Origin: Jiella avicenniae
GTDB lineage: Bacteria > Pseudomonadota > Alphaproteobacteria > Rhizobiales > Rhizobiaceae
Length of the DNA stretch: 64,000 bases
Direction: 5' to 3'
NCBI RefSeq assembly: GCF_021390325.1
Contig: NZ_JAJUWU010000001.1
Coordinates: forward strand, 248,001-312,000
Position numbers and translations under genes: made by a program. Shown here piece after piece: positions 1 to 64,000 of the stretch. Numbering within the stretch: position 1 is the stretch's first letter; each line of letters starts with the position of its first letter. The notes beneath the pieces were generated by a model. It made no database searches. It saw only the letters and a program-made list of their open reading frames with translations, and had not been told where the DNA came from.

Positions 1-779
1 AGCTGACCAAGGCGCTGGCGCATTTCCTCTTCGACGACGAGGCGGCGATGGTGCGCATCGACATGTCGGAATACATGGAGAAGCATTCCGTCGCCCGGCT
101 GATCGGCGCGCCTCCGGGCTATGTCGGCTATGAGGAAGGCGGCGCGCTCACCGAAGCGGTCCGTCGCAGGCCCTATCAGGTGATCCTGTTCGACGAGATC
201 GAGAAGGCGCATCCGGACGTCTTCAATGTCCTCCTGCAAGTGCTCGACGACGGGCGGCTGACGGACGGGCAGGGGCGGACGGTCGACTTCCGCAACACGC
301 TGATCATCATGACCTCCAATCTCGGTTCGGAGTTCCTGGTGGCGCTCGGCGAGGACGAGAACGCGGAAGCCGCGCGCGAGCAGGTGATGGCGGTGGTCCG
401 GGCGTCGTTCCGGCCGGAGTTCCTCAACCGCGTCGACGACGTCATCCTGTTCCACCGGCTGCATCGCTCGGAGATGGGCGCCATCGTCGACATCCAGATG
501 GCCCGGCTCGAAAAGCTGCTCACCGATCGCAAGATCGCCATCCAGCTCGACGAAACGGGGCGCGAATGGCTCGCCCAGAAGGGCTACGACCCCGCCTATG
601 GCGCGCGCCCCCTGAAGCGCGTCATCCAGCGCGAGGTGCAGGATCCGCTCGCCGAGAAGATCCTGATGGGCCAGATCCGCGACGAATCGACGGTGAAGAT
701 CTCCGCCGGCTCCGACCGGCTGAACTTCTACGTCGTCGGCTCGAAGGCGCATGTCGAGGGCGAGCGCGTGGAGGCGTAA
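1..779 (+). CDS. clpB: ATP-dependent chaperone ClpB, C-terminal part (5' end outside window)
   Basis: ClpB is a Hsp100 disaggregase that threads aggregated proteins through a hexameric AAA+ ring in the cytoplasm. About 258 residues of the second AAA+ module and C-terminal domain are visible; the reading frame is open from base 3. Recognisable pieces are the pore-loop segment GYVGYEEGG, the Walker B stretch [16 protein letters not shown], sensor-1 MTSNLGS, the arginine-finger region [11 protein letters not shown] and the sensor-2 segment YGARPLKR. The LGF-type ClpP-docking tripeptide of ClpA/ClpX/ClpC is not in the visible part, and the ending is like ClpB. A terminator-like hairpin follows the stop codon. 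The clpP-type gene 0.8 kb downstream is in a separate transcription unit and need not be its partner. Confidence 0.93.
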
Positions 780-807
780 ACCTCCGGCGCCATCGCTGAA
801 ACGAATG

Positions 808-838
808 AACGGCGTGGTCCCGACGGGGCCGCGCCGTT
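808..838 (+). terminator. Hairpin terminator after clpB
   Basis: A 14-bp stem with two G-U pairs and a GAC loop (arms 808-821 and 825-838) begins 29 bases after the clpB stop. It is followed only by ACGTTTGAG, so the T-tract is poor. A factor-independent terminator is plausible but not certain. Confidence 0.55.
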
Positions 839-878
839 ACGTTTGAGCTCAACTCATCGGAAGGGGCTTGCGAATCAA

Positions 879-894
879 ATAAGTTTTCACTTAT
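879..894. promoter_or_regulatory. Palindromic operator before the arsR-type gene
   Basis: ATAAGT-TTTC-ACTTAT is a perfect inverted repeat with 6-bp arms and a 4-bp centre, ending 9 bases before the ATG of the ArsR-type gene. It is an AT-rich patch in GC-rich DNA. ArsR repressors commonly bind ATA...TAT palindromes over their own promoters, so autoregulation is inferred. Confidence 0.6.
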
Positions 895-903
895 CTATTG
901 GCC

Positions 904-1218
904 ATGAACGACGACGACATCTTCCGCGCCCTCGGCGATCCGACCCGACGGGCGATCTTCGAAAAGCTCGCCACCGGCGCGATGAACGCCAGTGCCTTGC
1001 GGGAGGGCATGGCCATATCGCAGCCGGCGATGTCCCAGCATCTCGCCGTTCTGCGCAATGCCAATCTCGTGCGCGAGGAGAGGCAGGGCCGCTTCGTCAA
1101 TTACGAGGTCGATCCGGATGGCTTGGCGCTGATCGCCGGCTGGCTGGCGAAATATCGCGCCTACTGGCCGGCGCGCATCGACGCTTTGAAGGATCTGTTG
1201 AAGGACATGGACCAATGA
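904..1218 (+). CDS. ArsR-family winged-helix transcriptional regulator
   Basis: A 104-residue regulator that is essentially one winged-helix domain. It begins with DDIFRALGDPTRRAIFEKL, the hallmark of ArsR proteins that pair with SRPBCC proteins. The recognition helix is near AISQPAMSQHLAVL, and the wing follows in ERQGRFVNYEVD. No metal-binding cysteine motif is visible, so it is probably not a metal sensor. I chose the ATG at 904; an in-frame TTG lies two codons earlier. Its stop overlaps the start of the SRPBCC gene in an ATGA, implying translational coupling. The palindrome just upstream is the likely autoregulatory site. The inducer cannot be read from the sequence. Confidence 0.88.
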   Translation: MNDDDIFRALGDPTRRAIFEKLATGAMNASALREGMAISQPAMSQHLAVLRNANLVREERQGRFVNYEVDPDGLALIAGWLAKYRAYWPARIDALKDLLKDMDQ

Positions 1219-1571
1219 CCCAGGAGACGGATCGTGAGCCCGAGGCGGGACTGACGCTCGAATACGTCCTCGACGCCGCGCCCGAAAAGGTCTGGCGAGC
1301 CCTGACGATCGGCGCTCTGCGGGAGAGATGGCTGTCTGCAGGAGCGACCGTCGACCCGGTCCCGCTCGCATCGATCGAAGGGGAGGAGGTGCGCTACCGC
1401 ATGCGGGACGACATGCCGCCGTTTCTGGAAAGCGAGGTGACCTTCCAGCTCCGGCCCGACGAGGCGGGCGGTACGCGTTTGACCATCGTCCATACTCTGA
1501 CCGACGTCCGGCTCGTCTCGGCACCCAAGCCGGCCAACGCCAACCGGCCGCCTCTCATGCGCGCCGCCTGA
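1215..1571 (+). CDS. SRPBCC (AHSA1/START-type) domain protein
   Basis: A 118-residue protein with the start of an SRPBCC fold: TLEYVLDAAPEKVWRALT is the usual first strand and helix, and the basic/tryptophan segment LRERWL follows. These helix-grip proteins bind hydrophobic ligands or act as co-chaperone-like domains. The product is shorter than most family members (about 140-165 residues), and its C-terminal helix looks curtailed, ending in a proline/asparagine-rich stretch. It overlaps the ArsR-type gene by four bases. Such ArsR-SRPBCC pairs are common in alphaproteobacteria, with the SRPBCC protein thought to handle the ligand or stress; its ligand is unknown. Confidence 0.8.
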   Translation: MTQETDREPEAGLTLEYVLDAAPEKVWRALTIGALRERWLSAGATVDPVPLASIEGEEVRYRMRDDMPPFLESEVTFQLRPDEAGGTRLTIVHTLTDVRLVSAPKPANANRPPLMRAA

Positions 1572-1614
1572 CGCGCCGAGACAGTCCTGAGATTCGAACG
1601 GAAGGAGGTCGCCG

Positions 1615-2223
1615 ATGCGCGACACGATGCAACTCGTCCCGATGGTGGTCGAGCAGTCCAGCCGGGGCGAGCGCTCCTTCGACATCTATTCGCGGCTTTT
1701 GCGCGAGCGGATCATCTTCCTGAACGGCGAGGTGAACGACACCTTGTCCGGGCTCGTCTGCGCCCAGCTTCTCTTCCTGGAAGCGGAAAGTCCCAAGCGG
1801 CCGATCCATCTCTACATCAACTCGCCGGGCGGCGTCGTCACCGCCGGCCTCGCGATGTACGACACCATGCGCTACATCTCCTCGCCGGTGCATACGCTCT
1901 GCATGGGCACCGCCCGCTCCATGGGCTCGTTCCTTCTGATGGCCGGCCAGCCGGGTGAGCGCGCCGCGCTGCCGAATGCCAGCCTGCACGTCCACCAACC
2001 GCTCGGCGGCTTCCAGGGGCAGGCCTCGGATATCGCCATCCATGCGGAGGAGATGCTGAAGGTGAAGCGGCGGATGATTCGGCTCTATGCCGAGCATTGC
2101 GGCCGCACGATCGAGGAGGTGGAGAAAACCCTCGACCGGGACCGCTTCATGAGCGCCGAGGAGGCCTTGGAATGGGGGCTGATCGACAGGATCCTTTCCG
2201 GACGCGACGTCGGGCCCCGCTGA
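1615..2223 (+). CDS. clpP: ClpP-type ATP-dependent protease proteolytic subunit
   Basis: A 202-residue ClpP serine peptidase that would form the barrel-shaped proteolytic chamber working with ClpA or ClpX. The catalytic triad is present: Ser102 in GTARSMGS, His127 in LHVHQPLGG and Asp176 in LDRDRFMS. The strand motif HLYINSPGG and the processing-site-like N-terminus are also present. The nucleophile loop reads GTARSMG rather than the usual GQAASMG, so an arginine precedes the serine. A strong Shine-Dalgarno (GGAAGGAGG, six bases before ATG) sets the start. No clpX lies next to it, so this may be a secondary ClpP copy rather than the housekeeping one. Confidence 0.9.
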
Positions 2224-2243
2224 GCGACGGCCCACCGACCGGT

Positions 2244-2347
2244 TAGAGCATGATCCCGAAAAGTGGGAACCGGTTTTCGGAAAAGATCATGCGCAAACAG
2301 AAAGATGGAGCGGGAGGATTGAGCGAAGCTCATTTCATCCCGCTCTA
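2244..2347. repeat. TAGAGC-ended palindromic repeat, copy 1
   Basis: The element starts TAGAGCATGATCCCGAAAAG, contains the paired segments GGGAACCGGTTTTCGG and GATGGAGCGGGAGG, and ends CATCCCGCTCTA, so its termini are inverted (TAGAGC / GCTCTA). Related copies lie at 44677-44778 and 45328-45430. The right end supplies the TAG stop codon of the MATE gene on the - strand. This type of repeat is common in Hyphomicrobiales genomes. Confidence 0.85.
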
Positions 2348-3751
2348 GTGACCGACCAGCCCGTACCGCTCCCGCCTGACATAGCGCCAGTTCATCATCA
2401 CCGCCGCGGCCGCGAGCCCCGAGGCGAGGCCCCACCAGATGCCGGGGCCACCGAGGCCGAGCGGGAAGGCGAGGATATAGGCGACCGGCATGCCGACCAG
2501 CCAGTAGCTGATCAGGGCGATGATCATCGGCACGCGCGTGTCCTTCATGCCCCTGAGGACGCCGGCGCCGACCGCTTGCATGGCATCGGCGAGCTGGAAC
2601 ACCGCGGCGACGAGGAGGAGCGGCACGGCGGTTGCGAGGACGTCGGCCGAATTCGGATTGGCCCCGTCGAGATAGAGCCCGATCAGCCGTTCGGGCATCG
2701 TCCAGAACAGCGTCGCGGCGAGAAAGGCGATCGTCCCGCCGATGACGACCGCGACGGCGCCGGCGCGCCCGAGCGCGATCCTGTCCTGCCGCCCGAAGGC
2801 GAGGCCCACCCGCACCGTCGCGGCGCTGGCGAGCCCCAGCGGGATCATGAAGGAGATCGAGGCGATCTGCAGCGCGATGCCGTGGGCGGCGAGCGGCACC
2901 GTGCCGAGCCAGCCCATCATGATCGAGGAGGTGGCGAACAGCCCGACCTCGGCGATGATCGTCGCCGAGATCGGCAGGCCGAGCCGGACCACCTCGAAGA
3001 AGGCCGGCCAGTCGGGCCGCCAGGCCCGCGCATAGAGCTCGTAGCGCCGCAGCCCCGGCGCGAACACGGTGTAGCCGACGAGGAGCCCGGCCATCAGCGT
3101 GTTGGACAGGAGCGTCGCGACGGCCGCGCCGGCGACGCCCATCGCCGGCGCGCCGAGATGGCCGAAGATGAAGATCCAGTTGAACCCGGCATTGGCCAGC
3201 GCCCCGCAGACGATCACCGCGAGCATCAGATAGGCCCGGTTCACCACCGTCAGATAGGCCCTGAGGCTGAGGATCGTCAGCGCCGGGAACATAGACCACT
3301 GGCCGATGGCCATGTACTCGCCGGCGAGACGCGCGGTGTCCGGTTCCTGGTTGAGGGCGAGGAGGATCGGTTCCAGGACGGTCAGCGGAATCAGGGTGAG
3401 CGCCCCGTATAGCACGAGCACCCAGACGCTCATGCGGATCGAGCGGCGGACGCCGCGCGTGTCGCCGCGCCCCTCGGCCCCGGCGGCAAGGGGGATCGCC
3501 GCATGGGCAAAGCCCGAGCCGAAGATGAAGAACAGGAAGAAGGCCTGGGTCGCCAGCACCGTTGCGGCGAGTTCGGCGGCGCCGAGCCAGCCGACCATCA
3601 CCGTGTCGGTGACGTTCATCGTCACCTGGGCGAGCTGCACGCCGATGAGCGGCAGAGCGAGATTGACCGTCGCGCCGGCATGGCCGAGCCAGCTCTCGGT
3701 GACGGGCGCCCGGCCGGCCACCGCCTCTTCGTTTCGCTCGCCCTGCCGCAT
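2345..3751 (-). CDS. MATE-family multidrug/cation exporter
   Basis: A polytopic inner-membrane antiporter of about 468 residues that exports cationic drugs or metabolites in exchange for Na+ or H+. It shows twelve hydrophobic segments in two pseudo-symmetric halves. MATE signatures include LPLIGVQLAQVTMNVTDTVMVG in helices 1-2, with LGLPISATIIAEVGLFATSS as the equivalent in the second half. The ATG at 3751 is preceded by GAAAGGA eight bases upstream; longer in-frame starts at 3760, 3793 and TTG 3802 have poorer ribosome sites. The stop codon lies inside the terminal bases of an intergenic repeat. It is transcribed away from the choline-sulfatase gene; the 270 bp between them must hold both promoters. 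Its substrate is unknown. Confidence 0.92.
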   Translation of the reverse strand: MRQGERNEEAVAGRAPVTESWLGHAGATVNLALPLIGVQLAQVTMNVTDTVMVGWLGAAELAATVLATQAFFLFFIFGSGFAHAAIPLAAGAEGRGDTRGVRRSIRMSVWVLVLYGALTLIPLTVLEPILLALNQEPDTARLAGEYMAIGQWSMFPALTILSLRAYLTVVNRAYLMLAVIVCGALANAGFNWIFIFGHLGAPAMGVAGAAVATLLSNTLMAGLLVGYTVFAPGLRRYELYARAWRPDWPAFFEVVRLGLPISATIIAEVGLFATSSIMMGWLGTVPLAAHGIALQIASISFMIPLGLASAATVRVGLAFGRQDRIALGRAGAVAVVIGGTIAFLAATLFWTMPERLIGLYLDGANPNSADVLATAVPLLLVAAVFQLADAMQAVGAGVLRGMKDTRVPMIIALISYWLVGMPVAYILAFPLGLGGPGIWWGLASGLAAAAVMMNWRYVRRERYGLVGH

Positions 3752-4024
3752 CGTCCGCATCCTTTCGGCGCGGCTGTATCCTCTCACGGCCATGAAAGCC
3801 AATGCGAATCCGCGATGCGGCCGATCGCTTCAGTCGATGGGCTCATGGCGCCACGGCAGCCGTCCGCCGCATGGCGCTGCCCCGCCGACTTCGACGGTGC
3901 ATCCGTGCGGCGAGATTTCGCCGCTGCCGCCGGGGCCGACCCCATTGCGGCACCATGGCACGGCGCGTTATGCCGCAAGGGCCGCCCGAAGATCCCGCCT
4001 TCATGCCTCAAGGAAAACCGCTCC

Positions 4025-5539
4025 ATGGCCCGCCCGAACTTCCTCGTCATCATGGTCGATCAGGCGAACGGAACGCTGTTTCCGGACGGGCCGGCGGATT
4101 TTCTCCACATGCCGCATCTGAAAGCGCTGGCGGCGCGCTCGACGCGGTTCGAGAACGGCTATACGGCGAGCCCGCTCTGCGCGCCGGCGCGGGCCTCCTT
4201 CATGTCCGGCCAGCTGCCCTCGCGAACGAAGGTCTACGACAACGCCGCAGAGTTCCAGTCGGCGATCCCGACCTATGCCCATCATCTGCGCCGCGCCGGC
4301 TATCACACCTGCCTGTCGGGCAAGATGCACTTCGTCGGGCCCGACCAGCTGCACGGCTTCGAACAGCGGCTGACGACCGACGTCTACCCGGCCGATTTCG
4401 GCTGGACGCCGGACTATCGCAAGCCCGGCGAGCGGATCGACTGGTGGTATCACAATCTGGGTTCGGTGACCGGCGCGGGCGTCGCCGAGATCACCAACCA
4501 GATGGAATATGACGACGAGGTCGCCTTCTTCGCCGAGCAGAAGCTGTTCGACCTGTCGCGCGGCCACGACCGGCGGCCCTGGGCGCTGACGGTGTCCTTC
4601 ACCCATCCGCACGACCCTTACGTCGCGCGCCGGAAGTTCTGGGACCTCTACGAGGGCTGTGCCCATCTCGACCCCGAGGTCGGCCCGATCCCGCTCGACG
4701 AGCAGGACGCCCATTCGAAGCGCCTCTACGCCGCCAACGACGCGGCGAAGTCCGAGATCACGCCCGAGAACGTGCGGCGGGCGCGGCGCGGCTATTTCGC
4801 CAATCTCTCCTATGTCGACGAGAAGATCGGCTCGCTGCTCGACGTCTTGAAGCGCACGCGCATGGAGGACGACACGATCGTCGTCTTCGTCTCCGACCAT
4901 GGCGACATGCTGGGCGAGCGCGGCATGTGGTTCAAGATGAGCTTCTTCGAGGGATCGGCCCGCGTGCCGCTGATGATCGCCGCGCCCGGCCTCGACGCCA
5001 AGCGCGTCGCCGAGCCGGTTTCGACCATCGACCTGACCCCGACCCTCTGCGACCTCGCCGGCATCGACATGAGCGGCATCATGCCCTGGACCGACGGCCA
5101 CTCGCTGGTGCCGATGGTCAACGGCGAAAAGCGCCCCGAACCGGTCTTCATGGAATATGCCGCCGAGGGCTCCTACGCGCCGCTGGTCTCGATCCGCGAG
5201 GGCAAATGGAAGTTCAATCACTGCGAGATCGACGCGCCGCAGCTCTTCGACCTCGAAGCCGACCCCAAGGAACTGACCAACCTCGCCGGCGATCCGGCCC
5301 ATGCGAAGACCTTGATGGCCTTCGAGGAAAAGATGCGGGCGCAATGGGACATGGCCCGCTTCGACGCCGAGGTCCGCGAGAGCCAGGCGCGGCGCTGGAT
5401 CGTCTACGAAGCGCTCAGGAACGGCGCCTACTACCCCTGGGACCACCAGCCGCTGCAGAAGGCCTCGGAGCGCTACATGCGCAACCACATGGACTTGAAC
5501 GTGGTGGAGGAGAATGCGCGGTTCCCACGGGGGGAGTGA
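4025..5539 (+). CDS. betC: Choline-sulfatase
   Basis: A 504-residue type I sulfatase that hydrolyses choline-O-sulfate to choline and sulfate in the cytoplasm. The formylglycine motif is SPLCAPARASFMSG with Cys52; metal ligands are expected at Asp12 in VDQAN and at Asp291-His292 in VFVSDHGDMLGERG. The C-terminus (YYPWDHQP, then SERYMRNHMDLN) matches the extra domain specific to choline-sulfatases, and the length is typical. An AAGGA lies ten bases before the ATG. No signal peptide is present. The usual partners betI, betB and betA are not adjacent, but the choline product would feed the glycine betaine demethylation genes 8-21 kb further on. A broader sulfatase role is possible but less likely. 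Confidence 0.87.
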   Translation: MARPNFLVIMVDQANGTLFPDGPADFLHMPHLKALAARSTRFENGYTASPLCAPARASFMSGQLPSRTKVYDNAAEFQSAIPTYAHHLRRAGYHTCLSGKMHFVGPDQLHGFEQRLTTDVYPADFGWTPDYRKPGERIDWWYHNLGSVTGAGVAEITNQMEYDDEVAFFAEQKLFDLSRGHDRRPWALTVSFTHPHDPYVARRKFWDLYEGCAHLDPEVGPIPLDEQDAHSKRLYAANDAAKSEITPENVRRARRGYFANLSYVDEKIGSLLDVLKRTRMEDDTIVVFVSDHGDMLGERGMWFKMSFFEGSARVPLMIAAPGLDAKRVAEPVSTIDLTPTLCDLAGIDMSGIMPWTDGHSLVPMVNGEKRPEPVFMEYAAEGSYAPLVSIREGKWKFNHCEIDAPQLFDLEADPKELTNLAGDPAHAKTLMAFEEKMRAQWDMARFDAEVRESQARRWIVYEALRNGAYYPWDHQPLQKASERYMRNHMDLNVVEENARFPRGE

Positions 5540-5641
5540 GGCGAAATCCGCTGCCTGTGAGGATGGTGAGAACCTGCGACTGATCCGGCGTGGCGACGAC
5601 TATGCGGACAGTCGTACCCAAGGGTGATATCGCCCCCAGCC

Positions 5642-8065
5642 TCAAAATTCCTCCCAGCCGTCGACCTCCTGCGTCGCCCTCGGCTGTGCGGCCGCTGCCG
5701 CTGCGCCGCCGGAGCGGGCGGCAGGGCGGCGGGTCGGCGGGGCGTTCCACAGGACGGTGTCATCGTCGCTGTCGTCCGCCGGCACTTCGCCGATAGAGGC
5801 GGATCTTGCGGGCTGGCGCGAATGGGCGGACCGCTCGGCCTTGCGGGAGCCGCCACCCTTCGCCCCGACGAAATTGCGGATGAGCACGGCCAGCGTCTCG
5901 TTCTCGGTTTTCAACTGCTGGGCGGCGGCCGTCGTCTCCTCGACCATGGCGGCGTTCTGCTGGGTGGCCTTGTCCATCTGGTCGGCGGCGCTGGAGACTT
6001 CCCTGAGGTTCGCCGCCTGATCCTGGGCGCGCTTGGCGATCTCCGCGACGAGGCCGCTGACCTCGGCCACCGTGGCGACGATCGCCTCCAGCGACTTGCC
6101 CGAGGCGGTGACGAGCGACACGCCTTCCTTCACCTGGCCGTTAGAGGCGTTGATCAGCGCCTTGATCTCCTTCGCCGCGTCGGCCGAGCGCTGGGCGAGG
6201 CCGCGCACCTCCTGGGCGACGACGGCGAAGCCGCGGCCGGCCTCCCCCGCCCGTGCCGCCTCGACGCCGGCATTGAGGGCGAGAAGATTGGTCTGGAAGG
6301 CGATCTCGTCGATGACGCCGATGATCTTGACGATCTTCTGGGACGACTGGTCGATCGCCGACATGGCGCCGATCGCCTTGCCGACGATGGAGCCGCCTTC
6401 GCCGGCGGTGTCTCTGGCGGTCGCCGCGGCGCGCTCCGCCTGCCGTGCGCCCTCGGCCGTCTCGGCGACGGCGTTGGAGACGTCGCCGAGCGATGCGACG
6501 GTCTGTTCGAGATTGGCCGCCTGCTGCTCGGTGCGCCGGGCGAGGTCGTCGGTCGCGACGAAGATCTCCGAAAGACCGGTGGAGAGCGAGGCGTTGGCGA
6601 TGTGGAGCGACGAGAAGGTCTGCTCGAGATTGACCGCCAGCCGGTCGAACCGCTGGCCGACATGGGGAACGGTCTGCAGCGCTTCGGAAATTCGCGTCGT
6701 CAGCTCGCCGTCCGCCAGCCGGTCGAGGCCGGAGGCGAGGATGTCGAGATCGGCGTCGATCCTGCCGCGTTCGGCCGCGAGCGCAGCGGTCGCATGGGCG
6801 AGTTTTTCGCTCTCCTCGCTCTGACGAAGCTGCGTGGAGGCCGCTGCCGCGGCGTCTTGGTCGCGGCTCCGTGCCTCGATCGCGATCACCGCCCGGGCGA
6901 TGTCGCCGATCTCGCCCTTCAGCTCCGCCTGGGCGAGCGCCTCGGCCGTCGCGTCTTCGCTTCTTTCCTTGAGCGCGACCGTGAGGCCGGCGAGCGGCGC
7001 GGCGGTCCGGCGGGCGGCGACGAGGCCGCTCGCGAGGGCGACGAGCGCGATCAGCAGGCCGCCGGCGAGCGCCATCCGGCCATGCGACGGCAGCAGCGAG
7101 GCTGTCGCGGCGTCCGTCGCCTCGCCTCGGTCGTCGGTCTCGGCCTCGGCGGCGGCATTCGCCCCTGCGGCCGGCGTCACGTCCCGGATCGGCATGGGCG
7201 TGCTCGCGGCAGGGCGAAGCCTGGAGACGCTCTCGGCGACCTGTCGCGGCGCGCTGACGAGCAGGCCGGAGCGCAGGCTCCGCATCTTGGCCGCGAGATC
7301 CCGGGTGGCGGCGAGCTTCTCGCCATAGGCCTTCATCAGCGAGAGGGACTCGCGGGCCCGTTCGAGCTGCGCCGGATCGGTCATCAGCTTGGTCATCGCG
7401 GCGTGGCGGCCGACGGCCTCGTTCAGCTTCGACTGAGCGACGTCGAAGGCGGCGCGTTCGTCGGTGCGCAGGAAGCGCTCGGCCGAAACGAGGCTGGCAT
7501 TCAGCGACTCGAAGGTCGCGGTCGCCTGATAGAGCGCTTCGATGTCGAAGGCCCGCCAGGCGAGCTTGATCACGTCGGACATGGCACCGACCGCCAACGG
7601 CCCGGCCTCGGCGACGGCCGCCGTCGCACTGCTTTCACCCTGCCGCAGGCCGTAATAGGTGTCGATCGCCGAGCGCCAGGAGGCGAGGTCGGTTTCGAGC
7701 CGCTTCCAGGCCGCGCCGCGCGCCGCGTCGGCCTCGACCAGCGTCCGGTCCGCCGGATCGAGATCGGCGAGCGCGCTCGCGGCCGTCTGAAAGCGGTCAT
7801 AGCTCTCCTTGGCGCCGTCCTCGACATGATCGACGGCGGCGAGGCGCAGGCGTTCGAGATCCGCCGCCGCGCGATCGGCGAAGGTGCGGATCGCCGCCGA
7901 TCCGTCGGTCGCGTCGGGACGCGCGAACGGTTCGGTGGAGGGAGCCGGAGCGGCGGCGACCGGGCGGGGCGCTTCGACCATCATGAAATCGGCGGCAAGG
8001 CCCAGCGCGACCGCGAGAAATGCGACCGGCAGGAATGCGGCGATGATCTTGGCTTTGATGCCCAC
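5642..8065 (-). CDS. Methyl-accepting chemotaxis protein
   Basis: An 807-residue transmembrane chemoreceptor that controls CheA kinase. One membrane helix is at residues 8-27 and a second at about 331-351; the 300-residue helical region between is the presumed periplasmic sensor, with no recognised ligand motif. A HAMP-like stretch and long coiled coil follow. The signalling tip [20 protein letters not shown] lies near residues 587-606. It ends in GWEEF, matching the xWxxF pentapeptide that tethers CheR/CheB in high-abundance receptors. The start is GTG; no ATG precedes the first membrane helix. No che genes are nearby, so it works with a cluster elsewhere. It faces the glycine riboswitch gene across a 275-bp gap, but a ligand cannot be inferred from that. 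Confidence 0.93.
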
Positions 8066-8340
8066 GCTCGTCTGATCTCTTCTCGCACGTCGCGGAAACC
8101 CGGCGATTGCCGCCGACGGAGGCCTCGTCGCCTGCAGCTTCGCTCCGCTCGGCTTTTCATCCGGAGCGACGTTCCAGGACGAGCTTTACGCCGGGGAGAT
8201 GGACTGACGCTTGCCATGCCGATGCCGTCGCGCAGCCGGAAGGCGCGAGTCGGCTGCATGGCAGCCATGCGAAAATTGAAGGTTATGTCGTCATTGTCGG
8301 GCAAGGTGTCCGGCGTTACAGTCGACGTCATCGACGAATA

Positions 8341-8530
8341 CGGGAGAGACCGGCCTTCGAGGCCGGCGCCGAAGGAGCAACCGCCCCGGAAACTCTCAGG
8401 CAAAAGGGACCGTTTCGTCCAGAAAAGTCCGAAGAGTGGCGGCCCGGTTCGGGTCGTCCGCCGAAGGAGAAAGCCGCGCCGGAATTCTTCCGTGCGCGGT
8501 GAAGCTCTCAGGCTCATGACGGGAGGGGCA
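8341..8530 (+). promoter_or_regulatory. Tandem glycine riboswitch
   Basis: Two consecutive glycine aptamers are recognisable. The first (about 8341-8415) has CGGGAGAGACC, GCGCCGAAGGAGCAA and AAACTCTCAGGCAAAAGGGA. The second (about 8431-8530) has GAAGAGTGGCG, CCGCCGAAGGAGAAA and GAAGCTCTCAGGCTCATGAC. These are the conserved blocks of the gcvT-type RNA motif, and the double arrangement is typical. The RNA ends about 40 bases before the ATG of the downstream oxidase gene. Most glycine riboswitches turn expression on when glycine binds. The expression platform is not clear: I see no strong terminator between 8530 and 8570, so control may act on translation. Confidence 0.93.
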
Positions 8531-8569
8531 AGCACGGATCTCCGCGACAACGCGGAAGAAAGGCTCGTC

Positions 8570-9859
8570 ATGACCTCCATCGCCGTCATCGGCGCCGGGA
8601 TCACCGGCATCACCACCGCCTACAAGCTCCTCGCCCGCGGGTTCGACGTCACGGTCTTCGATCGCCAGCCCTATGCCGCGATGGAAACCTCCTTCGCCAA
8701 CGGCGGCCAGTTGTCGGCCTCCAACGCCGAAGTGTGGAACCAACCGTCGACCTTCCTCAAGGGCATCAAGTGGATGCTGACCAAGGACGCGCCGCTGCTG
8801 GTCGATCCCAAGCCCTCCTGGCACAAGCTGTCCTGGATGGCCGAATTCGTGCTGGCGGCGCGCAACTACGAACAGAACACCATCGCGACGACGAAGCTCG
8901 CCATCCAGGCGCGCGAGCATCTTCTCGGCATGGCCGAGCGCGAGGGCTTCACCTTCGACGTCGAAAAGCGCGGCATTCTCCACGTCTATGAGGAAAAGAA
9001 CGAACTCGCCCACGCCGCCAGGGTGAACGGGCTGCTGGCGAAGGGCGGCCTGAAGCGCGTCGCCGTCGGCCCGGAGGAGATCGCCGCGATCGAGCCGACC
9101 ATCCGCGGCAACTTCGTCGGCGGCTTCTTCACCGAATCCGACTTCACCGGCGACATCCACAAATACACCCGCAACCTCGCCGAGGCCTGCCGCCGCCACG
9201 GCACGCGGCTGAGGTTTTCCGCCGACGTGACGCGGCTCGCCTCCCGCGGTGAAAGCGGCGTCGACGTTTTCTCGCGCCGGGTGGGATCCAAGGACGCATC
9301 GAGCCCGGAGCGCTTCGACGCGATCGTCGTCTGCGCCGGTGTCGCCAGCCGGAAATTCGCCCGCGATCTGGGCGACCGGGTCAACGTCTATCCGGTCAAG
9401 GGCTATTCGATCACCGTCAATCTCACCGACGAGGAGAGCCGCGCGGGCGCCCCGATGGTGAGCCTCCTCGACGACCACGCCAAGATCGTCACCTCGCGGC
9501 TCGGCGCCGACCGGCTGCGGATCGCCGGCACGGCGGAGTTCGCCGGCGAGAACCGCGACATCAAGGATGCGCGCATCCGCCCGCTCACCGAGTGGTGCCG
9601 CAAGCGCTTCCCCGCCGTTTCGACCTCCTCGGTCGTTCCCTGGGCCGGCCTGCGCCCGATGATGCCGAACATGATGCCGAAGGTCGGCCGTGGGCGGCAG
9701 GCCAACGTTTTCTACAACACCGGCCACGGCCATCTCGGCTGGACGCTGTCGGCGATCACCGCCGAGATGGTCGCCGGCGAAGTCGCCGCCGCAAAAGCCC
9801 GCCAGCCGCAGCGTGCCGCTCCGGAAGCGCAGGGAACGCTGGCGGCGCACGGAGCCTGA
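8570..9859 (+). CDS. dadA: DadA-type FAD-dependent amino-acid dehydrogenase (possible glycine oxidase)
   Basis: A 429-residue flavoprotein of the D-amino-acid dehydrogenase family, which oxidatively deaminates small or D-amino acids at the membrane and passes electrons to quinone. It opens with the FAD-binding motif SIAVIGAGITGITTAYKLL; TSFANGGQLSASNAEVWN is the DadA hallmark. NTGHGHLGWTLS near the C-terminus binds the flavin. AAAGG lies six bases before the ATG. The tandem glycine riboswitch in its leader is the best functional clue: the enzyme probably acts on glycine, or on a compound whose level follows glycine, which is the end product of the demethylation genes that follow. D-alanine dehydrogenase activity remains possible. 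Confidence 0.88.
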   Translation: MTSIAVIGAGITGITTAYKLLARGFDVTVFDRQPYAAMETSFANGGQLSASNAEVWNQPSTFLKGIKWMLTKDAPLLVDPKPSWHKLSWMAEFVLAARNYEQNTIATTKLAIQAREHLLGMAEREGFTFDVEKRGILHVYEEKNELAHAARVNGLLAKGGLKRVAVGPEEIAAIEPTIRGNFVGGFFTESDFTGDIHKYTRNLAEACRRHGTRLRFSADVTRLASRGESGVDVFSRRVGSKDASSPERFDAIVVCAGVASRKFARDLGDRVNVYPVKGYSITVNLTDEESRAGAPMVSLLDDHAKIVTSRLGADRLRIAGTAEFAGENRDIKDARIRPLTEWCRKRFPAVSTSSVVPWAGLRPMMPNMMPKVGRGRQANVFYNTGHGHLGWTLSAITAEMVAGEVAAAKARQPQRAAPEAQGTLAAHGA

Positions 9860-9947
9860 GGCGGCTGTCGAGAGGGCGGGTGGCCTGAAGCGCAGTTGCT
9901 CCCGTTGAGGCAGGACGCGCCCTTTCGGGCCACATCGGTGCCGAGGC

Positions 9948-10147
9948 ACCCCCCCTCTGGCTTGCCAGCCATCTCCCCCGCAAGGGGGGAGATCAGGCGT
10001 TCGATCGTCGTGCACCGATTTACGACGTTCGGCAGGCGCTTCTTCCACCTTTGGGCAGGGCGTGTCGTCGCAAAGCTTGCGAGGCATCAGAGCGAGGTCG
10101 ATCTCCCCCCTTGCGGGGGAGATGTCCGGCAGGACAGAGGGGGGTAA
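9948..10147. repeat. Paired CTCCCCC-type inverted repeat, copy 1
   Basis: Two facing arms, 9948-9993 and 10100-10147, each contain ATCTCCCCC...GGGGGAGAT with a flanking ACCCCCCTCTG / CAGAGGGGGGT, and are separated by about 105 bases. The same paired arrangement recurs at 30675-30854. It occupies most of the 343-base gap between the convergent dadA and etfB; nothing else is evident there. Confidence 0.75.
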
Positions 10148-10202
10148 GGCCGCCGCAACCTTGCCGGATGAACCTGCCGGCCGAACGCGCCGATGCGGGG
10201 CG

Positions 10203-10952
10203 CTACGCCGGACCGTACCGCCGGATGCCGTTGTCTTCGAGATAAGCCAGGATCAGCCGGGCGGCCTCTTCCGGCTCGGGGCCGACATGAAGGTTCGCCC
10301 CGCCGCTCGCGGTGCCGGCCGTGCGCATCAGCTTCGGCCGGGCCCGGTGCGGGCGCTCCCCGGCAAGGGTGCCGGCTGCCGGCGCATCGGCGGCCGGGGC
10401 CGGATGGCGCCGAACCTCGCCCCGCCGCATTCGGCCGAAGGCGAAGGGCAGCGGTGGGGGCGCCAGCGGATGGACCGTGACGATCGCCGGCAGGCGGACG
10501 GTGATCCTGCGCCGGGCGCCCTTCGCCATCGCCTGATCGACGACGAGCGTTTCCGGCGCCTCGCCCGGCCGGATCGCCACGGCGTCGGCGAGGATCGGCA
10601 GGCCCAGCATCTCGGCCAGAAGATAGGGCACGAGGCCTGTTTCGAGCCCGCCTTCGCCGCGCCGGCCGCAGAGAATCAGAGCCGGCGGCGCGTCGCCCGC
10701 GAAAGCCCGTCTCAGAAAGGCGGACAGTGCCGGCAGCGGATCGTCGCCGGCGGGCGTCTCCACGACGTCGAGGCCGCCGAGACCATGGCCGAGGCCGGCG
10801 GCGACGCCTTCTTCGCTCGACCCGGCATGAAGGCCCTGCGGAGCTTCGTCGAGACCTGCCGCGAGGCCGATCGCCTGAGCTTCGAGCCGCGACGGCTGCT
10901 GCCGGCCGGAGACCGGATTCTTCGCCTCGGAGAGCAGCACGATCGTCTTCAT
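10203..10952 (-). CDS. etfB: Electron transfer flavoprotein beta subunit-like protein (dimethylglycine demethylation)
   Basis: A 249-residue EtfB/FixA-like subunit, the AMP-binding half of a heterodimeric flavoprotein that shuttles electrons from a dehydrogenase to quinone. It starts KTIVLLSEAKNPVSG and contains FAGDAPPALILCGRRG and ETGLVPYLLAEMLGLPIL, the nucleotide-binding region of the family; the later half is more divergent. The start overlaps the etfA stop by four bases (ATGA at 10949-10952), so the two subunits are translationally coupled. It is the last gene of the dgcA-dgcB-etfA-etfB unit. ETF genes beside dgcAB are a known arrangement, so its role is inferred to be accepting electrons from dimethylglycine oxidation. 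Confidence 0.82.
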   Translation of the reverse strand: MKTIVLLSEAKNPVSGRQQPSRLEAQAIGLAAGLDEAPQGLHAGSSEEGVAAGLGHGLGGLDVVETPAGDDPLPALSAFLRRAFAGDAPPALILCGRRGEGGLETGLVPYLLAEMLGLPILADAVAIRPGEAPETLVVDQAMAKGARRRITVRLPAIVTVHPLAPPPLPFAFGRMRRGEVRRHPAPAADAPAAGTLAGERPHRARPKLMRTAGTASGGANLHVGPEPEEAARLILAYLEDNGIRRYGPA

Positions 10953-12190
10953 GCTTCGCGCTCCTTCAGGAGGTTCAAGAGGGCCGGCATGACGAGCTGG
11001 GCGTCCTGGACGATGGCAAGGCCCGCGCGCTCGATCATCGCGGCATGGAGGTCGGTGTTGACGGCGATGACGTGCTCGCAGCCGGCAATGCCCTGCAGAT
11101 GCTGCGGCGCGCCCGAAATGCCGAGCGCCAGATAGCAGTCGGCGGCGAGCACCGTCCCCGACGCGCCCACCTGGGCCTGCCGCGGCATCAGCCCGGCGTC
11201 GCAGACGACGCGGCTGGCGCCGGGCGTTCCCTTCATCGCGGCGGCGAGGTCGCGAAAGGCGCCGAAATCGCTGACGCCGTTGCCGGCGGAGACGACGAAA
11301 TCGGTCTCGCTCAAGGCGAGCTTCGCCGGGTCGCCGGGGATGATCTCGACCGAAAGGATCGCCGGATCGGGCGAGGCGATTTCCCCCCCGCCTTCGATCT
11401 CCCGCGCCTCGCAGGGCACGTCTTCGTAGGGTCTGGCGCGGTCCTCGCCGAGGGTCATCAGCCGCGGCGGGGCAAGGCCGATTTCCGCGCCGGCGTTGCG
11501 GATGGCGCGCACGGCCTGGCGCGCCGTCAGATGCTCGACGTCGGGAAACAGCGGCTCGCCCAGCGCCACCGAAAGGCGCCGGGCGCAGTCGGCACTGTCT
11601 CCCTCTTCTGCAAAAAGAACGTGGCGCGGCGACAGTGCGTCGACCGCGGCCTTCAGCACCTCGGCGCGCTCCCTCTGCGTCGAAGCGCGGGGCATGACGA
11701 CGAGGCGGTCGGCGCCCGCCTCGCCGAGCCCTTCGATGCTTTCCGCCGCGATCGCGACGACGGCGCCGCCGCCTTCGCCGGCATCCGCCAGGAGCCTCGC
11801 GCCGCCGAGCACCTGCCGGTCGAAGCGCGAGAGCCTGCCACCCGCCGCCGCGACGACCGCAAAGACCAGGAAGGCCGGTTCGTCGATCACCCGCAAGGCC
11901 GGTTGTCCGGGACTGACGTCGACGGCATCCAGCCCGTCGCGGGTTCGGGCGAAATGCGCCGCCTCGACGCGGTTCATCTGTCGCTGCGAGCGGTCGTAGC
12001 GCTTGCGCCCGTTGCCGGTGTCGCTCTCGCCCGCAAGGCTCGCAGCCCATTCCCGCCAAGGGTCGCGGCGCGGACGGCCGGAGGCCGGCCCTGCCTCGCG
12101 CCGCCCGAGGTCGAGGCGCGGGCGCCGCCCGGTCTCGCTCAGCGTCCTGGCGACGCGCTCGGCCCGCGGATCTTTCCGGACTCGGCTCAT
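10949..12190 (-). CDS. etfA: Electron transfer flavoprotein alpha subunit-like protein (dimethylglycine demethylation)
   Basis: A 413-residue EtfA/FixB-like subunit, the FAD-binding half of the ETF encoded with etfB. The C-terminal domain holds the family signature: LGISGAPQHLQGIAG followed by VIAVNTDLHAAMIERAGLAI. The N-terminal 100 residues are arginine-rich and poorly conserved, ahead of an EtfA-type N-domain beginning near FLVFAVVAAAGG; this extension occurs in the subgroup linked to dgcB. The ATG at 12190 overlaps the dgcB stop (ATGA), and its own stop overlaps the etfB start in the same way. All these genes are therefore in one translationally coupled operon. Confidence 0.84.
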   Translation of the reverse strand: MSRVRKDPRAERVARTLSETGRRPRLDLGRREAGPASGRPRRDPWREWAASLAGESDTGNGRKRYDRSQRQMNRVEAAHFARTRDGLDAVDVSPGQPALRVIDEPAFLVFAVVAAAGGRLSRFDRQVLGGARLLADAGEGGGAVVAIAAESIEGLGEAGADRLVVMPRASTQRERAEVLKAAVDALSPRHVLFAEEGDSADCARRLSVALGEPLFPDVEHLTARQAVRAIRNAGAEIGLAPPRLMTLGEDRARPYEDVPCEAREIEGGGEIASPDPAILSVEIIPGDPAKLALSETDFVVSAGNGVSDFGAFRDLAAAMKGTPGASRVVCDAGLMPRQAQVGASGTVLAADCYLALGISGAPQHLQGIAGCEHVIAVNTDLHAAMIERAGLAIVQDAQLVMPALLNLLKEREA

Positions 12191-14136
12191 GCGGGTTGAA
12201 GCTCCCGCGCCGGCGCCGCGCCGGCGGGCGTCCTGCGGCCCGCCTCGACGGCCTCCCACAGAAGCTCGGCGACGTCCTTCACCTCGGCCCGATCGCCGGT
12301 GACGCCTTCGAGCATCGCCGTGCATTGCGGGCAGGCGACCGCCACCGTCTTCGCGCCGGTCTCCTTCACCTGGCCCATGCGGATGTCGGGAATGCGCGTG
12401 TCTCCGGGGATGTCGGCGGACGGCGCGCCGCCGCCGCCGCCGCAACACATCGAGCGCTTGCCGGAGCGCGCCATTTCGCGCCGTTCGAGGCCGAGGGCGT
12501 CGAGCAGCGCGCGCGGGGCTTCGACCTCGCCATTGTAGCGGCCGAGATAGCAGGGGTCGTGATAGGTGATTGCCCGGCCGGCGAGCGAGGCGGGCGCGAG
12601 GCGGCCGCTCTCGACCAGTTCGGCGAGGAAGGCGGTGTGATGCACGACGTCGTAGCTGCCGCCGAAGGCCGGATATTCGTTGCGGATGACGTGCAGCGCG
12701 TGCGGATCGGCGGTGAGGATGCGGGCGAAGCGGTAGCGCGACAGGGTCTCGACATTCGCCCGCGCCAGCCGCTGGAACGTCGCCTCGTCGCCGAGGCGGC
12801 GGGCGAGATCGCCGCAGTCGCGCTCCTGCCCGCCGAGCACGGCGAAATCGACGCCGGCGGAATTCAGTGTCTGGATCAGGGCTTTGAGCGTCCTTTGGCC
12901 GCGCAGGTCGTAGGCCGCCTGACCAAGCCAGAGCAGCACCTCCGCCTCGCCCTTCTCGACGATCCGGGGCAAGGACATGCCGGCGGCGAAATCCGTCCGC
13001 TCGAACAGCGGCCGCCCGTTCGGCTCGTCGCAGCCGCGCGAGTGGGCGAGCGGCTCTTCGGCCTTCATCGGGACGGCGCCGAGTTCCAGCGTCTGGAAGC
13101 GCCGGAGGTCGACGATGGCGTCGACGTGCTCGATCATCATCGGGCATTCCTCGACGCAGGCCCGGCAGGTGGTGCAGGACCACAGCGTATCCGGGTGGAC
13201 GAGGCCTTCCGGCGAGACGATCGGCGCGTCGAGCCCCGCCGCGCCGCCGACCGCCCGCTCGTTCGGATAGGGCATGCCGGCATAGGGCCGGGCGTGGCCG
13301 CCGCCGGCCGCTGCCGCGAGATCGGCGATCAGATGCTTCGGGCTGAGCGGCTGGCCGGCGGCAAAGGCCGGGCAGGCGGCCTCGCAGCGGCCGCACTGGA
13401 CGCAGGCGTCGAAGGCGAGGAGACGGTTCCAGGCGAAATCCGCCGGCGTTTCGGCGCCGAGCTTCTCCGCATCGAGGTCGAGCGGACGCAGCCCCGTCGC
13501 CTCGCCCTTCTGCGAGGCCGGATCGAAGCGTCTCGGCCGGGGATGGGCGACGAGGTGGGTGGCGCCGGCCAGCGCATGGCGCATCGGCCCGGTTCCCGCC
13601 GTGCCGGCGAGGGCGAGGCCGGCCGCCGCGGCGGCGAGGAAGGTGACGAAGGACAGCGCCGGCAGCGGATTTCCGAGCGCCGCCAAAAGGGCGGTGAGAA
13701 GGCCGCCGGCGGCGAAGACGCCGAGATGGACGGGCAGACGTTGCCATCTTCCGAGCGACAGCCGCGGCAGGGCGCGCGGATAACGCCGGCGGACTTCGAG
13801 GACGACGCCTGCGCCCATGACGAGAAAGGCGAGGGCGACGAACGCCCAGTAAACCCGCGAGGCGGCGAGGGCGGGTACGAGGCCAAGGACGAGAAGGCCG
13901 GATGCGAGGACGAGACCGCCGGCGGTCGGCACGTGCATGCGCGAGGCGGACTTGTCGCGGTCGACGACGTGATGGACGTCGACGAGATAGCGCCGCGGCA
14001 GGGCCTTCAGCCCGGCGAGCCAGTCGACGCGGGCGGTCTTGCCTGCCCGCCAGAGCATGACGCGCCGGCCGATCTGGACGGCCGCGACGAGGACCATCGC
14101 GACGATCAGCCAGGGGAGGAAGGCCGCGGCGGTCAT
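12187..14136 (-). CDS. dgcB: Dimethylglycine catabolism protein DgcB, membrane iron-sulfur protein
   Basis: A 649-residue inner-membrane iron-sulfur protein needed with DgcA to convert dimethylglycine to sarcosine. The N-terminal 190 residues hold five hydrophobic segments (DUF3483-like). Two 4Fe-4S sites follow, CVQCGRCEAACP and CTTCRACVEECP. The C-terminal half has two CCG-type cysteine-rich domains, with DPCYLGRYNG, SMCCGGGGG and ACPQCTAM, as in heterodisulfide-reductase-like proteins. It probably passes electrons between DgcA, the ETF and quinone. I chose ATG 14136; a GTG three codons earlier is an alternative. A 133-base gap to dgcA has no gene I can defend. Confidence 0.9.
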   Translation of the reverse strand: MTAAAFLPWLIVAMVLVAAVQIGRRVMLWRAGKTARVDWLAGLKALPRRYLVDVHHVVDRDKSASRMHVPTAGGLVLASGLLVLGLVPALAASRVYWAFVALAFLVMGAGVVLEVRRRYPRALPRLSLGRWQRLPVHLGVFAAGGLLTALLAALGNPLPALSFVTFLAAAAAGLALAGTAGTGPMRHALAGATHLVAHPRPRRFDPASQKGEATGLRPLDLDAEKLGAETPADFAWNRLLAFDACVQCGRCEAACPAFAAGQPLSPKHLIADLAAAAGGGHARPYAGMPYPNERAVGGAAGLDAPIVSPEGLVHPDTLWSCTTCRACVEECPMMIEHVDAIVDLRRFQTLELGAVPMKAEEPLAHSRGCDEPNGRPLFERTDFAAGMSLPRIVEKGEAEVLLWLGQAAYDLRGQRTLKALIQTLNSAGVDFAVLGGQERDCGDLARRLGDEATFQRLARANVETLSRYRFARILTADPHALHVIRNEYPAFGGSYDVVHHTAFLAELVESGRLAPASLAGRAITYHDPCYLGRYNGEVEAPRALLDALGLERREMARSGKRSMCCGGGGGAPSADIPGDTRIPDIRMGQVKETGAKTVAVACPQCTAMLEGVTGDRAEVKDVAELLWEAVEAGRRTPAGAAPARELQPA

Positions 14137-14269
14137 GGCCGGCACCCATTCCCGCGGCGCCGTGCGGGGGTACCACCGCCTCGACCTTCCGGGCGAGCAG
14201 ATGCCAGTCGGCGCGGCGCCCGAGAGTCAGGCCCCCGGGCACAGCTTTCCGATCGCGCCCCGCCCATCC

Positions 14270-16324
14270 TCAGAGATCCTTGCACAGGCGCAGCGCGTCG
14301 TAGATGGCGGCGTGGATGTTGCGGCCGGCGACGGCGTCGCCGATGCGGTAGAGGGTGTAGCCCTGCCCGGACGCGGCGCCGTTGATTTCGAAGGGCTGCG
14401 GCTCGCCGGCGACGATGGCGTGGTCGTCGGTCAGCCCCCTGTTTTTCGCCTTGTCCTTCAGGGCAAAGTGCAGGTCGTCCACCGGCAGGGTGCCGTAGTC
14501 CACGACGACCGCGTCGACCACCCGCTCTTCCTCGGCATCGGTCATGGTGTTGCGGATCGCCGCGATCAGCCGGTTGCCTTCCGGATAGATTTCGATCAGC
14601 TCGGAATTCGGCGTCATCAGCACGCCGAGCTTGTAGAGTTCGCGCAAGTGGACCGGCTGATTGGTCGGGCCGATCTCCTCGCCGATCATCCGGTCGTGGG
14701 TGACGAGTTCGACGAGGCAGCCCATCTTCGCCAGCACCTCGGCGGTGGAGGCGGCGTTGTGGCCGCCGATCTCGTCGTAGAGGAGCACCGTGCCCGAGGG
14801 CTGCGAGCGGCCCTCCAGCACGTCCCAGGTGGTCACCGCGTGCTCGAAGCCCTTGGCTTCGCCCTTCTGCGGCAGGCCGCCGGTGGCGACGATGACGATG
14901 TCCGGCGACAGGGCGGCGATCGCGGCCTCGTCCGCCTCCGTGTTGAGGCGGATGTCGACGCCGAGCTTCTGCAACTGGGAGACCAGCCAGCGCGGAATTC
15001 CGGAAAGCGCCTCGCGCCAGGTGGCCCTCGAAGCGACGTTGATCTGGCCGCCGAGGCGATCGGACTTTTCGAACAGGGTCACGGCGTGGCCGCGCTCGGC
15101 GAGCACGCGCGCCGCCTCCAGCCCGCCGACGCCGCCGCCGACGACGACCGCCGTCTTCCGGGTGGCGGCCTTGTCGATGACGTGCGGCATCGTCGCCTCG
15201 CGGCCGGTCGCGGCGTTCTGGATGCAGAGCGCGTCGCCGCCGACATAGATGCGGTCGATGCAGTAACCGGCGCCGACGCATTGGCGGATGTCGTCGGCCC
15301 GGCCTTCGGAAAGCTTCTTGACGAGATGCGGATCGGCGATGTGGGCCCGCGTCATCGCGATCATGTCGACATGGCCCTCGGCGACGGCGCGCGCGCCGGT
15401 GGCGAGGTCGGTCACCCGCTGGGCGTGGAAGATCGGCACGTCCACCTCGCGCTTGATCGCCGAGGGCAGCGACAGGAAGGGCGCGACCGGGAACGACATG
15501 TTCGGCAGCGAGATCGCATGGGCGATGTGGTCGCGCGCCTGGCCGCCGATGACGTTGAGGAAGTCGACGAGACCGCGGGAGGTGTATTCCGCCGCGATGG
15601 CGACGCAGTCCTCGTGGCTGAGTCCGCCCTTCAGCATCTCGTCGCCGGACATGCGCATGCCGATGACGTAGTCGTCGCCGACGGCCTCGCGCATGGCCGA
15701 CAGCACCTCGATGCCGAAACGCATCCGGTTTTCCAGACTGCCGCCGTATTTGTCGGTGCGATGGTTGGAGTGCGGCGACCAGAACTGATCGACCAGATGG
15801 CCGTGGGCGGCGGAAATCTCGCAGCCGTCGAGCCCGCCCTCCTTGCAGCGCCGCGCGGCGGCGGCGAAGTCGGCGACGATGCGATCGATCTCTTCCTGTT
15901 CGAGGGCTTTCGCGATCGCCCGCGACGCCGGTTCGCGCGTCGCCGAGGCGGATTTCACCGGCAGCCAGTGCTCGGTGTCCCACTTGGTCCGCCGGCCCAT
16001 ATGGGTCAGCTGGATCATCAGCCTCGCCCCATGCCGGTGGATGCGCTCGGAGAACTCCCGGAAGAACGGCACGACCGAATCGTCCGCGACGGAGATCTGG
16101 TTCCACGGCGCCGCCGGACTGTCCATCGACACAGAGGACGAACCGCCGAACATCGTCAGGCCGATGCCACCCTTGGCCTTTTCCTCGTGATAGAGCTGAT
16201 AGCGCTGCTGCGGCTTGCCGTCCTTGCCGTAGGACGGCGCATGGCTCGTCGACATCACCCGGTTGCGGATGGTCAGCCCCTTGATGGTCAGGGGCTTCAG
16301 GAGAGCTTCGGCATTGGCGATCAT
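14270..16324 (-). CDS. dgcA: Dimethylglycine demethylase DgcA (FMN/FAD oxidoreductase)
   Basis: A 684-residue old-yellow-enzyme type protein fused to a C-terminal FAD/NAD domain, as in 2,4-dienoyl-CoA and trimethylamine dehydrogenases. It removes one methyl group from dimethylglycine to give sarcosine. The N-terminal TIM barrel shows MIQLTHMGRRTKWD and EISAAHGHLVDQFWSPHSN; the C-terminal domain starts TAVVVGGGVGGLEAARVL. Between them the cluster region reads CVGAGYC then 11 residues then CIQN, so three cysteines are seen where this superfamily often has four. AGGAGG lies ten bases before the ATG. The start overlaps the stop of the GIY-YIG reading frame by four bases. Confidence 0.9.
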   Translation of the reverse strand: MIANAEALLKPLTIKGLTIRNRVMSTSHAPSYGKDGKPQQRYQLYHEEKAKGGIGLTMFGGSSSVSMDSPAAPWNQISVADDSVVPFFREFSERIHRHGARLMIQLTHMGRRTKWDTEHWLPVKSASATREPASRAIAKALEQEEIDRIVADFAAAARRCKEGGLDGCEISAAHGHLVDQFWSPHSNHRTDKYGGSLENRMRFGIEVLSAMREAVGDDYVIGMRMSGDEMLKGGLSHEDCVAIAAEYTSRGLVDFLNVIGGQARDHIAHAISLPNMSFPVAPFLSLPSAIKREVDVPIFHAQRVTDLATGARAVAEGHVDMIAMTRAHIADPHLVKKLSEGRADDIRQCVGAGYCIDRIYVGGDALCIQNAATGREATMPHVIDKAATRKTAVVVGGGVGGLEAARVLAERGHAVTLFEKSDRLGGQINVASRATWREALSGIPRWLVSQLQKLGVDIRLNTEADEAAIAALSPDIVIVATGGLPQKGEAKGFEHAVTTWDVLEGRSQPSGTVLLYDEIGGHNAASTAEVLAKMGCLVELVTHDRMIGEEIGPTNQPVHLRELYKLGVLMTPNSELIEIYPEGNRLIAAIRNTMTDAEEERVVDAVVVDYGTLPVDDLHFALKDKAKNRGLTDDHAIVAGEPQPFEINGAASGQGYTLYRIGDAVAGRNIHAAIYDALRLCKDL

Positions 16325-16965
16325 GATGGAGAGCCCTCCTGCGTCATAGTGGGTGCGATCCGATGGCGTTGCAGTAGCGGGGTTTCTGCTCGTGCGGTTT
16401 CTTCGTCCGCCCAAGCGCCGTTGCCGAGAAGGGCAAACACCGACCGATGGTGCCCGTCCGCCCCTGGATTCTCGGGACGGGGCCCGAGAATGACGAAGTT
16501 TCGGTGGCAGTGCCTGTCCTGCAGCGTCCGCGGCAGGCCCGACACTGCCGGAAAAAGCGCCGATCCTCTCATCCCGGTCGTCATTCTCGGGCCCCGTCCC
16601 GAGAATCCAGGGGATCGACGGGCTCCGGCGGCAATTTCCTCGAACGAACGGACGAAGGACGGCCGGAACGGATTATCCTCGTCCGAAAACCGATCGAATA
16701 AATCCAGCCACTGCGGGTTCAGCTCTTCGATCAGCCTGAGCTTCCAGGCCCGCCGGTAGCGCTTGATCGACGTCTCGCGTTGGATGGCGGATTCGATGTC
16801 GTCATGCCGCTCTTGCCACACCAGCGTCTTGCAGCCGTAGCGCGCGATGAACCCGCCGAGATCGCCTTCGCAATGTTCGAGGACGCGGCGGTGGAGGTCG
16901 GACGTCACGCCGACATAGAGCGTACCGTTCCGTCCCGACGCCATGATGTACACCCAGCCGCCCAT
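16321..16965 (-). CDS. Small GIY-YIG nuclease with a repeat-derived C-terminal extension
   Basis: A 214-residue reading frame whose first 90 residues form a complete single-domain GIY-YIG nuclease: WVYIMASGRNGTLYVGVTSD carries the YI/YVG motif, LHRRVLEH the conserved arginines, and ELNPQWLDL the closing motif. Family members are normally about 90-110 residues. Here the frame stays open through a palindromic repeat: residues 118-168 (PGFSGRGPRM ... GPRPENPG) are a translation of the element at 16461-16613. The true functional protein may be only the first 95-115 residues. The gene breaks the otherwise continuous gbc-dgc series and lies between two copies of that same repeat, which suggests it arrived as a unit. 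Its cellular role is unknown. Confidence 0.8.
   Translation of the reverse strand: MGGWVYIMASGRNGTLYVGVTSDLHRRVLEHCEGDLGGFIARYGCKTLVWQERHDDIESAIQRETSIKRYRRAWKLRLIEELNPQWLDLFDRFSDEDNPFRPSFVRSFEEIAAGARRSPGFSGRGPRMTTGMRGSALFPAVSGLPRTLQDRHCHRNFVILGPRPENPGADGHHRSVFALLGNGAWADEETARAETPLLQRHRIAPTMTQEGSPS
16461..16613. repeat. Palindromic repeat pair, GTCATTCTCGGG type, copy 1
   Basis: A 35-base arm (16461-16495) and its perfect reverse complement (16579-16613) flank an 83-base spacer. Each arm is itself a hairpin (CTCGGGACGGGGCCCGAG). The spacer is clearly homologous to that of the copy at 17010-17160, so the whole unit of about 153 bases was duplicated. Confidence 0.9.
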
Positions 16966-17009
16966 CGTGTCCTACGCCTTCGGCTGACGGTCACAGGGCG
17001 GTGACGCTG

Positions 17010-17160
17010 CCCTGGATTCTCGGGACGGGGCCCGAGAATGACGAAGCGTGGGTGGCGGTGCCCATTCTGAAACGTCTGTGGCAGTCTCGACGCTGCCAAT
17101 AAAGGCGGCCATCCCCCCATCCCGGTCGTCATTCTCGGGCCCCGTCCCGAGAACCCAGGG
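17010..17160. repeat. Palindromic repeat pair, GTCATTCTCGGG type, copy 2
   Basis: 34-base arms at 17010-17043 and 17127-17160 with one mismatch, in the same orientation as the copy at 16461-16613 and with a related 83-base spacer. It fills the 257-base gap between gbcB and the GIY-YIG gene. Confidence 0.9.
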
Positions 17161-17222
17161 GAGCGTAGAGCGACGAGGACCGCGTCCTGCGGCAGCCAAG
17201 CCGGCCATGAGCACCGCCCCGA

Positions 17223-18338
17223 TCACCGCTCGATCACCAGATCCGTCTTCGGCTTCGAGCAGCACAAAAGCGCCATGCCGGCGTCGATCTCCCGTTGGCG
17301 AATGCCGCCGCCGTGTTTCATCTCGACGGATCCCGAAGTCAGTTTCGACTTGCAGGTGCCGCAGAGACCCTTGGAGCAGGAGGAGGGCAGCCGCATGCCG
17401 GCGCGGCGGGCGGCCTCCAGCACCGTCATGCCTTCCGGGCATTCGATGGTGCGGCCGGTCTTGGTGAATTCGAGCTGAAAGACCTTGACCCCGGAATCGA
17501 TCTCCTCGGTCGCTTCGGAGATCTGTTCCTGCGCTTCCTCGGTGAAGTCGTCGAAGTTGAAGCTCTCCTGATGGTAGCGGCTCATGTCGAAGCCGGCTGC
17601 CTGCAGCGTCGTCTTCACCGCCTTCATGAACGGCGCCGGGCCGCAGACGAAGACGGTTCGGTCGCGGAAATCCGGGCAGATCATCGCGAGCTTCGTCCCG
17701 TCGATGCGGCCGCGATGGCCGCTCCAGGTGTGAAGAGCGGCGTCGTCCTCGACGATGAAGGTCGGGCGGATCGAGCGGTTGCGCCTCGCCATGTAGTCGA
17801 GCTCGTCGCGGAAGACGATGTCGGCCGGCGAGCGTGCGGCATGGACGAAGGCGATGTCGGAGATCAGCGCCAGGTCGTAGGACGCCCGGGTCATCGACAT
17901 CATCGGGGTGATGCCGGATCCGCCGGAGATGAAGAGATATTTCGTCGCCTGCATGCCCGACCAGGAGAACACGCCCATCGGCACGGTCGCCTTCAGCATC
18001 ATGCCCGGCTGGAACTCGTCGTGCAGCCAGTTCGACACCGGCCCGCCGGGCACGCGCTTGACCGTGATCGAGACGGTGTCCGGCCGGGTCGGCGGCGAGG
18101 AAATCGTATAACAACGATGGATGATCTCGCCGCCGATCTCGAATTCGAAGGTCAGGAACTGGCCCGAGACGAACTCGAACTGCCGCTTGTGCCGCGGCGC
18201 GAAGACGAAGGTCTTGACGTCATGGGTCTCCTCGCGCACCGCGCGGCAGATCAGGACGTCGTCCTCCTCCGGCTCCCAGCGGTAGTAGCCGGTGGGCACG
18301 GGACCGACGGTGAGGTTTTTCGGGGCGGGAGCATCCAT
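17223..18338 (-). CDS. gbcB: Glycine betaine demethylase reductase subunit GbcB
   Basis: A 371-residue flavodoxin-reductase-type protein that supplies electrons from NAD(P)H to the Rieske oxygenase GbcA. The order is an FAD domain (HRCYTISSPPT), an NAD domain (KYLFISGGSGITPMMSM and VFVCGPAPFMKAVK), then a C-terminal plant-type 2Fe-2S ferredoxin with CSKGLCGTCKSKL and LLCC. AAGGGG lies nine bases before the ATG. It follows gbcA by 14 bases, so the two form one operon. Length and domain order match GbcB of the glycine betaine monooxygenase system. Confidence 0.92.
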   Translation of the reverse strand: MDAPAPKNLTVGPVPTGYYRWEPEEDDVLICRAVREETHDVKTFVFAPRHKRQFEFVSGQFLTFEFEIGGEIIHRCYTISSPPTRPDTVSITVKRVPGGPVSNWLHDEFQPGMMLKATVPMGVFSWSGMQATKYLFISGGSGITPMMSMTRASYDLALISDIAFVHAARSPADIVFRDELDYMARRNRSIRPTFIVEDDAALHTWSGHRGRIDGTKLAMICPDFRDRTVFVCGPAPFMKAVKTTLQAAGFDMSRYHQESFNFDDFTEEAQEQISEATEEIDSGVKVFQLEFTKTGRTIECPEGMTVLEAARRAGMRLPSSCSKGLCGTCKSKLTSGSVEMKHGGGIRQREIDAGMALLCCSKPKTDLVIER

Positions 18339-18352
18339 GGCGGCGAGCCCCT

Positions 18353-19618
18353 TCAGGCGACGGCGCGGGTCTCGGCGAGATGCGACAGCATCCGGCCGAC
18401 ATACCAGTTGATGAACTTCTCGACGAGCATCTCGGTGTGCGGCGAATAGGGGCCGGGCTCGTAGCCCTCCATCGCGACGCCCTCCTGGCAGTAGCCGACG
18501 AGATCGGAATCCTGCTGGTTGGTGGCCATCCACACGCCGATGAGGTTTTGCAGATCGTAGTCGACGCCCTCGACCGCGTCCTTGTGGACCAGCCACTTGG
18601 TGCGCAGCAGCGAGCGCTCGGCGTCGAGCGGCAGAACCGAGAAGACCACCGCATGGTCGCCCATGAAATGGTGCCAGGAATTCGGCTGGGTCCAGAAATG
18701 CAGGCCACCGGCCTTGGCGTTCGACAGGTCGCCCATCAGCTTCCTGCAGGCGCGCTTGGTGTCGATCGTGTGGCTCTCGCCGTCGCCGGCGAGCGGCAGG
18801 CGCTCGGTGCGGAAGCCCGTCACCATGTCGTCGAGCCGGTCGACCTCGCGCGACGGCAGGCCCGCGGCCTCCCAGTCGCGGTGGTTGTCGTTGAGCATGC
18901 AGGCATACTGCTCCGCATGCTCGCGCTCGGTCTCGTCGAGTTCCTCGGGCGCGAAGCCGAAACCGTAGGCGAAGAGCGGCACGGTCAGCTCGGGATGGTT
19001 CGCCCCGCAGTGATAGCACTCGCGGTTGTTCTCCATCGTCAGCTTCCAGTTGCCCGGCTCGATCAGGTCGTGTTGGTAGGCGACCTTCGTTTCCCGCAGG
19101 TTGTGCGGCGCCAGATAGGGCGCCATCACCCGCTCGAGTTCGTCGAAATCCTGCGGCGGGTTGTCGGCAAGGCAGATGAACAGCAGGCCCTCGAGCGAAC
19201 GGATGTGCACCGGCTTCAGCCCGTGGCAGGACTTGTCGAAGTTCTCGCCCATGTGCTCGGCATGGATGAGCTGACCCGTGGTGTCGTAGACCCAGGAGTG
19301 ATAGCGGCAGACGAGATTGCCGACCGTCGACTTCTCCTCGTGGACGAGGCGGGCGCCGCGATGGCGGCAGACGTTGTGGAAGGCGCGGACCTCGCCGTCG
19401 TCGTCGCGGACGATGGCGATGGAGTTCTTGCCGATGTCGACGACCATCACGTCGCCGGGCTCCGGCACGTCGGGCTCGACGCCGACGAACAGCCAGTGCC
19501 GGCCGAAGATCACCTCCATGTCGACGTCGAAAATGTCCTTGTCCGTATAGAAGGGCGCTTCGAGCGTGTATCCCTTCTTGCGGTGGGTCAGGCGGGCGAC
19601 GAGGTCGTTCATCATCAT
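18353..19618 (-). CDS. gbcA: Glycine betaine demethylase oxygenase subunit GbcA
   Basis: A 421-residue Rieske-type oxygenase that demethylates glycine betaine to dimethylglycine with release of formaldehyde. The Rieske cluster ligands are visible as CRH (Cys84, His86) and CRYH (Cys104, His107). The mononuclear iron site begins at ENNRECYHCGANHPEL. Three consecutive ATGs occur at the start (19618, 19615, 19612); I used the first, with AGGG seven bases upstream. Similarity to the stachydrine and carnitine oxygenase groups is possible, but pairing with gbcB, dgcAB and soxBDAG makes glycine betaine the most likely substrate. The 185 bases upstream separate it from soxG and contain a short hairpin. 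Confidence 0.92.
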   Translation of the reverse strand: MMMNDLVARLTHRKKGYTLEAPFYTDKDIFDVDMEVIFGRHWLFVGVEPDVPEPGDVMVVDIGKNSIAIVRDDDGEVRAFHNVCRHRGARLVHEEKSTVGNLVCRYHSWVYDTTGQLIHAEHMGENFDKSCHGLKPVHIRSLEGLLFICLADNPPQDFDELERVMAPYLAPHNLRETKVAYQHDLIEPGNWKLTMENNRECYHCGANHPELTVPLFAYGFGFAPEELDETEREHAEQYACMLNDNHRDWEAAGLPSREVDRLDDMVTGFRTERLPLAGDGESHTIDTKRACRKLMGDLSNAKAGGLHFWTQPNSWHHFMGDHAVVFSVLPLDAERSLLRTKWLVHKDAVEGVDYDLQNLIGVWMATNQQDSDLVGYCQEGVAMEGYEPGPYSPHTEMLVEKFINWYVGRMLSHLAETRAVA

Positions 19619-19763
19619 GCTGCACCCTATCGGGGCCGGGAGAGCGGGCGCCGGCCGCGCCCCTGTTGATCGATCGATTTCCTTTCCGGCCCGCGTCGGG
19701 TCGGCGACTTTCAAGCTTCAGTGCGTGTCTTCGAAGCGGGCTCTATCGTCCGCCCCGATGTTT

Positions 19764-19780
19764 CGGATCGCCATGATCCG
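19764..19780. terminator. Short hairpin between soxG and gbcA
   Basis: CGGATC-GCCAT-GATCCG forms a 6-bp stem 24 bases past the soxG stop on the - strand. There is no T-tract, so it may be a weak or factor-dependent terminator, or simply a regulatory structure before gbcA. Confidence 0.35.
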
Positions 19781-19803
19781 ATCGGAGAACCGATGCTCCC
19801 CGA

Positions 19804-20370
19804 TCATGCTCGCGTCGCTTCGACCAGGAATCCCTGGACGTATGGTGCGAAGGAGCGCCAGGTGGTCACCGTGAAGCGATCGGCTGCGAGGCGCTGCAGC
19901 ACGATCTCGGCCTTGCCGAGAATGGTGCGGGTGGCCGAGCCGGCCGGGAAGGCCTTCACCGACAGGTCGATCGGGCAACCCGAATTGACGACGGCGTCGG
20001 CGCCCGGGCCCTCGACCGAAAAGCTGACGTCCCGGTGGGAGACGTCGACCAGCGAGTGCGCGACGCCGGAAAGGGCGGCCGAAATCGCCTCGCACCGCTC
20101 GTCCACCTCGTCGGCCGCGGTGATCAGCATCCATTCGTCCGGGCCGAGGCGAAGGGCCGTCCGCATGCCGGAGCCTTCCCCGGACGCCGTCCGCGAGTTG
20201 ATGGAGCCGGAGAGGCCGAAACCGTCGACGGTTTCGCGCCCGGCCAGCGCCGCCGGCTTGATCCGGAAGGCGAGGCGGCCCTGCGGATCGAGCGGCGTCA
20301 CGCTCACGCTGGATTGGGAGGCGAGCGGCGAAACCGTCGGCGCCCGGCGGGCGAGATTGCGCTCAAGCAT
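19804..20370 (-). CDS. soxG: Sarcosine oxidase gamma subunit
   Basis: A 188-residue gamma subunit of heterotetrameric sarcosine oxidase, an accessory subunit of the cytoplasmic enzyme that makes glycine, H2O2 and 5,10-methylene-tetrahydrofolate from sarcosine. It has the folate-transferase-like fold segment GPDEWMLITAADE and the closing AADRFTVTTWRSFAPYVQGFL typical of SoxG. The ATG overlaps the soxA 3' end by eight bases. It is the last gene of soxB-soxD-soxA-soxG. Confidence 0.92.
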   Translation of the reverse strand: MLERNLARRAPTVSPLASQSSVSVTPLDPQGRLAFRIKPAALAGRETVDGFGLSGSINSRTASGEGSGMRTALRLGPDEWMLITAADEVDERCEAISAALSGVAHSLVDVSHRDVSFSVEGPGADAVVNSGCPIDLSVKAFPAGSATRTILGKAEIVLQRLAADRFTVTTWRSFAPYVQGFLVEATRA

Positions 20371-23362
20371 CGGCGGTTTCTCCCTTCACGTCGTAGAACA
20401 CCGCGTTCGAAATGACCGCCTCGGTGAAGCCGGCCGGCGTCGTCACGAACACCGTTTCGCCGATCCTCTCGCGCCCCGCCTCGATCATCGCCATGGCGAT
20501 CGACCGGCCGCAGTTCGACGAGGCGTAGCTGGAGGTGACGTGGCCGATCATCTTCATCGGGATCGGCTGGGCCGGATCGTCCACGACCTGCGCGCCCTCG
20601 TCGAGCACTTCCTCCGGATTCTTCGTCAAGAGCCCGACGAGCTGGCGGCGGCCGGCGGCGACCATGTCCGGCCGGGAAAGCGAACGCTTGCCGACGAAGT
20701 CGGGCTTCACCTTGGAGACGAGGCCGGAAAGGCCGAGATCGTCCGGCGTCACGGTGCCGTCGGTCTCCTGGCCGACGACGACGTAGCCGACCTCGGCTCT
20801 GAGCACGTGCATCGCCTCGGTGCCGTAGGGGGTGATGCCGTGCTTCCGGCCCTCCTCGTAAAGCGCCGTCCAGACCGCCTCGCCGTAGTCGGCGGGAACG
20901 TTCACCTCGAAGCCGAGCTCGCCGGTGAAGGAGACGCGGAACAGCCGGCTGGGGACGCCGCAGACATAGCCGGTCTTCACGGTCATGTGCGGGAAGGCGG
21001 CCTCGGACAGGTCGATGTCGGTGACGAAGGGCTCCAGCACCTTGCGGGCGTTCGGACCCTGGAGGGCGATCACCGCCCACTGCTCGGTGATCGAGGTCAG
21101 GAACACGTCGAGATCGGGCCACTCGGTCTGGAGATAGTCTTCCATGTGGCGCATCACCCGCGGCGCGCCGCCGGTGGTGGTGGTGACGTGGAAGCGGTCT
21201 GCGGCGAGGCGCGCGACCACGCCGTCGTCATAGACGAAGCCGTCGTCGCGCAGCATCAGCCCGTAGCGGCAGCCGCCGGTCTTCAGCTTGGTCCAGGCAT
21301 TGGTGTAGATGCGGTTCATGAACTCGGCCGCATCCGGCCCGGCCACCTCGATCTTGCCGAGCGTCGAGGCGTCGAAGATGCCGACATGCGTGCGCACCGC
21401 TTTCGTCTCGCGGGCGACGGCGGCATGCATGTCCTCGCCGGCCTTCGGGAAATACTTCGCCCGGCGCCACAGGGCGACCGGCTCGAACACCGCGCCGTTC
21501 CTTTCGGCCCAGGGGTCGATCGGCGTCTTGCGGACGGGATCGAACAGCTCGTCCCGGGCCGGGCCGATGAGGGCGCCGAAGGAAACGGGCGTATAGGGCG
21601 GCCGGAAGGTCGTGGTGCCGACGGCCGGCAGCGGCCGGTCGAGAATGCCGGCGACGAGGCCGAGCGCGTTCATGTTCGACGTCTTGCCCTGGTCGGTCGC
21701 CATGCCGGTCGTCGTATAGCGCTTGACGTGCTCGATCGACTCGAAGCCCTCGCGCACCGCGAGCTTGATGTCCTTGGCGGTGACGTCGTTCTGGAAGTCG
21801 ACGAAGGCCTTGACCTTGGATGCATCGGCGTCGGTCGGCAGCACGCGGACCGGCTGGAAGCCGGTGAAGGAGGCGGTTGCTTCCGGTGCCGAGGCTCCGC
21901 CGCCGGCCCCCGAGCCACCGGCTTTCAGGCCGTCGGCAATGACCGCGGCGAGATCATAGACGCCGCGGCAGGCGCCGGCGGAACGCTCGGCCTGGGTGGA
22001 GGTGCCGGGCACGAAGGCGTCGAGTTCGCCGTCGAAGGAGAGCTTGCCGCGCGACTGGGAGAAGAGGTGGACGGAGGGTGTCCAGCCGCCGGACATGGCG
22101 ACGCAGTCGCAGGCGAGCGTCGTCTTCTCGCCGATCGCGCCGTTTGTGCCGATCGGAGCGACGACGAGGCCGGCGACGCGCTTGCCGCCGAGGGCGCGGA
22201 TGACGGTGTGGCCGGTTCGCACGGTGATGCCGGCGTCCTGCGCGGCCGTCAGTTCCGGCCCGCAGTCGGCCTCCAGGCGGATGTCGACGATCGACACCCG
22301 CATCCCGGCAGCCTTGGCATCGAGCGCGGTCCGGTAGGCCGAGGCCGAAGAGGTCGCGACGACCAGATCGTTACCCGGCAGGACGGCCCAGCGATTGACG
22401 AAGGCCCGCACGCTCTCGGCCAGCATGATGCCGGGCCGGTCGTTGTTTTCGAACACCAGCGGTCGCTCGTGGCTGCCGGTTGCGAGCACGACCTCGCCGG
22501 CCCGCACCTGCCACAGCCGCTCGCGGGCGAGGCCCTCCGGCGCGTCGGCGCGATGGTCGGAGACGCGCTCGACCATGCAGACGTGGTTGTGATTGTAATA
22601 GCCGAAGGCCGTCGTACGCGGCAGGATCACGACGTTTTCGCGGGCGTCGAGCGTCGCGACGCTCTCCACCACCCATTCCATCGCCGGCTTGCCGTCGATC
22701 GTGGAAGTGGCGTCGTTGAGCAGCGCGCCCCCCGGCTCGGCGCCCTCGTCGGCGAGGATGACGCGCTTTTCGCCATCGGCCGAGGCCGCGAGAGCGGCCG
22801 CGAAACCGGCCGGGCCGGCGCCGACCACGAGCACGTCGCAATGGGCGTGGCGGTTGGAATAGCGGTCGGCGTCCTTCACCTCGGGCGCCTCGCCGAGACC
22901 GGCCGCCCGGCGGATCACCGGCTCGTAGACCTTGTCCCAGAACTTCCGCGGCCACATGAAGGTCTTGTAGTAGAAGCCGGCGACGAAGATCGGCGACAAC
23001 AGGTCGTTCACCGCGCCGACGTCGGTTTCCAGCGACGGCCAGTGGTTCTGGGTGTTTACCACCAGCCCGTCACGCGCCTCGACCACCGAAGCGCGGTTGT
23101 TCGGATCGCGGTAGCCGGCGCCGCGGTCGGCCCGCCAGTCGACCGAGAGGAGAGCGCTCGGCTCGTCCGAGCCGTGCGAGAGAATGCCGCGCGGCCGGTG
23201 ATATTTGAACGAGCGGCCGGCAAGATGCTGGCCCGAGGCAATCAGCATCGAGGCGACGGTGTCGCCGGCGAAGCCTTCGAGCCGCTTGCCGTTGAAGCTG
23301 ACGGAAAGCGGGCGGGTCCGGTCGATGCGGCCGCCGGAGGGGCGGCGAAAGGGCTGGCTCAT
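20363..23362 (-). CDS. soxA: Sarcosine oxidase alpha subunit
   Basis: The 999-residue large subunit of heterotetrameric sarcosine oxidase. The N-terminal ferredoxin-like module (LSVSFNGKRLEGFAGDTVAS) is followed by a dinucleotide-binding domain (CDVLVVGAGPAGFAAALAAS) for NAD, then a C-terminal aminomethyltransferase (GcvT-like) half that binds tetrahydrofolate and captures the methyl group, seen in FTGELGFEVNVPADYGEAVW. Length and order are normal for the family. It starts 11 bases after soxD and overlaps soxG. Confidence 0.95.
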   Translation of the reverse strand: MSQPFRRPSGGRIDRTRPLSVSFNGKRLEGFAGDTVASMLIASGQHLAGRSFKYHRPRGILSHGSDEPSALLSVDWRADRGAGYRDPNNRASVVEARDGLVVNTQNHWPSLETDVGAVNDLLSPIFVAGFYYKTFMWPRKFWDKVYEPVIRRAAGLGEAPEVKDADRYSNRHAHCDVLVVGAGPAGFAAALAASADGEKRVILADEGAEPGGALLNDATSTIDGKPAMEWVVESVATLDARENVVILPRTTAFGYYNHNHVCMVERVSDHRADAPEGLARERLWQVRAGEVVLATGSHERPLVFENNDRPGIMLAESVRAFVNRWAVLPGNDLVVATSSASAYRTALDAKAAGMRVSIVDIRLEADCGPELTAAQDAGITVRTGHTVIRALGGKRVAGLVVAPIGTNGAIGEKTTLACDCVAMSGGWTPSVHLFSQSRGKLSFDGELDAFVPGTSTQAERSAGACRGVYDLAAVIADGLKAGGSGAGGGASAPEATASFTGFQPVRVLPTDADASKVKAFVDFQNDVTAKDIKLAVREGFESIEHVKRYTTTGMATDQGKTSNMNALGLVAGILDRPLPAVGTTTFRPPYTPVSFGALIGPARDELFDPVRKTPIDPWAERNGAVFEPVALWRRAKYFPKAGEDMHAAVARETKAVRTHVGIFDASTLGKIEVAGPDAAEFMNRIYTNAWTKLKTGGCRYGLMLRDDGFVYDDGVVARLAADRFHVTTTTGGAPRVMRHMEDYLQTEWPDLDVFLTSITEQWAVIALQGPNARKVLEPFVTDIDLSEAAFPHMTVKTGYVCGVPSRLFRVSFTGELGFEVNVPADYGEAVWTALYEEGRKHGITPYGTEAMHVLRAEVGYVVVGQETDGTVTPDDLGLSGLVSKVKPDFVGKRSLSRPDMVAAGRRQLVGLLTKNPEEVLDEGAQVVDDPAQPIPMKMIGHVTSSYASSNCGRSIAMAMIEAGRERIGETVFVTTPAGFTEAVISNAVFYDVKGETADA

Positions 23363-23373
23363 GATGGCCCCGT

Positions 23374-23682
23374 TCAGGCGTTCGAGGAAGTTGAGGCGGC
23401 GGTGGCGTCACGGTCCGGCCGTGGCTTGCCCATCTCGTAGGTGGCGACGAAGGCGTCGCTCACCGTATCGCGCAGCGCGTTGAACCAGCGCCCGCAGCCG
23501 TGGCCGTGCAGCCAGCGCTCGGCGTGGAGACCCTTGGGATTGGTCCGGTAGTAGAGGAACGAGCCCCAGTCGGCGTCCTCCACGGCGGTCGGCGTCTCGG
23601 GCCGGGCGATATGCGCTTCGCCGCCGCAGTGGAACTCCACCTCGGGGCGCTTGCCGCAATAGGGACAGTCGATCAGGAGCAT
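23374..23682 (-). CDS. soxD: Sarcosine oxidase delta subunit
   Basis: A 102-residue zinc-binding delta subunit. MLLIDCPYCGKRPEVEFHCGGEA carries the N-terminal cysteine pair, and HGHGCGRWFNALRDT carries the later ligands. I prefer ATG 23682 over the GTG three codons upstream because GGAG sits eight bases before it. It lies between soxB and soxA in the usual order. Confidence 0.93.
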   Translation of the reverse strand: MLLIDCPYCGKRPEVEFHCGGEAHIARPETPTAVEDADWGSFLYYRTNPKGLHAERWLHGHGCGRWFNALRDTVSDAFVATYEMGKPRPDRDATAASTSSNA

Positions 23683-23710
23683 CAGCGTCACTCCGGGGAG
23701 ACGAAAATGG

Positions 23711-24964
23711 TTAGTGTGCCACGGCCGCGGCGGCGGCTTCGTCGATCAGACGGCCGGTGCGGAACCGGTCGAGGCTGAAGGGCGCGTTGATCCGGTGCGG
23801 TTCGCCGGTCGCCAGCGTGTGGGCGAAGACGTGGCCGGAGCCGGGCGTCGCCTTGAAGCCGCCGGTGCCCCAGCCGCAATTGACGAAGAGGCCCGGGATC
23901 GGCGTCTTGCCGAGGATCGGCGAGCGGTCAGGCGTGACGTCGACGATGCCGCCCCAGGACCGCAGCATGCGCATGCGCCCGAACTGCGGGAAGAGCTCGC
24001 AGATCGCATCCAGCGTGTGGTTGATGATCTGGATGCCGCCCTGCTGCGAGTAGGAGACGTACTGGTCGGTGCCCGCGCCGATGACCAGCTCGCCCTTGTC
24101 GGACTGGGAGATGTAGGCGTGGACGGCGTTCGACATGACGACGCAGGGGAAGACCGGCTTGACCGGCTCCGAAACCAGCGCCTGGAGCGGCACGCTCTCG
24201 ACCGGCATCCTCAGGCCGAAGCGGCCCATGACGACGCCGGTGTGGCCCGCGGCGACGACGCCGACGCGCTTCGCCCCGATCGTGCCGCGGCTCGTCTCGA
24301 CCCCGGCGACAGAGCCGTCGGGATGGCGCTTCAGGCCGAGGACCTCGCAGTTCTGGATGATGTCGACGCCGCGGGCGTCGGCGCCTCGAGCGTAGCCCCA
24401 GGCGACGGCGTCGTGGCGCGCCGTGCCGCCGCGGCGCTGCAAGGCGCCGCCGAGGACCGGATAGCGGATGTCCGGCGAGATCGTCAGCGGCGGGCAGTAG
24501 GCCTTGCATTCTTCCGGCGAGAGCCACTCGTTGTCGATGCCGTTCAGCCGGTTGGCGTAGACGTGGCGCTTGAAGGAGATGACGTCGTGATGGTTGTGCG
24601 CCAGCATGAGCACGCCGCGCTGGGAGAACATCACGTTGTAGTTCAGCTCCTGGGACAGGCCCTCCCAGAGCTTCATCGCATGTTCGTAGAGCCCGGCCGA
24701 TTCGTCGAAGAGGTAGTTCGAGCGGACGATCGTCGTGTTGCGGCCGGTGTTGCCGCCGCCGATCCAGCCCCGTTCGAGCACCGCGACGTTGGTCACGCCG
24801 TGGACGGTCGCGAGATAGTAGGCGGTCGCCAGCCCGTGGCCGCCGCCGCCGACGATGACGACGTCGTATTCCTTCTTCGGCTCCGGCGCGCGCCACTGGC
24901 GCTCCCAGCCCTGATGGCCGGAGGCGGCTTCCTGAAGGAGGCTTTTCAGTGAAAAACGGCGCAT
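23711..24964 (-). CDS. soxB: Sarcosine oxidase beta subunit
   Basis: The 417-residue catalytic beta subunit of sarcosine oxidase, which binds FAD and covalent FMN and oxidises sarcosine. The FAD motif is [34 protein letters not shown] is characteristic of SoxB, and [16 protein letters not shown] near the C-terminus contacts the flavin. The length is exactly typical. The ATG at 24964 follows MRRFSLK-type N-termini of the family. It heads the operon; the promoter must lie in the 439-base gap before it. Confidence 0.95.
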
Positions 24965-25403
24965 GTCTCGAACCCCGCTGACCTTGGCCGACAAATCGCA
25001 GAGTGACGGTTTCTTGACTAACTCAAAAGCGAAGTGGAACGCTTCAAAAGCGACATCGATGACAAAAGTTTTGCCGTGCCGCAAAATCCATCACCGCGGT
25101 GCAAAAAGTCTTTGCATGCAATGACTTGGACGAAGAGATCCGCGACGTCCCGGCCGATCGGCTCTCCGGGAAGGCACGGAGGCGGCAGGTTCGAGAGCGC
25201 GAGAACCGTCGCTGCCGCGACGCCGAACGGCGCTGCGGCTCACCTCGAAAGCGACGGCCGGGGGCCCCGTCGATCGGCTCCGGGGGATCGCCGAACCTGT
25301 CGCGGAGACGTTTGCGAGGCTTCCCATCGGGCGGTGAAACGGTCTAGGTCGTTGCCCGACCCATCGGACCGGATCCTGCGGCCACCTTTCCACGAACGCG
25401 ACC
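24965..25403. promoter_or_regulatory. Divergent control region between soxB and the GAPDH gene
   Basis: No gene is supported in this 439-base gap. It contains three short inverted repeats near the soxB side: AAGCG-N8-CGCTT (25027-25044), CACCGCGGTG (25092-25101) and TTGCATGCAA (25112-25121), the last two separated by ten bases. These are plausible operators for the soxBDAG operon, but no regulator gene is adjacent. The half nearer the GAPDH gene is GC-rich and shows nothing specific. Confidence 0.4.
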
Positions 25404-26421
25404 ATGTCCTCACGACCCACCACCCTGGCGCTCAACGGCTTCGGCCGGATCGGCCGGACCATTCTGAGGATTCTGGCGAAGGCCGGCAACGACGACCTGC
25501 GGCTCGTCCTGATCAACGACATCGAGCCGCTGGAATCCTGCGCCTATCTGTTCGAATACGATTCGGTCTTCGGGCCGTTTGCCGGACGCGTCGAGACGCG
25601 GCCGGGCGTATTGATCGTCGACGGCCGGGACATCCCGTTTCATTCCGTGCGCGACATCTCGGCGCTCGACCTTTCGGGCGTCGACGTCGTCCTCGAATGC
25701 ACCGGCCACAACGACGACCGCGCGACGATCGAGCGCGGCCTTCGGGCAGGGGCGGGCGCCGTCCTGATCTCCGGGCCTTCGAAGGTCGCCGACGCCACCG
25801 TGGTGATCGGCGCCAACGAGAAACGACTCGGGGCGGAGCGCGTCGTCTCCAATGCCTCCTGCACGACCAACGCGCTGGCCCCGCTGCTGAAGCTGCTGGA
25901 CGAAGCTTTCGGCGTCGTCTCTGGCCAGATGACCACCGTCCACTGCTACACCGGCAGCCAGCCGACGGTCGACAAGCCGCGCGGCGATCCGGCCCGGAGC
26001 CGGGCGGCGGCGCTCTCCATGGTGCCGACGACGACCAGCGCCGGCCGATTGATCGGCGCGGTGCTGCCCGAACTCGCGGGCCGCGTCGAGGCGCGGGCGA
26101 TCCGCGTGCCAACCGCCAGCGTCTCGGCCATCGACCTGACAGTCTCGACTCGGCTGCCGGCGACCGTCGAGGCCGTCAACGCCTTGTTGCGGGAGAGGGC
26201 CGGGACCTCGCCGGTCTTCGGCTGGACCGACAGGCCGCTGGTCTCCGCCGATCTGAGGGCCCGGCCGGAGTCGATCGTCGTCGCCGGGCCCGAAACATCG
26301 CTTGCCGGCGGCCTTCTGAGAGTGTTCGGTTGGTATGACAACGAATGGGGCTTTTCGTGCAGAATGCTGGAAATGGCACGCATGATCGGCCAGCGAGACA
26401 ATCAGGGAAGAGAGACGCCGC

Positions 26422-26435
<14 letters not shown>
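25404..26435 (+). CDS. Glyceraldehyde-3-phosphate dehydrogenase family protein
   Basis: A 343-residue type I GAPDH-fold dehydrogenase that would oxidise glyceraldehyde 3-phosphate or a related aldehyde with NAD(P)+. The N-terminus ALNGFGRIGRTILR binds the dinucleotide. Cys153 in SNASCTTNALAP is the catalytic thiol, the general-base histidine is in TTVHCYTGSQ, and WYDNEWGFSCRM closes the domain. The segment YDSVFGPFAG has Phe where housekeeping GAPDHs usually have His (SVHG). Overlap of its 3' end with maeB by 14 bases shows co-transcription with malic enzyme rather than with glycolytic genes, so it may be a secondary GAPDH or erythrose-4-phosphate dehydrogenase-like enzyme. Confidence 0.85.
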
Positions 26436-28701
<2,266 letters not shown>

Positions 28702-28702
28702 G

Positions 28703-28725
28703 GAGAAACGCGGCGGCGGTTTCTC
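28703..28725. terminator. Hairpin between convergent maeB and the ABC ATPase gene
   Basis: GAGAAAC-N9-GTTTCTC forms a 7-bp stem two bases after the maeB stop. The 60-base gap to the convergent transporter gene is otherwise GC-rich. A T-tract is missing, so the terminator call is tentative. Confidence 0.45.
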
Positions 28726-28761
28726 ACCCGAGGGAGCGCCGCCGCCGTTGCGGGTTCACGG

Positions 28762-30585
28762 CTACGTCGGTGCCGCCACCAGATGGCCGGCGCCGACGTC
28801 GACGAGCCGCACCCGGCGCGGCGGATCGCCCACCCGGCGCACCGGGCTGGGGATCTCGCTGACGGATCGCTCGAAGGCCGGGCGCCGGCGTGCCGGGTCG
28901 GGCTGCGGCACGGCGGCGATCAGACGCCTTGTATAGGGGTGCCTCGGATCGGCGAAGATCTGGTCGCGGGTGCCGGCTTCGACGATCTGGCCGAGATACA
29001 TCACCGCCACCCGGTCGGAGACGTTTTCCACCACCGCCATGTCGTGGGAGATGAACAGATAGGCGATGCCGAACTCGGACTGGAGTTCGCGCAGGAGCCG
29101 CAGCACCCGCGCCTGGACCGAGACGTCGAGGGCCGAGACGCTCTCGTCGGCGATGATCAGTTTCGGCCGGAGCGCCAGCGCCCGGGCGATGCAGATGCGC
29201 TGGCGCTGGCCGCCGGAAAATTCGTGCGGATAGCGGTCCATCTGGTCGGGCGAAAGGCCCACCCGCTCGAACAGGCCGGCGACGCGCTGGCGGCGTTCCT
29301 CGCGCCCGGCGATGGCATGGATGACCATCGGCTCGGCGACGAGATCGCCGACCCGCATGCGCGGATCGAGCGAAGCGAAGGGATCCTGGAAGATCATCTG
29401 CACGTCGCGGCGCAGCGCCTTGGTCTCGGCGCCGGTGTGCCCGGCCATGTTGCTCCCGCCGACGAGGATGTCGCCGCGATAGGGCACGAGGCCGGCCAGA
29501 GCCTTGGCCGTCGTCGACTTGCCGCAGCCGCTCTCGCCGACGAGCGACAGGGTTTCGCCCGGCATGATCTGGAAGGACACGCCGGCGACGGCGTGGACAT
29601 GCGCCTCGACCTTCGAGAGAAAGCCGCCCTTGACGTCGAACGTCACGTCGAGGCCGTCGACTTCGACGACGGGAACGGCACGGCCGCGGCTCATCGGCGC
29701 CCTGGTCCCGACGCGACCGTCGCCGCCGCCGATGCGCGGCACGGCGGCCAGAAGCTCCCGCGTATAGGCGTTCTTGGGGGCGGAGAAGATGTCGCCGACC
29801 GGCCCTTTTTCGACCATGCGCCCGTGCCGCATGACGATGACGCGGTCCGCCATCTCGGCGACGACGCCCATGTCGTGGGTGATCAGGATCAGCGCCGTGC
29901 CGAGTTCCTTCTGGAGGTCGCGCAGGAGTTCCAGCACCTCGCCCTGGACGGTCCCGTCGAGGGCCGTGGTCGGCTCGTCGGCGATCAGGACGTCGGGGCG
30001 AAGCGCGATCGCCATGGCGATCATCACCCTCTGGCGCATGCCGCCGGAGAGTTCGTGCGGATATTGCTTCAACCGGCCTTCGGCATCCGGGATGCGCACG
30101 GCCTGCAGCGCGTCGAGGGCCCGACGCTTCGCCTCGGCCCGGCCGATGCTCTCATGCGCCATGATCGCCTCGCCGAGCTGGCGACCGATGGAGAGCACCG
30201 GATTGAGCGAGGTCATCGGCTCCTGGAAGATCATCGCGATGCGGTTGCCGCGCACCCGGCGCATCTCGCCTTCCGACATCGCGGTCAGTTCGCTCTCGCC
30301 GAGCCGCACCGAGCCGCCGGCGACCCTGGCGCCCGGCTTCGGCAGGAGCCCCATGATCGCCAGCGAGGTCATCGACTTGCCGGAGCCGGATTCCCCCGCG
30401 ATCGACAACGTCTCGCCGCGCTTCAGCGCGAAGGAGAGGTTCGAGACGACCGGGCGAGGGCCGTCCTCGCCGGCGACGACGACGGTCAGGCCCTCGACGG
30501 CGAGAACCACGTCGCTGCGGACGGCCGGAGGATGCCGGCGTTCGCTCGTCATGGTCGGAATGAGGCTCATCGGATCGTCGGACAT
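28762..30585 (-). CDS. Dipeptide/amide-type ABC transporter, fused double ATP-binding protein
   Basis: A 607-residue fusion of two ABC ATPases (DppD-DppF type), so one chain supplies both nucleotide-binding sites of the importer. The first domain has Walker A GESGSGK (residues 64-70) and signature LSGGMRQRV; the second has GESGCGKS (350-357) and FSGGQRQRI. Each carries the family-typical C-terminal oligopeptide tail (PRHPYTRRLIAAVPQPDP). It is the last gene of the amiC-led operon, but a 304-base gap with a palindromic repeat pair separates it from the formamidase gene, so it may be expressed at a lower level. Confidence 0.92.
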   Translation of the reverse strand: MSDDPMSLIPTMTSERRHPPAVRSDVVLAVEGLTVVVAGEDGPRPVVSNLSFALKRGETLSIAGESGSGKSMTSLAIMGLLPKPGARVAGGSVRLGESELTAMSEGEMRRVRGNRIAMIFQEPMTSLNPVLSIGRQLGEAIMAHESIGRAEAKRRALDALQAVRIPDAEGRLKQYPHELSGGMRQRVMIAMAIALRPDVLIADEPTTALDGTVQGEVLELLRDLQKELGTALILITHDMGVVAEMADRVIVMRHGRMVEKGPVGDIFSAPKNAYTRELLAAVPRIGGGDGRVGTRAPMSRGRAVPVVEVDGLDVTFDVKGGFLSKVEAHVHAVAGVSFQIMPGETLSLVGESGCGKSTTAKALAGLVPYRGDILVGGSNMAGHTGAETKALRRDVQMIFQDPFASLDPRMRVGDLVAEPMVIHAIAGREERRQRVAGLFERVGLSPDQMDRYPHEFSGGQRQRICIARALALRPKLIIADESVSALDVSVQARVLRLLRELQSEFGIAYLFISHDMAVVENVSDRVAVMYLGQIVEAGTRDQIFADPRHPYTRRLIAAVPQPDPARRRPAFERSVSEIPSPVRRVGDPPRRVRLVDVGAGHLVAAPT

Positions 30586-30674
30586 CCTGCGTCCGTCTTT
30601 GACACCGCGACGGCGGCGCGGAGAGACGGGAGGCCTTCACTGACGACGTCGAGCCGTGTTCCAAAGCCGGCGCC

Positions 30675-30854
30675 GCGACCCCCCTCTGCCTTCCTGAGCC
30701 ATCGTCGAAGGGCGGGCATCTCCCCCGCAAGGGGGGAGATCGGCTGGCTGCAGGCTGTAGCGCCTGCCCTCCACGCTGCAGAATCGGCACTGTCATCGAC
30801 GCGCCTGATCTCCGCCCTTGCGGGGGAGATGGGCGGCAGCCCAGAGGGGGGTAC
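30675..30854. repeat. Paired CTCCCCC-type inverted repeat, copy 2
   Basis: Left arm about 30675-30740 (ACCCCCCTCTGCC ... ATCTCCCCCGCAAGGGGGGA) and right arm about 30808-30854 (GATCTCCGCCCTTGCGGGGG ... CAGAGGGGGGTA), facing each other as at 9948-10147. It fills most of the gap between the formamidase and ATPase genes. Confidence 0.75.
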
Positions 30855-30889
30855 CTCGCGCCGGCGCACGATCGGATTACGCGTTCCAG

Positions 30890-31834
30890 TCATTCGAAGA
30901 CGCAACGCGGGAAGTAGAACGACACGACCCAATTAGGCATGTCGACGATCTCGGAAATCCTGAGGTCGCCGCAGGTCGAGACCAGCATGTAGGCGTCGAC
31001 CGGATCCATCTGGTAGCGCCCGGCGAGAAGGTCGACCATCTGGGAGACCGCCGCTTTCGCGCCCTCCATCAGGTCCGGGCCGACGCCGGTGGTCACCTCG
31101 TAGCCCTTGGCGTCGAGATGGCGGGTCACCGGGCCTGGCGTCGTGAAGCGCGGCATCTTCAGCCTTGCGTCCTTGACGAGGTCGAGGGTCATGACCGTGT
31201 TCATCGGGCTCTCGATCGCCGTGCCGCAGACCTCGCCGTCGCCCTGCGCCGCATGGGTGTCGCCGACCGAGAAGAGGGCGCCCGCGACTTCGACCGGCAG
31301 GTAGAGCACCGTTCCCGCCGAAAGATCGCGGATGTCGAGATTGCCGCCGACCCGGCGGGGCGGGACGACCGAATGGTGGCCGGGCTCCGCCGGGGCGCAG
31401 CCGATCGTCCCGGCGAAGGGCTTCAGCGGCACGCGCCCGTTCTTGCCGAACAGGGCCGGCTCGAGCGTGTCGGGGTCATATTTCCAGATGGTGAGCGCCG
31501 GCTCCTTGAAGTCGTCGGCAAGGAGCCCGAAGCCGGGGATGTTCGCCGTCCAGCCGAAGCCCGAGGGCTTGAAGCTCTCGATGGTGATCTTCAGGGCATC
31601 GCCCGGCTCCGCCCCTTCGACGAAGATCGGCCCGGTGACAGGGTTGATCTTGCCGAAGTCGACGGTCTTCACGTCCTCGACGGTACTCTCCGGCGAGAAC
31701 TGCCCGCCGGAGGAATCGAGGCACTCGAACTCGATGGTCGAGCCGGGGGCGACGCGTGCCGCCGGCTCGAACGCGTTGTCCCAGCCGAAATGATGCTGGT
31801 GGCGATGGATCGTATAGTCGCAGTTGGTGCACAT
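30890..31834 (-). CDS. fmdA: Acetamidase/formamidase family protein
   Basis: A 314-residue FmdA/AmdA-type amidase that hydrolyses formamide, acetamide or another small amide to ammonia and the acid in the cytoplasm. HHFGWDNAFEPAARVAPGS is the characteristic N-terminus; GDTHAAQGDGEVCGTAIE carries the conserved aspartate/histidine/glutamate set of the active site. The ATG overlaps the stop codon of the binding-protein gene by one base (TAATG), so the two are coupled. Its position inside a transporter operon led by AmiC/AmiR-like genes suggests that the imported substrate is an amide. Confidence 0.88.
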   Translation of the reverse strand: MCTNCDYTIHRHQHHFGWDNAFEPAARVAPGSTIEFECLDSSGGQFSPESTVEDVKTVDFGKINPVTGPIFVEGAEPGDALKITIESFKPSGFGWTANIPGFGLLADDFKEPALTIWKYDPDTLEPALFGKNGRVPLKPFAGTIGCAPAEPGHHSVVPPRRVGGNLDIRDLSAGTVLYLPVEVAGALFSVGDTHAAQGDGEVCGTAIESPMNTVMTLDLVKDARLKMPRFTTPGPVTRHLDAKGYEVTTGVGPDLMEGAKAAVSQMVDLLAGRYQMDPVDAYMLVSTCGDLRISEIVDMPNWVVSFYFPRCVFE

Positions 31835-33498
31835 TATTTCACGTAGACGTAGTCGTAGTTGATCGGGATGTGGACCGGATCGACATAGAGATCGTCGGCG
31901 CCACCCATGCGCGGCGACTTCATGGTGAAGCGCTGTTCGTTGAACACCGGCACCCACGGCGCGTCGGCCATCACCTTGCCGTAGATGTCGCTCCACATCG
32001 CGTCGCGCTCGTCCTTCTTCGCCGGATCGACGATCGAGTCCGCCTCGGCGGCCTCCTTGTCGAGATCCTCGTTGCAGTACCAGGACCAGTTCCAGCCGCC
32101 GGGCACCGCACCCGCGCAGCCGAGGATCGGCCCGTAGAAGTTCGACGGATCGGGGAAGTCGGCGATCCAGGCCATGCCGCCCGACCAGATCATCGGCGCC
32201 TGGTCCTTGGCGCCGCCGGCGGCGATGACGTTGGCCTGGGCGAGCGACTGGATGTCCGCCTTGATGCCGATCTGCGAAAGATCCTGCTGGATCGCCTGGG
32301 CGATGCGCGGGTTCGGATCGGTGTTCATGACGTAGAGTTCCGTCTCGAACCCGTCCGGGAAGCCGGCCTCGGCCAGCATCGCCTTGGCCCTCTCCGGGTC
32401 GTGGGGATAGCCCTTGAAGCTCTCGTCGTAGCCCGGCATCGAGGGCGGCAGCGGCTGGTTGGCCGGGATCGCCCGATTGTTGATCATCTGGACGATGCGG
32501 TCCTTGTCGATCGCCATGTTGACCGCCTCGCGCACTTCCTTCTTGTCGAAGGGCGGCATGGTGACGTTCATGGTGATGTAGCCGGTCTGCAACTGGCCGC
32601 CCTCGACGACGCGGGCCTTCTGCTCGGGATCGGCCATCACCTCCTGGAACTTCGCCGGCGGGATGCCGTCGCCGGGAATGTCGACCTCGCCCTTCTGCAG
32701 GCGCAAGAGGGCGACGATCGGCTCCTGGCCGATCTCGAAGGTGATCTGGTCGAGATAGGGAACGCCGTCGCGCCAGTAGTCCGCGTTCTTTTCGAACACC
32801 AGCTTCTGGCCGATCGTCCAGTCGGCCAGCTTGAAGGCGCCGGTGCCGACCGGGTGGTGGCCGAAATCAGCGCCGTATTCCTCGACCGCCTCCTGCGGCA
32901 CGACGGAGGCGAAGTTCAGCGCCATCACGTGCAGGAAGGTTGCATCCGGCCGCGACAGGGTGATCTTCACGGTCTGCGGGTCGACGACTTCGACGCCGGA
33001 GAGGCCGTCGGCCGTGCCGGCGGCAACCTCCTCATAGCCCTTGATCGAGCCGAAGAAGCCGGCGCCCGGCGACTGGGTCTTCGGGTCGGTGACCCGGTCG
33101 AGGGAGTATTTGACGTCCTTGGCCGTCATCTCCCGGCCGTTGTGGAACTTGACGCCCGTCTTCAGATGGAAGGTGAAGACCGTGCCGTCCTCGGAGATCT
33201 CGTAGCTTTCCGCCAGAGCCGGGCGAAGCTCGGTCGTGCCCGGAACGTAGTCCATCATCGCATCGAACAGGCTCTTGATCATCGACCAGTTCTGCCAGTC
33301 GTAGCCGATCGCCGGATCGAGGGTGGAGACGTCGTCCTTGTAGGTGACGACGATGGAACCGCCTTCCTTGGCGCTCGGGTCGGGCTGGTACTCGGCGGTC
33401 TTGGCGCCGGCCCCGCCGCCGTCCTGGGCAAAAGCGGGGGCGGAGAGGCCGACGGCGAGGCCGAGCGCGAGGGCGGTGGACGACAGGAAGGCTTTCAT
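31834..33498 (-). CDS. ABC transporter periplasmic binding protein, family 5 (peptide/amide)
   Basis: A 554-residue solute-binding protein of the SBP_bac_5 group. A Sec signal peptide ends at AFA-Q (residue 24). The family fingerprint appears in LRPALAESYEISEDGTVFTF and LKTGVKFHNGREMTAKDVKYSLDR. It captures a peptide-like or amide ligand in the periplasm and delivers it to the two permeases encoded just upstream. The linked formamidase favours a short amide, but peptides are the usual ligands of the family. Confidence 0.92.
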   Translation of the reverse strand: MKAFLSSTALALGLAVGLSAPAFAQDGGGAGAKTAEYQPDPSAKEGGSIVVTYKDDVSTLDPAIGYDWQNWSMIKSLFDAMMDYVPGTTELRPALAESYEISEDGTVFTFHLKTGVKFHNGREMTAKDVKYSLDRVTDPKTQSPGAGFFGSIKGYEEVAAGTADGLSGVEVVDPQTVKITLSRPDATFLHVMALNFASVVPQEAVEEYGADFGHHPVGTGAFKLADWTIGQKLVFEKNADYWRDGVPYLDQITFEIGQEPIVALLRLQKGEVDIPGDGIPPAKFQEVMADPEQKARVVEGGQLQTGYITMNVTMPPFDKKEVREAVNMAIDKDRIVQMINNRAIPANQPLPPSMPGYDESFKGYPHDPERAKAMLAEAGFPDGFETELYVMNTDPNPRIAQAIQQDLSQIGIKADIQSLAQANVIAAGGAKDQAPMIWSGGMAWIADFPDPSNFYGPILGCAGAVPGGWNWSWYCNEDLDKEAAEADSIVDPAKKDERDAMWSDIYGKVMADAPWVPVFNEQRFTMKSPRMGGADDLYVDPVHIPINYDYVYVK

Positions 33499-33517
33499 GC
33501 GGCGGTCCTTTCCGGGG

Positions 33518-34438
<921 letters not shown>

Positions 34439-35362
34439 TCACATCCTCCCCGTCTGGGTCGGGTCGAGAATGTCGCGCAGCGCGTCGCCGACGAGGTTGA
34501 AGGCGAGGGCAAGCGCGAGGATCGCCGCTCCGGGAAAGAACACCAGCCAGGGGGCGGCCTGGAAGTAGGTCTGGTTCTCGAAGATGATGTTGCCCCAGGA
34601 GGGCGTCGGCGGCTGAACGCCGACGCCGAGATAGGAGAGCGTCGCTTCCAAAAGCACCGTCGTCGAGATGCCGAGGGTGCCCCAGACGATGATTGTCGGC
34701 AGAAGATGCGGCAGGATGTGGCGGAAGAGGATGCGCGGCGTGCCGGCGCCCATCGAGCGCTCGGCCTCGATGAACTCGCGGCGCGACAGCGACGAGGTCT
34801 CGGTATAGACCACGCGCGCCGTCTGCACCCAGTTGACCAGCGCGATCACCATGGCGACGATCCACAGGCTGGGTGAGAGGATCGCGGCGAGGCAGATGGC
34901 CAGAAGCAGCGCCGGAAAGGCCATCATCAGATCGGTAAAACGCATCAGGATGGTGCCGATCCAGCCGCGGTAGAAGCCTGCCGTCACGCCGATCAGCGTG
35001 CCGATGACGAGCGCGATGCCGTTGGCGACGACGCCGATGATCAGCGAGGTGCGGGCGCCGTAGAGGATGCGGGTGAGAAGGTCGCGGCCGAGGAGGTCGG
35101 TGCCGAGCAGGAATTTTTCGCCCGGCGGCATCGGTGCGCCCTCCAGCGTCAGGCCGTCGAACATCTGGTCGTCCGGCGTGAAAGCCGTCAGATAAGGCGC
35201 GAAGATCGCCCCGCCGACGGTGGCGAGGATGATGGCGATGCCGAGAACCGCCAGCGGCCGGCGGATCAGCCTCGCGAAGACGCCGCGCCGTGCCGGCCGG
35301 GCTGCCGGGGAGGCGGCCGGCCCGGTGGCGAGGGCCGCGTCACTTTGCGACGGGCTGCTCAC
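34439..35362 (-). CDS. ABC transporter permease, DppC type
   Basis: A 307-residue permease with six membrane segments; an alanine/proline-rich N-terminal tail precedes the first. FLLGTDLLGRDLLTRILYGAR is the DppC signature and REFIEAERSMGAGTPRILFR is the EAA loop. The GTG start overlaps the 3' end of the amiR-like gene by 23 bases, placing the transporter directly under the AmiC/AmiR-type control genes. Confidence 0.92.
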   Translation of the reverse strand: MSSPSQSDAALATGPAASPAARPARRGVFARLIRRPLAVLGIAIILATVGGAIFAPYLTAFTPDDQMFDGLTLEGAPMPPGEKFLLGTDLLGRDLLTRILYGARTSLIIGVVANGIALVIGTLIGVTAGFYRGWIGTILMRFTDLMMAFPALLLAICLAAILSPSLWIVAMVIALVNWVQTARVVYTETSSLSRREFIEAERSMGAGTPRILFRHILPHLLPTIIVWGTLGISTTVLLEATLSYLGVGVQPPTPSWGNIIFENQTYFQAAPWLVFFPGAAILALALAFNLVGDALRDILDPTQTGRM

Positions 35363-35942
35363 GGCGCTCTCCCCGTTCGAGTTCGACGATGCGGCGGGCT
35401 GCCTCCTCGATCGTCACCTGCCAGGTCATGGCCAGCGCCCGAAGCTGGCCGTAGGCCCGCTCCTCGCCGACGCCGCCGGCCGACAGCGCGACGACGGCCT
35501 TGACGATGGTCTGGCGTTCGGAGACGCGGCTTCGAAGCGTCTCGACCTCCGCCGCAAGGGCCCGCCGCGCCTCGAAGCCGCGGCGGGCGATGAGGAGGGC
35601 GGCATAGATGCCGGAATTGCCGACCGGCTTGACCAGATGGCTGTCGGCGCCGGCGGCGAGCGCCCATTCGATTCGGCCCGGCGCTTCCGAACCGATCATG
35701 GCGATCAGCGGCATCGGCGCCTCGCCGGGCTTCCAGGGGAATTGATCGTCGAAGCCGAGATCGGCGTCGAAGAAGCAGAAATCCGCGCCGAGCGCTTCGG
35801 CCGGCAGCTCCGGCCAGACCTCGACGGCAACGAGCCCGATGGCGGTAAGCTGGCGCATCAGCGGCGCCGTCGCGGGGTGGGGCCGGTGCAGCACGTAGGC
35901 GGTCGCACCGCCGAGATTGGGAATGCGGGCGCGCCGGGTCAC
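35340..35942 (-). CDS. amiR: AmiR-like ANTAR-domain antitermination regulator
   Basis: A 200-residue regulator with a degenerate receiver-like N-domain (DADLGFDDQF, LVKPVGNSGI; no phosphorylatable aspartate pocket is evident), a coiled coil near ALAAEVETLRSRVSERQTIV, and a C-terminal ANTAR RNA-binding domain (AYGQLRALAMTWQVTIEEAARRIV). In the amidase system of Pseudomonas, AmiR binds leader RNA and prevents termination when AmiC releases it. The GTG start overlaps the stop of amiC (GTGA), as in the Pseudomonas pair. The hairpin before amiC is its likely target. Confidence 0.87.
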   Translation of the reverse strand: MTRRARIPNLGGATAYVLHRPHPATAPLMRQLTAIGLVAVEVWPELPAEALGADFCFFDADLGFDDQFPWKPGEAPMPLIAMIGSEAPGRIEWALAAGADSHLVKPVGNSGIYAALLIARRGFEARRALAAEVETLRSRVSERQTIVKAVVALSAGGVGEERAYGQLRALAMTWQVTIEEAARRIVELERGERREQPVAK

Positions 35943-37084
35943 GAGACGGCTCTCAGACTGGGCCGGCCGAAGACGCGGGCGGGGTCGTAGCGCGACAGAT
36001 AGGGGTCCGGCGAAACGACAGCGGGGCTCTCTTCGACCACCTCGAAGCGGCCGCCCCGCGCGCGGGCGATCTTCACCGGCAGGCTGGCATGCTGGTTCGC
36101 CGGGTCGATGGCGATGCGGCCATAGGGCGTCGCGAAGTGCCGGCCCGAAAAGGCCGGCCGCGGGGCCTCCGCCGCCGCGCCCGCCGCATCGAGAAGATCG
36201 GCGAGGACGATCACCGCGCTGTGGGCCGCGACGTAGAAGGAGGAGGCGGCGTTCTCCGGCGCACTGCCCCGGCCCGGTCCTATCGCCCGCTCCTTGCTCG
36301 CGGCGCCCGGTTCCGGCGCGAACCACGGGCCGACCGAAAGATGGCCTTCGGCCGCCGGGCCGATCGCCGGCAGCTCGATTTCGGTCAGGTTGCAGGACAG
36401 GATCGGGCAGCGCTCCGGCGTGAAGTGCCCATCCTCCTCGCCGAGCCGGCCATAGGCCTCGAAGAAGGCGTAGGAGGAGGGGCCGATGAGGTTGTTGAGG
36501 ATGAAGTTCGGCCGGCTTGCCCGGATCTCGGCGATCAGCCGGCTCACATCCGTGTCGCCGAGCGGCAGGTAGCGCTCGCCGAGCACTTCGCCGCCCGCGT
36601 CGCCGATGACGTCCCGGGCGACGCGGTTGGTCTCCCAGCCCCAGATGTAGTTCGAGCCGAGGAGGAAGCCGTTGCGGCCGAAGCGGGGGATGACGTGGGC
36701 GAGCAGCGGCACGAGGTGCTGGTTCGGGCAGGCATGCATGTAGACGACCTGCTCGTTCGCCTCGAACCCCTCGTAGGGGCAGGGATACCAGAGCATGCCG
36801 CCGAATTTCTCCAGCACCGGGATCACCTCCTTGCGGCTCAAGGAGGTGGTGCAGCCGACGACGTGCCGTGCCGAGGAGTCGCGGAAGATCTCCGCGCAGA
36901 GCGGCGCGTAGCGATCGGTCTTGCCCTCCGGATCGCGGGCGACGGGTTGGAAAGCGACGGTGCGGCGATCGTCGGCGTTGACGGCGGCGATCCCGGCCTC
37001 GGCACCGGCCTTCGAGGCGGCCGAAAGCAGCTGGTAGTTGCCGGAGCAGGAAAACAGCAGACCGAGTTCGACGCGTCGCTTCAA
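35939..37084 (-). CDS. amiC: AmiC-like amide sensor, periplasmic-binding-protein fold
   Basis: A 381-residue ligand-binding protein of the AmiC/Peripla_BP_6 family without a signal peptide, so it is cytoplasmic. It starts VELGLLFSCSGNYQLL and has SRKEVIPVLEKFGGMLWYP and LGSNYIWGWETNR, regions shared with AmiC and urea/amide binding proteins. It is inferred to hold AmiR inactive until an amide binds. The start is TTG with GAGAGG six bases upstream; no ATG is available. Being first in the operon, after a strong leader hairpin, matches an autoregulated antitermination circuit. Confidence 0.87.
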   Translation of the reverse strand: MKRRVELGLLFSCSGNYQLLSAASKAGAEAGIAAVNADDRRTVAFQPVARDPEGKTDRYAPLCAEIFRDSSARHVVGCTTSLSRKEVIPVLEKFGGMLWYPCPYEGFEANEQVVYMHACPNQHLVPLLAHVIPRFGRNGFLLGSNYIWGWETNRVARDVIGDAGGEVLGERYLPLGDTDVSRLIAEIRASRPNFILNNLIGPSSYAFFEAYGRLGEEDGHFTPERCPILSCNLTEIELPAIGPAAEGHLSVGPWFAPEPGAASKERAIGPGRGSAPENAASSFYVAAHSAVIVLADLLDAAGAAAEAPRPAFSGRHFATPYGRIAIDPANQHASLPVKIARARGGRFEVVEESPAVVSPDPYLSRYDPARVFGRPSLRAVS

Positions 37085-37106
37085 GCGGGACCTCTCTCAA
37101 ACGAAA

Positions 37107-37152
37107 GCCCCGCATGGCATCGGCGCGAAATTGCGCCGATGCCATGCGGGGC
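37107..37152 (-). terminator. Perfect 20-bp leader hairpin before amiC (attenuator candidate)
   Basis: The arms 37107-37126 and 37133-37152 are perfectly complementary over 20 bp, with a six-base loop. On the - strand the stem is followed by TTTCGTTTG, so it resembles an intrinsic terminator 22 bases upstream of the amiC start codon. A smaller hairpin (CCGGCG-TGAAG-CGCCGG, 37163-37179) precedes it. This two-hairpin layout fits an ANTAR antitermination leader, but the loops do not match the A..G.. hexaloop consensus. Confidence 0.75.
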
Positions 37153-37191
37153 CTGAATGCCGCCGGCGCTTCACGCCGGTATGTCTGACGG

Positions 37192-37219
37192 AGACTACCA
37201 GCCGGGATCGCTCTGTCAA
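37192..37219 (-). promoter_or_regulatory. Candidate sigma-70 promoter of the amiC operon
   Basis: On the - strand, TTGACA (37219-37214) and TAGTCT (37197-37192) are separated by 16 bases. The predicted transcript start, near 37185, gives a leader of about 100 bases that contains both hairpins before amiC. Confidence 0.5.
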
Positions 37220-37382
37220 TCCGTAATCAATTTCGCGCCTGCGCATTATTTGGGCAGACCCGATTGCGCTCCCGAGATCTCGACCGGGACGGTGGGCCGC
37301 GATGACAAGCCGGGCGCGACCGAAGAGACCGCGACCGGCCTTCGCGTCCCGATGCGCGCCCGCCCGGGGCCGGATCGGTCGC

Positions 37383-37420
37383 AAAAGAAAACGGGCGCCG
37401 TCCGGGGATGGACGACGCCC
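37383..37420 (-). terminator. Intrinsic terminator after the four-repeat protein gene
   Basis: On the - strand an 11-bp stem (GGGCGTCGTCC / GGACGGCGCCC, one G-U pair, loop ATCCCC) is followed by GTTTTCTTTTG. It begins 37 bases after the stop codon of the gene ending at 37457 and separates it from the amiC operon. Confidence 0.85.
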
Positions 37421-37456
37421 GCTGTCTCGTTGCTGGTCGCGAATGCGGGTCGGGCG

Positions 37457-39556
37457 TCAGCAGCCGGAGCCGGACAGGGCCGCGGCGTTGCCGGAGACCT
37501 GGTCGACCGTCACCGAGCAGCCGTTGCCGAGATCGACCGACTTGCCGGTCGCAACTTCCTTGCGGCCGACGCCGACGATGTAGAGGGTCGCGCCCTTGTC
37601 GGACACGGCGGAGACGAAGACCTTGTGGTCGCCAAAGGCCTTGGTCTGACCGGCGCTGATGCCGTCCGAGCCGAGCGAGGCCGTCTCAGCCGGCTGCTCG
37701 CTTGAACCGGAGGACTGATCGGCCGCGGGCTGCTGATCCTCAGCCGCCTCATTGCCCTCGGCGGCAACCGCGACGCCCTCGGGCTGCTGGCTCTCGTCCG
37801 CCGCCTGCTGCTGCGATGCCTGCTCGGACCCGGCCGCCTGATCGGACGAGCCGGAGGACGGGGCGGGCTGAGCGGACTGGTTCCCGGCGTCTTGTCCGGC
37901 GGCCTCGCCGGACTGCTGCGGCTGGGCCGCCTCGCCCGACTGCTGGCCGGACTGGCCGCCTTCGCAGCCATTTGCCGAGAGCGTTGCCTTGCCCTCGTTC
38001 ACGGCGTCGAGGGTGACCGAGCAGCCATTGCCGATGTCGGCGCTCTGCCCGACATCGAGGCTCTTGCGGCCCCCGCCGCCGACGACGAAGAGCGTCGCCG
38101 CATTGTCCTGCACTGCCGAGACGAAGATCCGGTTCTCGCCGAACACCGCCGTCTGGCCGGCCCCGAAGCTGTCGCCGGAGGCCGACTGCTGGCTGCCCTG
38201 CGAAGACGAGCCGCCGGCTGCGGCGGCCTGCTGGCCGCCCTGCGAATCCGAGGATGCGCCGGACGCCGCCGCCTGCTGCTCGCTGCCCTCGGCCTGCTGG
38301 CCCGAGTTCTGTTGCGCTGCCTGCTGGCCGCTCTCGCTCTGCTGGGCGCTCTGCTCGCCGGACTGAGCGTTCTGGCCGGCCTGCTGCGCCCCGCCCTGGC
38401 TTGCATCGCCGCCTTCGCAGCCGCTGGCCGAGAGGGTCGCGGCGTTGTTCTCGGTGCTTTCCAGCGTGACGCTGCAGCCGTTGCCGGCGTCGAAGCTCGA
38501 GCCCGTCGCCACCTGCTGGCGCTTGCCGCCCACGACCATCAGCATAGCGCCGTCGTCGCTGATGCCCGAGACGAAGACCTTGGTGTCGCCGAAGGTCGCG
38601 ACGCCGCCGACCGGAACCGGACCGCCGGAGCCGCCACCCTCGCCATTGCCGGAGCCTTGCCCGGACGACGCCGCCGCGGCCTGCTGACCGCCGCTCTGGC
38701 CCTGCTGGCCGCTCTGGCTCTGCTGGCCGCCCTGGCTCTGCTGGCCGCCGGCTTCGGAAGTGGCGGCAGCGGCGGCGGCACCCTGGCCCGAACCCTGGCC
38801 GCCCTGCTGGCCGTCTTGCGATGCCGCCTGTTGCTGGCCGCCCTCGGAGCTGCCGGAAGCCGCCTGGCCGGAGCCGCCTTCGCAACCTTCGGCCGACAGG
38901 AACGCCGCGCCGGCCGCGACGCCGGACAGGGTGACCGAGCAGCCTTCGCCGACATCCACCGATGCGCCGGCCTGCACGTCCTGCGGCTCGCCGTCGCCGG
39001 CGGCGAGTTTCGCCGAACCCTCGGAGACGTCCGAAAGCGTCAGGCGGCTGGAGCCGAAGATCGCCGACTGGCCGGGGACGAGGATCGCCCCGGTCGCGCC
39101 GACCGACTGCACGAGCCGGGCCATGTCGCCGCCCTGGCCGCCGGATGTGCCGCCGCCCTGCGACAGGCCCGCCACGCTCTCCTGCAGCGTGGCGATTTCG
39201 GATTTGAGATCGGCGAGACCCTGGCTGGTCTCATCCGCCGCCTGACCGGCCTTCGGCTGGACGGCCGTGGCAATCTCGTCGGTCTTGCTCTGAAGGGTCT
39301 GGCCGAGCTGGTCCATGTCGGTCTTCAGGCCGGCCACCGCGTCGGTGACGGCCTTGTTGGTCTCGTCCAGCTTGGCGCTGAGCGTATCGGAAACCGTCTG
39401 GACCCCGGTTCTCGTCTGGTCGATCGGCTCCTTCAGGGAGGCGATCTGTTCGTCGACGTTCTCGCTGACGTCGTCGACGTCGGGCCCGAGCAGCCAGCCG
39501 ATGAACAGACCGACGATCAAGGCGACGACGATCGGAATGAATTTCGAACCGCCCAT
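37457..39556 (-). CDS. Membrane-anchored protein with four two-cysteine repeat domains and Q/G/S-rich linkers (novel)
   Basis: I do not recognise this 699-residue protein. An N-terminal helix (residues 7-23) would anchor it in the inner membrane, with the rest in the periplasm. Residues 28-130 look like a coiled coil. Four copies of a domain of about 65 residues follow, near 161-225, 317-380, 467-531 and 635-699. Each has xFGxxxxxVSxV, a Gly/Lys turn, then GxGCSVTL and a final SGC or NGC. The two cysteines are always 19 residues apart (206/225, 361/380, 512/531, 680/699), suggesting a disulfide per domain, and the last cysteine is the final residue. Linkers of 85-105 residues are rich in Gln, Gly, Ser and Ala. 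A strong GGAGGA precedes the ATG; an intrinsic terminator follows. Its function is unknown. Confidence 0.8.
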
Positions 39557-39876
39557 GCAATCTTCCTCCCGGGGGATTTCGTAGAGGCCCAGAGAGGAAG
39601 GGGGACCGGCCCGGAAGTCAACCATGGAAGGCGTCAAGGCAAGTTTTTTTGCGCGGCCTCTTGCCCGATCGCGGCGACGCAAAATCTTCGTGCCATCGGA
39701 GTTTGGAGGGGTTCGGGTCGCTGGTCCCGGCCTCTCTGACGGACGGCCTGGGCCCGTGCTGCCGGAAGAGCCGCGCGGCTCTGCCCGATGCGCGGGCTTG
39801 CGCCGGCGCCTGGATGGCGCGATGGAGCGTCCCGTCGGTCGTGGCCTTGCCGGCGAGACGGGGAAGGATGGGAAAC
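39557..39876. other. Gap before pdxJ with a 16-bp palindrome
   Basis: No gene is supported here. The region is the divergent promoter area for the four-repeat protein gene and pdxJ. AGAGCCGC-GCGGCTCT (39767-39782) is a perfect palindrome of unknown role. Confidence 0.3.
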
Positions 39877-40623
39877 ATGACGGTCGAACTTTCGGTGAAT
39901 CTCAATGCCGTCGCCATGCTGCGCAACCGCCGGGATCTGCCATGGCCGAGCGTCATCGGCCTCGGCCGCATCGCGCTCGCCGCCGGAGCCCACGGCCTGA
40001 CGGTCCATCCGCGGCCCGACGAGCGGCACATCCGCTTTTCGGATCTGCCGGCGATCCGCGCGCTCATCGACGAGGAGTTTCCCGAAGCCGAATTCAACAT
40101 CGAGGGCTATCCGTCGCAGGAATTTCTCGACCTCGTCTCGGCGGCGCGACCGGAACAGGTGACGCTCGTCCCCGACGATCCGTCGCAGCCGACCTCCGAT
40201 CACGGCTGGGACTTTGGCGTGGAGGGCGCGTTTCTCGAACCGATCGTCGCCCGGCTGCGGGGCGAGGGCGCCCGGGTCTCGCTGTTCGCCGATGCCCACC
40301 CGGCGCAGATTCCCGCTGCGGCGGCGACGGGCTGCGACCGGATCGAACTCTACACCGGCCCTTATGGCGGGACCTATGCCGACGCGGCCGCCGCCGAGGT
40401 GGAGATCGAGCGGCTCGGACGGACCGCCGACGCGGCGCGCGGCCTCGGCCTCGCGGTCAATGCCGGCCATGATCTGACCATCGCCAACCTGCCGCCGCTG
40501 ATCGCCCGGATCCCGGACCTCGCCGAGGTGTCGATCGGCCACGGCCTCACTGCCGACGCGCTGGAATTCGGCATGGCCGAGACGGTGCGGCGCTTCCGGC
40601 GGGCCTGCGGCCAGGCTGTGTGA
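39877..40623 (+). CDS. pdxJ: Pyridoxine 5'-phosphate synthase
   Basis: A 248-residue PdxJ TIM-barrel enzyme that condenses 3-amino-1-hydroxyacetone phosphate with 1-deoxyxylulose 5-phosphate in vitamin B6 synthesis. The conserved start [34 protein letters not shown] and [18 protein letters not shown] are all present, as is the phosphate loop near VNAGHDL and SIGHGL. AAGGA lies eight bases before ATG 39877; an ATG three codons earlier is too close to a ribosome site. acpS or recO, frequent neighbours of pdxJ elsewhere, are not here; instead a flavin monooxygenase gene follows after 31 bases. Confidence 0.95.
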
Positions 40624-40654
40624 CGGTGGCGCTCGCCTGTCGCGGCGCCCGCTG

Positions 40655-41884
40655 ATGAAGCCCCTGGAGATCGCCGTCGCCGGTGCCGGACCGGCGGGTC
40701 TCGCCGCGGCGCTGCTGCTCGGTCGCCAGGGTCACCGCGTCACCCTGTTCGAACGCTTCGCGGAGCCGCAGCCGATCGGCTCCGGCCTGATGCTGCAGCC
40801 GACCGGCCTGTCGGTCATGGCTGCGCTCGGGCTGCTCGAAACCGCCATCGCGCGTGGCCGCATCATCAGGCGGCTGGAGGGGCGTGATGCAAAGAGCCTG
40901 CGGCGTGTCCTCGACATTGCCTATGGCGACGGCGGCGCCGGCCGTTTCGGGCTGGCGATCCACCGGCACGCCCTGTTCGACATCCTGTTCGATGCTGCGA
41001 GGGCCGAGGGCCTATCGGTCGAGACGGATTTCGATTGCGACCGCACCGAATCCGCCGGCCCCGCGATCCGCCTCGTTTCATCGAGAGGCGTCCGCAGTGC
41101 CCGCTTCGATCTCGTCGTCGATGCGAGCGGCGCACGCTCGCGCCTCCGAGCGGCGATTGCGGGCGCGAGCGAGCCGCGCCCGCTGCCCTATGGCGCAATC
41201 TGGACGAGTGTCGCCTTTGCCGGCGAGACCGCGGGCGACACCCTCGTCCAGCGTTATCGGCGCGCGAGCACGATGATCGGCGTGTTGCCGCTCGGCCGGC
41301 CGTCGGGCGACGGCGAGGAGAAGGCGGCGCTCTTCTTCAGCCTGAAGCCCGGCGATAACGAGGCGCTGCGAGCCGCCGGCTATCCGGCCTTTTGCGAGCG
41401 GATCGCGGGGTCCTTTCCCGAGGCGGCGTCGCTGTTCGCCCGGGCGAAGGGTTTCGAGGCCTTCACGTTCGCCCGCTACGGCCACCATACGGTCGCTACG
41501 CCGGTCGGGGAGCGGCTCGTGCTGATCGGCGACGCGGCCCATTCGGCGAGCCCGCAGCTCGGGCAGGGGGCCAACATGGCGCTACTCGACGCCGCGGCGC
41601 TGGCGGCTGCTCTCGAGGTTGCAGCCGACCCGGCGACGGCGATCACCGACTACGCCGCCCGCCGTCGTCCGCATCTGCGGGTCTTTCAGGCGCTCTCGGC
41701 GCTGTTCACCCCGGTCTACCAGTCGGATTCGCGGGTGCTGCCGTTCCTGCGCGACAGTCTCGTCCCCGTTCTCGCCGGTATCCCGCCGCTGCCGACGCTG
41801 CTCGGTCAAATCGTCTGCGGCACGCTGGTCGATCCCTTTCCGAGAGCAGGGATCGTCGAACCGGATTGGCGCCGCAGGACGTAG
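40655..41884 (+). CDS. FAD-dependent monooxygenase (UbiH/PHBH-like)
   Basis: A 409-residue group A flavoprotein monooxygenase. It has the N-terminal FAD motif EIAVAGAGPAGLAAALLLG, the DG-type motif in FDLVVDASGARSRLR, and the second FAD motif RLVLIGDAAHSASPQLGQGAN. Such enzymes hydroxylate aromatic or quinone-like substrates with NAD(P)H. The gene is probably co-transcribed with pdxJ, but no B6-related chemistry is suggested by its motifs. The substrate cannot be deduced; a ubiquinone-type or aromatic hydroxylase is the broad expectation. Confidence 0.85.
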   Translation: MKPLEIAVAGAGPAGLAAALLLGRQGHRVTLFERFAEPQPIGSGLMLQPTGLSVMAALGLLETAIARGRIIRRLEGRDAKSLRRVLDIAYGDGGAGRFGLAIHRHALFDILFDAARAEGLSVETDFDCDRTESAGPAIRLVSSRGVRSARFDLVVDASGARSRLRAAIAGASEPRPLPYGAIWTSVAFAGETAGDTLVQRYRRASTMIGVLPLGRPSGDGEEKAALFFSLKPGDNEALRAAGYPAFCERIAGSFPEAASLFARAKGFEAFTFARYGHHTVATPVGERLVLIGDAAHSASPQLGQGANMALLDAAALAAALEVAADPATAITDYAARRRPHLRVFQALSALFTPVYQSDSRVLPFLRDSLVPVLAGIPPLPTLLGQIVCGTLVDPFPRAGIVEPDWRRRT

Positions 41885-41928
41885 ATAGCGATCCGCGTTC
41901 TGCGGCGGCGACGGTCTGTGGCGCCCGA

Positions 41929-42078
41929 TCAGAGCCGGCGACGGCCCGTAACCAGCTGATAGATCACGACGATGACGGCGATCACCAGGAGGAGATGGAT
42001 CAGCCCGCCGGCGACATGGAACGCGAAGGCGCCCAGGAGCCAGAGGATGAGAAGAATGACGGCGATCGTCCACAACAT
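41929..42078 (-). CDS. Small membrane protein, lmo0937/DUF5670 type
   Basis: A 49-residue protein, MLWTIAVILLILWLLGAFAF then a short HVAGG turn and a second hydrophobic helix LIHLLLVIAVIVVIYQL, ending GRRRL. This two-helix pattern with a glycine turn and an arginine tail matches the lmo0937 family of small membrane proteins, which have no defined function. AAGGA lies eight bases before the ATG. It is convergent with the flavin monooxygenase gene and separated from it by 44 bases. Confidence 0.85.
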   Translation of the reverse strand: MLWTIAVILLILWLLGAFAFHVAGGLIHLLLVIAVIVVIYQLVTGRRRL

Positions 42079-42242
42079 GAGCTTCTTCCTTGCAGTTGGC
42101 CGGTTACCTACGGCTCACCAATGCGTGAACGGGCAAGGTTGCCGCCGCGTTCCGGCCGCGCCGCGATTTGCCCGGCTCCCGCGTCTTTTCCGAATGTCGC
42201 TGTCTGCTCCCGTTTCCGATCAAAGGCGCGCCGGCACAAGGA

Positions 42243-42274
42243 TTGATCCGAATATGCTTTAAGCCTAAACTAAT
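42243..42274 (+). promoter_or_regulatory. Promoter with MarR-type operator before the CoA-monooxygenase gene
   Basis: TTGATC (42243-42248) and TAAACT (42266-42271) are 17 bases apart. The -10 overlaps the element TTTA-AGCC-TAAACTAAT (42258-42274), whose core TTTA-N4-TAAA is an inverted repeat. The same element occurs at 51802-51818 and, on the - strand, 59673-59689. Confidence 0.7.
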
Positions 42275-42300
42275 GCGAGGATGGTCGAGAGGAGCGGGCG

Positions 42301-44679
42301 ATGCGCATCACGGTGATCGGCGGCGGCCCTGGCGGGCTCTATTTCGCACTGCTGACCAAGAAACGCCGTCCTGACTGGCAGATCGCCGTCTACGAGCAGA
42401 ACCGGGCGGACGACACCTTCGGCTTCGGCGTCGTCTTCTCCGACGAGACGCTGCACGAGTTCCTGTCGCGCGATCCCAAATCCTTCGACCGCATCCGCGA
42501 CGACTTCGCCTATTGGGACGACGTCGCGGTCCACAAGCACGGTGCCGAAATGCGCTGCGCCGGAAACGGCTTTGCCGGCATCTCGCGGATGAAGCTGCTC
42601 GCCATCCTGCAAGGGCGCTGCCGGGAGGAGGGCGTCGAGATGCATTTCGGCGTCTCGGTCCCGCCGGAGGAGATCGCCACCCGCTTTGCCGGCAGCGACG
42701 TCGTCGTCGCGGCGGACGGGGTGAATTCGCGCATCCGCGAGCATTTCCGCGAGAGCTTCCGGCCACAGGTGGCGATCCAGTCGAACCGCTTCTGCTGGAT
42801 GGGCTCGACCCGGCCGATGGACGAATTCAACTACTTCTTCCGCGAGACCGAACACGGCATCATCTGCGCCCACACCTATCAGTACGAGGCTGGCCGCTCG
42901 ACCTGGATCTTCGAGATGGACGAGGCCTGCTGGCGCGGCCACGGTTTCGACGGGCTCGACGAGGAGGGCTCGAAGGCAGTTCTCGAGGGCCTCTACGCAG
43001 AAGAGCTCGAAGGCCATCCGCTGCTTCTCAACCGCTCGAACTGGCGGCAGTTTCCGCGGATCTTCTGCGACAGGTGGTGGCACGAGAACATCGTCCTCCT
43101 CGGCGACGCCAAGGCCTCGGCCCATTACTCCATCGGCTCGGGCACCAAGCTCGCCATGGAATGCGCCATCTGGCTGTCGGACGCGGTCGTCGACCACGCC
43201 GAAACCAGCGCCGTGGAGGCCTTCGAGGCCTATGAAGCCGAGCGCCGCACGCCCTGCCAGATCATCCAGCACAATGCCGACGTGTCGCTCGCCTGGTTCG
43301 AGCACATGAACCGATCCTGGGACATGAGCCCGGAGCAGTTCGCCATGGTGGTGATGTGCCGGGCAAAATCGATCACCTACGACAATCTCATCGTCCGCGA
43401 TCCGGCCTTCGTCGCAAAGGTCGACACCGCCTTCTACGAACAGCTTTACCGCGAGACCGGCGAGGACTACCGCAAGAGCCGGCCGACGCCGATGTTCACC
43501 CGGTTCAGGCTGCGCGACATGGTCGTCGAGAACCGCGTCGTGATGTCGCCGATGGCGCAATATTCCGCCGACGAGGACGGCAACCTCACCGACTGGCACT
43601 TCGTCCACTATACCTCCCACGCGCTCGGCGGCGCCGGCATGGTGTTCGTCGAGATGACCTGCCCCTCGGCCGATGCGCGGATCACGCCGGGCTGTCCGGG
43701 GCTGTGGACTGACGCGCAGGAGGCGGGATTCAAGCGCATCGTCGACTTCGTCCACACCCATTCGAAGACCAAGATGGTGATGCAGCTCGGCCATGCCGGC
43801 CGCAAGGGCTCGACCCAGCTCGGCTGGCAGAAGATGGACTGGCCGCTCGAAGAAAAGGCGAAGAACTGGCCGCTCTTCTCGGCCTCCGCGCTTCCCTACA
43901 GGGACGGCGTCAGCCAGGCGCCGAAGGCGATGGACCGGGCGGACATGGACCGGATCAAGGCCGATTTCGTGCAAGCCGCGGAGCGGGCCGAGCGCGCCGG
44001 CTTCGACATGCTCGAACTCCACTGCGCCCATGGATATCTGCTGGCGTCCTTCCTCTCGCCGCTGACCAACCGGCGCGAGGACGACTACGGGGGCTCGATC
44101 GGGAACCGGTTGCGCTACCCCCTCGAGGTGTTTTCGGCGATGCGCGCTGTGTGGCCGGCCCACAAACCCATGTCGGTCCGCATTTCGGCCACCGACTGGG
44201 CCGAGGGCGGCATCGACGAAGAGGCCACCTTCGCGATCTCCGAGGCCTTCGCCGAGGCGGGCTGCGACCTGATCGACGTTTCCGCCGGCCAGACGATCGC
44301 CGAGCAGAAGCCGCTCTATGGCCGGATGTTCCAGGTGAAGTTCGCCGAGGCGATCCGCAACGTCCCGAAGATGGCGGTCATGGCCGTCGGCGCGATCACC
44401 GAGGCGGCACAGGTGAACACCATCCTCCACACCCGCCGCGCCGATCTCGTGGCGCTCGGCCGCCCGCATATGTGGAATCCCTATTTCACCAGGGAGGCCG
44501 CCGCCTGGTACGACGCCCGCAACCAGCATTGGCCGAAGCAATATCTCTCGGGGCGAGACCAGGCCCATCGCGAACTGTCGAAAAAGCGCGAGCAGGAGAT
44601 CGAGACGCGGCGCAAGGCACGGCCCCGGCCGCACGAGCCGACACTCGGTCTGCCGCAGAAGCGCGAGGCGGCGGAGTAG
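42301..44679 (+). CDS. Bifunctional aryl-CoA monooxygenase/reductase (2-aminobenzoyl-CoA or salicylyl-CoA type)
   Basis: A 792-residue fusion. Residues 1-375 are a flavin monooxygenase (ITVIGGGPGGLYFALLTKK, VVVAADGVNSRIREHF, IVLLGDAKASAHYSIGSGT). Residues 395-770 are an old-yellow-enzyme reductase (MSPMAQYSADEDGNLTDWH, MQLGHAGRKGS, ELHCAHGYLLASFLSPLTN). This architecture is that of 2-aminobenzoyl-CoA monooxygenase/reductase of aerobic anthranilate degradation, also annotated as salicylyl-CoA 5-hydroxylase. It hydroxylates and partly reduces the ring of the CoA thioester. AGGAG lies six bases before the ATG. The ligase, dehydrogenase, hydratase and SDR on the opposite strand fit the beta-oxidation-like steps that follow. 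Its TAG stop is the first triplet of an intergenic repeat. Confidence 0.9.
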   Translation: MRITVIGGGPGGLYFALLTKKRRPDWQIAVYEQNRADDTFGFGVVFSDETLHEFLSRDPKSFDRIRDDFAYWDDVAVHKHGAEMRCAGNGFAGISRMKLLAILQGRCREEGVEMHFGVSVPPEEIATRFAGSDVVVAADGVNSRIREHFRESFRPQVAIQSNRFCWMGSTRPMDEFNYFFRETEHGIICAHTYQYEAGRSTWIFEMDEACWRGHGFDGLDEEGSKAVLEGLYAEELEGHPLLLNRSNWRQFPRIFCDRWWHENIVLLGDAKASAHYSIGSGTKLAMECAIWLSDAVVDHAETSAVEAFEAYEAERRTPCQIIQHNADVSLAWFEHMNRSWDMSPEQFAMVVMCRAKSITYDNLIVRDPAFVAKVDTAFYEQLYRETGEDYRKSRPTPMFTRFRLRDMVVENRVVMSPMAQYSADEDGNLTDWHFVHYTSHALGGAGMVFVEMTCPSADARITPGCPGLWTDAQEAGFKRIVDFVHTHSKTKMVMQLGHAGRKGSTQLGWQKMDWPLEEKAKNWPLFSASALPYRDGVSQAPKAMDRADMDRIKADFVQAAERAERAGFDMLELHCAHGYLLASFLSPLTNRREDDYGGSIGNRLRYPLEVFSAMRAVWPAHKPMSVRISATDWAEGGIDEEATFAISEAFAEAGCDLIDVSAGQTIAEQKPLYGRMFQVKFAEAIRNVPKMAVMAVGAITEAAQVNTILHTRRADLVALGRPHMWNPYFTREAAAWYDARNQHWPKQYLSGRDQAHRELSKKREQEIETRRKARPRPHEPTLGLPQKREAAE

Positions 44680-44778
44680 AGCATGAGCCCGGAAAATGAG
44701 AGCCGGTTTTCGAAAAAGGTCATGCTTCAAGAAGAAGATGGAGCGAGAGGCGAGCGAAGCTCGTCTCATCCCGCTCCA
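44677..44778. repeat. TAGAGC-ended palindromic repeat, copy 2
   Basis: Runs from TAGAGCATGAGCCCGGAAAA through GAGAGCCGGTTTTCGAAAAA to CATCCCGCTCCA, a diverged relative of 2244-2347. Its first three bases form the stop codon of the aryl-CoA monooxygenase gene. Its interior is open in the frame of the following thioesterase gene and contains an ATG at 44683. Confidence 0.85.
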
Positions 44779-45219
44779 GTGTCGGGCGAGATCTTCGAAG
44801 TCCGCTACAAGCTGCGCTTCGGCCAGTGCGACCCGGCCGGCATCGCCTTTTTTCCGCGGCTGGTCGAGATGGTGAACTGGACCGTCGAGGACTGGTTCGA
44901 CGGCGCCCTCGGCGCCACGTTCCACCAGATCCACATCGAGGAGAAGCGGGGCATGCCGGCGGCTTCGGTGTCCGTCGATTTTCGCGGTCCGGCGCGGCTC
45001 GGAGACATCGTCGTCTTCCGCCTCGCCGTTGCCGCGATCGGCCGCAGCTCGGTGACGCTCGACATCCGCGCCGATCACGAGGACGGGCGGAAGGTGCTGA
45101 CCGCCCGCCACGTGATCGTCCATTGCGACCTGTCGGGCGAGGCGCCGAAGTCGCTGCCTTTGCCGGACGATCTGAGGCGGGCGATCGGGTGCTATCTGGT
45201 GGCGCAGACGACGGGCTGA
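44779..45219 (+). CDS. Acyl-CoA thioesterase, 4-hydroxybenzoyl-CoA thioesterase family
   Basis: A hotdog-fold thioesterase that would hydrolyse an aryl-CoA intermediate or rescue CoA from dead-end esters. The core YKLRFGQCDPAGIAFFPRLVEM contains the catalytic aspartate region of the 4HBT family. I place the start at GTG 44779 (146 residues), which leaves the family's normal short N-terminus. An upstream in-frame ATG at 44683 would add 32 residues (SPENESRFSKKVML...) encoded entirely by the intergenic repeat. No good ribosome site precedes the GTG, so translation may be coupled to the gene before it. Confidence 0.82.
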   Translation: MSGEIFEVRYKLRFGQCDPAGIAFFPRLVEMVNWTVEDWFDGALGATFHQIHIEEKRGMPAASVSVDFRGPARLGDIVVFRLAVAAIGRSSVTLDIRADHEDGRKVLTARHVIVHCDLSGEAPKSLPLPDDLRRAIGCYLVAQTTG

Positions 45220-45221
45220 CG

Positions 45222-45327
45222 CGTTAGGGCGCCGTGCGTCCAATCGGACGCACAAAGGACGCTCTAAGCCATTGAATCTACGGATCGTGCTTTCCGAAAA
45301 TCGATTCCGATTTTCGGGCCGATCCTG
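45222..45327. repeat. Intergenic palindromic elements of a second type
   Basis: GCGTCCAATCGGACGC hairpin with TTAGGGCG / CGCTCTAA flanks (about 45224-45268), followed by CGAAAATCGATTCCGATTTTCG (about 45296-45317). These abut the TAGAGC-ended copy that starts at 45328, filling the gap between convergent thioesterase and hydrolase genes. Confidence 0.7.
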
Positions 45328-45430
45328 TAGAGCGGGATGAGATGAGCTTCGCGCGTCATCCTGCTCTATCTTCCAGTCTGCGCATGATCTTTTCCGAAAA
45401 CCGGTTCCCACTTTTCGGGATCATGCTCTA
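45328..45430. repeat. TAGAGC-ended palindromic repeat, copy 3
   Basis: Inverse orientation of copy 1: TAGAGCGGGATGAGATGAGC ... CGAAAACCGGTTCCCACTTT ... GGGATCATGCTCTA. Its last three bases (45428-45430) are the TAG stop codon of the alpha/beta hydrolase gene on the - strand. Confidence 0.88.
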
Positions 45431-46279
45431 TTCCGCCGTCAGATAAGAGACGAGTTCGCTCGCCGGATCGATCAGATCGTCGACGACGTCGAAATGGTGG
45501 CGGCCGGAGATCTCGGCGGCGCGGGTCCTGCCGCCGAAGCCGTGCCAGACATTGGCGAGAAGCCCGTTCTGTCGGCGGAATTCGGCAAGCTCGGCGCCGC
45601 CGGCGACGCAGAAGAGGTCGATGCCTTGCCGCGGCTCGAGAAGCGCCGGGCTTTCCGCCCGCGCAGTCTGCGCGTCGAGGCGAAGGGCTTCGTTCATCCC
45701 GGTGAGCATGATCGGGCGCAGATCGTGGCAGCCGCTGATCGAGGCCGTGCGGTCGATGCGCGCCGCGGTTTCGGGCGCGATCGGTGCGTTGGTGCAGAGC
45801 ATGCGGGTGACGAGATGGCCGCCGGCGGAATGGCCGGAGAGGCGGATCGGGCCAGGGACCTTCGTTGCCACCCGATCGAGGAAACGGCCGATCTCGCGGG
45901 TGATCTCGGGGATCGTCGCTTCGGGGCAGAGCGTATATTCCGGCAGAGTGACGGCAAAGCCTCGCGCCAGCGCACCGCCGGCGAAATGCGACCAGTTGCC
46001 GATCTCCTGCGCCTTCCAGTAGCCGCCATGGACGAAGACGACGAGACCCTTCGGCTCGCTCTCCGGCAGGTAGAGGTCGTAGTGCTGGCGCGGCCTCTCG
46101 CCGTAGGAAACGCGAAGCTCGGCGCGGCCGGTCGCCGTCAGGGCCTCGCGAAAGGCTCGCGCCTCGGCCTGCCATCGTGGGACGTAACTCGCGGCATCGG
46201 CGATCGAGCCGCCGTTGTCATAGGCTGCATCGTAGTCGGCGATCTCATCGCCGCCCGTCCAGATGTCGTCATAGGCCAT
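45428..46279 (-). CDS. Alpha/beta hydrolase, arylformamidase (kynurenine formamidase)-like
   Basis: A 283-residue serine hydrolase. LVVFVHGGYWKAQEIGNWSHF provides the oxyanion HGGYW motif typical of kynurenine formamidase-type and carboxylesterase-like enzymes. The nucleophile elbow is LSGHSAGGH, and the acid and histidine are expected near the C-terminus (ISGRHHFDVVDDL). N-formylkynurenine hydrolysis leads to kynurenine and then anthranilate, which suits its position at the end of an anthranilate-type operon; another N-formyl or ester substrate is possible. AGGA lies ten bases before the ATG. Its stop codon falls in a repeat. Confidence 0.8.
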   Translation of the reverse strand: MAYDDIWTGGDEIADYDAAYDNGGSIADAASYVPRWQAEARAFREALTATGRAELRVSYGERPRQHYDLYLPESEPKGLVVFVHGGYWKAQEIGNWSHFAGGALARGFAVTLPEYTLCPEATIPEITREIGRFLDRVATKVPGPIRLSGHSAGGHLVTRMLCTNAPIAPETAARIDRTASISGCHDLRPIMLTGMNEALRLDAQTARAESPALLEPRQGIDLFCVAGGAELAEFRRQNGLLANVWHGFGGRTRAAEISGRHHFDVVDDLIDPASELVSYLTAE

Positions 46280-46386
46280 GCGGCAGGGTTCCTCTCGAGG
46301 GGCGGCCGTGCTCGACGACGGGCCGGCGAGGGAGTGAATCGGTGTGACGGCTCGCAGGATGCGCTGGGCGTCCTCGCCCACTGCCG

Positions 46387-46842
46387 TCAATCCGGCAGGA
46401 TCGCCGTCGCCTCGATCTCGACGAGGGCCTCCGGCTCGACGAGATCCGCAACCTCGACCAGCGCCATTGCCGGATAGTGCCGGCCCAGCACCCGGCGGTA
46501 GACGGGCCCGAGTTCGGCGAGCGAGGCCCGGTAGGTGGCAATGCTCTTCACGTACCAGGTGAGGCGGGCGATGTGTTCCGGCCGGCCGCCAGCTGCTGCG
46601 ACCACGGCGACGACGTTCTTCAACGTCTGTTCCACCTGCGGGATGAAACCTGCGGCGAACACCTCGTTCGCGTCCCAGCCGATCAGCCCGCCGGTCAAGA
46701 CCAGGCGGCCGCGGCCGGCCATGCCGTTGGCATAGCCCTTCGGCTTCTTCCAGCCCTCCGGCTGCACGACCTTCGGCCCGTCGTCCTCCATCCCCTCGGC
46801 GGACGTCTCCGTCTCGCCGCCGATCGACCGGCTGAAATTCAC
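46387..46842 (-). CDS. RidA/YjgF-family protein
   Basis: A 151-residue RidA-fold protein. RidA enzymes hydrolyse reactive enamines/imines to ketones and ammonia. The fold markers RLVLTGGLIGWDANEVF and IEATAILPD are present, but the position of the catalytic arginine (usually PAR.x.VEVA) reads PAMALVEVA, so the arginine is replaced by methionine. It may therefore be a divergent or specialised member. A YjgF-like protein is also known in aerobic 2-aminobenzoate gene clusters, where an enamine intermediate must lose ammonia. The GTG start overlaps the ligase stop (GTGA). Confidence 0.83.
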   Translation of the reverse strand: MNFSRSIGGETETSAEGMEDDGPKVVQPEGWKKPKGYANGMAGRGRLVLTGGLIGWDANEVFAAGFIPQVEQTLKNVVAVVAAAGGRPEHIARLTWYVKSIATYRASLAELGPVYRRVLGRHYPAMALVEVADLVEPEALVEIEATAILPD

Positions 46843-48485
46843 GCGTTTTCTCCCTGTCTTTGCGCCTCTTCCTCCGCCTGGCGGCGCAGGGCGAAGCGCT
46901 GCATCTTGCCCGATTGGGTCTTCGGCAGGCTGTCGACGAAGACGATCTGGCGCGGATATTTGTAGGGCGCCAGCTCGCGCTTCACATGATCCTGCAGCTC
47001 CTTGGCGAGCGTCGGGGTCTCTTCGAAGTCTTCGGCCAGAACCACATAGGCGCGCACGACCCTGCCGCGCTCGGGATCGGGCGCGCCGACCACCCCCGTC
47101 TCCATCACCGCCGGATGGGAGAGCAGCGCCGCCTCGACCTCCGGTCCGGCGATGTTGTAGCCGGCCGAGACGATCATGTCGTCGTTGCGCGCCTGGAACC
47201 AGAAATATCCGTCCTCGTCCTCGACATAGGTGTCGCCGGTGACGTTCCAGCCGTTCTCGACATAGACCCGCTGGCGTTCGTCGGCGAGGTAGCGGCAGCC
47301 GATCGGCCCGCGCACGGCGAGACGCCCCGGGGTGCCGCGCGGGACCTCCTTGCCGTCGTGATCGACGATCTTCGCCTCGTAGCCCGGCACCGGCCTTCCC
47401 GTCGCGCCGGGACGGATCTCGTCCTCCCGCGCGGCGATGAAGATGTGCAGCATCTCGGTCGCGCCGATCCCGTCCATCAGCTTGATGCCGGTCGCCTCGA
47501 GCCAGGCGTCGAAGGTCGGCTTCGGCAGCGTCTCCCCGGCCGAGACGCATTTGCGCAACGAGGAGAGGTCGTATTCGCCCAGCTTGGCGAGAATGGCGCG
47601 ATAGGCCGTCGGAGCGGTGAAGGAGATCGTCGCCTTGTATTCGCCGATCGCCTTGGCGAGATCCGCCGGCCCGGCCCGTTCGAGCAGCACCGCCGACGCG
47701 CCGACGCGGAACGGGAAAAGCACGAGCCCGCCGAGGCCGAAGGTGAAGGCGAGCGGCGGCGAGCCGATGAAGACGTCGTCTTCGTGCGCCTGGAGGACCT
47801 CCCTGGCATAGCAGTCGCAGATGACGAGGAGGTCGCGCTGATAGTGGATCGTCGCCTTGGGAAGGCCGGTCGTGCCCGAGGTGAAGCCGAGGAGGCAGGG
47901 ATCGTCGGCCCGCGTCGGCGCTGCCTCGAAGCGGTTGGACGCGCCTTCCAGGAGAGCGCCGAGCTCGCCGCTCGCCGTGCCCGACCATGTGACGATGCGC
48001 GGCCGCTCGGCGGCCAGCCTCGCGGCCTTCTCGATCTCCTCGCCGAGCGCCGCATCGGACAGGACGAGGCCGATCTTCGCCTTGTCGAGGATCTGCACGA
48101 GTTCGCGCGATCTGAGCAGCGGCATGGTCGCGACGACGACCCCGCCGGCCTTGATGATCGCCATGTAGAGCGCGACCTTGGTCGGATTGTTGGCCGAGCG
48201 CAAAAGGACGCGGGCGCCGCGAACGAGACCGAGCTTCTCGGTCAGGACGTTCGCCATCCGGTCGATCATCCGGGCGAGATCGCCATAGGTCCAGCGCACG
48301 CCGCCGGGCGCCAGGAGGGCAGGCCGGTCGCCGCGGCCCTCCGCGACGTGCCGGTCGACGAGTTCGACCGTCGCGTTCAGCATCTCCGGATAGCCGAGCC
48401 GGTCGAGGTTGACGAAGTCCGGCATGAGATCCGCCGGCGGCAGATTGTCGAGGACGAAGCGGTCGACATGGCATGAGGCGGACAT
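46839..48485 (-). CDS. Aryl-CoA ligase (2-aminobenzoate/benzoate-CoA ligase family)
   Basis: A 548-residue AMP-forming ligase that activates an aromatic acid to its CoA thioester, the first committed step of the pathway. The ATP motif is CLLGFTSGTTGLPKATIH; GYFWFQARNDDMIVSAGYNI and LPKTQSGKMQRFALRR supply the hinge and catalytic lysine regions. FVLDNLPPADLMPDF at the N-terminus is typical of the 2-aminobenzoate/benzoate-CoA ligase group. It lies 11 bases after the acyl-CoA dehydrogenase gene and overlaps the RidA-like gene. Confidence 0.9.
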   Translation of the reverse strand: MSASCHVDRFVLDNLPPADLMPDFVNLDRLGYPEMLNATVELVDRHVAEGRGDRPALLAPGGVRWTYGDLARMIDRMANVLTEKLGLVRGARVLLRSANNPTKVALYMAIIKAGGVVVATMPLLRSRELVQILDKAKIGLVLSDAALGEEIEKAARLAAERPRIVTWSGTASGELGALLEGASNRFEAAPTRADDPCLLGFTSGTTGLPKATIHYQRDLLVICDCYAREVLQAHEDDVFIGSPPLAFTFGLGGLVLFPFRVGASAVLLERAGPADLAKAIGEYKATISFTAPTAYRAILAKLGEYDLSSLRKCVSAGETLPKPTFDAWLEATGIKLMDGIGATEMLHIFIAAREDEIRPGATGRPVPGYEAKIVDHDGKEVPRGTPGRLAVRGPIGCRYLADERQRVYVENGWNVTGDTYVEDEDGYFWFQARNDDMIVSAGYNIAGPEVEAALLSHPAVMETGVVGAPDPERGRVVRAYVVLAEDFEETPTLAKELQDHVKRELAPYKYPRQIVFVDSLPKTQSGKMQRFALRRQAEEEAQRQGENA

Positions 48486-48496
48486 GGCGGTTCTCC

Positions 48497-49645
48497 TCAG
48501 GAGGACAGGAGTTGGCGGGCGATGATCAGCTTCTGCACCTCGTTGGCGCCTTCGTAGATCCTGAGCGCCCGGATCTCGCGATAGAGCGTCTCCGGCACCG
48601 AGCCCGAGCGCACGCCTTCGCCGCCGTGAAGCTGCACGGCGCGGTCGATCACCGCTTGCGCGCTTTCCGTGGCGACCATCTTCGCCATCGCCGCCTCGCG
48701 GGTGATGCGCGGCGCACCGGCATCCCGGGTCCAGGCGGCGCGGTAGACGAGGAGGGCGGAGGTGTCGATCGCCGTCGCCATCTCGGCGAGCGCGGTCTGG
48801 GTCAGTTGCATGTCGGCGAGCGGCGCCCCGAAGAGCTTTCGCGTTCGTGCCCGATCGAGCGTCACGTCAAGCGCCCGCCGGGCGAAGCCGAGCGCCGCCG
48901 CGCCGACGGTGGAGCGGAAGACGTCGAGAGTCGCCATGGCGATCTTGAAGCCGGCCCCGGCCGCGCCGATCCGGTTCGCGGCCGGGATGCGGCAATCCGC
49001 GAATTTCAGCCGGGCGAGGGGATGCGGCGCGGTCGTCTCCAGCCGCTCTGCGATGGTGAGGCCCGGCGTGTCGGCAGGCACCGAGAAGGCCGAGAGGCCG
49101 CGGGCGCCCGGCGCCTCGCCGGTGCGGGCGAAGACGACGTAGTTCCCGGCGATGCCGCCATTGGAGATCCAGGTCTTCTCGCCGTCGAGCCGGATCGTGT
49201 CGTTGCCGACGGGTGTCGCGGCAAGGGCGATCTCGGCGACGTCGGAGCCGGCCTCCGGCTCGGTCAGGGCAAAGGCGGCGATGGTGGTGCCGGCACGCAC
49301 GCCGGGCAGGACTTGCTCCTTCAGCGCCTCGCTGCCGGCGAGCGTCAGCGCGCCGGTGCCGAGGCCCTGCATGGCGAAGGCGAAGTCGGCGAGGCCGTCG
49401 TGCCGGGCAAAGGTCTCGCGCAGGATGCAGAGGCTGCGCACGTCGAAGCGGCCGTCTTCGGGGGCGGCGTGGGCGAGGAAGCCGGCAGCGCCCATGGCCG
49501 CGACGAGGCGCCTGCAACTGCCATCGACGTCGTGGTGGTCGACGAGCGACGCGACGTTCTCGCCGGCCCAGGCGTCGGCTTCCGCGGCCAGCGCGCGGTG
49601 GCGCTCGTCGAAGAACGGCCAGTCGAGGAAGCTTTTGTCCGCCAC
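48497..49645 (-). CDS. Acyl-CoA dehydrogenase
   Basis: A 382-residue FAD acyl-CoA dehydrogenase. [12 protein letters not shown] and [19 protein letters not shown] bind flavin and substrate, and [10 protein letters not shown] contains the expected catalytic glutamate. In the aryl-CoA cluster it should oxidise an alicyclic CoA intermediate after ring reduction. I use GTG 49645 because it clears the preceding stop; a TTG at 49663 would overlap the hydratase gene. It is part of the - strand operon that begins with the SDR gene. Confidence 0.9.
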
Positions 49646-49649
49646 GGCC

Positions 49650-50483
49650 TCAGTTCCCCGCAAAGACCGGTTTCTGCTTGGCCGCGAAAGCCTCGAAGGC
49701 TCTCCGGAAATCGCCGGTCTTCATGCACAGCGCCTGAGCGATCGCCTCGGCGTCGATCGCCTCGTCGACGCCCATCGCCCATTCCATCTGCAGCATCTTC
49801 TTGGTGACGGAGTTGGCGTAGGTCGGCCCTTCGGTCAGCGCCGTCGCCATCTCCATCGCGGCGTCGAATGCGCCGCCCGTCTCGGTGAGGCGATTGAAGA
49901 AGCCCCAACGCTCGCCCTCTTCGGCGCCCATGAAGCGGCCGGTGTAGAGCAGCTCGGAAGCCCGGCCCTGGCCGATCAGCCGGGGCAGGATGGCGCAGGC
50001 GCCCATGTCGCAGCCGGCGAGGCCGACGCGGTTGAACAGGAAGGCGACCTTGGCGTCGGCAGCGCCCACCCGCATGTCGGAAGCCATGGCCATGATCGCG
50101 CCGGCGCCGGCGCAGACGCCCTCGACGGCGGCGACGACCGGCTGCGGGCAGGCGCGCATCTCCTTGACGAGGTCGCCGGTCATGGTCGTGAAGGCGTGGA
50201 GTTCGGCGGCTTCCATCTTCGTCAGCGGCTCGATGATCTCGAAGACGTCGCCGCCCGAGGAGAAGTTGCCGCCGGCCCCGGTGATCACCACCGCCTTGAC
50301 GGCATCGTCGAAGCGCAGCGCGTGGAAGGTGTCGCGCAGCTCGGCATAGCTTTCGAAGGTGAGGGGGTTCTTCCTCTCCGGTCGGTTCAGCGTGATCGTG
50401 GCGATGCCGCCGTCGATCGCCAGCCGGAAATGCTCTGGCGCAAAATCTGCGAGCGGCGCGGCGATGGCGTTCTGGCGCTTCAT
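49650..50483 (-). CDS. Enoyl-CoA hydratase/isomerase family protein
   Basis: A 277-residue crotonase-fold enzyme. [33 protein letters not shown] and [21 protein letters not shown] are the usual oxyanion-hole and CoA-binding segments. It probably hydrates, or opens, an unsaturated alicyclic CoA ester in the aminobenzoyl-CoA pathway. The ATG overlaps the marR stop (ATGA), so translation is coupled. The N-terminal 20 residues are an extension relative to short crotonases. Confidence 0.9.
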
Positions 50484-51019
50484 CGGTCGTTCTCCGGTTC
50501 GGGTGCGTCCGCGGCGCCCTCGGTCGCCGTCCGCACGGAAAGTTTGAGATCGCCGAGCCGCGACCACAGCGCCTTCTGATCGTGAGCAGAGAGGCCGGCG
50601 AGAAGCTCGGCCACCCAGTCGCTGTGGGCCCTCGCCATCTTCGCGAAGACGGTGGCGCCGTGGTCGGTGAGCCGAACGAGCGCGGCTCGGCGGTCCCGCT
50701 CGGAGACCTGCCGCTCGATCAGCCCTTCCTGGACCAGCCGCTCGACGAGGCCGGTGACGTTGCCGTTCGAGACCATCATGCGGCGCGAGAGTTCCCCGAG
50801 GAGGATGCCGTCGGGGGCGCGTTCGAGCTGCGCCATCAGGTCGAAGCGGGGCAGGGTGGTGTCGAAATTCTCCCGCAGCCGCTTGCGGATCTCGGCCTCG
50901 ATGAGGTTGGCGCAGGTGAGAAGCCGCAGCCACAGACGCAGCTCCACCCGGTGGTCCGCGGTGTCCTCGTCGAGCTTGGATTCGGCGTCGACATGCTCGC
51001 GCAGGCGGGTGGAGCTCAC
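50480..51019 (-). CDS. MarR-family transcriptional regulator of the aryl-CoA cluster
   Basis: A 179-residue winged-helix regulator. The core [45 protein letters not shown] and the wing [16 protein letters not shown] are typical of MarR repressors responding to aromatic acids or aryl-CoA esters, such as BadR-like proteins. The GTG start overlaps the SDR stop (GTGA). Three copies of TTTA-N4-TAAACTAAT lie before this operon, the aryl-CoA monooxygenase gene and the Liv transporter, so they are the likely binding sites. The effector is not visible, but an aryl-CoA is expected. Confidence 0.9.
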
Positions 51020-51777
51020 ATCTCGCCTCCCGCCACCGCGATCGCCTGCCCGGTCACCGCGCCGGCGTTTCGCCCGGCCAGCCAGATCACGCAATCGGCG
51101 ACTTCCTCCGGCGCAATCAGCCGGCCGAGCGGATTGACCTTGGTGAAGTCTTTCAGAAGATCCTCGCGCGAGCGGCCGGTCTTCGCTTCGAGCTTGTCGA
51201 GGCTGTCGCCGATCAGCGCCGTGTCGGTATAGCCGGGGCAGACGGCGTTGACCGTGATGCCGGTGCCGGCGAGTTCCTGGGCGAGCGCCCGGGTGAGGCC
51301 GACGACCGCATGCTTGGCGGCGGTGTAGGCGCCGACATAGGCGTATCCCTTCAGCCCCGCGGTCGAAGCGACGGTGACGATCCGCCCGCCGTCCATTTCC
51401 TTCATCGCTGGCACGACGGCCTTGATGGCGGTCAGCACCGGCTCGAGGTTGAGCGCCATCATCTGGCGAAGCTGATCGACGTCGAGGCGCGACAGGGGCG
51501 CCGTCGCGGCACCGCCGGCATTGTTGACGAGAACGTCGATCGGGCCGCCGACCTCCACGGCCGCCTCGATCGCCCGTCGCAGCGCCAGGGCATCGGTCAC
51601 GTCCGCGGCAACCGCGCCGTGAGCGCCGAGATCGGCCATCGCCGCTTCGGCGCTCGTTGCCGTCCGGGCATGCACCGTCACCCGGTCGCCGGCCGCGACG
51701 AAGGCGCTGGCGATCGCCCGACCAATGCCCCGCGAGGAGCCGGTGACGAGGACGTGTCGGGGGTGATCGGTCTTCAC
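51016..51777 (-). CDS. Short-chain dehydrogenase/reductase (3-hydroxyacyl-CoA dehydrogenase-like)
   Basis: A 253-residue classical [18 protein letters not shown] binds NAD(P), NNAG is present at VLVNNAGGA, and the catalytic Ser-Tyr-Lys set is in VASTAGLKG and YTAAK. The C-terminus ([21 protein letters not shown]) resembles 3-hydroxybutyrate and cyclohexanol-type dehydrogenases. In the cluster it would oxidise a hydroxy-CoA intermediate. It starts at GTG with AGGA nine bases upstream and is the first gene of the operon, 25 bases from the shared operator. Confidence 0.9.
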
Positions 51778-51801
51778 GGTCGGATGTCCTGCGCGATTTC
51801 C

Positions 51802-51818
51802 TTTAACCTTAAACTAAT
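51802..51818. promoter_or_regulatory. MarR-type operator before the SDR-marR operon
   Basis: TTTA-ACCT-TAAACTAAT, matching the elements at 42258-42274 and 59673-59689. It sits 25 bases upstream of the SDR GTG, in the 81-base gap between the flavin monooxygenase and SDR genes. On the - strand, TTGCCG and TTAAGG-like hexamers flank it. Confidence 0.7.
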
Positions 51819-51858
51819 TCGGCGCGAGCCGGCAACCGGCGGCCGCAACCGAACGAAA

Positions 51859-53124
51859 TCAGCCGTTCGCCGCGCGGCGTTCGGTCCCCTGGCGGTCCGC
51901 CTCGGTGGCAAAGCCGGCCTTGCCGGCATAACCGCCGACGATCGCCTTCAGCTCGGCGCGGGGGATGACGTCCTCGACATTGGCGAAGCCCGCCGGCGCA
52001 CGCTTCTCGACCTCGTCGATCACCCGCTCCGGCCCGCCCTTGCGGTTCATCCGGACGACCTCGGCCGTCACCGGCAGGCGCTCCTTCTCATAGGCGAAGA
52101 GGGCCTGGGCCGGGTGTTCGGCCCGGGCGAGATTGTCGGCGAGGCAGCGCGCGTCGAGGATTGCCTGGGAGGCACCGTTGGAGCCGACGGGATACATCGG
52201 ATGGGCCGCATCACCGACGAGCGTCACTCGGCCGAAGGTCCAGCGGGGCAACGGGTCGCGGTCGCACATCGGATATTCGAACACCTGCGGCGTCGCCTCG
52301 ACCAGCGCCTCGACGTCGAAGTCCGGGATCGCGAAGCGCTTCGCATAGGGCAGCACCAGCGAGCGCTGGGCGAGGCGCGACCAGCTCTCCTTGGGCGGCG
52401 GCGACTTCGCCGCGTCGGCCATCTTGATGTTGACCACCCAGTTCATCAGCTGCTTGCCGCCCTCGGCCTCGGCGATCGGATAGAGCACGAATTTCGCCCC
52501 CATGCCGCCGCCGATGGCCATGGTCCGCCCGTCCCGCCAGGGCGTCCATTCGGTGGCGCCGCGCCACATCAGGACGCCGTTCCAGGAGGGCGCGCCTTCG
52601 TCGGGATAGAACATCCGCCGTGCCGCCGAATGGATGCCGTCGGCGCAGATCAACACGTCGCCGCGCACCGTCGTGCCGGCGCCGCCCCTGATGCTGTCGG
52701 TGAAGTGGGCGGTCACCCCGCCCTCGTCCTGGATGCAGCCGGCAAAAGCGAGGCCGGTCTTCACCGACTGCGGCCCGAGCCGCTCGATCACGGCGTCGTG
52801 GATCAGCTTCTGCAGCCTGCCGCGATGGATCGAGAACTGCGGAACCGGGTGGCCGGCGTCGATGCCGCGCAGCTCGCGCCACACCTCCTGGCCCTGGCGG
52901 TTGTAGTAGTAGAGCTCGCGGGTGCGGATACCGGTCGCATCGAGTGCCGGCAGCAGGCCGATCTCGGCGAGTTCGCGGATGGCGTGGGGCAGGGTGTTGA
53001 TGCCGACGCCGATTTCGCGCACGGCCGGCGACTGCTCGTAGACCTCGGCCTCGATGCCGCGCTTATGCAGCATCAGGGCGGTGGTGAGCCCGCCGATGCC
53101 GGCGCCGACGATGATGACCTTCAT
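51859..53124 (-). CDS. FAD-dependent aromatic monooxygenase (PhzS/salicylate hydroxylase-like)
   Basis: A 421-residue group A monooxygenase: VIIVGAGIGGLTTALMLHKRG, VREIGVGINTLPHAIREL, GDVLICADGIHSAARRMF and RVTLVGDAAHPMYPVGSNGAS cover all three FAD/NAD motifs. It would hydroxylate a free aromatic acid with NAD(P)H. It is followed by the SDR-marR operon and preceded by a cupin gene, and may deliver or clear an aromatic substrate for the cluster. The exact substrate is not deducible; 3-hydroxybenzoate- or phenazine-type hydroxylases are the closest pattern. Confidence 0.86.
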   Translation of the reverse strand: MKVIIVGAGIGGLTTALMLHKRGIEAEVYEQSPAVREIGVGINTLPHAIRELAEIGLLPALDATGIRTRELYYYNRQGQEVWRELRGIDAGHPVPQFSIHRGRLQKLIHDAVIERLGPQSVKTGLAFAGCIQDEGGVTAHFTDSIRGGAGTTVRGDVLICADGIHSAARRMFYPDEGAPSWNGVLMWRGATEWTPWRDGRTMAIGGGMGAKFVLYPIAEAEGGKQLMNWVVNIKMADAAKSPPPKESWSRLAQRSLVLPYAKRFAIPDFDVEALVEATPQVFEYPMCDRDPLPRWTFGRVTLVGDAAHPMYPVGSNGASQAILDARCLADNLARAEHPAQALFAYEKERLPVTAEVVRMNRKGGPERVIDEVEKRAPAGFANVEDVIPRAELKAIVGGYAGKAGFATEADRQGTERRAANG

Positions 53125-53172
53125 GGCAGTGTCTCCTTCACCACTTCACGCGCGCAGGCACGACACGCGTCC

Positions 53173-53631
53173 TCACGCCGCGTCGGGCGGCGGCAGGAAG
53201 TCCACCTCATGCCGGGCGGAGACGGCGACGACGTCGGCCGGGTCGGCTTTCGGCCCGAGATTGTGGAGAGCCCAGAAGAGATCGTAGAGCCGCTGCGCCG
53301 GTGCGACCCAGAACAGGCACTTCACGTCCGATTGGGTCTTGTTGAACAGGCCGTGGGGAATGCCCTTCGGCAGGCGCAGGAGATCGCCGGGCTCGGCAAA
53401 GCCTTCCTTGCCGTCGAGCAGGACGTCGAGCCGGCCCTCCAGCATGTAGACGAACTCGTCCTGGGTCGGATGGATGTGCGGCGGCACGAAGTTGCCGACG
53501 TGGAACGTCGCGTGCCAGGAGAAGGAGGCTTCCGAATGCTGCTTCGGCACGTAGGTCTGGCCGAGGATGTTCCAGCTGATGCCGTCCATCCCCTCGTTGG
53601 CCTTGGATACGCCGATGGTCATGACTGGCAT
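53173..53631 (-). CDS. Cupin-domain protein (quercetin-dioxygenase-like)
   Basis: A 152-residue single cupin. PPHIHPTQDEFVYMLEGRLDVLLDG is motif 1 with His-x-His and Glu, and LPKGIPHGLFN is motif 2 with the third histidine, so metal binding is likely. Small cupins beside flavin monooxygenases often act as ring-cleavage or isomerase enzymes, but no substrate can be assigned. AGGAG lies eight bases before the ATG. It heads a two-gene unit with the monooxygenase 48 bases downstream. Confidence 0.85.
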   Translation of the reverse strand: MPVMTIGVSKANEGMDGISWNILGQTYVPKQHSEASFSWHATFHVGNFVPPHIHPTQDEFVYMLEGRLDVLLDGKEGFAEPGDLLRLPKGIPHGLFNKTQSDVKCLFWVAPAQRLYDLFWALHNLGPKADPADVVAVSARHEVDFLPPPDAA

Positions 53632-53908
53632 GGGGTGGGCTCCTGGTTGGGGTGTCTATTGCATGCGCTGTCCTCGCCTCCGGCAAGGGAGGTGACCCGA
53701 CGCGCTGCGCGGGATGCAGGATGCGAATGGTGGATGCCGGGTTCTGACCACTCCGCGCGGCCGTCCTGAGGCTCGCCCCATCGAGGCGTCTCGGAAGTCA
53801 GTCCGTGGCCGCAGCGTCCGGCTGCTTCCATGCAACGCTGCGCTGCCTGCAGCGAGCGGCGCTCTGCCTGCACCAGCAAGTGCCGAGCAGCCGAACCCAT
53901 TGAAACTT

Positions 53909-54039
53909 CGTCATCCTCGGGCTTGTCCCGAGGATCTACCGTCGCCGCCGCACCAAAATCTCTACCGAACGCCCTTCCGCCTGCGGATGGTCCGACGATC
54001 CAGCCGCAGGAGATCCTCGGGACAAGCCCGAGGATGACG
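53909..54039. repeat. Palindromic repeat pair, GTCATCCTCGGG type
   Basis: 29-base perfect arms at 53909-53937 and 54011-54039, facing each other over 73 bases; each arm is itself a hairpin (CCTCGGGCTTGTCCCGAGG). Part of the 828-base gap between the cupin gene and livF, which has no gene I can support. Confidence 0.88.
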
Positions 54040-54131
54040 GCGCGTTGGGTGGCGGCGCGCTGGCTGGCGGCGCCGCGGTCCGCAGATCGCGCGGCGCACC
54101 GGTGTCGCAGAATAGGTGGAAGCACCACCGT

Positions 54132-54277
54132 TTCGTCATCCCGGCCCCCGAGCCGGGATCCATTCCAAGTCGTTGACGACGTCGTAGCCACGGGTCGCCG
54201 CGGGATTGTCCGTTCTGAAGCGAAAGGCCGCTTCGACGCAGAGGATTGGATCCCGGCTCGGGGGCCGGGATGACGAA
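54132..54277. repeat. Palindromic repeat pair, GTCATCCCGGCC type
   Basis: 31-base perfect arms at 54132-54162 and 54247-54277 with an 84-base spacer. It is the second such pair in the same gap, 92 bases from the first. Confidence 0.88.
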
Positions 54278-54459
54278 GTTTCGAGCTTTGCGACCGTCTT
54301 TCCACGCCGATATTGTGTGGTGCGGGAGACTGCCGACGAGGCCGGACAGGATGCGCACATCGTGTGGGGACATGCGCGCGGAAAATCCCGCGTTGGATGA
54401 CGGTGCCCTCATGAGGCCGGCCACCCGTCGAGCCTGTCATAGAGGGGGAACGGCGCATT

Positions 54460-55179
54460 TCACACATGCAGAAACCGCTCCTTCACCTCGGGCGTCGCCT
54501 TGAGCTCCGCCGTCGTGCCGACCCAGGCGACGCGGCCCTTTTCGATCACCACGTGGCGGTCGGCGAAGCGGGCGAGCGCGTCGACGTTCTTGTCGATGAC
54601 GAGGATCGCCTCGCCGGCGTTCCTGATCTCGGTCAGGCAGGCCCAGATCTCCTCGCGGATCAAGGGGGCGAGGCCCTCGGTCGCCTCGTCGAGGACGACG
54701 AGGCGGGGATTGGTCATCAGCGCCCGGCCGATGGCGAGCATCTGCTGTTCGCCGCCCGACAACTGGTTGCCCATGTTGCGGCGGCGCTCCTTCAGTCGCG
54801 GAAACAGGGCGTAGACGCTGTCGAGCGTCCATTTCGGCGCGCCGGCGCCGCTCCGGCCGCTGACCGAGGTCCGGCGATGGGTGGCGACGAGATTTTCCTC
54901 GACCGACAGCGTCGGAAAGATCTGCCGCCCCTCCGGCACCAGCCCCAGCCCGCGCTTGGCGACGACGTGCGGCGGCCGGCCGGTGACGTCCTCGCCGTCG
55001 ATCGACACCCGCCCGCCGCGCGGCTTCAACAGGCCGAAGACCGATTTGACCGTCGTCGTCTTGCCCATGCCGTTGCGGCCGAGCAGGGTGACGACCTCGC
55101 CGGCACCGACGAAGAGGTCGATGCCGAAGAGGATGCGGCTGTCGCCATAGGCGCTTTCGAGAGCTTCCACCTTCAGCAT
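54460..55179 (-). CDS. livF: Branched-chain amino acid/aromatic ABC transporter ATPase, LivF type
   Basis: A 239-residue ABC ATPase: Walker A LLGRNGMGKTTTVKSVFGL, Walker B VVLDEATEGLAP and the family signature LSGGEQQMLAIGRALM. It is shorter than LivG and lacks its C-terminal extension, as LivF does. It energises the importer encoded by the preceding genes. Its ATG overlaps the livG stop by one base. In this cluster the transporter probably brings in an aromatic acid rather than a branched-chain amino acid. Confidence 0.93.
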   Translation of the reverse strand: MLKVEALESAYGDSRILFGIDLFVGAGEVVTLLGRNGMGKTTTVKSVFGLLKPRGGRVSIDGEDVTGRPPHVVAKRGLGLVPEGRQIFPTLSVEENLVATHRRTSVSGRSGAGAPKWTLDSVYALFPRLKERRRNMGNQLSGGEQQMLAIGRALMTNPRLVVLDEATEGLAPLIREEIWACLTEIRNAGEAILVIDKNVDALARFADRHVVIEKGRVAWVGTTAELKATPEVKERFLHV

Positions 55180-55934
55180 CAGGCGGCCTCCTCTTCGCCG
55201 AGATAGGCGGCGCGCACGTCCGGGTGGGTGCGGACCTCTTCCGGCGTGCCGGTCGCGATCAGCCGGCCGTAGACGAGGACGCTCACCCGATCGGCCAAAG
55301 CGAAGACGGCGTCCATGTCGTGCTCGATGAGGACGATCGTGTGGCTCTGCTTCAATTCCTGCATCAGCGCGACGAGGACGGCGGATTCCTCGTGCCCGGT
55401 GCCGGCCAGCGGTTCGTCGAGAAGCAGGAGCTTCGCGCCGGTCGCGAGCGCGATGGCGATCTCCAGCTGGCGCTTCTCGCCATGGGAGAGGCTGCCGGCG
55501 CGCCGATGCGCCCGGTCGTCGAGCTTGACGCGGGCCAGCGCCGCCATGGCCTCGTCGTTGAGCGCGGCTTCCTTCGAGGCGGGTCGGAGAAAGCGGAAGC
55601 TCGAGCCCGAGCGCGCCTGCACCGCCATGGCGGCGTTTTCGAGGACGGTGAAGCCGTCGAGGATCGAGGTGATCTGGAAGGAGCGGGCGAGGCCGCGGCG
55701 GACCCGCTCGACCATCGAGAGCCGTGTGACGTCCGCGCCGGTGAAACGCACCGTGCCGGCATCGCTCTTGAGAGCGCCCGAAAGCTGGTGGATCAGCGTC
55801 GTCTTGCCGGCGCCGTTCGGTCCGATGATGGCGTGAAGCTCGTTCGTCCTGACGTCGAAGCTCACTCCGTCCGTCACATGCAGTGCGCCGAAAGATTTAC
55901 GCAGATCGGTGACGGCGAGGAGGGCTTCGCTCAC
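55179..55934 (-). CDS. livG: Branched-chain amino acid/aromatic ABC transporter ATPase, LivG type
   Basis: A 251-residue ABC ATPase with Walker A IIGPNGAGKTTLIHQLSG, signature LSHGEKRQLEIAIALA, Walker B LLLDEPLAG and the LivG-type C-terminus (GTPEEVRTHPDVRAAYLGEE). The GTG start overlaps the livM stop (GTGA). Confidence 0.93.
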   Translation of the reverse strand: MSEALLAVTDLRKSFGALHVTDGVSFDVRTNELHAIIGPNGAGKTTLIHQLSGALKSDAGTVRFTGADVTRLSMVERVRRGLARSFQITSILDGFTVLENAAMAVQARSGSSFRFLRPASKEAALNDEAMAALARVKLDDRAHRRAGSLSHGEKRQLEIAIALATGAKLLLLDEPLAGTGHEESAVLVALMQELKQSHTIVLIEHDMDAVFALADRVSVLVYGRLIATGTPEEVRTHPDVRAAYLGEEEAA

Positions 55935-56953
55935 GGCCGCGCCTTTCCGAACAGCCGCTCGACGCCGCCGGCGATGCCGCCACGCGTAAAGAGGACGAGA
56001 AGGACGAGCAGGACGCCGAGGCCGAGCTTCCAGTGTTCGGAGAACAGCGCCAGCCAGTCTTCGAGAAGCAGGAAGGCGATGGCGCCGCCGATCGGCCCGA
56101 CGAGAGTGCCCATGCCGCCGAGGACCACCATGACGATGAGCTCGCCCGAGCGCTGCCAGCTCATATAGGCCGGCGAGACGAACTCGGCCTGATTGGCGAG
56201 GAGGACGCCGGCGAGGCCGGCGAGGGCGCCGGCGATGACGTATGCGGTCAGTTGAAAGGCGAAGGGGCGAAAGCCGATCGCCTGCATGCGGACGGGGTTC
56301 TCCTTGGTGCCGCGCAACACGCGGCCGAAGCGCGAGAGAGTGAGGGCGCGCAGGCCGAGGAAGGCGAGGGCGAGGACGGCGAGGCTCGCATAGAACAGCG
56401 GGATATCGCCGGCCAGCACCGGCAGGCCGAACAAGGTCGAGCGGGCGGACAGGGTGAGCCCGTCGTCGCCGCCATAGGCCGACAGCGAGACCATGAAGAA
56501 ATACGCCATCTGCCCGAAGGCGAGCGTGATCATGATGAAGTAGACGCCCTTGGTCCTCAGCGAGATCGCCCCGGTGACGAGGGCAAAGAGCGCGCAGGCA
56601 CCGATCGCCGCCAGCGCCTGGACGAGGACGTCGTCGATGCCGTGGGATGACAGGATCGCGACGGCATAGGCGCCGAGGCCGACGAAGGCGGCGTGGCCGA
56701 AGGAGACCATGGCGCCGTAGCCGAGCACGAGGTCGAGGGACAGGGCGGCGATGGCGAAGACGACGATCCGCGTCGCCGTGACGACGAGGAACGGATCGCC
56801 GATGGCGGAGGCGATCGGCGGCAGCACGGCGAGCGCGGCGAAAATCAGCGCCGCCGCCAGCGCCGATCCGCGGCCGGCAAGCACACCGCCCCGCCGCGGG
56901 GCGACGTCCGGCACGGCGCCGGAAATCGCCACGTCGGAGGTGCCCGCGCTCAT
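55931..56953 (-). CDS. livM: Branched-chain amino acid/aromatic ABC transporter permease, LivM type
   Basis: A 340-residue inner-membrane permease with about ten hydrophobic segments. GYGAMVSFGHAAFVGLGAYA is the LivM N-half signature, FGRVLRGTKENPVRMQAIGF is the ATPase-coupling loop, and VVLGGMGTLVGPIGGAI closes the core. The ATG overlaps the livH stop (ATGA). Confidence 0.93.
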   Translation of the reverse strand: MSAGTSDVAISGAVPDVAPRRGGVLAGRGSALAAALIFAALAVLPPIASAIGDPFLVVTATRIVVFAIAALSLDLVLGYGAMVSFGHAAFVGLGAYAVAILSSHGIDDVLVQALAAIGACALFALVTGAISLRTKGVYFIMITLAFGQMAYFFMVSLSAYGGDDGLTLSARSTLFGLPVLAGDIPLFYASLAVLALAFLGLRALTLSRFGRVLRGTKENPVRMQAIGFRPFAFQLTAYVIAGALAGLAGVLLANQAEFVSPAYMSWQRSGELIVMVVLGGMGTLVGPIGGAIAFLLLEDWLALFSEHWKLGLGVLLVLLVLFTRGGIAGGVERLFGKARP

Positions 56954-57876
56954 GCCGCCGCTCCTTTCGCCGGGAACAGACCGGACGGACGGAAGAACAG
57001 GACGGCCGCCATCAGGATGTAGATCAGCATCGGCGCGAGGGTGCGCCCGGTCTGCGAGGCGGCGGAGGGGTCCATGACGGCCCTGAGCACGATCGGGCCG
57101 AAGGTCCGCCCCAGCGTGTCGACGAGGCCGACGAGGATCGCCGCGACGAAGGCGCCGCGCACCGAGCCGACCCCACCGATGACGATGACGACGAAGGTGA
57201 GGATGAGGACCCCGTCCCCCATGCCGGGCTCGACCGAAAGGATCGGTGCGACCATCGCGCCGGCAAAACCGGCGAGCATCGCGCCGAAGCCGAAGACCAG
57301 CATGAACAGCCGGCGGATGTCGACGCCGAGCGCCGAGACCATCGGCGCGTTGACCGCGCCGGCCCTGAGCAGCATGCCGACCCGCGTGTGGTTGACGAGG
57401 AGCCAGAGACCGACGGCCGTCGCCAGCCCGGCGGTGATGATGACGACGCGGTAAAACGGATACTGGAGCGGCCCGATCAGCGGGATCGATCCCGACAGCA
57501 GCTCTGGGATCGGCACGCTCATCGGCGCCGCGCCCCAGACGATCTTGACCCCCTCGTTGAGGATCAGGATCAGCCCGAAGGTCGCCAGCACCTGATCGAG
57601 ATGGTCGCGCTCGTAGAGATGCCGGAAGATCAGGAATTCGAGGACGAGGCCGAAGAGGAGGGCGGCCGGCAGGGCGATGGCGAGGCCGAGGAGAAAGTCG
57701 CCGGTCAGCGCCGTGAAGGTCGCGGCGAAATAGGCCCCGACCATGTAGAGGACGCCGTGGGCGAGGTTGATCAGGTCCATGATGCCGAAGATCAGCGTCA
57801 GCCCCGCCGCGACGAGGAACAGCAGGATCCCGAACTGGACGCCGTTCAGCGCCTGAAGGAGGAAGAGGTTGAACAT
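56950..57876 (-). CDS. livH: Branched-chain amino acid/aromatic ABC transporter permease, LivH type
   Basis: A 308-residue permease with about eight hydrophobic segments: NGVQFGILLFLVAAGLTLIFG, DLINLAHGVLYMVGAYFA and the coupling loop NHTRVGMLLRAGAVNAPMVS. I chose ATG 57876, where family homology begins. It is 508 bases from the binding-protein gene; that gap holds two palindromic repeat pairs, which may reduce expression of the membrane components relative to the binding protein. Confidence 0.92.
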   Translation of the reverse strand: MFNLFLLQALNGVQFGILLFLVAAGLTLIFGIMDLINLAHGVLYMVGAYFAATFTALTGDFLLGLAIALPAALLFGLVLEFLIFRHLYERDHLDQVLATFGLILILNEGVKIVWGAAPMSVPIPELLSGSIPLIGPLQYPFYRVVIITAGLATAVGLWLLVNHTRVGMLLRAGAVNAPMVSALGVDIRRLFMLVFGFGAMLAGFAGAMVAPILSVEPGMGDGVLILTFVVIVIGGVGSVRGAFVAAILVGLVDTLGRTFGPIVLRAVMDPSAASQTGRTLAPMLIYILMAAVLFFRPSGLFPAKGAAA

Positions 57877-57977
57877 CGATCCTGCGTCGTTCTCATGCCC
57901 CGGAGCGTTCGCATGCGCACCCAAGCTCGTCGCCCTGACCGAGCGTTTGACGAGGGTGCGGGTGCAGCACCTGACGC

Positions 57978-58109
57978 CCCTCATCCTGAGGTGCGAGCAA
58001 AGCGAGCCTCGAAGGGCGAGGGGCGGGCGCCGCCCTCACAATGGACCCGCCGCAGCCTTACGGAAGGGCAGCGGGAGGGTCGCGCCAGGCGCCCCTCGCC
58101 CTTCGAGGC
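57978..58109. repeat. Inverted repeat, CCTCGAAGGGCGAGG type
   Basis: 20-base perfect arms at 58006-58025 and 58090-58109; the left side extends to CCCCTCATCCTGAGGTGCGA (57978-57997). Similar CTCATCCTGAGGTGC elements are common intergenic repeats in Hyphomicrobiales. Confidence 0.75.
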
Positions 58110-58153
58110 GCATCGTCGCCGACCCTCGCCGGACGGGGCGTCAATCATCCCCG

Positions 58154-58297
58154 CTTCGTCATCCCGGGCTTGACCCGGGATCCATGCCAAATCCTCGCCA
58201 CCGCCAAGCCGCTTCAGAGTGAACCCGTGTCCCGCCGCAGATCCGATCCTATGAGACGGCTTGGAATGGATCCCGGGTCAAGCCCGGGATGACGAAG
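58154..58297. repeat. Palindromic repeat pair, GTCATCCCGGGC type
   Basis: 31-base perfect arms at 58154-58184 and 58267-58297 with an 82-base spacer, in the gap between livH and the binding-protein gene. Together with 57978-58109 it accounts for most of that gap. Confidence 0.9.
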
Positions 58298-58384
58298 TGG
58301 AGGAGCCGTGGCCGACCCGAAAGGTCTTGGGGAAGCCGTATCCTCGCCAGTCAAACGGCTGGCGAAAATCCAGCTCGCCCAGCC

Positions 58385-59566
58385 TCACTTCATCTTGCAG
58401 TCCTTGGCGTAATTGTCGGCATAATCGTCGAAGATCTTCTTCTCGATCTCGGTCTGGTACTTGCCATCGTCGCGCTTGGCGACCTTGACGAGGTAGAAGT
58501 CCTGGATCGGATAGTGGTTCGGGCCGATCTTGAAGTCGCCGCGCAGCGAGGTGAAGTCGGCGGCTTCGAGGCCCTTGCGGATCGCGTCCTTGTCGCCGAG
58601 CTTGCCGCCGGCGGATTTGACCGCCGCGTCGATCATCTGGGCCGCGTCGTAGGCCTGCATGGCGTAGGTGCCGGGAACGCTGCCGTATTTCTTCTCATAG
58701 GCCGCGACGAAGGCCTTGGACTTCTCGTTGTCCATGTCCGGCGCCCAGTTGGCGCCGCCGAAGAAGCCGACGGCCGCGTCCTTTTGAGCGGGCAGCGTCG
58801 TCTCGTCGACGGTGAAGGCCGAGAGGAACGGGATCGTGTCGAGCCCGGCCTGGCGATACTGCTTGACGAGGTTCACGCCCATGCCGCCGGGCATGAAGGT
58901 GTAGACCGCGTCCGGCTGCATCGCGGCGATCTGCGCGAGCTCGCCGGAAAAGTCGAGCTGGCCGAGCGGCGTGTAGAGCTCGCCGACGACTTCACCCTCG
59001 TAGGAATGCTTGAAGCCGGCGAGTGCGTCCTTGCCGGCCTGATAGTTCGGCGCCATCAGGAAGACGCGGCCATAGCCTTCGTCCTGGGCGTATTTGCCGA
59101 GCACCTCGTGCACCTGGTCGTTCTGGTATGAGGCGACGAAGAGGTTCTCGTTGCACTCCGCGCCGGCGAAGTTCGACGTGCCGGCATTGGGGGAGATCAC
59201 GAAGGCGCCGCCGTCGGTGACGGGCTTGGCGATGGCCTGGAAAATGTTGGAAAAGATCGGTCCGACGACGAAATCGGCGTCGTCGCGCTCGACGAGCTCC
59301 CGCGCCTTGTTGGCGGCGACGTCCGGCTTCAGTTCGTCGTCGACGGTCATGACCTCGGTATCGAGCCCGCCGAGCTTGCCGCCCATGTCCTCGACCGCCA
59401 GCATGAAACCGTCGCGGGCCTGCTCGCCGAGCACCGCTGCCGGGCCCGACAGCGTCAGCATCAGGCCGACTTTCAGCTTTTCGCCGGAGTTTTCCTGTGC
59501 GAAGGCCGAGCCGGCAAGGGCCGTCGCCGCAAGAAGGCCGATGGCGACGGTGCGGATACTTGTCAT
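58385..59566 (-). CDS. ABC transporter periplasmic binding protein, LivK/Peripla_BP_6 type
   Basis: A 393-residue solute-binding protein with a signal peptide cleaved at AFA-Q (residue 23). KVGLMLTLSGPAAVLGEQARDG and the later VVGPIFSNIFQAIAKPV are typical of the amino acid/aromatic-acid branch of type I binding proteins. It delivers its ligand to LivHMGF. GGAG lies eight bases before ATG 59566; an in-frame ATG at 59581 is less likely. A MarR-type operator about 110 bases upstream ties it to the aryl-CoA regulon, so an aromatic acid such as 2-aminobenzoate is the inferred ligand. Confidence 0.92.
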   Translation of the reverse strand: MTSIRTVAIGLLAATALAGSAFAQENSGEKLKVGLMLTLSGPAAVLGEQARDGFMLAVEDMGGKLGGLDTEVMTVDDELKPDVAANKARELVERDDADFVVGPIFSNIFQAIAKPVTDGGAFVISPNAGTSNFAGAECNENLFVASYQNDQVHEVLGKYAQDEGYGRVFLMAPNYQAGKDALAGFKHSYEGEVVGELYTPLGQLDFSGELAQIAAMQPDAVYTFMPGGMGVNLVKQYRQAGLDTIPFLSAFTVDETTLPAQKDAAVGFFGGANWAPDMDNEKSKAFVAAYEKKYGSVPGTYAMQAYDAAQMIDAAVKSAGGKLGDKDAIRKGLEAADFTSLRGDFKIGPNHYPIQDFYLVKVAKRDDGKYQTEIEKKIFDDYADNYAKDCKMK

Positions 59567-59672
59567 TCCTGCATCTCCCATGCGAAGTTCTTCGGCGGGC
59601 GGAATCGTTGCTCCTGCCCGGGCCGGCGTTACTCGGTCTCCACCCAGGAAGACGCCCGTCTCCCCGGCGAAA

Positions 59673-59703
59673 ATTAGTTTACACATAAAATAATCCGCCG
59701 CAA
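59673..59703 (-). promoter_or_regulatory. Promoter with MarR-type operator before the Liv-type transporter
   Basis: Read on the - strand: TTGCGG (59703-59698), 16 bases, then TAAACT (59681-59676). The element TTTA-TGTG-TAAACTAAT (59689-59673) overlaps the -10, as at 42258-42274. It lies in a strongly AT-rich patch. Confidence 0.7.
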
Positions 59704-60035
59704 CGGCTCCGGCCACATTTTTGTGCGTGCCGCATTTTGCTGCACCGCGGCAGGTGGCGTAGGCGAAGCGGCTCTCGGAATCCGCAGGGACGGGCGTTTG
59801 GACCGAGCGAAGGCCGGGCGGACGGGCCGGCGCGGTCCTCGTTGCGCCGCCCTGCCACCGAGCCGGACGAGACGCCGCGCGCCCGCCGGCACACCCGGCG
59901 CGTCGCCCGCCCCTCCAAGCCGGGCGATACGGCTCTGGACATCGCGCCGAGGCTCTGTTTCAAACCGGACGACGCCCGCAAGGCAAGGGCCGTCCGAAGC
60001 CGGGCTCGGGGGCTGCCCTCGCAAGCCCCGCACCC

Positions 60036-61112
60036 TTGCCGTTTCGCCGAAGGACCAGACCGATTCCCACCGAGATCGAGATCATCCGCCCGGACGACTG
60101 GCATCTGCACCTTCGCGATGGTGCGATGCTGAAGGCCGTGGCTCCCGTCAGCGCCGCCCTCTTCGGCCGCGCCATCGTCATGCCGAACCTCGTGCCCCCG
60201 GTTCGCACGCTGGAAGATCTCAGAGCCTATCGCAGCCGGATCGCGGCGGCGCTGCCGGACGAGACCGGGTTCCGCCCGCTGATGACGCTCTATCTCACCG
60301 AGACGAGCGACCCGGCGGCGATCACCGAGGGTGCTGCCAGCGGCGATCTGGCGGCGGTCAAGCTCTATCCTGCCGGCGCGACGACCAATTCGGACGCCGG
60401 CGTCAAGGATTTCTCCCGCGTCCACGGGGTGCTGGAGGCGATGCAGACGGCCGGCGTGCCGCTGCTCGTCCATGGCGAGGTGACCGATCCCGAGGTCGAC
60501 ATTTTCGATCGCGAGGCGGTGTTCATCGAGCGGGTGCTCTCGCCGCTGCGCAAGGACTTTCCGGGCCTGCGCATCGTCATGGAGCACATCACGACGGAGG
60601 AGGGCGCCAGCTACGTCGGGGAGGCCGACGACACTCTGGCCGCGACCATCACCCCGCAGCATCTGATCATCAACCGCACCGACCTCTTCAAGGGCGGCAT
60701 CCGCCCGCATTTCTACTGCCTGCCGATCGCCAAGCGCGAGAACCATCGCCAGGCGCTGCGCAAGGCCGCGACCTCGGGCAGCGCGAAGTTTTTCCTCGGC
60801 ACCGATTCGGCCCCGCATCTCGTCTCGATGAAGGAATGCGCCTGCGGCTGCGCCGGCATCTTCAACGCGCCGGTCGCCGTCCCCTATGTCGCCCAGGTCT
60901 TCGACGAGGAGGGCGCGCTGGACAGGCTGGAGGCCTTCACCTCGCTGAACGGCCCGGCCTTCTACGGCCTGCCGGTGAACGAGGACAAGATCCGGCTGCG
61001 GCGCGCAGCGCCGGACCCGGCGATCTTCCGCAATGTCGACGCCGGCGCGGACGGCAGCGTCGTCGTGTTCCGGGCAGACCGGCCGCTGCAGTGGTCCGTG
61101 TTTGCGGGCTGA
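60036..61112 (+). CDS. pyrC: Dihydroorotase, PyrC type
   Basis: A type II dihydroorotase that interconverts carbamoyl-aspartate and dihydroorotate in pyrimidine synthesis. All zinc and active-site elements are seen: [10 protein letters not shown] (two His), the carboxylated lysine in [14 protein letters not shown], the histidines in LLVHGEV and VMEHITT, and the aspartate in LGTDSAPH. The N-terminus is the puzzle: no ATG precedes the family core. TTG 60036 gives 358 residues but has no ribosome site; ATT 60063 sits eight bases after AAGGA and would give a normal N-terminus. Initiation is therefore unresolved. It diverges from the Liv binding-protein gene. Confidence 0.92.
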
Positions 61113-61240
61113 TGGGCGAGCGGGGCATAGCGCCACCGCATTCATACATTGCAGAAAGCGCTCTTGGGAGAAGCGGCTTCCGGGAGCACTTCGGATTGCC
61201 GCCGGGCGCTACCCCCGACGGTTCGTTAATCTCGTCCCCC

Positions 61241-61590
61241 CGTCCCTACAGCATTCATACATCTCGCTGGGTCGCTCGATGCGGATGCCGACTTCAGCCC
61301 AATCGAACCGCTAAGACATGTTATTTCGCAGGCGCTTACACCATCGCGTCGTCATCCTCGGGCTTGTCCCGAGGATCTACTGCGGGTTGATTGTTGGGCA
61401 CCTCGCTATTGAGGGTTATTCTGCGTGGATTCTGTCGTTGAGATGGCAGTAGATCCTTGGGACAAGCCCAAGGATGACGCAATTCGACGGTTTCGGCCAG
61501 TTTCAGTCGACCCCGCCCGTGCACGCGGCGTAGCCGCGACCGTCCGTTGTTCGAATGTGTGAATCTTGTAGGGACGCGGCATGAGAATGA
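61241..61590. repeat. Outer inverted repeat around a palindromic repeat pair
   Basis: CGTCCCTACAGCATTCATAC (61241-61260) and the reverse complement of about 61551-61576 (CGTCCCTACAAGATTCACAC) form an imperfect outer inverted repeat. A third fragment, GCATTCATACATTG, lies near 61138. The gap 61113-61638 between convergent pyrC and the DUF4424 gene contains these and the pair at 61350-61479, with no gene evident. Confidence 0.6.
61350..61479. repeat. Palindromic repeat pair, GTCATCCTCGGG type, with compensated arm changes
   Basis: 32-base arms at 61350-61381 and 61448-61479. The right arm differs at two positions (CTTGGG...CCCAAG instead of CTCGGG...CCCGAG), and both changes keep that arm's own hairpin paired. 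Confidence 0.88.
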
Positions 61591-61638
61591 CGTAGCGTCG
61601 AACTTCGCGACGCCCGAAACTCGTCGTCAACCAGCCGC

Positions 61639-62646
61639 CTATTCCCCCGTCGGAGCAACCAGGATCAAGACGTGCAGGTCCTCCTTCGGGACGAAGTCCT
61701 TGTAGACGACCTCGAATTTCGTCGGCGCGATCTTCTTCACGCCGCTGGCGCAGAAGCTGACGAGGTTCTTCGGGGCGTCCTTGTCGACGATGAGCCGGAA
61801 GGTGCCGATGGGCCTGGCCCAGTTGGCGCCGGTCGTCAGCACGTAGTCGACGTAGCGGTCCTGATAGCTGCCGCCCTCGACGCCGGCCTTCGCCCCGGCG
61901 CGCTTGACGGCTGCGACGATGTCGTCCTCGACGCAGTAGCGGGCGCGGAACTGCCGCGCCTCTTCCGGGCTCTGATAGCCGGCGCCGACCTCGGTCGAGA
62001 CGAAGCTGCCGACCGAGGGCTTGTAGCTGTGGGTGACCGAGACCGGCCTGCCGGGCGGAAAGGTCTGGTTCCAGTGATAGGCGAGGCGGAGCGACCAGTT
62101 CGGGGCGAGATGCCGCTCCCATCCCTTGCCGGCGTCGTATTCGTTCACCACCGCGATCTCGTCGGCAACGAGCGAGCGCTGGTCGGCCTCCGGCAGCGCG
62201 TCGAGGGCGGCGATGACGCCGTCGCCGAAGGGGGCGAGCGGCACGCCGAGCTTCGCGAGCCGCTCGGTGACGTTCCTGCCGTCGCGATAAGCGGTCCTGT
62301 CGATCGCCATTTGCACCGGCTTGCCGTCCACGGTCGTCTCGAACAGGAACGGATCGTCGGGATCGTCCGAAGGCAGATCGACATTGCCGGCGAAGGGATC
62401 GATCTCGATCTCCGGCAGCGGAAAGGCGACGGTCGTCGTCACCGGCTCGTCGGTGACGTTGACGAATTCGTATTCGACGCGGATCCGGTCGAGACCGATC
62501 GAAAGCTCCTCGCGGCGCATCTCGATCATGTCCGTCTTGGCGAGGACGAGACCGCCGGCGGCGAAATTGGCGGTGGAATCGTTGGCGAGCGCCGGGCCTG
62601 CCGCAGCGAGGAGAAAGACGGCGGAGAAGAATCCACGAAACGGCAA
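61639..62646 (-). CDS. DUF4424-family secreted protein
   Basis: A 335-residue exported protein. The signal peptide ends near ALA-N (residue 22), followed by DSTANFAAGGLVLAKTDMIEM, the family's characteristic start; YEFVNVTDEPVTTTVAFPLPEI and the late cysteine-containing SFCASGVKKIAPTKFEVVYKDF also match. The function of DUF4424 is not known. TTG at 62646 is preceded by GGGAG six bases upstream and is the only start that keeps the signal peptide. The 162 bases to the TRAP permease gene show nothing specific. Confidence 0.85.
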   Translation of the reverse strand: MPFRGFFSAVFLLAAAGPALANDSTANFAAGGLVLAKTDMIEMRREELSIGLDRIRVEYEFVNVTDEPVTTTVAFPLPEIEIDPFAGNVDLPSDDPDDPFLFETTVDGKPVQMAIDRTAYRDGRNVTERLAKLGVPLAPFGDGVIAALDALPEADQRSLVADEIAVVNEYDAGKGWERHLAPNWSLRLAYHWNQTFPPGRPVSVTHSYKPSVGSFVSTEVGAGYQSPEEARQFRARYCVEDDIVAAVKRAGAKAGVEGGSYQDRYVDYVLTTGANWARPIGTFRLIVDKDAPKNLVSFCASGVKKIAPTKFEVVYKDFVPKEDLHVLILVAPTGE

Positions 62647-62808
62647 GATCGACTCCCAAAGCGGCCGGGATGGCTGCGACGCGTCGTCACTAAGCGTGAA
62701 ATTGCCCTTGGGTCAATCAGGCCGCGTCCCGGCCGTTTGTCCTGTGCCTGCGGTTCCGGTTCCGGGCCAGCCCCGACGTGGCCGCGGCTCTCCGGCGTGG
62801 CCGGGACG

Positions 62809-64000
62809 TCAGTTGAAGGATGGCGGCTGCGACAGGTCGATGCCGCCCGGCGCTGCGTTTCCGCTGCCGCTCGCCGGCGGCTGCGACGTGCGTTGCGCCG
62901 GCTGCGCGGTGCCCGAGCCGTTGCCGTCCGGCTCGCTCGCTCCCGAGGGGGCTGCATTGCCGGAACCGGCGGCCGGCGCGGGCGTGCCGCCCGCCGCAGG
63001 GGGATTGCCGAGTTGCAGCGGCGGCAGGCCGAAGGCCGGGGCCTGTCCGGCACCACTTTGGCCGGCCGGGGCCGGCTGGGCGCTGCCCTGGCCGCCCGCG
63101 CCGCCCGTCTGCGGGGCCGGCTGGCTGCCCGGGAAGCTCAGCGGCGGCAGGCCGAAGCCGCCATTGCCGGAGGCGCCCGATCCGGCCGAACCGCCGGCAC
63201 CCCCGCCGCTGCCGGACTGGCCGAAGGAGGGGCGACCGCCGAGCGGGGGCAGGCCGAAGCTCGGCGCGCCGCCGGTGCCGCCATTGCCGCTGCCGAAGCC
63301 CGGAACCTTGAAGTCCTGGGTGCTGGGGGGCGGCGCCTCGGCCTTGTAGCGCATGACCATGCCCGGAAAGGCGATGGTGAGGCCGACCATGACGATCTGG
63401 ATGCAGACGAAGGGCACGGCGCCCCAATAGATCTGCCCGGTCGTCACCGGCTCCATGCGCTTGCCGGTGATGCGGTCGAGATAGGGAACGCGGGCCGCCA
63501 CCGAGCGCAGATAGAACAGCGCGAAGCCGAAGGGCGGATGCATGAACGACGTCTGCATGTTGATGCCGAGCAGGACGCCGAACCAGATCAGGTCGATGCC
63601 GAGCTTGTCGGCCGCCGGGGCGAGCAGCGGGACGATGATGAAGGCGAGCTCGAAGAAGTCGAGGAAGAAGGCGAGGAAGAAGACCAGAATGTTGACGACG
63701 ATGAGGAAGCCGGTCTCGCCGCCGGGCACCGAGGTCAGAAGCTCCTCGACCCAGACATGGCCGTTGACGCCGTAGAAGGTCAGCGAGAACACCCGCGCGC
63801 CGATCAGGATGAACAGGACGAAGGCCGACAGCTTGGTCGTCGCCTCCATCGCCTGGACCATCAGGGCGGTGTTGAGCTTGCGCTTGCCGAAGGCGAGGAT
63901 CAGCGCGCCGACGGCGCCCATCGCGCCGCCCTCGGTCGGCGTCGCCACGCCGAGGAAGATCGTGCCGAGCACGAGAAAGATCAGCGCCAGCGGCGGGATC
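62809..64000 (-). CDS. TRAP transporter large permease (DctM type) with long Gly/Pro-rich tail, 5' end outside window
   Basis: A TRAP large membrane subunit, which couples Na+ gradient to import of organic acids captured by a periplasmic protein. The visible 396 residues begin in the middle of the protein at IPPLALIFLVLGTIFLGVATPTEGGAMGA. The next hydrophobic segments and LLGINMQTSFMHPPFGFALFYLRSVA are classical DctM. After the normal end (near VMRYKAE) the frame continues for about 170 residues of Gly, Pro, Ser and Ala with repeated FGLPPL motifs (three copies) and ends IDLSQPPSFN. Such tails are not usual. Small permease and binding protein genes are presumably beyond the window. Confidence 0.9.
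   Translation of the reverse strand, partial: IPPLALIFLVLGTIFLGVATPTEGGAMGAVGALILAFGKRKLNTALMVQAMEATTKLSAFVLFILIGARVFSLTFYGVNGHVWVEELLTSVPGGETGFLIVVNILVFFLAFFLDFFELAFIIVPLLAPAADKLGIDLIWFGVLLGINMQTSFMHPPFGFALFYLRSVAARVPYLDRITGKRMEPVTTGQIYWGAVPFVCIQIVMVGLTIAFPGMVMRYKAEAPPPSTQDFKVPGFGSGNGGTGGAPSFGLPPLGGRPSFGQSGSGGGAGGSAGSGASGNGGFGLPPLSFPGSQPAPQTGGAGGQGSAQPAPAGQSGAGQAPAFGLPPLQLGNPPAAGGTPAPAAGSGNAAPSGASEPDGNGSGTAQPAQRTSQPPASGSGNAAPGGIDLSQPPSFN

Follow-up and report, generated by a model that had tools for sequence, protein, structure and literature searches.

The minus-strand gene at 37457..39556 of the window (the complete 64,000-nucleotide stretch of DNA that was analysed, to which all coordinates refer) encodes a predicted membrane-anchored protein with four homologous two-cysteine domains, and in our genome samples the 30 homologues, source genome included, all belong to one clade. 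This makes it an envelope protein left unnamed by the profile libraries searched and found in one clade. We tentatively read it as an oligomeric, inner-membrane-anchored periplasmic tether or scaffold with disulfide-pinned, multivalent binding modules, and give this reading somewhat less than an even chance: we infer the periplasmic side, the disulfide, the oligomer and the binding role.

Gene and predicted product

The gene encodes 699 residues plus a stop, and its strand, length and eight cysteine positions, re-read from the translation, are those given in the initial annotation. A protein search found one copy in the source genome. A ribosome-binding-like sequence read directly from the DNA, GGAGGAAG (39562..39569, minus strand), is located 5 bases before the ATG, and a terminator-like hairpin of 14 pairs with a T-rich tail (37390..37423, minus strand) is located just past the stop. 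The gene had been credited with its own strong ribosome site and terminator: a candidate for the first is present, and for the second only the position of the hairpin argues, as the scan found 2 overlapping sites compared to 1.4 expected in shuffles. The scan gave no sigma-70-like promoter.

The whole protein has no match above the curated cut-offs in either Pfam or NCBIfam, and comparison with PDB sequences returned no match with an E-value under 0.3; these searches named no family for the domains, as had been anticipated from the sequence. The sub-threshold matches in residues 25-132 were to helical or coiled-coil-type families and were rejected as compositional, and the sole sub-threshold match outside these residues, to Kelch_4 (E 0.26), falls below its curated cut-off. 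When 63 domains were compared to Pfam, 19 families were matched by 1-3 members each (E 0.015 to 0.56), which we treat as chance. No earlier description of the protein was found in the open-licence literature searched. The family and its module array are new to the profile libraries searched; an anchored periplasmic protein with a linker and a beta module is an already known kind.

Membrane helix, stalk and linkers

Residues 6-24 (39485..39541, minus strand) are hydrophobic and form the single predicted membrane helix, consistent with the anchored build proposed earlier. Approximately 5 residues precede this helix, among them one lysine, and acidic residues stand just after it, from which an N-in orientation is predicted. 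One face of the helix, A12-x3-G16-x3-G20, is invariant in the alignment columns of all 30 proteins. The helix is followed by a heptad-like helical stalk (residues 29-132; 39161..39472, minus strand). Over residues 29-161, the best hydrophobic period is 3.58, with a power reached by none of 300 shuffles, a periodicity in keeping with the coiled coil suggested to follow the membrane helix; it is also found in four relatives (five of five proteins tested). Together, the invariant helix face and the stalk periodicity suggest an oligomer. Because the AlphaFold model of the stalk and membrane part is helical with low confidence, this suggestion is drawn from the sequence pattern.

Three linkers join the domains, with lengths of 91, 87 and 104 residues according to the boundaries set here: linker 1 (residues 226-316; 38609..38881), linker 2 (residues 381-467; 38156..38416) and linker 3 (residues 532-635; 37652..37963), all on the minus strand. 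Glutamine, glycine, serine and alanine make up 82% of these residues (lengths of 85-105 residues and dominance of the same four amino acids had been noted from the sequence). In comparisons of the window protein with nine relatives, gaps occur in none of 36 domain comparisons and in all 27 linker comparisons (4-52 positions), with identities of 48-94% for domains and 34-77% for linkers. Linkers rich in Gln/Gly/Ser/Ala characterise the Fulvimarina proteins and the majority of those from the window's genus, Ala/Pro-rich linkers are found in others (for example, those of G443 and G704) and intermediates exist. The linkers behave as expected of spacers: they drift in sequence and length yet stay hydrophilic, suggesting flexible tethers. 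The initial annotation had pictured a periplasmic fibre; the variation in linker length and composition favours a tether that is flexible over a fibre that is rigid.

Two-cysteine domains

The four domains are homologous and approximately 65 residues in length: domain 1 (residues 162-225; 38882..39073), domain 2 (residues 317-380; 38417..38608), domain 3 (residues 468-531; 37964..38155) and domain 4 (residues 636-699; 37460..37651), all on the minus strand. Identity to domain 3 is 43% for domain 1, 49% for domain 2 and 55% for domain 4. Their cysteine pairs (206/225, 361/380, 512/531 and 680/699, with Cys699 being the C-terminus) are those listed in the initial annotation. The motif GxGCSVTL that it assigned to all four differs at its last position in domain 4, which reads GNGCSVTV.

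Across the 30 proteins there are 103 domains, each with exactly two cysteines, and there are no cysteines outside the domains, a pattern far beyond chance. None of the homologues lacks the pairs. The two features by which we propose to define the family, paired cysteines in every module and an N-terminal helix with A-x3-G-x3-G, are thus found in 103/103 domains and 30/30 proteins, respectively. The pair has a spacing of 19 in all but four of the domains (99), three of which have 17 and one 18, and the sole further invariant column in the domain is a glycine. Two domains, G444 domain 2 and G439 domain 1, are strongly diverged (end branches of 1.35 and 0.64) and keep the cysteine pair. The number of domains per protein ranges from one to five (one in two proteins, two in one, three in eleven, four in fourteen and five in two). 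The final cysteine is the final residue in 26 of the 30 proteins; the exceptions are the two one-domain proteins, with 40 and 81 residues beyond it, and two proteins with a two-residue tail.

Distribution of the family

A protein search of 61 genomes (source included) gave matches in 13, and a domain profile gave 29 matches in 394 genomes of the family, one of which (G697, E 9e-4) was discarded as spurious, being a long frame that lacks the cysteine pattern. The 28 accepted profile matches and two genomes seen only by protein search make up the total of 30 proteins, which, with the source genome included, cover 10 genera by genome-set codes. Named carriers (15 loci from a public species collection) are Jiella, Aurantimonas, Fulvimarina and Antarcticirhabdus. 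Outside the source genome, the domain profile found no domain in 318 genomes drawn from the class or in 200 drawn from the phylum. The order sample (397 genomes) was scanned with a full-length profile, which gave 7 matches: 2 true matches and 5 in the stalk region (E 2e-4 to 6e-4). No copy was found in viral contigs or plasmids. An N-terminal profile run on 247 genomes gave 18 true matches and 4 weak ones that we read as other proteins, so no domain-less relative was seen in that sample.

Predicted fold and proposed role of the cysteines

An AlphaFold model of domain 3, built with a 63-domain alignment, has a mean pLDDT of 94.1 and a pTM of 0.81 and is all beta, with strands at positions 6-9, 12-20, 23-28, 34-38, 42-46, 49-57 and 60-66 of the modelled domain. 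Judging from these strand limits, the last two strands would form a hairpin whose register sets Cys49 opposite Cys68. The initial annotation proposed one disulfide per module; there is indeed one cysteine pair in each of the 103 modules, and a bond between the two is our prediction. A structural disulfide fits better than a switch, as the pair is never lost and would sit at both ends of the predicted hairpin.

The cysteine pair in every module, together with the membrane anchor, could also be taken to indicate a redox or envelope-stress sensor in which the pairs switch with the redox state of the periplasm, the function suggested initially. The analysis does not support that suggestion, and we consider such a sensor very unlikely, and less likely than a tether: with approximately 5 residues ahead of the membrane helix, there is no cytoplasmic output domain, the sole neighbour conserved nearly throughout (29/30) is pdxJ-like rather than a regulator, and several equivalent, never-varying pairs would in our judgement be unusual for a switch.

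A Foldseek search of the domain model gave no match in the PDB at E <= 0.001. With a slower structural aligner, for which a Z-score under 8 may mean a mere common arrangement, the domain 3 model had Z-scores of 7.9 with CcsBA, 7.0 with an S-layer domain from Methanosarcina, up to 6.2 with domains of viral glycoproteins, 5.2 with LspC (55 residues, rmsd 2.6) and 3.4-3.8 with PilP. A second model containing domain 1, low in confidence outside that domain, gave CcsBA (7.7), the S-layer domain (6.8), LspC (5.3, rmsd 2.1) and PilP (3.4-3.5). No further family was listed in the structure libraries, an absence that is not itself evidence. A separate observation concerns BFVD A0A6G5YD98, an unnamed viral protein of 96 residues, which matches the domain model with a TM-score of 0.82 (query), 17% identity and E 0.006.

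Possible relationship to HR domains

GspC, PilP and GspB are described in passages of PMC9239104 as sharing the HR beta-sandwich, with identities of 10-17% and 1.7-2.8 A over 58 atoms, and the GspC HR domain is given six strands and PilP seven in passages of PMC3169554. According to the former source, GspB consists of a short cytoplasmic region, a membrane helix, a linker of variable length and an HR domain, and tethers a secretin to the inner membrane and peptidoglycan. The most specific version of a tether would be a secretin adaptor: modules that are divergent HR domains docking on the N0 domain of the genome's own secretin as GspC, PilP and GspB do.

The evidence for this version comes first from a profile comparison. 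A profile of the 103 domains compared to 34 GspC sequences (hhalign) gave a score of 22.4 over 41 columns, with a P-value of 0.0012 and a probability of just 19%. Shuffling the columns of the GspC profile 100 times never gave so high a score (best 14.2), the reversed profile scored 9.5 and the best of 25 unrelated clusters, which are neighbouring reading frames and probably include some that are not genes, scored 15.5 over 9 columns. The positive control, PilP compared to GspC, had a probability of 86% and a score of 40.5. However, a first GspC profile of five sequences matched the domain no better than the unrelated clusters did (probability 2.7%, score 15.2), and the PilP profile showed no similarity to the domain (probability 0.1-0.2%). 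Because the comparison with 34 GspC sequences beats its shuffles but the PilP and five-sequence GspC profiles fail, we regard kinship with HR domains as possible but unproven.

The LspC matches of two separate models (Z 5.2 and 5.3, 55 residues) point the same way as the larger GspC profile. Neither T2SSC (PF11356) nor PilP (PF04351) is among the Pfam matches of the whole protein or of the 63 domains (for T2SSC, at E up to 10 and up to 1, respectively), and the source genome itself has no T2SSC or PilP match. There is one secretin in the source genome and at least one in all 14 carriers tested, which says little since secretins are common, and the gene does not adjoin the secretin in the source genome (C10 compared to C12). 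On balance we regard a secretin adaptor as rather unlikely. If the HR link is true, the use of secretin-type adaptor modules would extend beyond type II secretion and type IVa pili.

Genomic neighbourhood and evolution

A divergent frame that we take to be pdxJ-like (39877..40623, plus strand), outside the system, adjoins the gene in all but one of the 30 loci and is the sole neighbour kept nearly throughout. In 17 of the 30 loci, including those of both one-domain forms, a frame that is presumably a recD-like helicase is convergent with the gene, 59-799 bases past its stop; in the other 13 it is absent from the analysed stretch (two of these stretches end less than 450 bases past the gene). 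This helicase is also upstream of pdxJ, and on its strand, in 9 of 17 outgroup loci, with a spacing of 79-148 bases in 4 and roughly 530-1,100 in 5; some of the latter have another frame on the opposite strand in that space. Since this order is found in the outgroup, the simplest view is that the gene occupies an old gap between recD and pdxJ, one that is short or otherwise filled in other lineages. In three outgroup loci (L134, L136 and L139), the recD-pdxJ gap holds opposite-strand frames that differ by lineage, as if it were a recurrent site of landing or birth. Elsewhere in the window are a plus-strand frame (42301-44679, 792 residues), presumably a flavin monooxygenase fused to an old-yellow-enzyme-type oxidoreductase, and two minus-strand frames (35340-37084) that we take to be an amide-sensing binding protein and an antiterminator regulator of AmiC/AmiR type, beside what are presumably peptide-transport genes down to 31834.

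A single-gene pdxJ tree of 43 rows (27 of 30 carriers and 16 of 17 outgroup loci, the rest having been lost in motif trimming) does not unite the carriers in one clade: the one-domain G552 and three-domain G752 are placed among non-carriers, on weak or open branches. This split disfavours a simple single gain. We weigh the shared position above the weak pdxJ branches, and the conflict over a single gain stands.

In a tree of the domains (68 columns, 103 rows, SH-aLRT support, open at 49 of its 100 inner branches), one starred group takes in 29 of 30 first domains with 4 middle domains, and 25 of 28 last domains fall into one weakly supported group with 9 middle domains. In G035 and G584, middle domains have another copy from their own protein as sister, and the one-domain proteins carry the 'first' domain type. 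Since there are living relatives with one, two, three, four and five modules, the family makes it possible to follow how a modular periplasmic protein has grown. These results also bear on whether the protein is a passive spacer or polymer brush, with linkers that fill or space the periplasm and modules that merely resist proteolysis. Such a protein would account for linkers that change composition while staying long and 1-6% hydrophobic; that first domains are of one type across genera and that one-domain forms exist suggest instead a specific role for the first domain, and we consider a brush distinctly improbable and less likely than a tether.

The boldest scenario, which we hold to be speculative with a modest chance at best, is that the family was gained beside pdxJ in an ancestor of Aurantimonadaceae-type bacteria and expanded from a single module to up to five, with a distant HR-type fold made into a disulfide-locked multivalent array: a new trans-periplasmic tether that, with neither GspC nor PilP, may serve the cell wall or a secretin.

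Proposed function

In the tether that we propose, the N-in membrane helix and the coiled-coil stalk would assemble an oligomer, from whose stalk small beta-sandwich modules would extend through the periplasm on long unstructured linkers (the simplest relatives having one module, this protein four and others up to five). A single disulfide spanning the last hairpin would lock each module, and the modules would bind a common envelope partner, such as the N domain of a secretin, or peptidoglycan or some other component of the wall, with their repetition providing avidity and reach. Rigid modules pinned by cysteines suggest binding heads suited to an oxidising periplasm. Against this reading, the resemblance to the HR fold is weak, with two unrelated proteins (CcsBA and the S-layer domain) scoring higher, and the model of the stalk and membrane part is of low confidence. 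Among the 30 loci, no partner gene other than pdxJ is conserved nearby.

Repeated beta modules separated by low-complexity linkers, in a copy number of 1 to 5, would also be expected of a surface fibre or adhesin, in which the array would lie on the outside of the cell and its repeats would serve attachment; module copy number varies in many adhesins. The N-terminal anchor looks uncleavable, no sorting signal was recognised by eye and no partner export gene is conserved nearby in the gene's loci, which makes this alternative improbable and less likely than the tether.

Comparison with known systems

Periplasm-spanning proteins of the TonB, TolA and FtsN type also have an N-terminal anchor, a long low-complexity stretch and a small folded end module; none is known to be an array of two-cysteine beta modules. 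The two structures with the highest Z-scores, the periplasmic beta domain of CcsBA and the DUF1608 domain of Methanosarcina MA0829, ranked highest with both models, but they belong to contexts unrelated to the protein described here and their scores are under 8.

PilP has a beta-sandwich of comparable size (Z 3.4-3.8). It differs in being a lipoprotein according to passages of PMC3169554, and its profile has no similarity to the domain and no match in the source genome. GspC is closer in build, with a membrane helix, a linker and a six-stranded beta-sandwich, and in its weak profile similarity and the LspC structure matches. As described in passages of PMC3169554, a paper that does not contain the word 'disulfide', GspC has one HR domain followed by a C-terminal PDZ domain or coiled coil; the protein described here has no PF11356 match and ends with its fourth two-cysteine domain at Cys699, with neither a PDZ domain nor a coiled coil after it.

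GspB (OutB), here compared by description, is similar in that a short cytoplasmic part and one membrane helix are followed by a periplasmic linker, variable in length, and a small all-beta domain. In the passages of PMC9239104, it has a single HR domain, a peptidoglycan-binding C-terminal extension and a type II secretin as its partner, whereas our protein has four domains (1-5 in the family), an obligatory cysteine pair in each and a stalk, and lacks the extension. The build of GspB set out there is a precedent for the anchored tether build proposed here.
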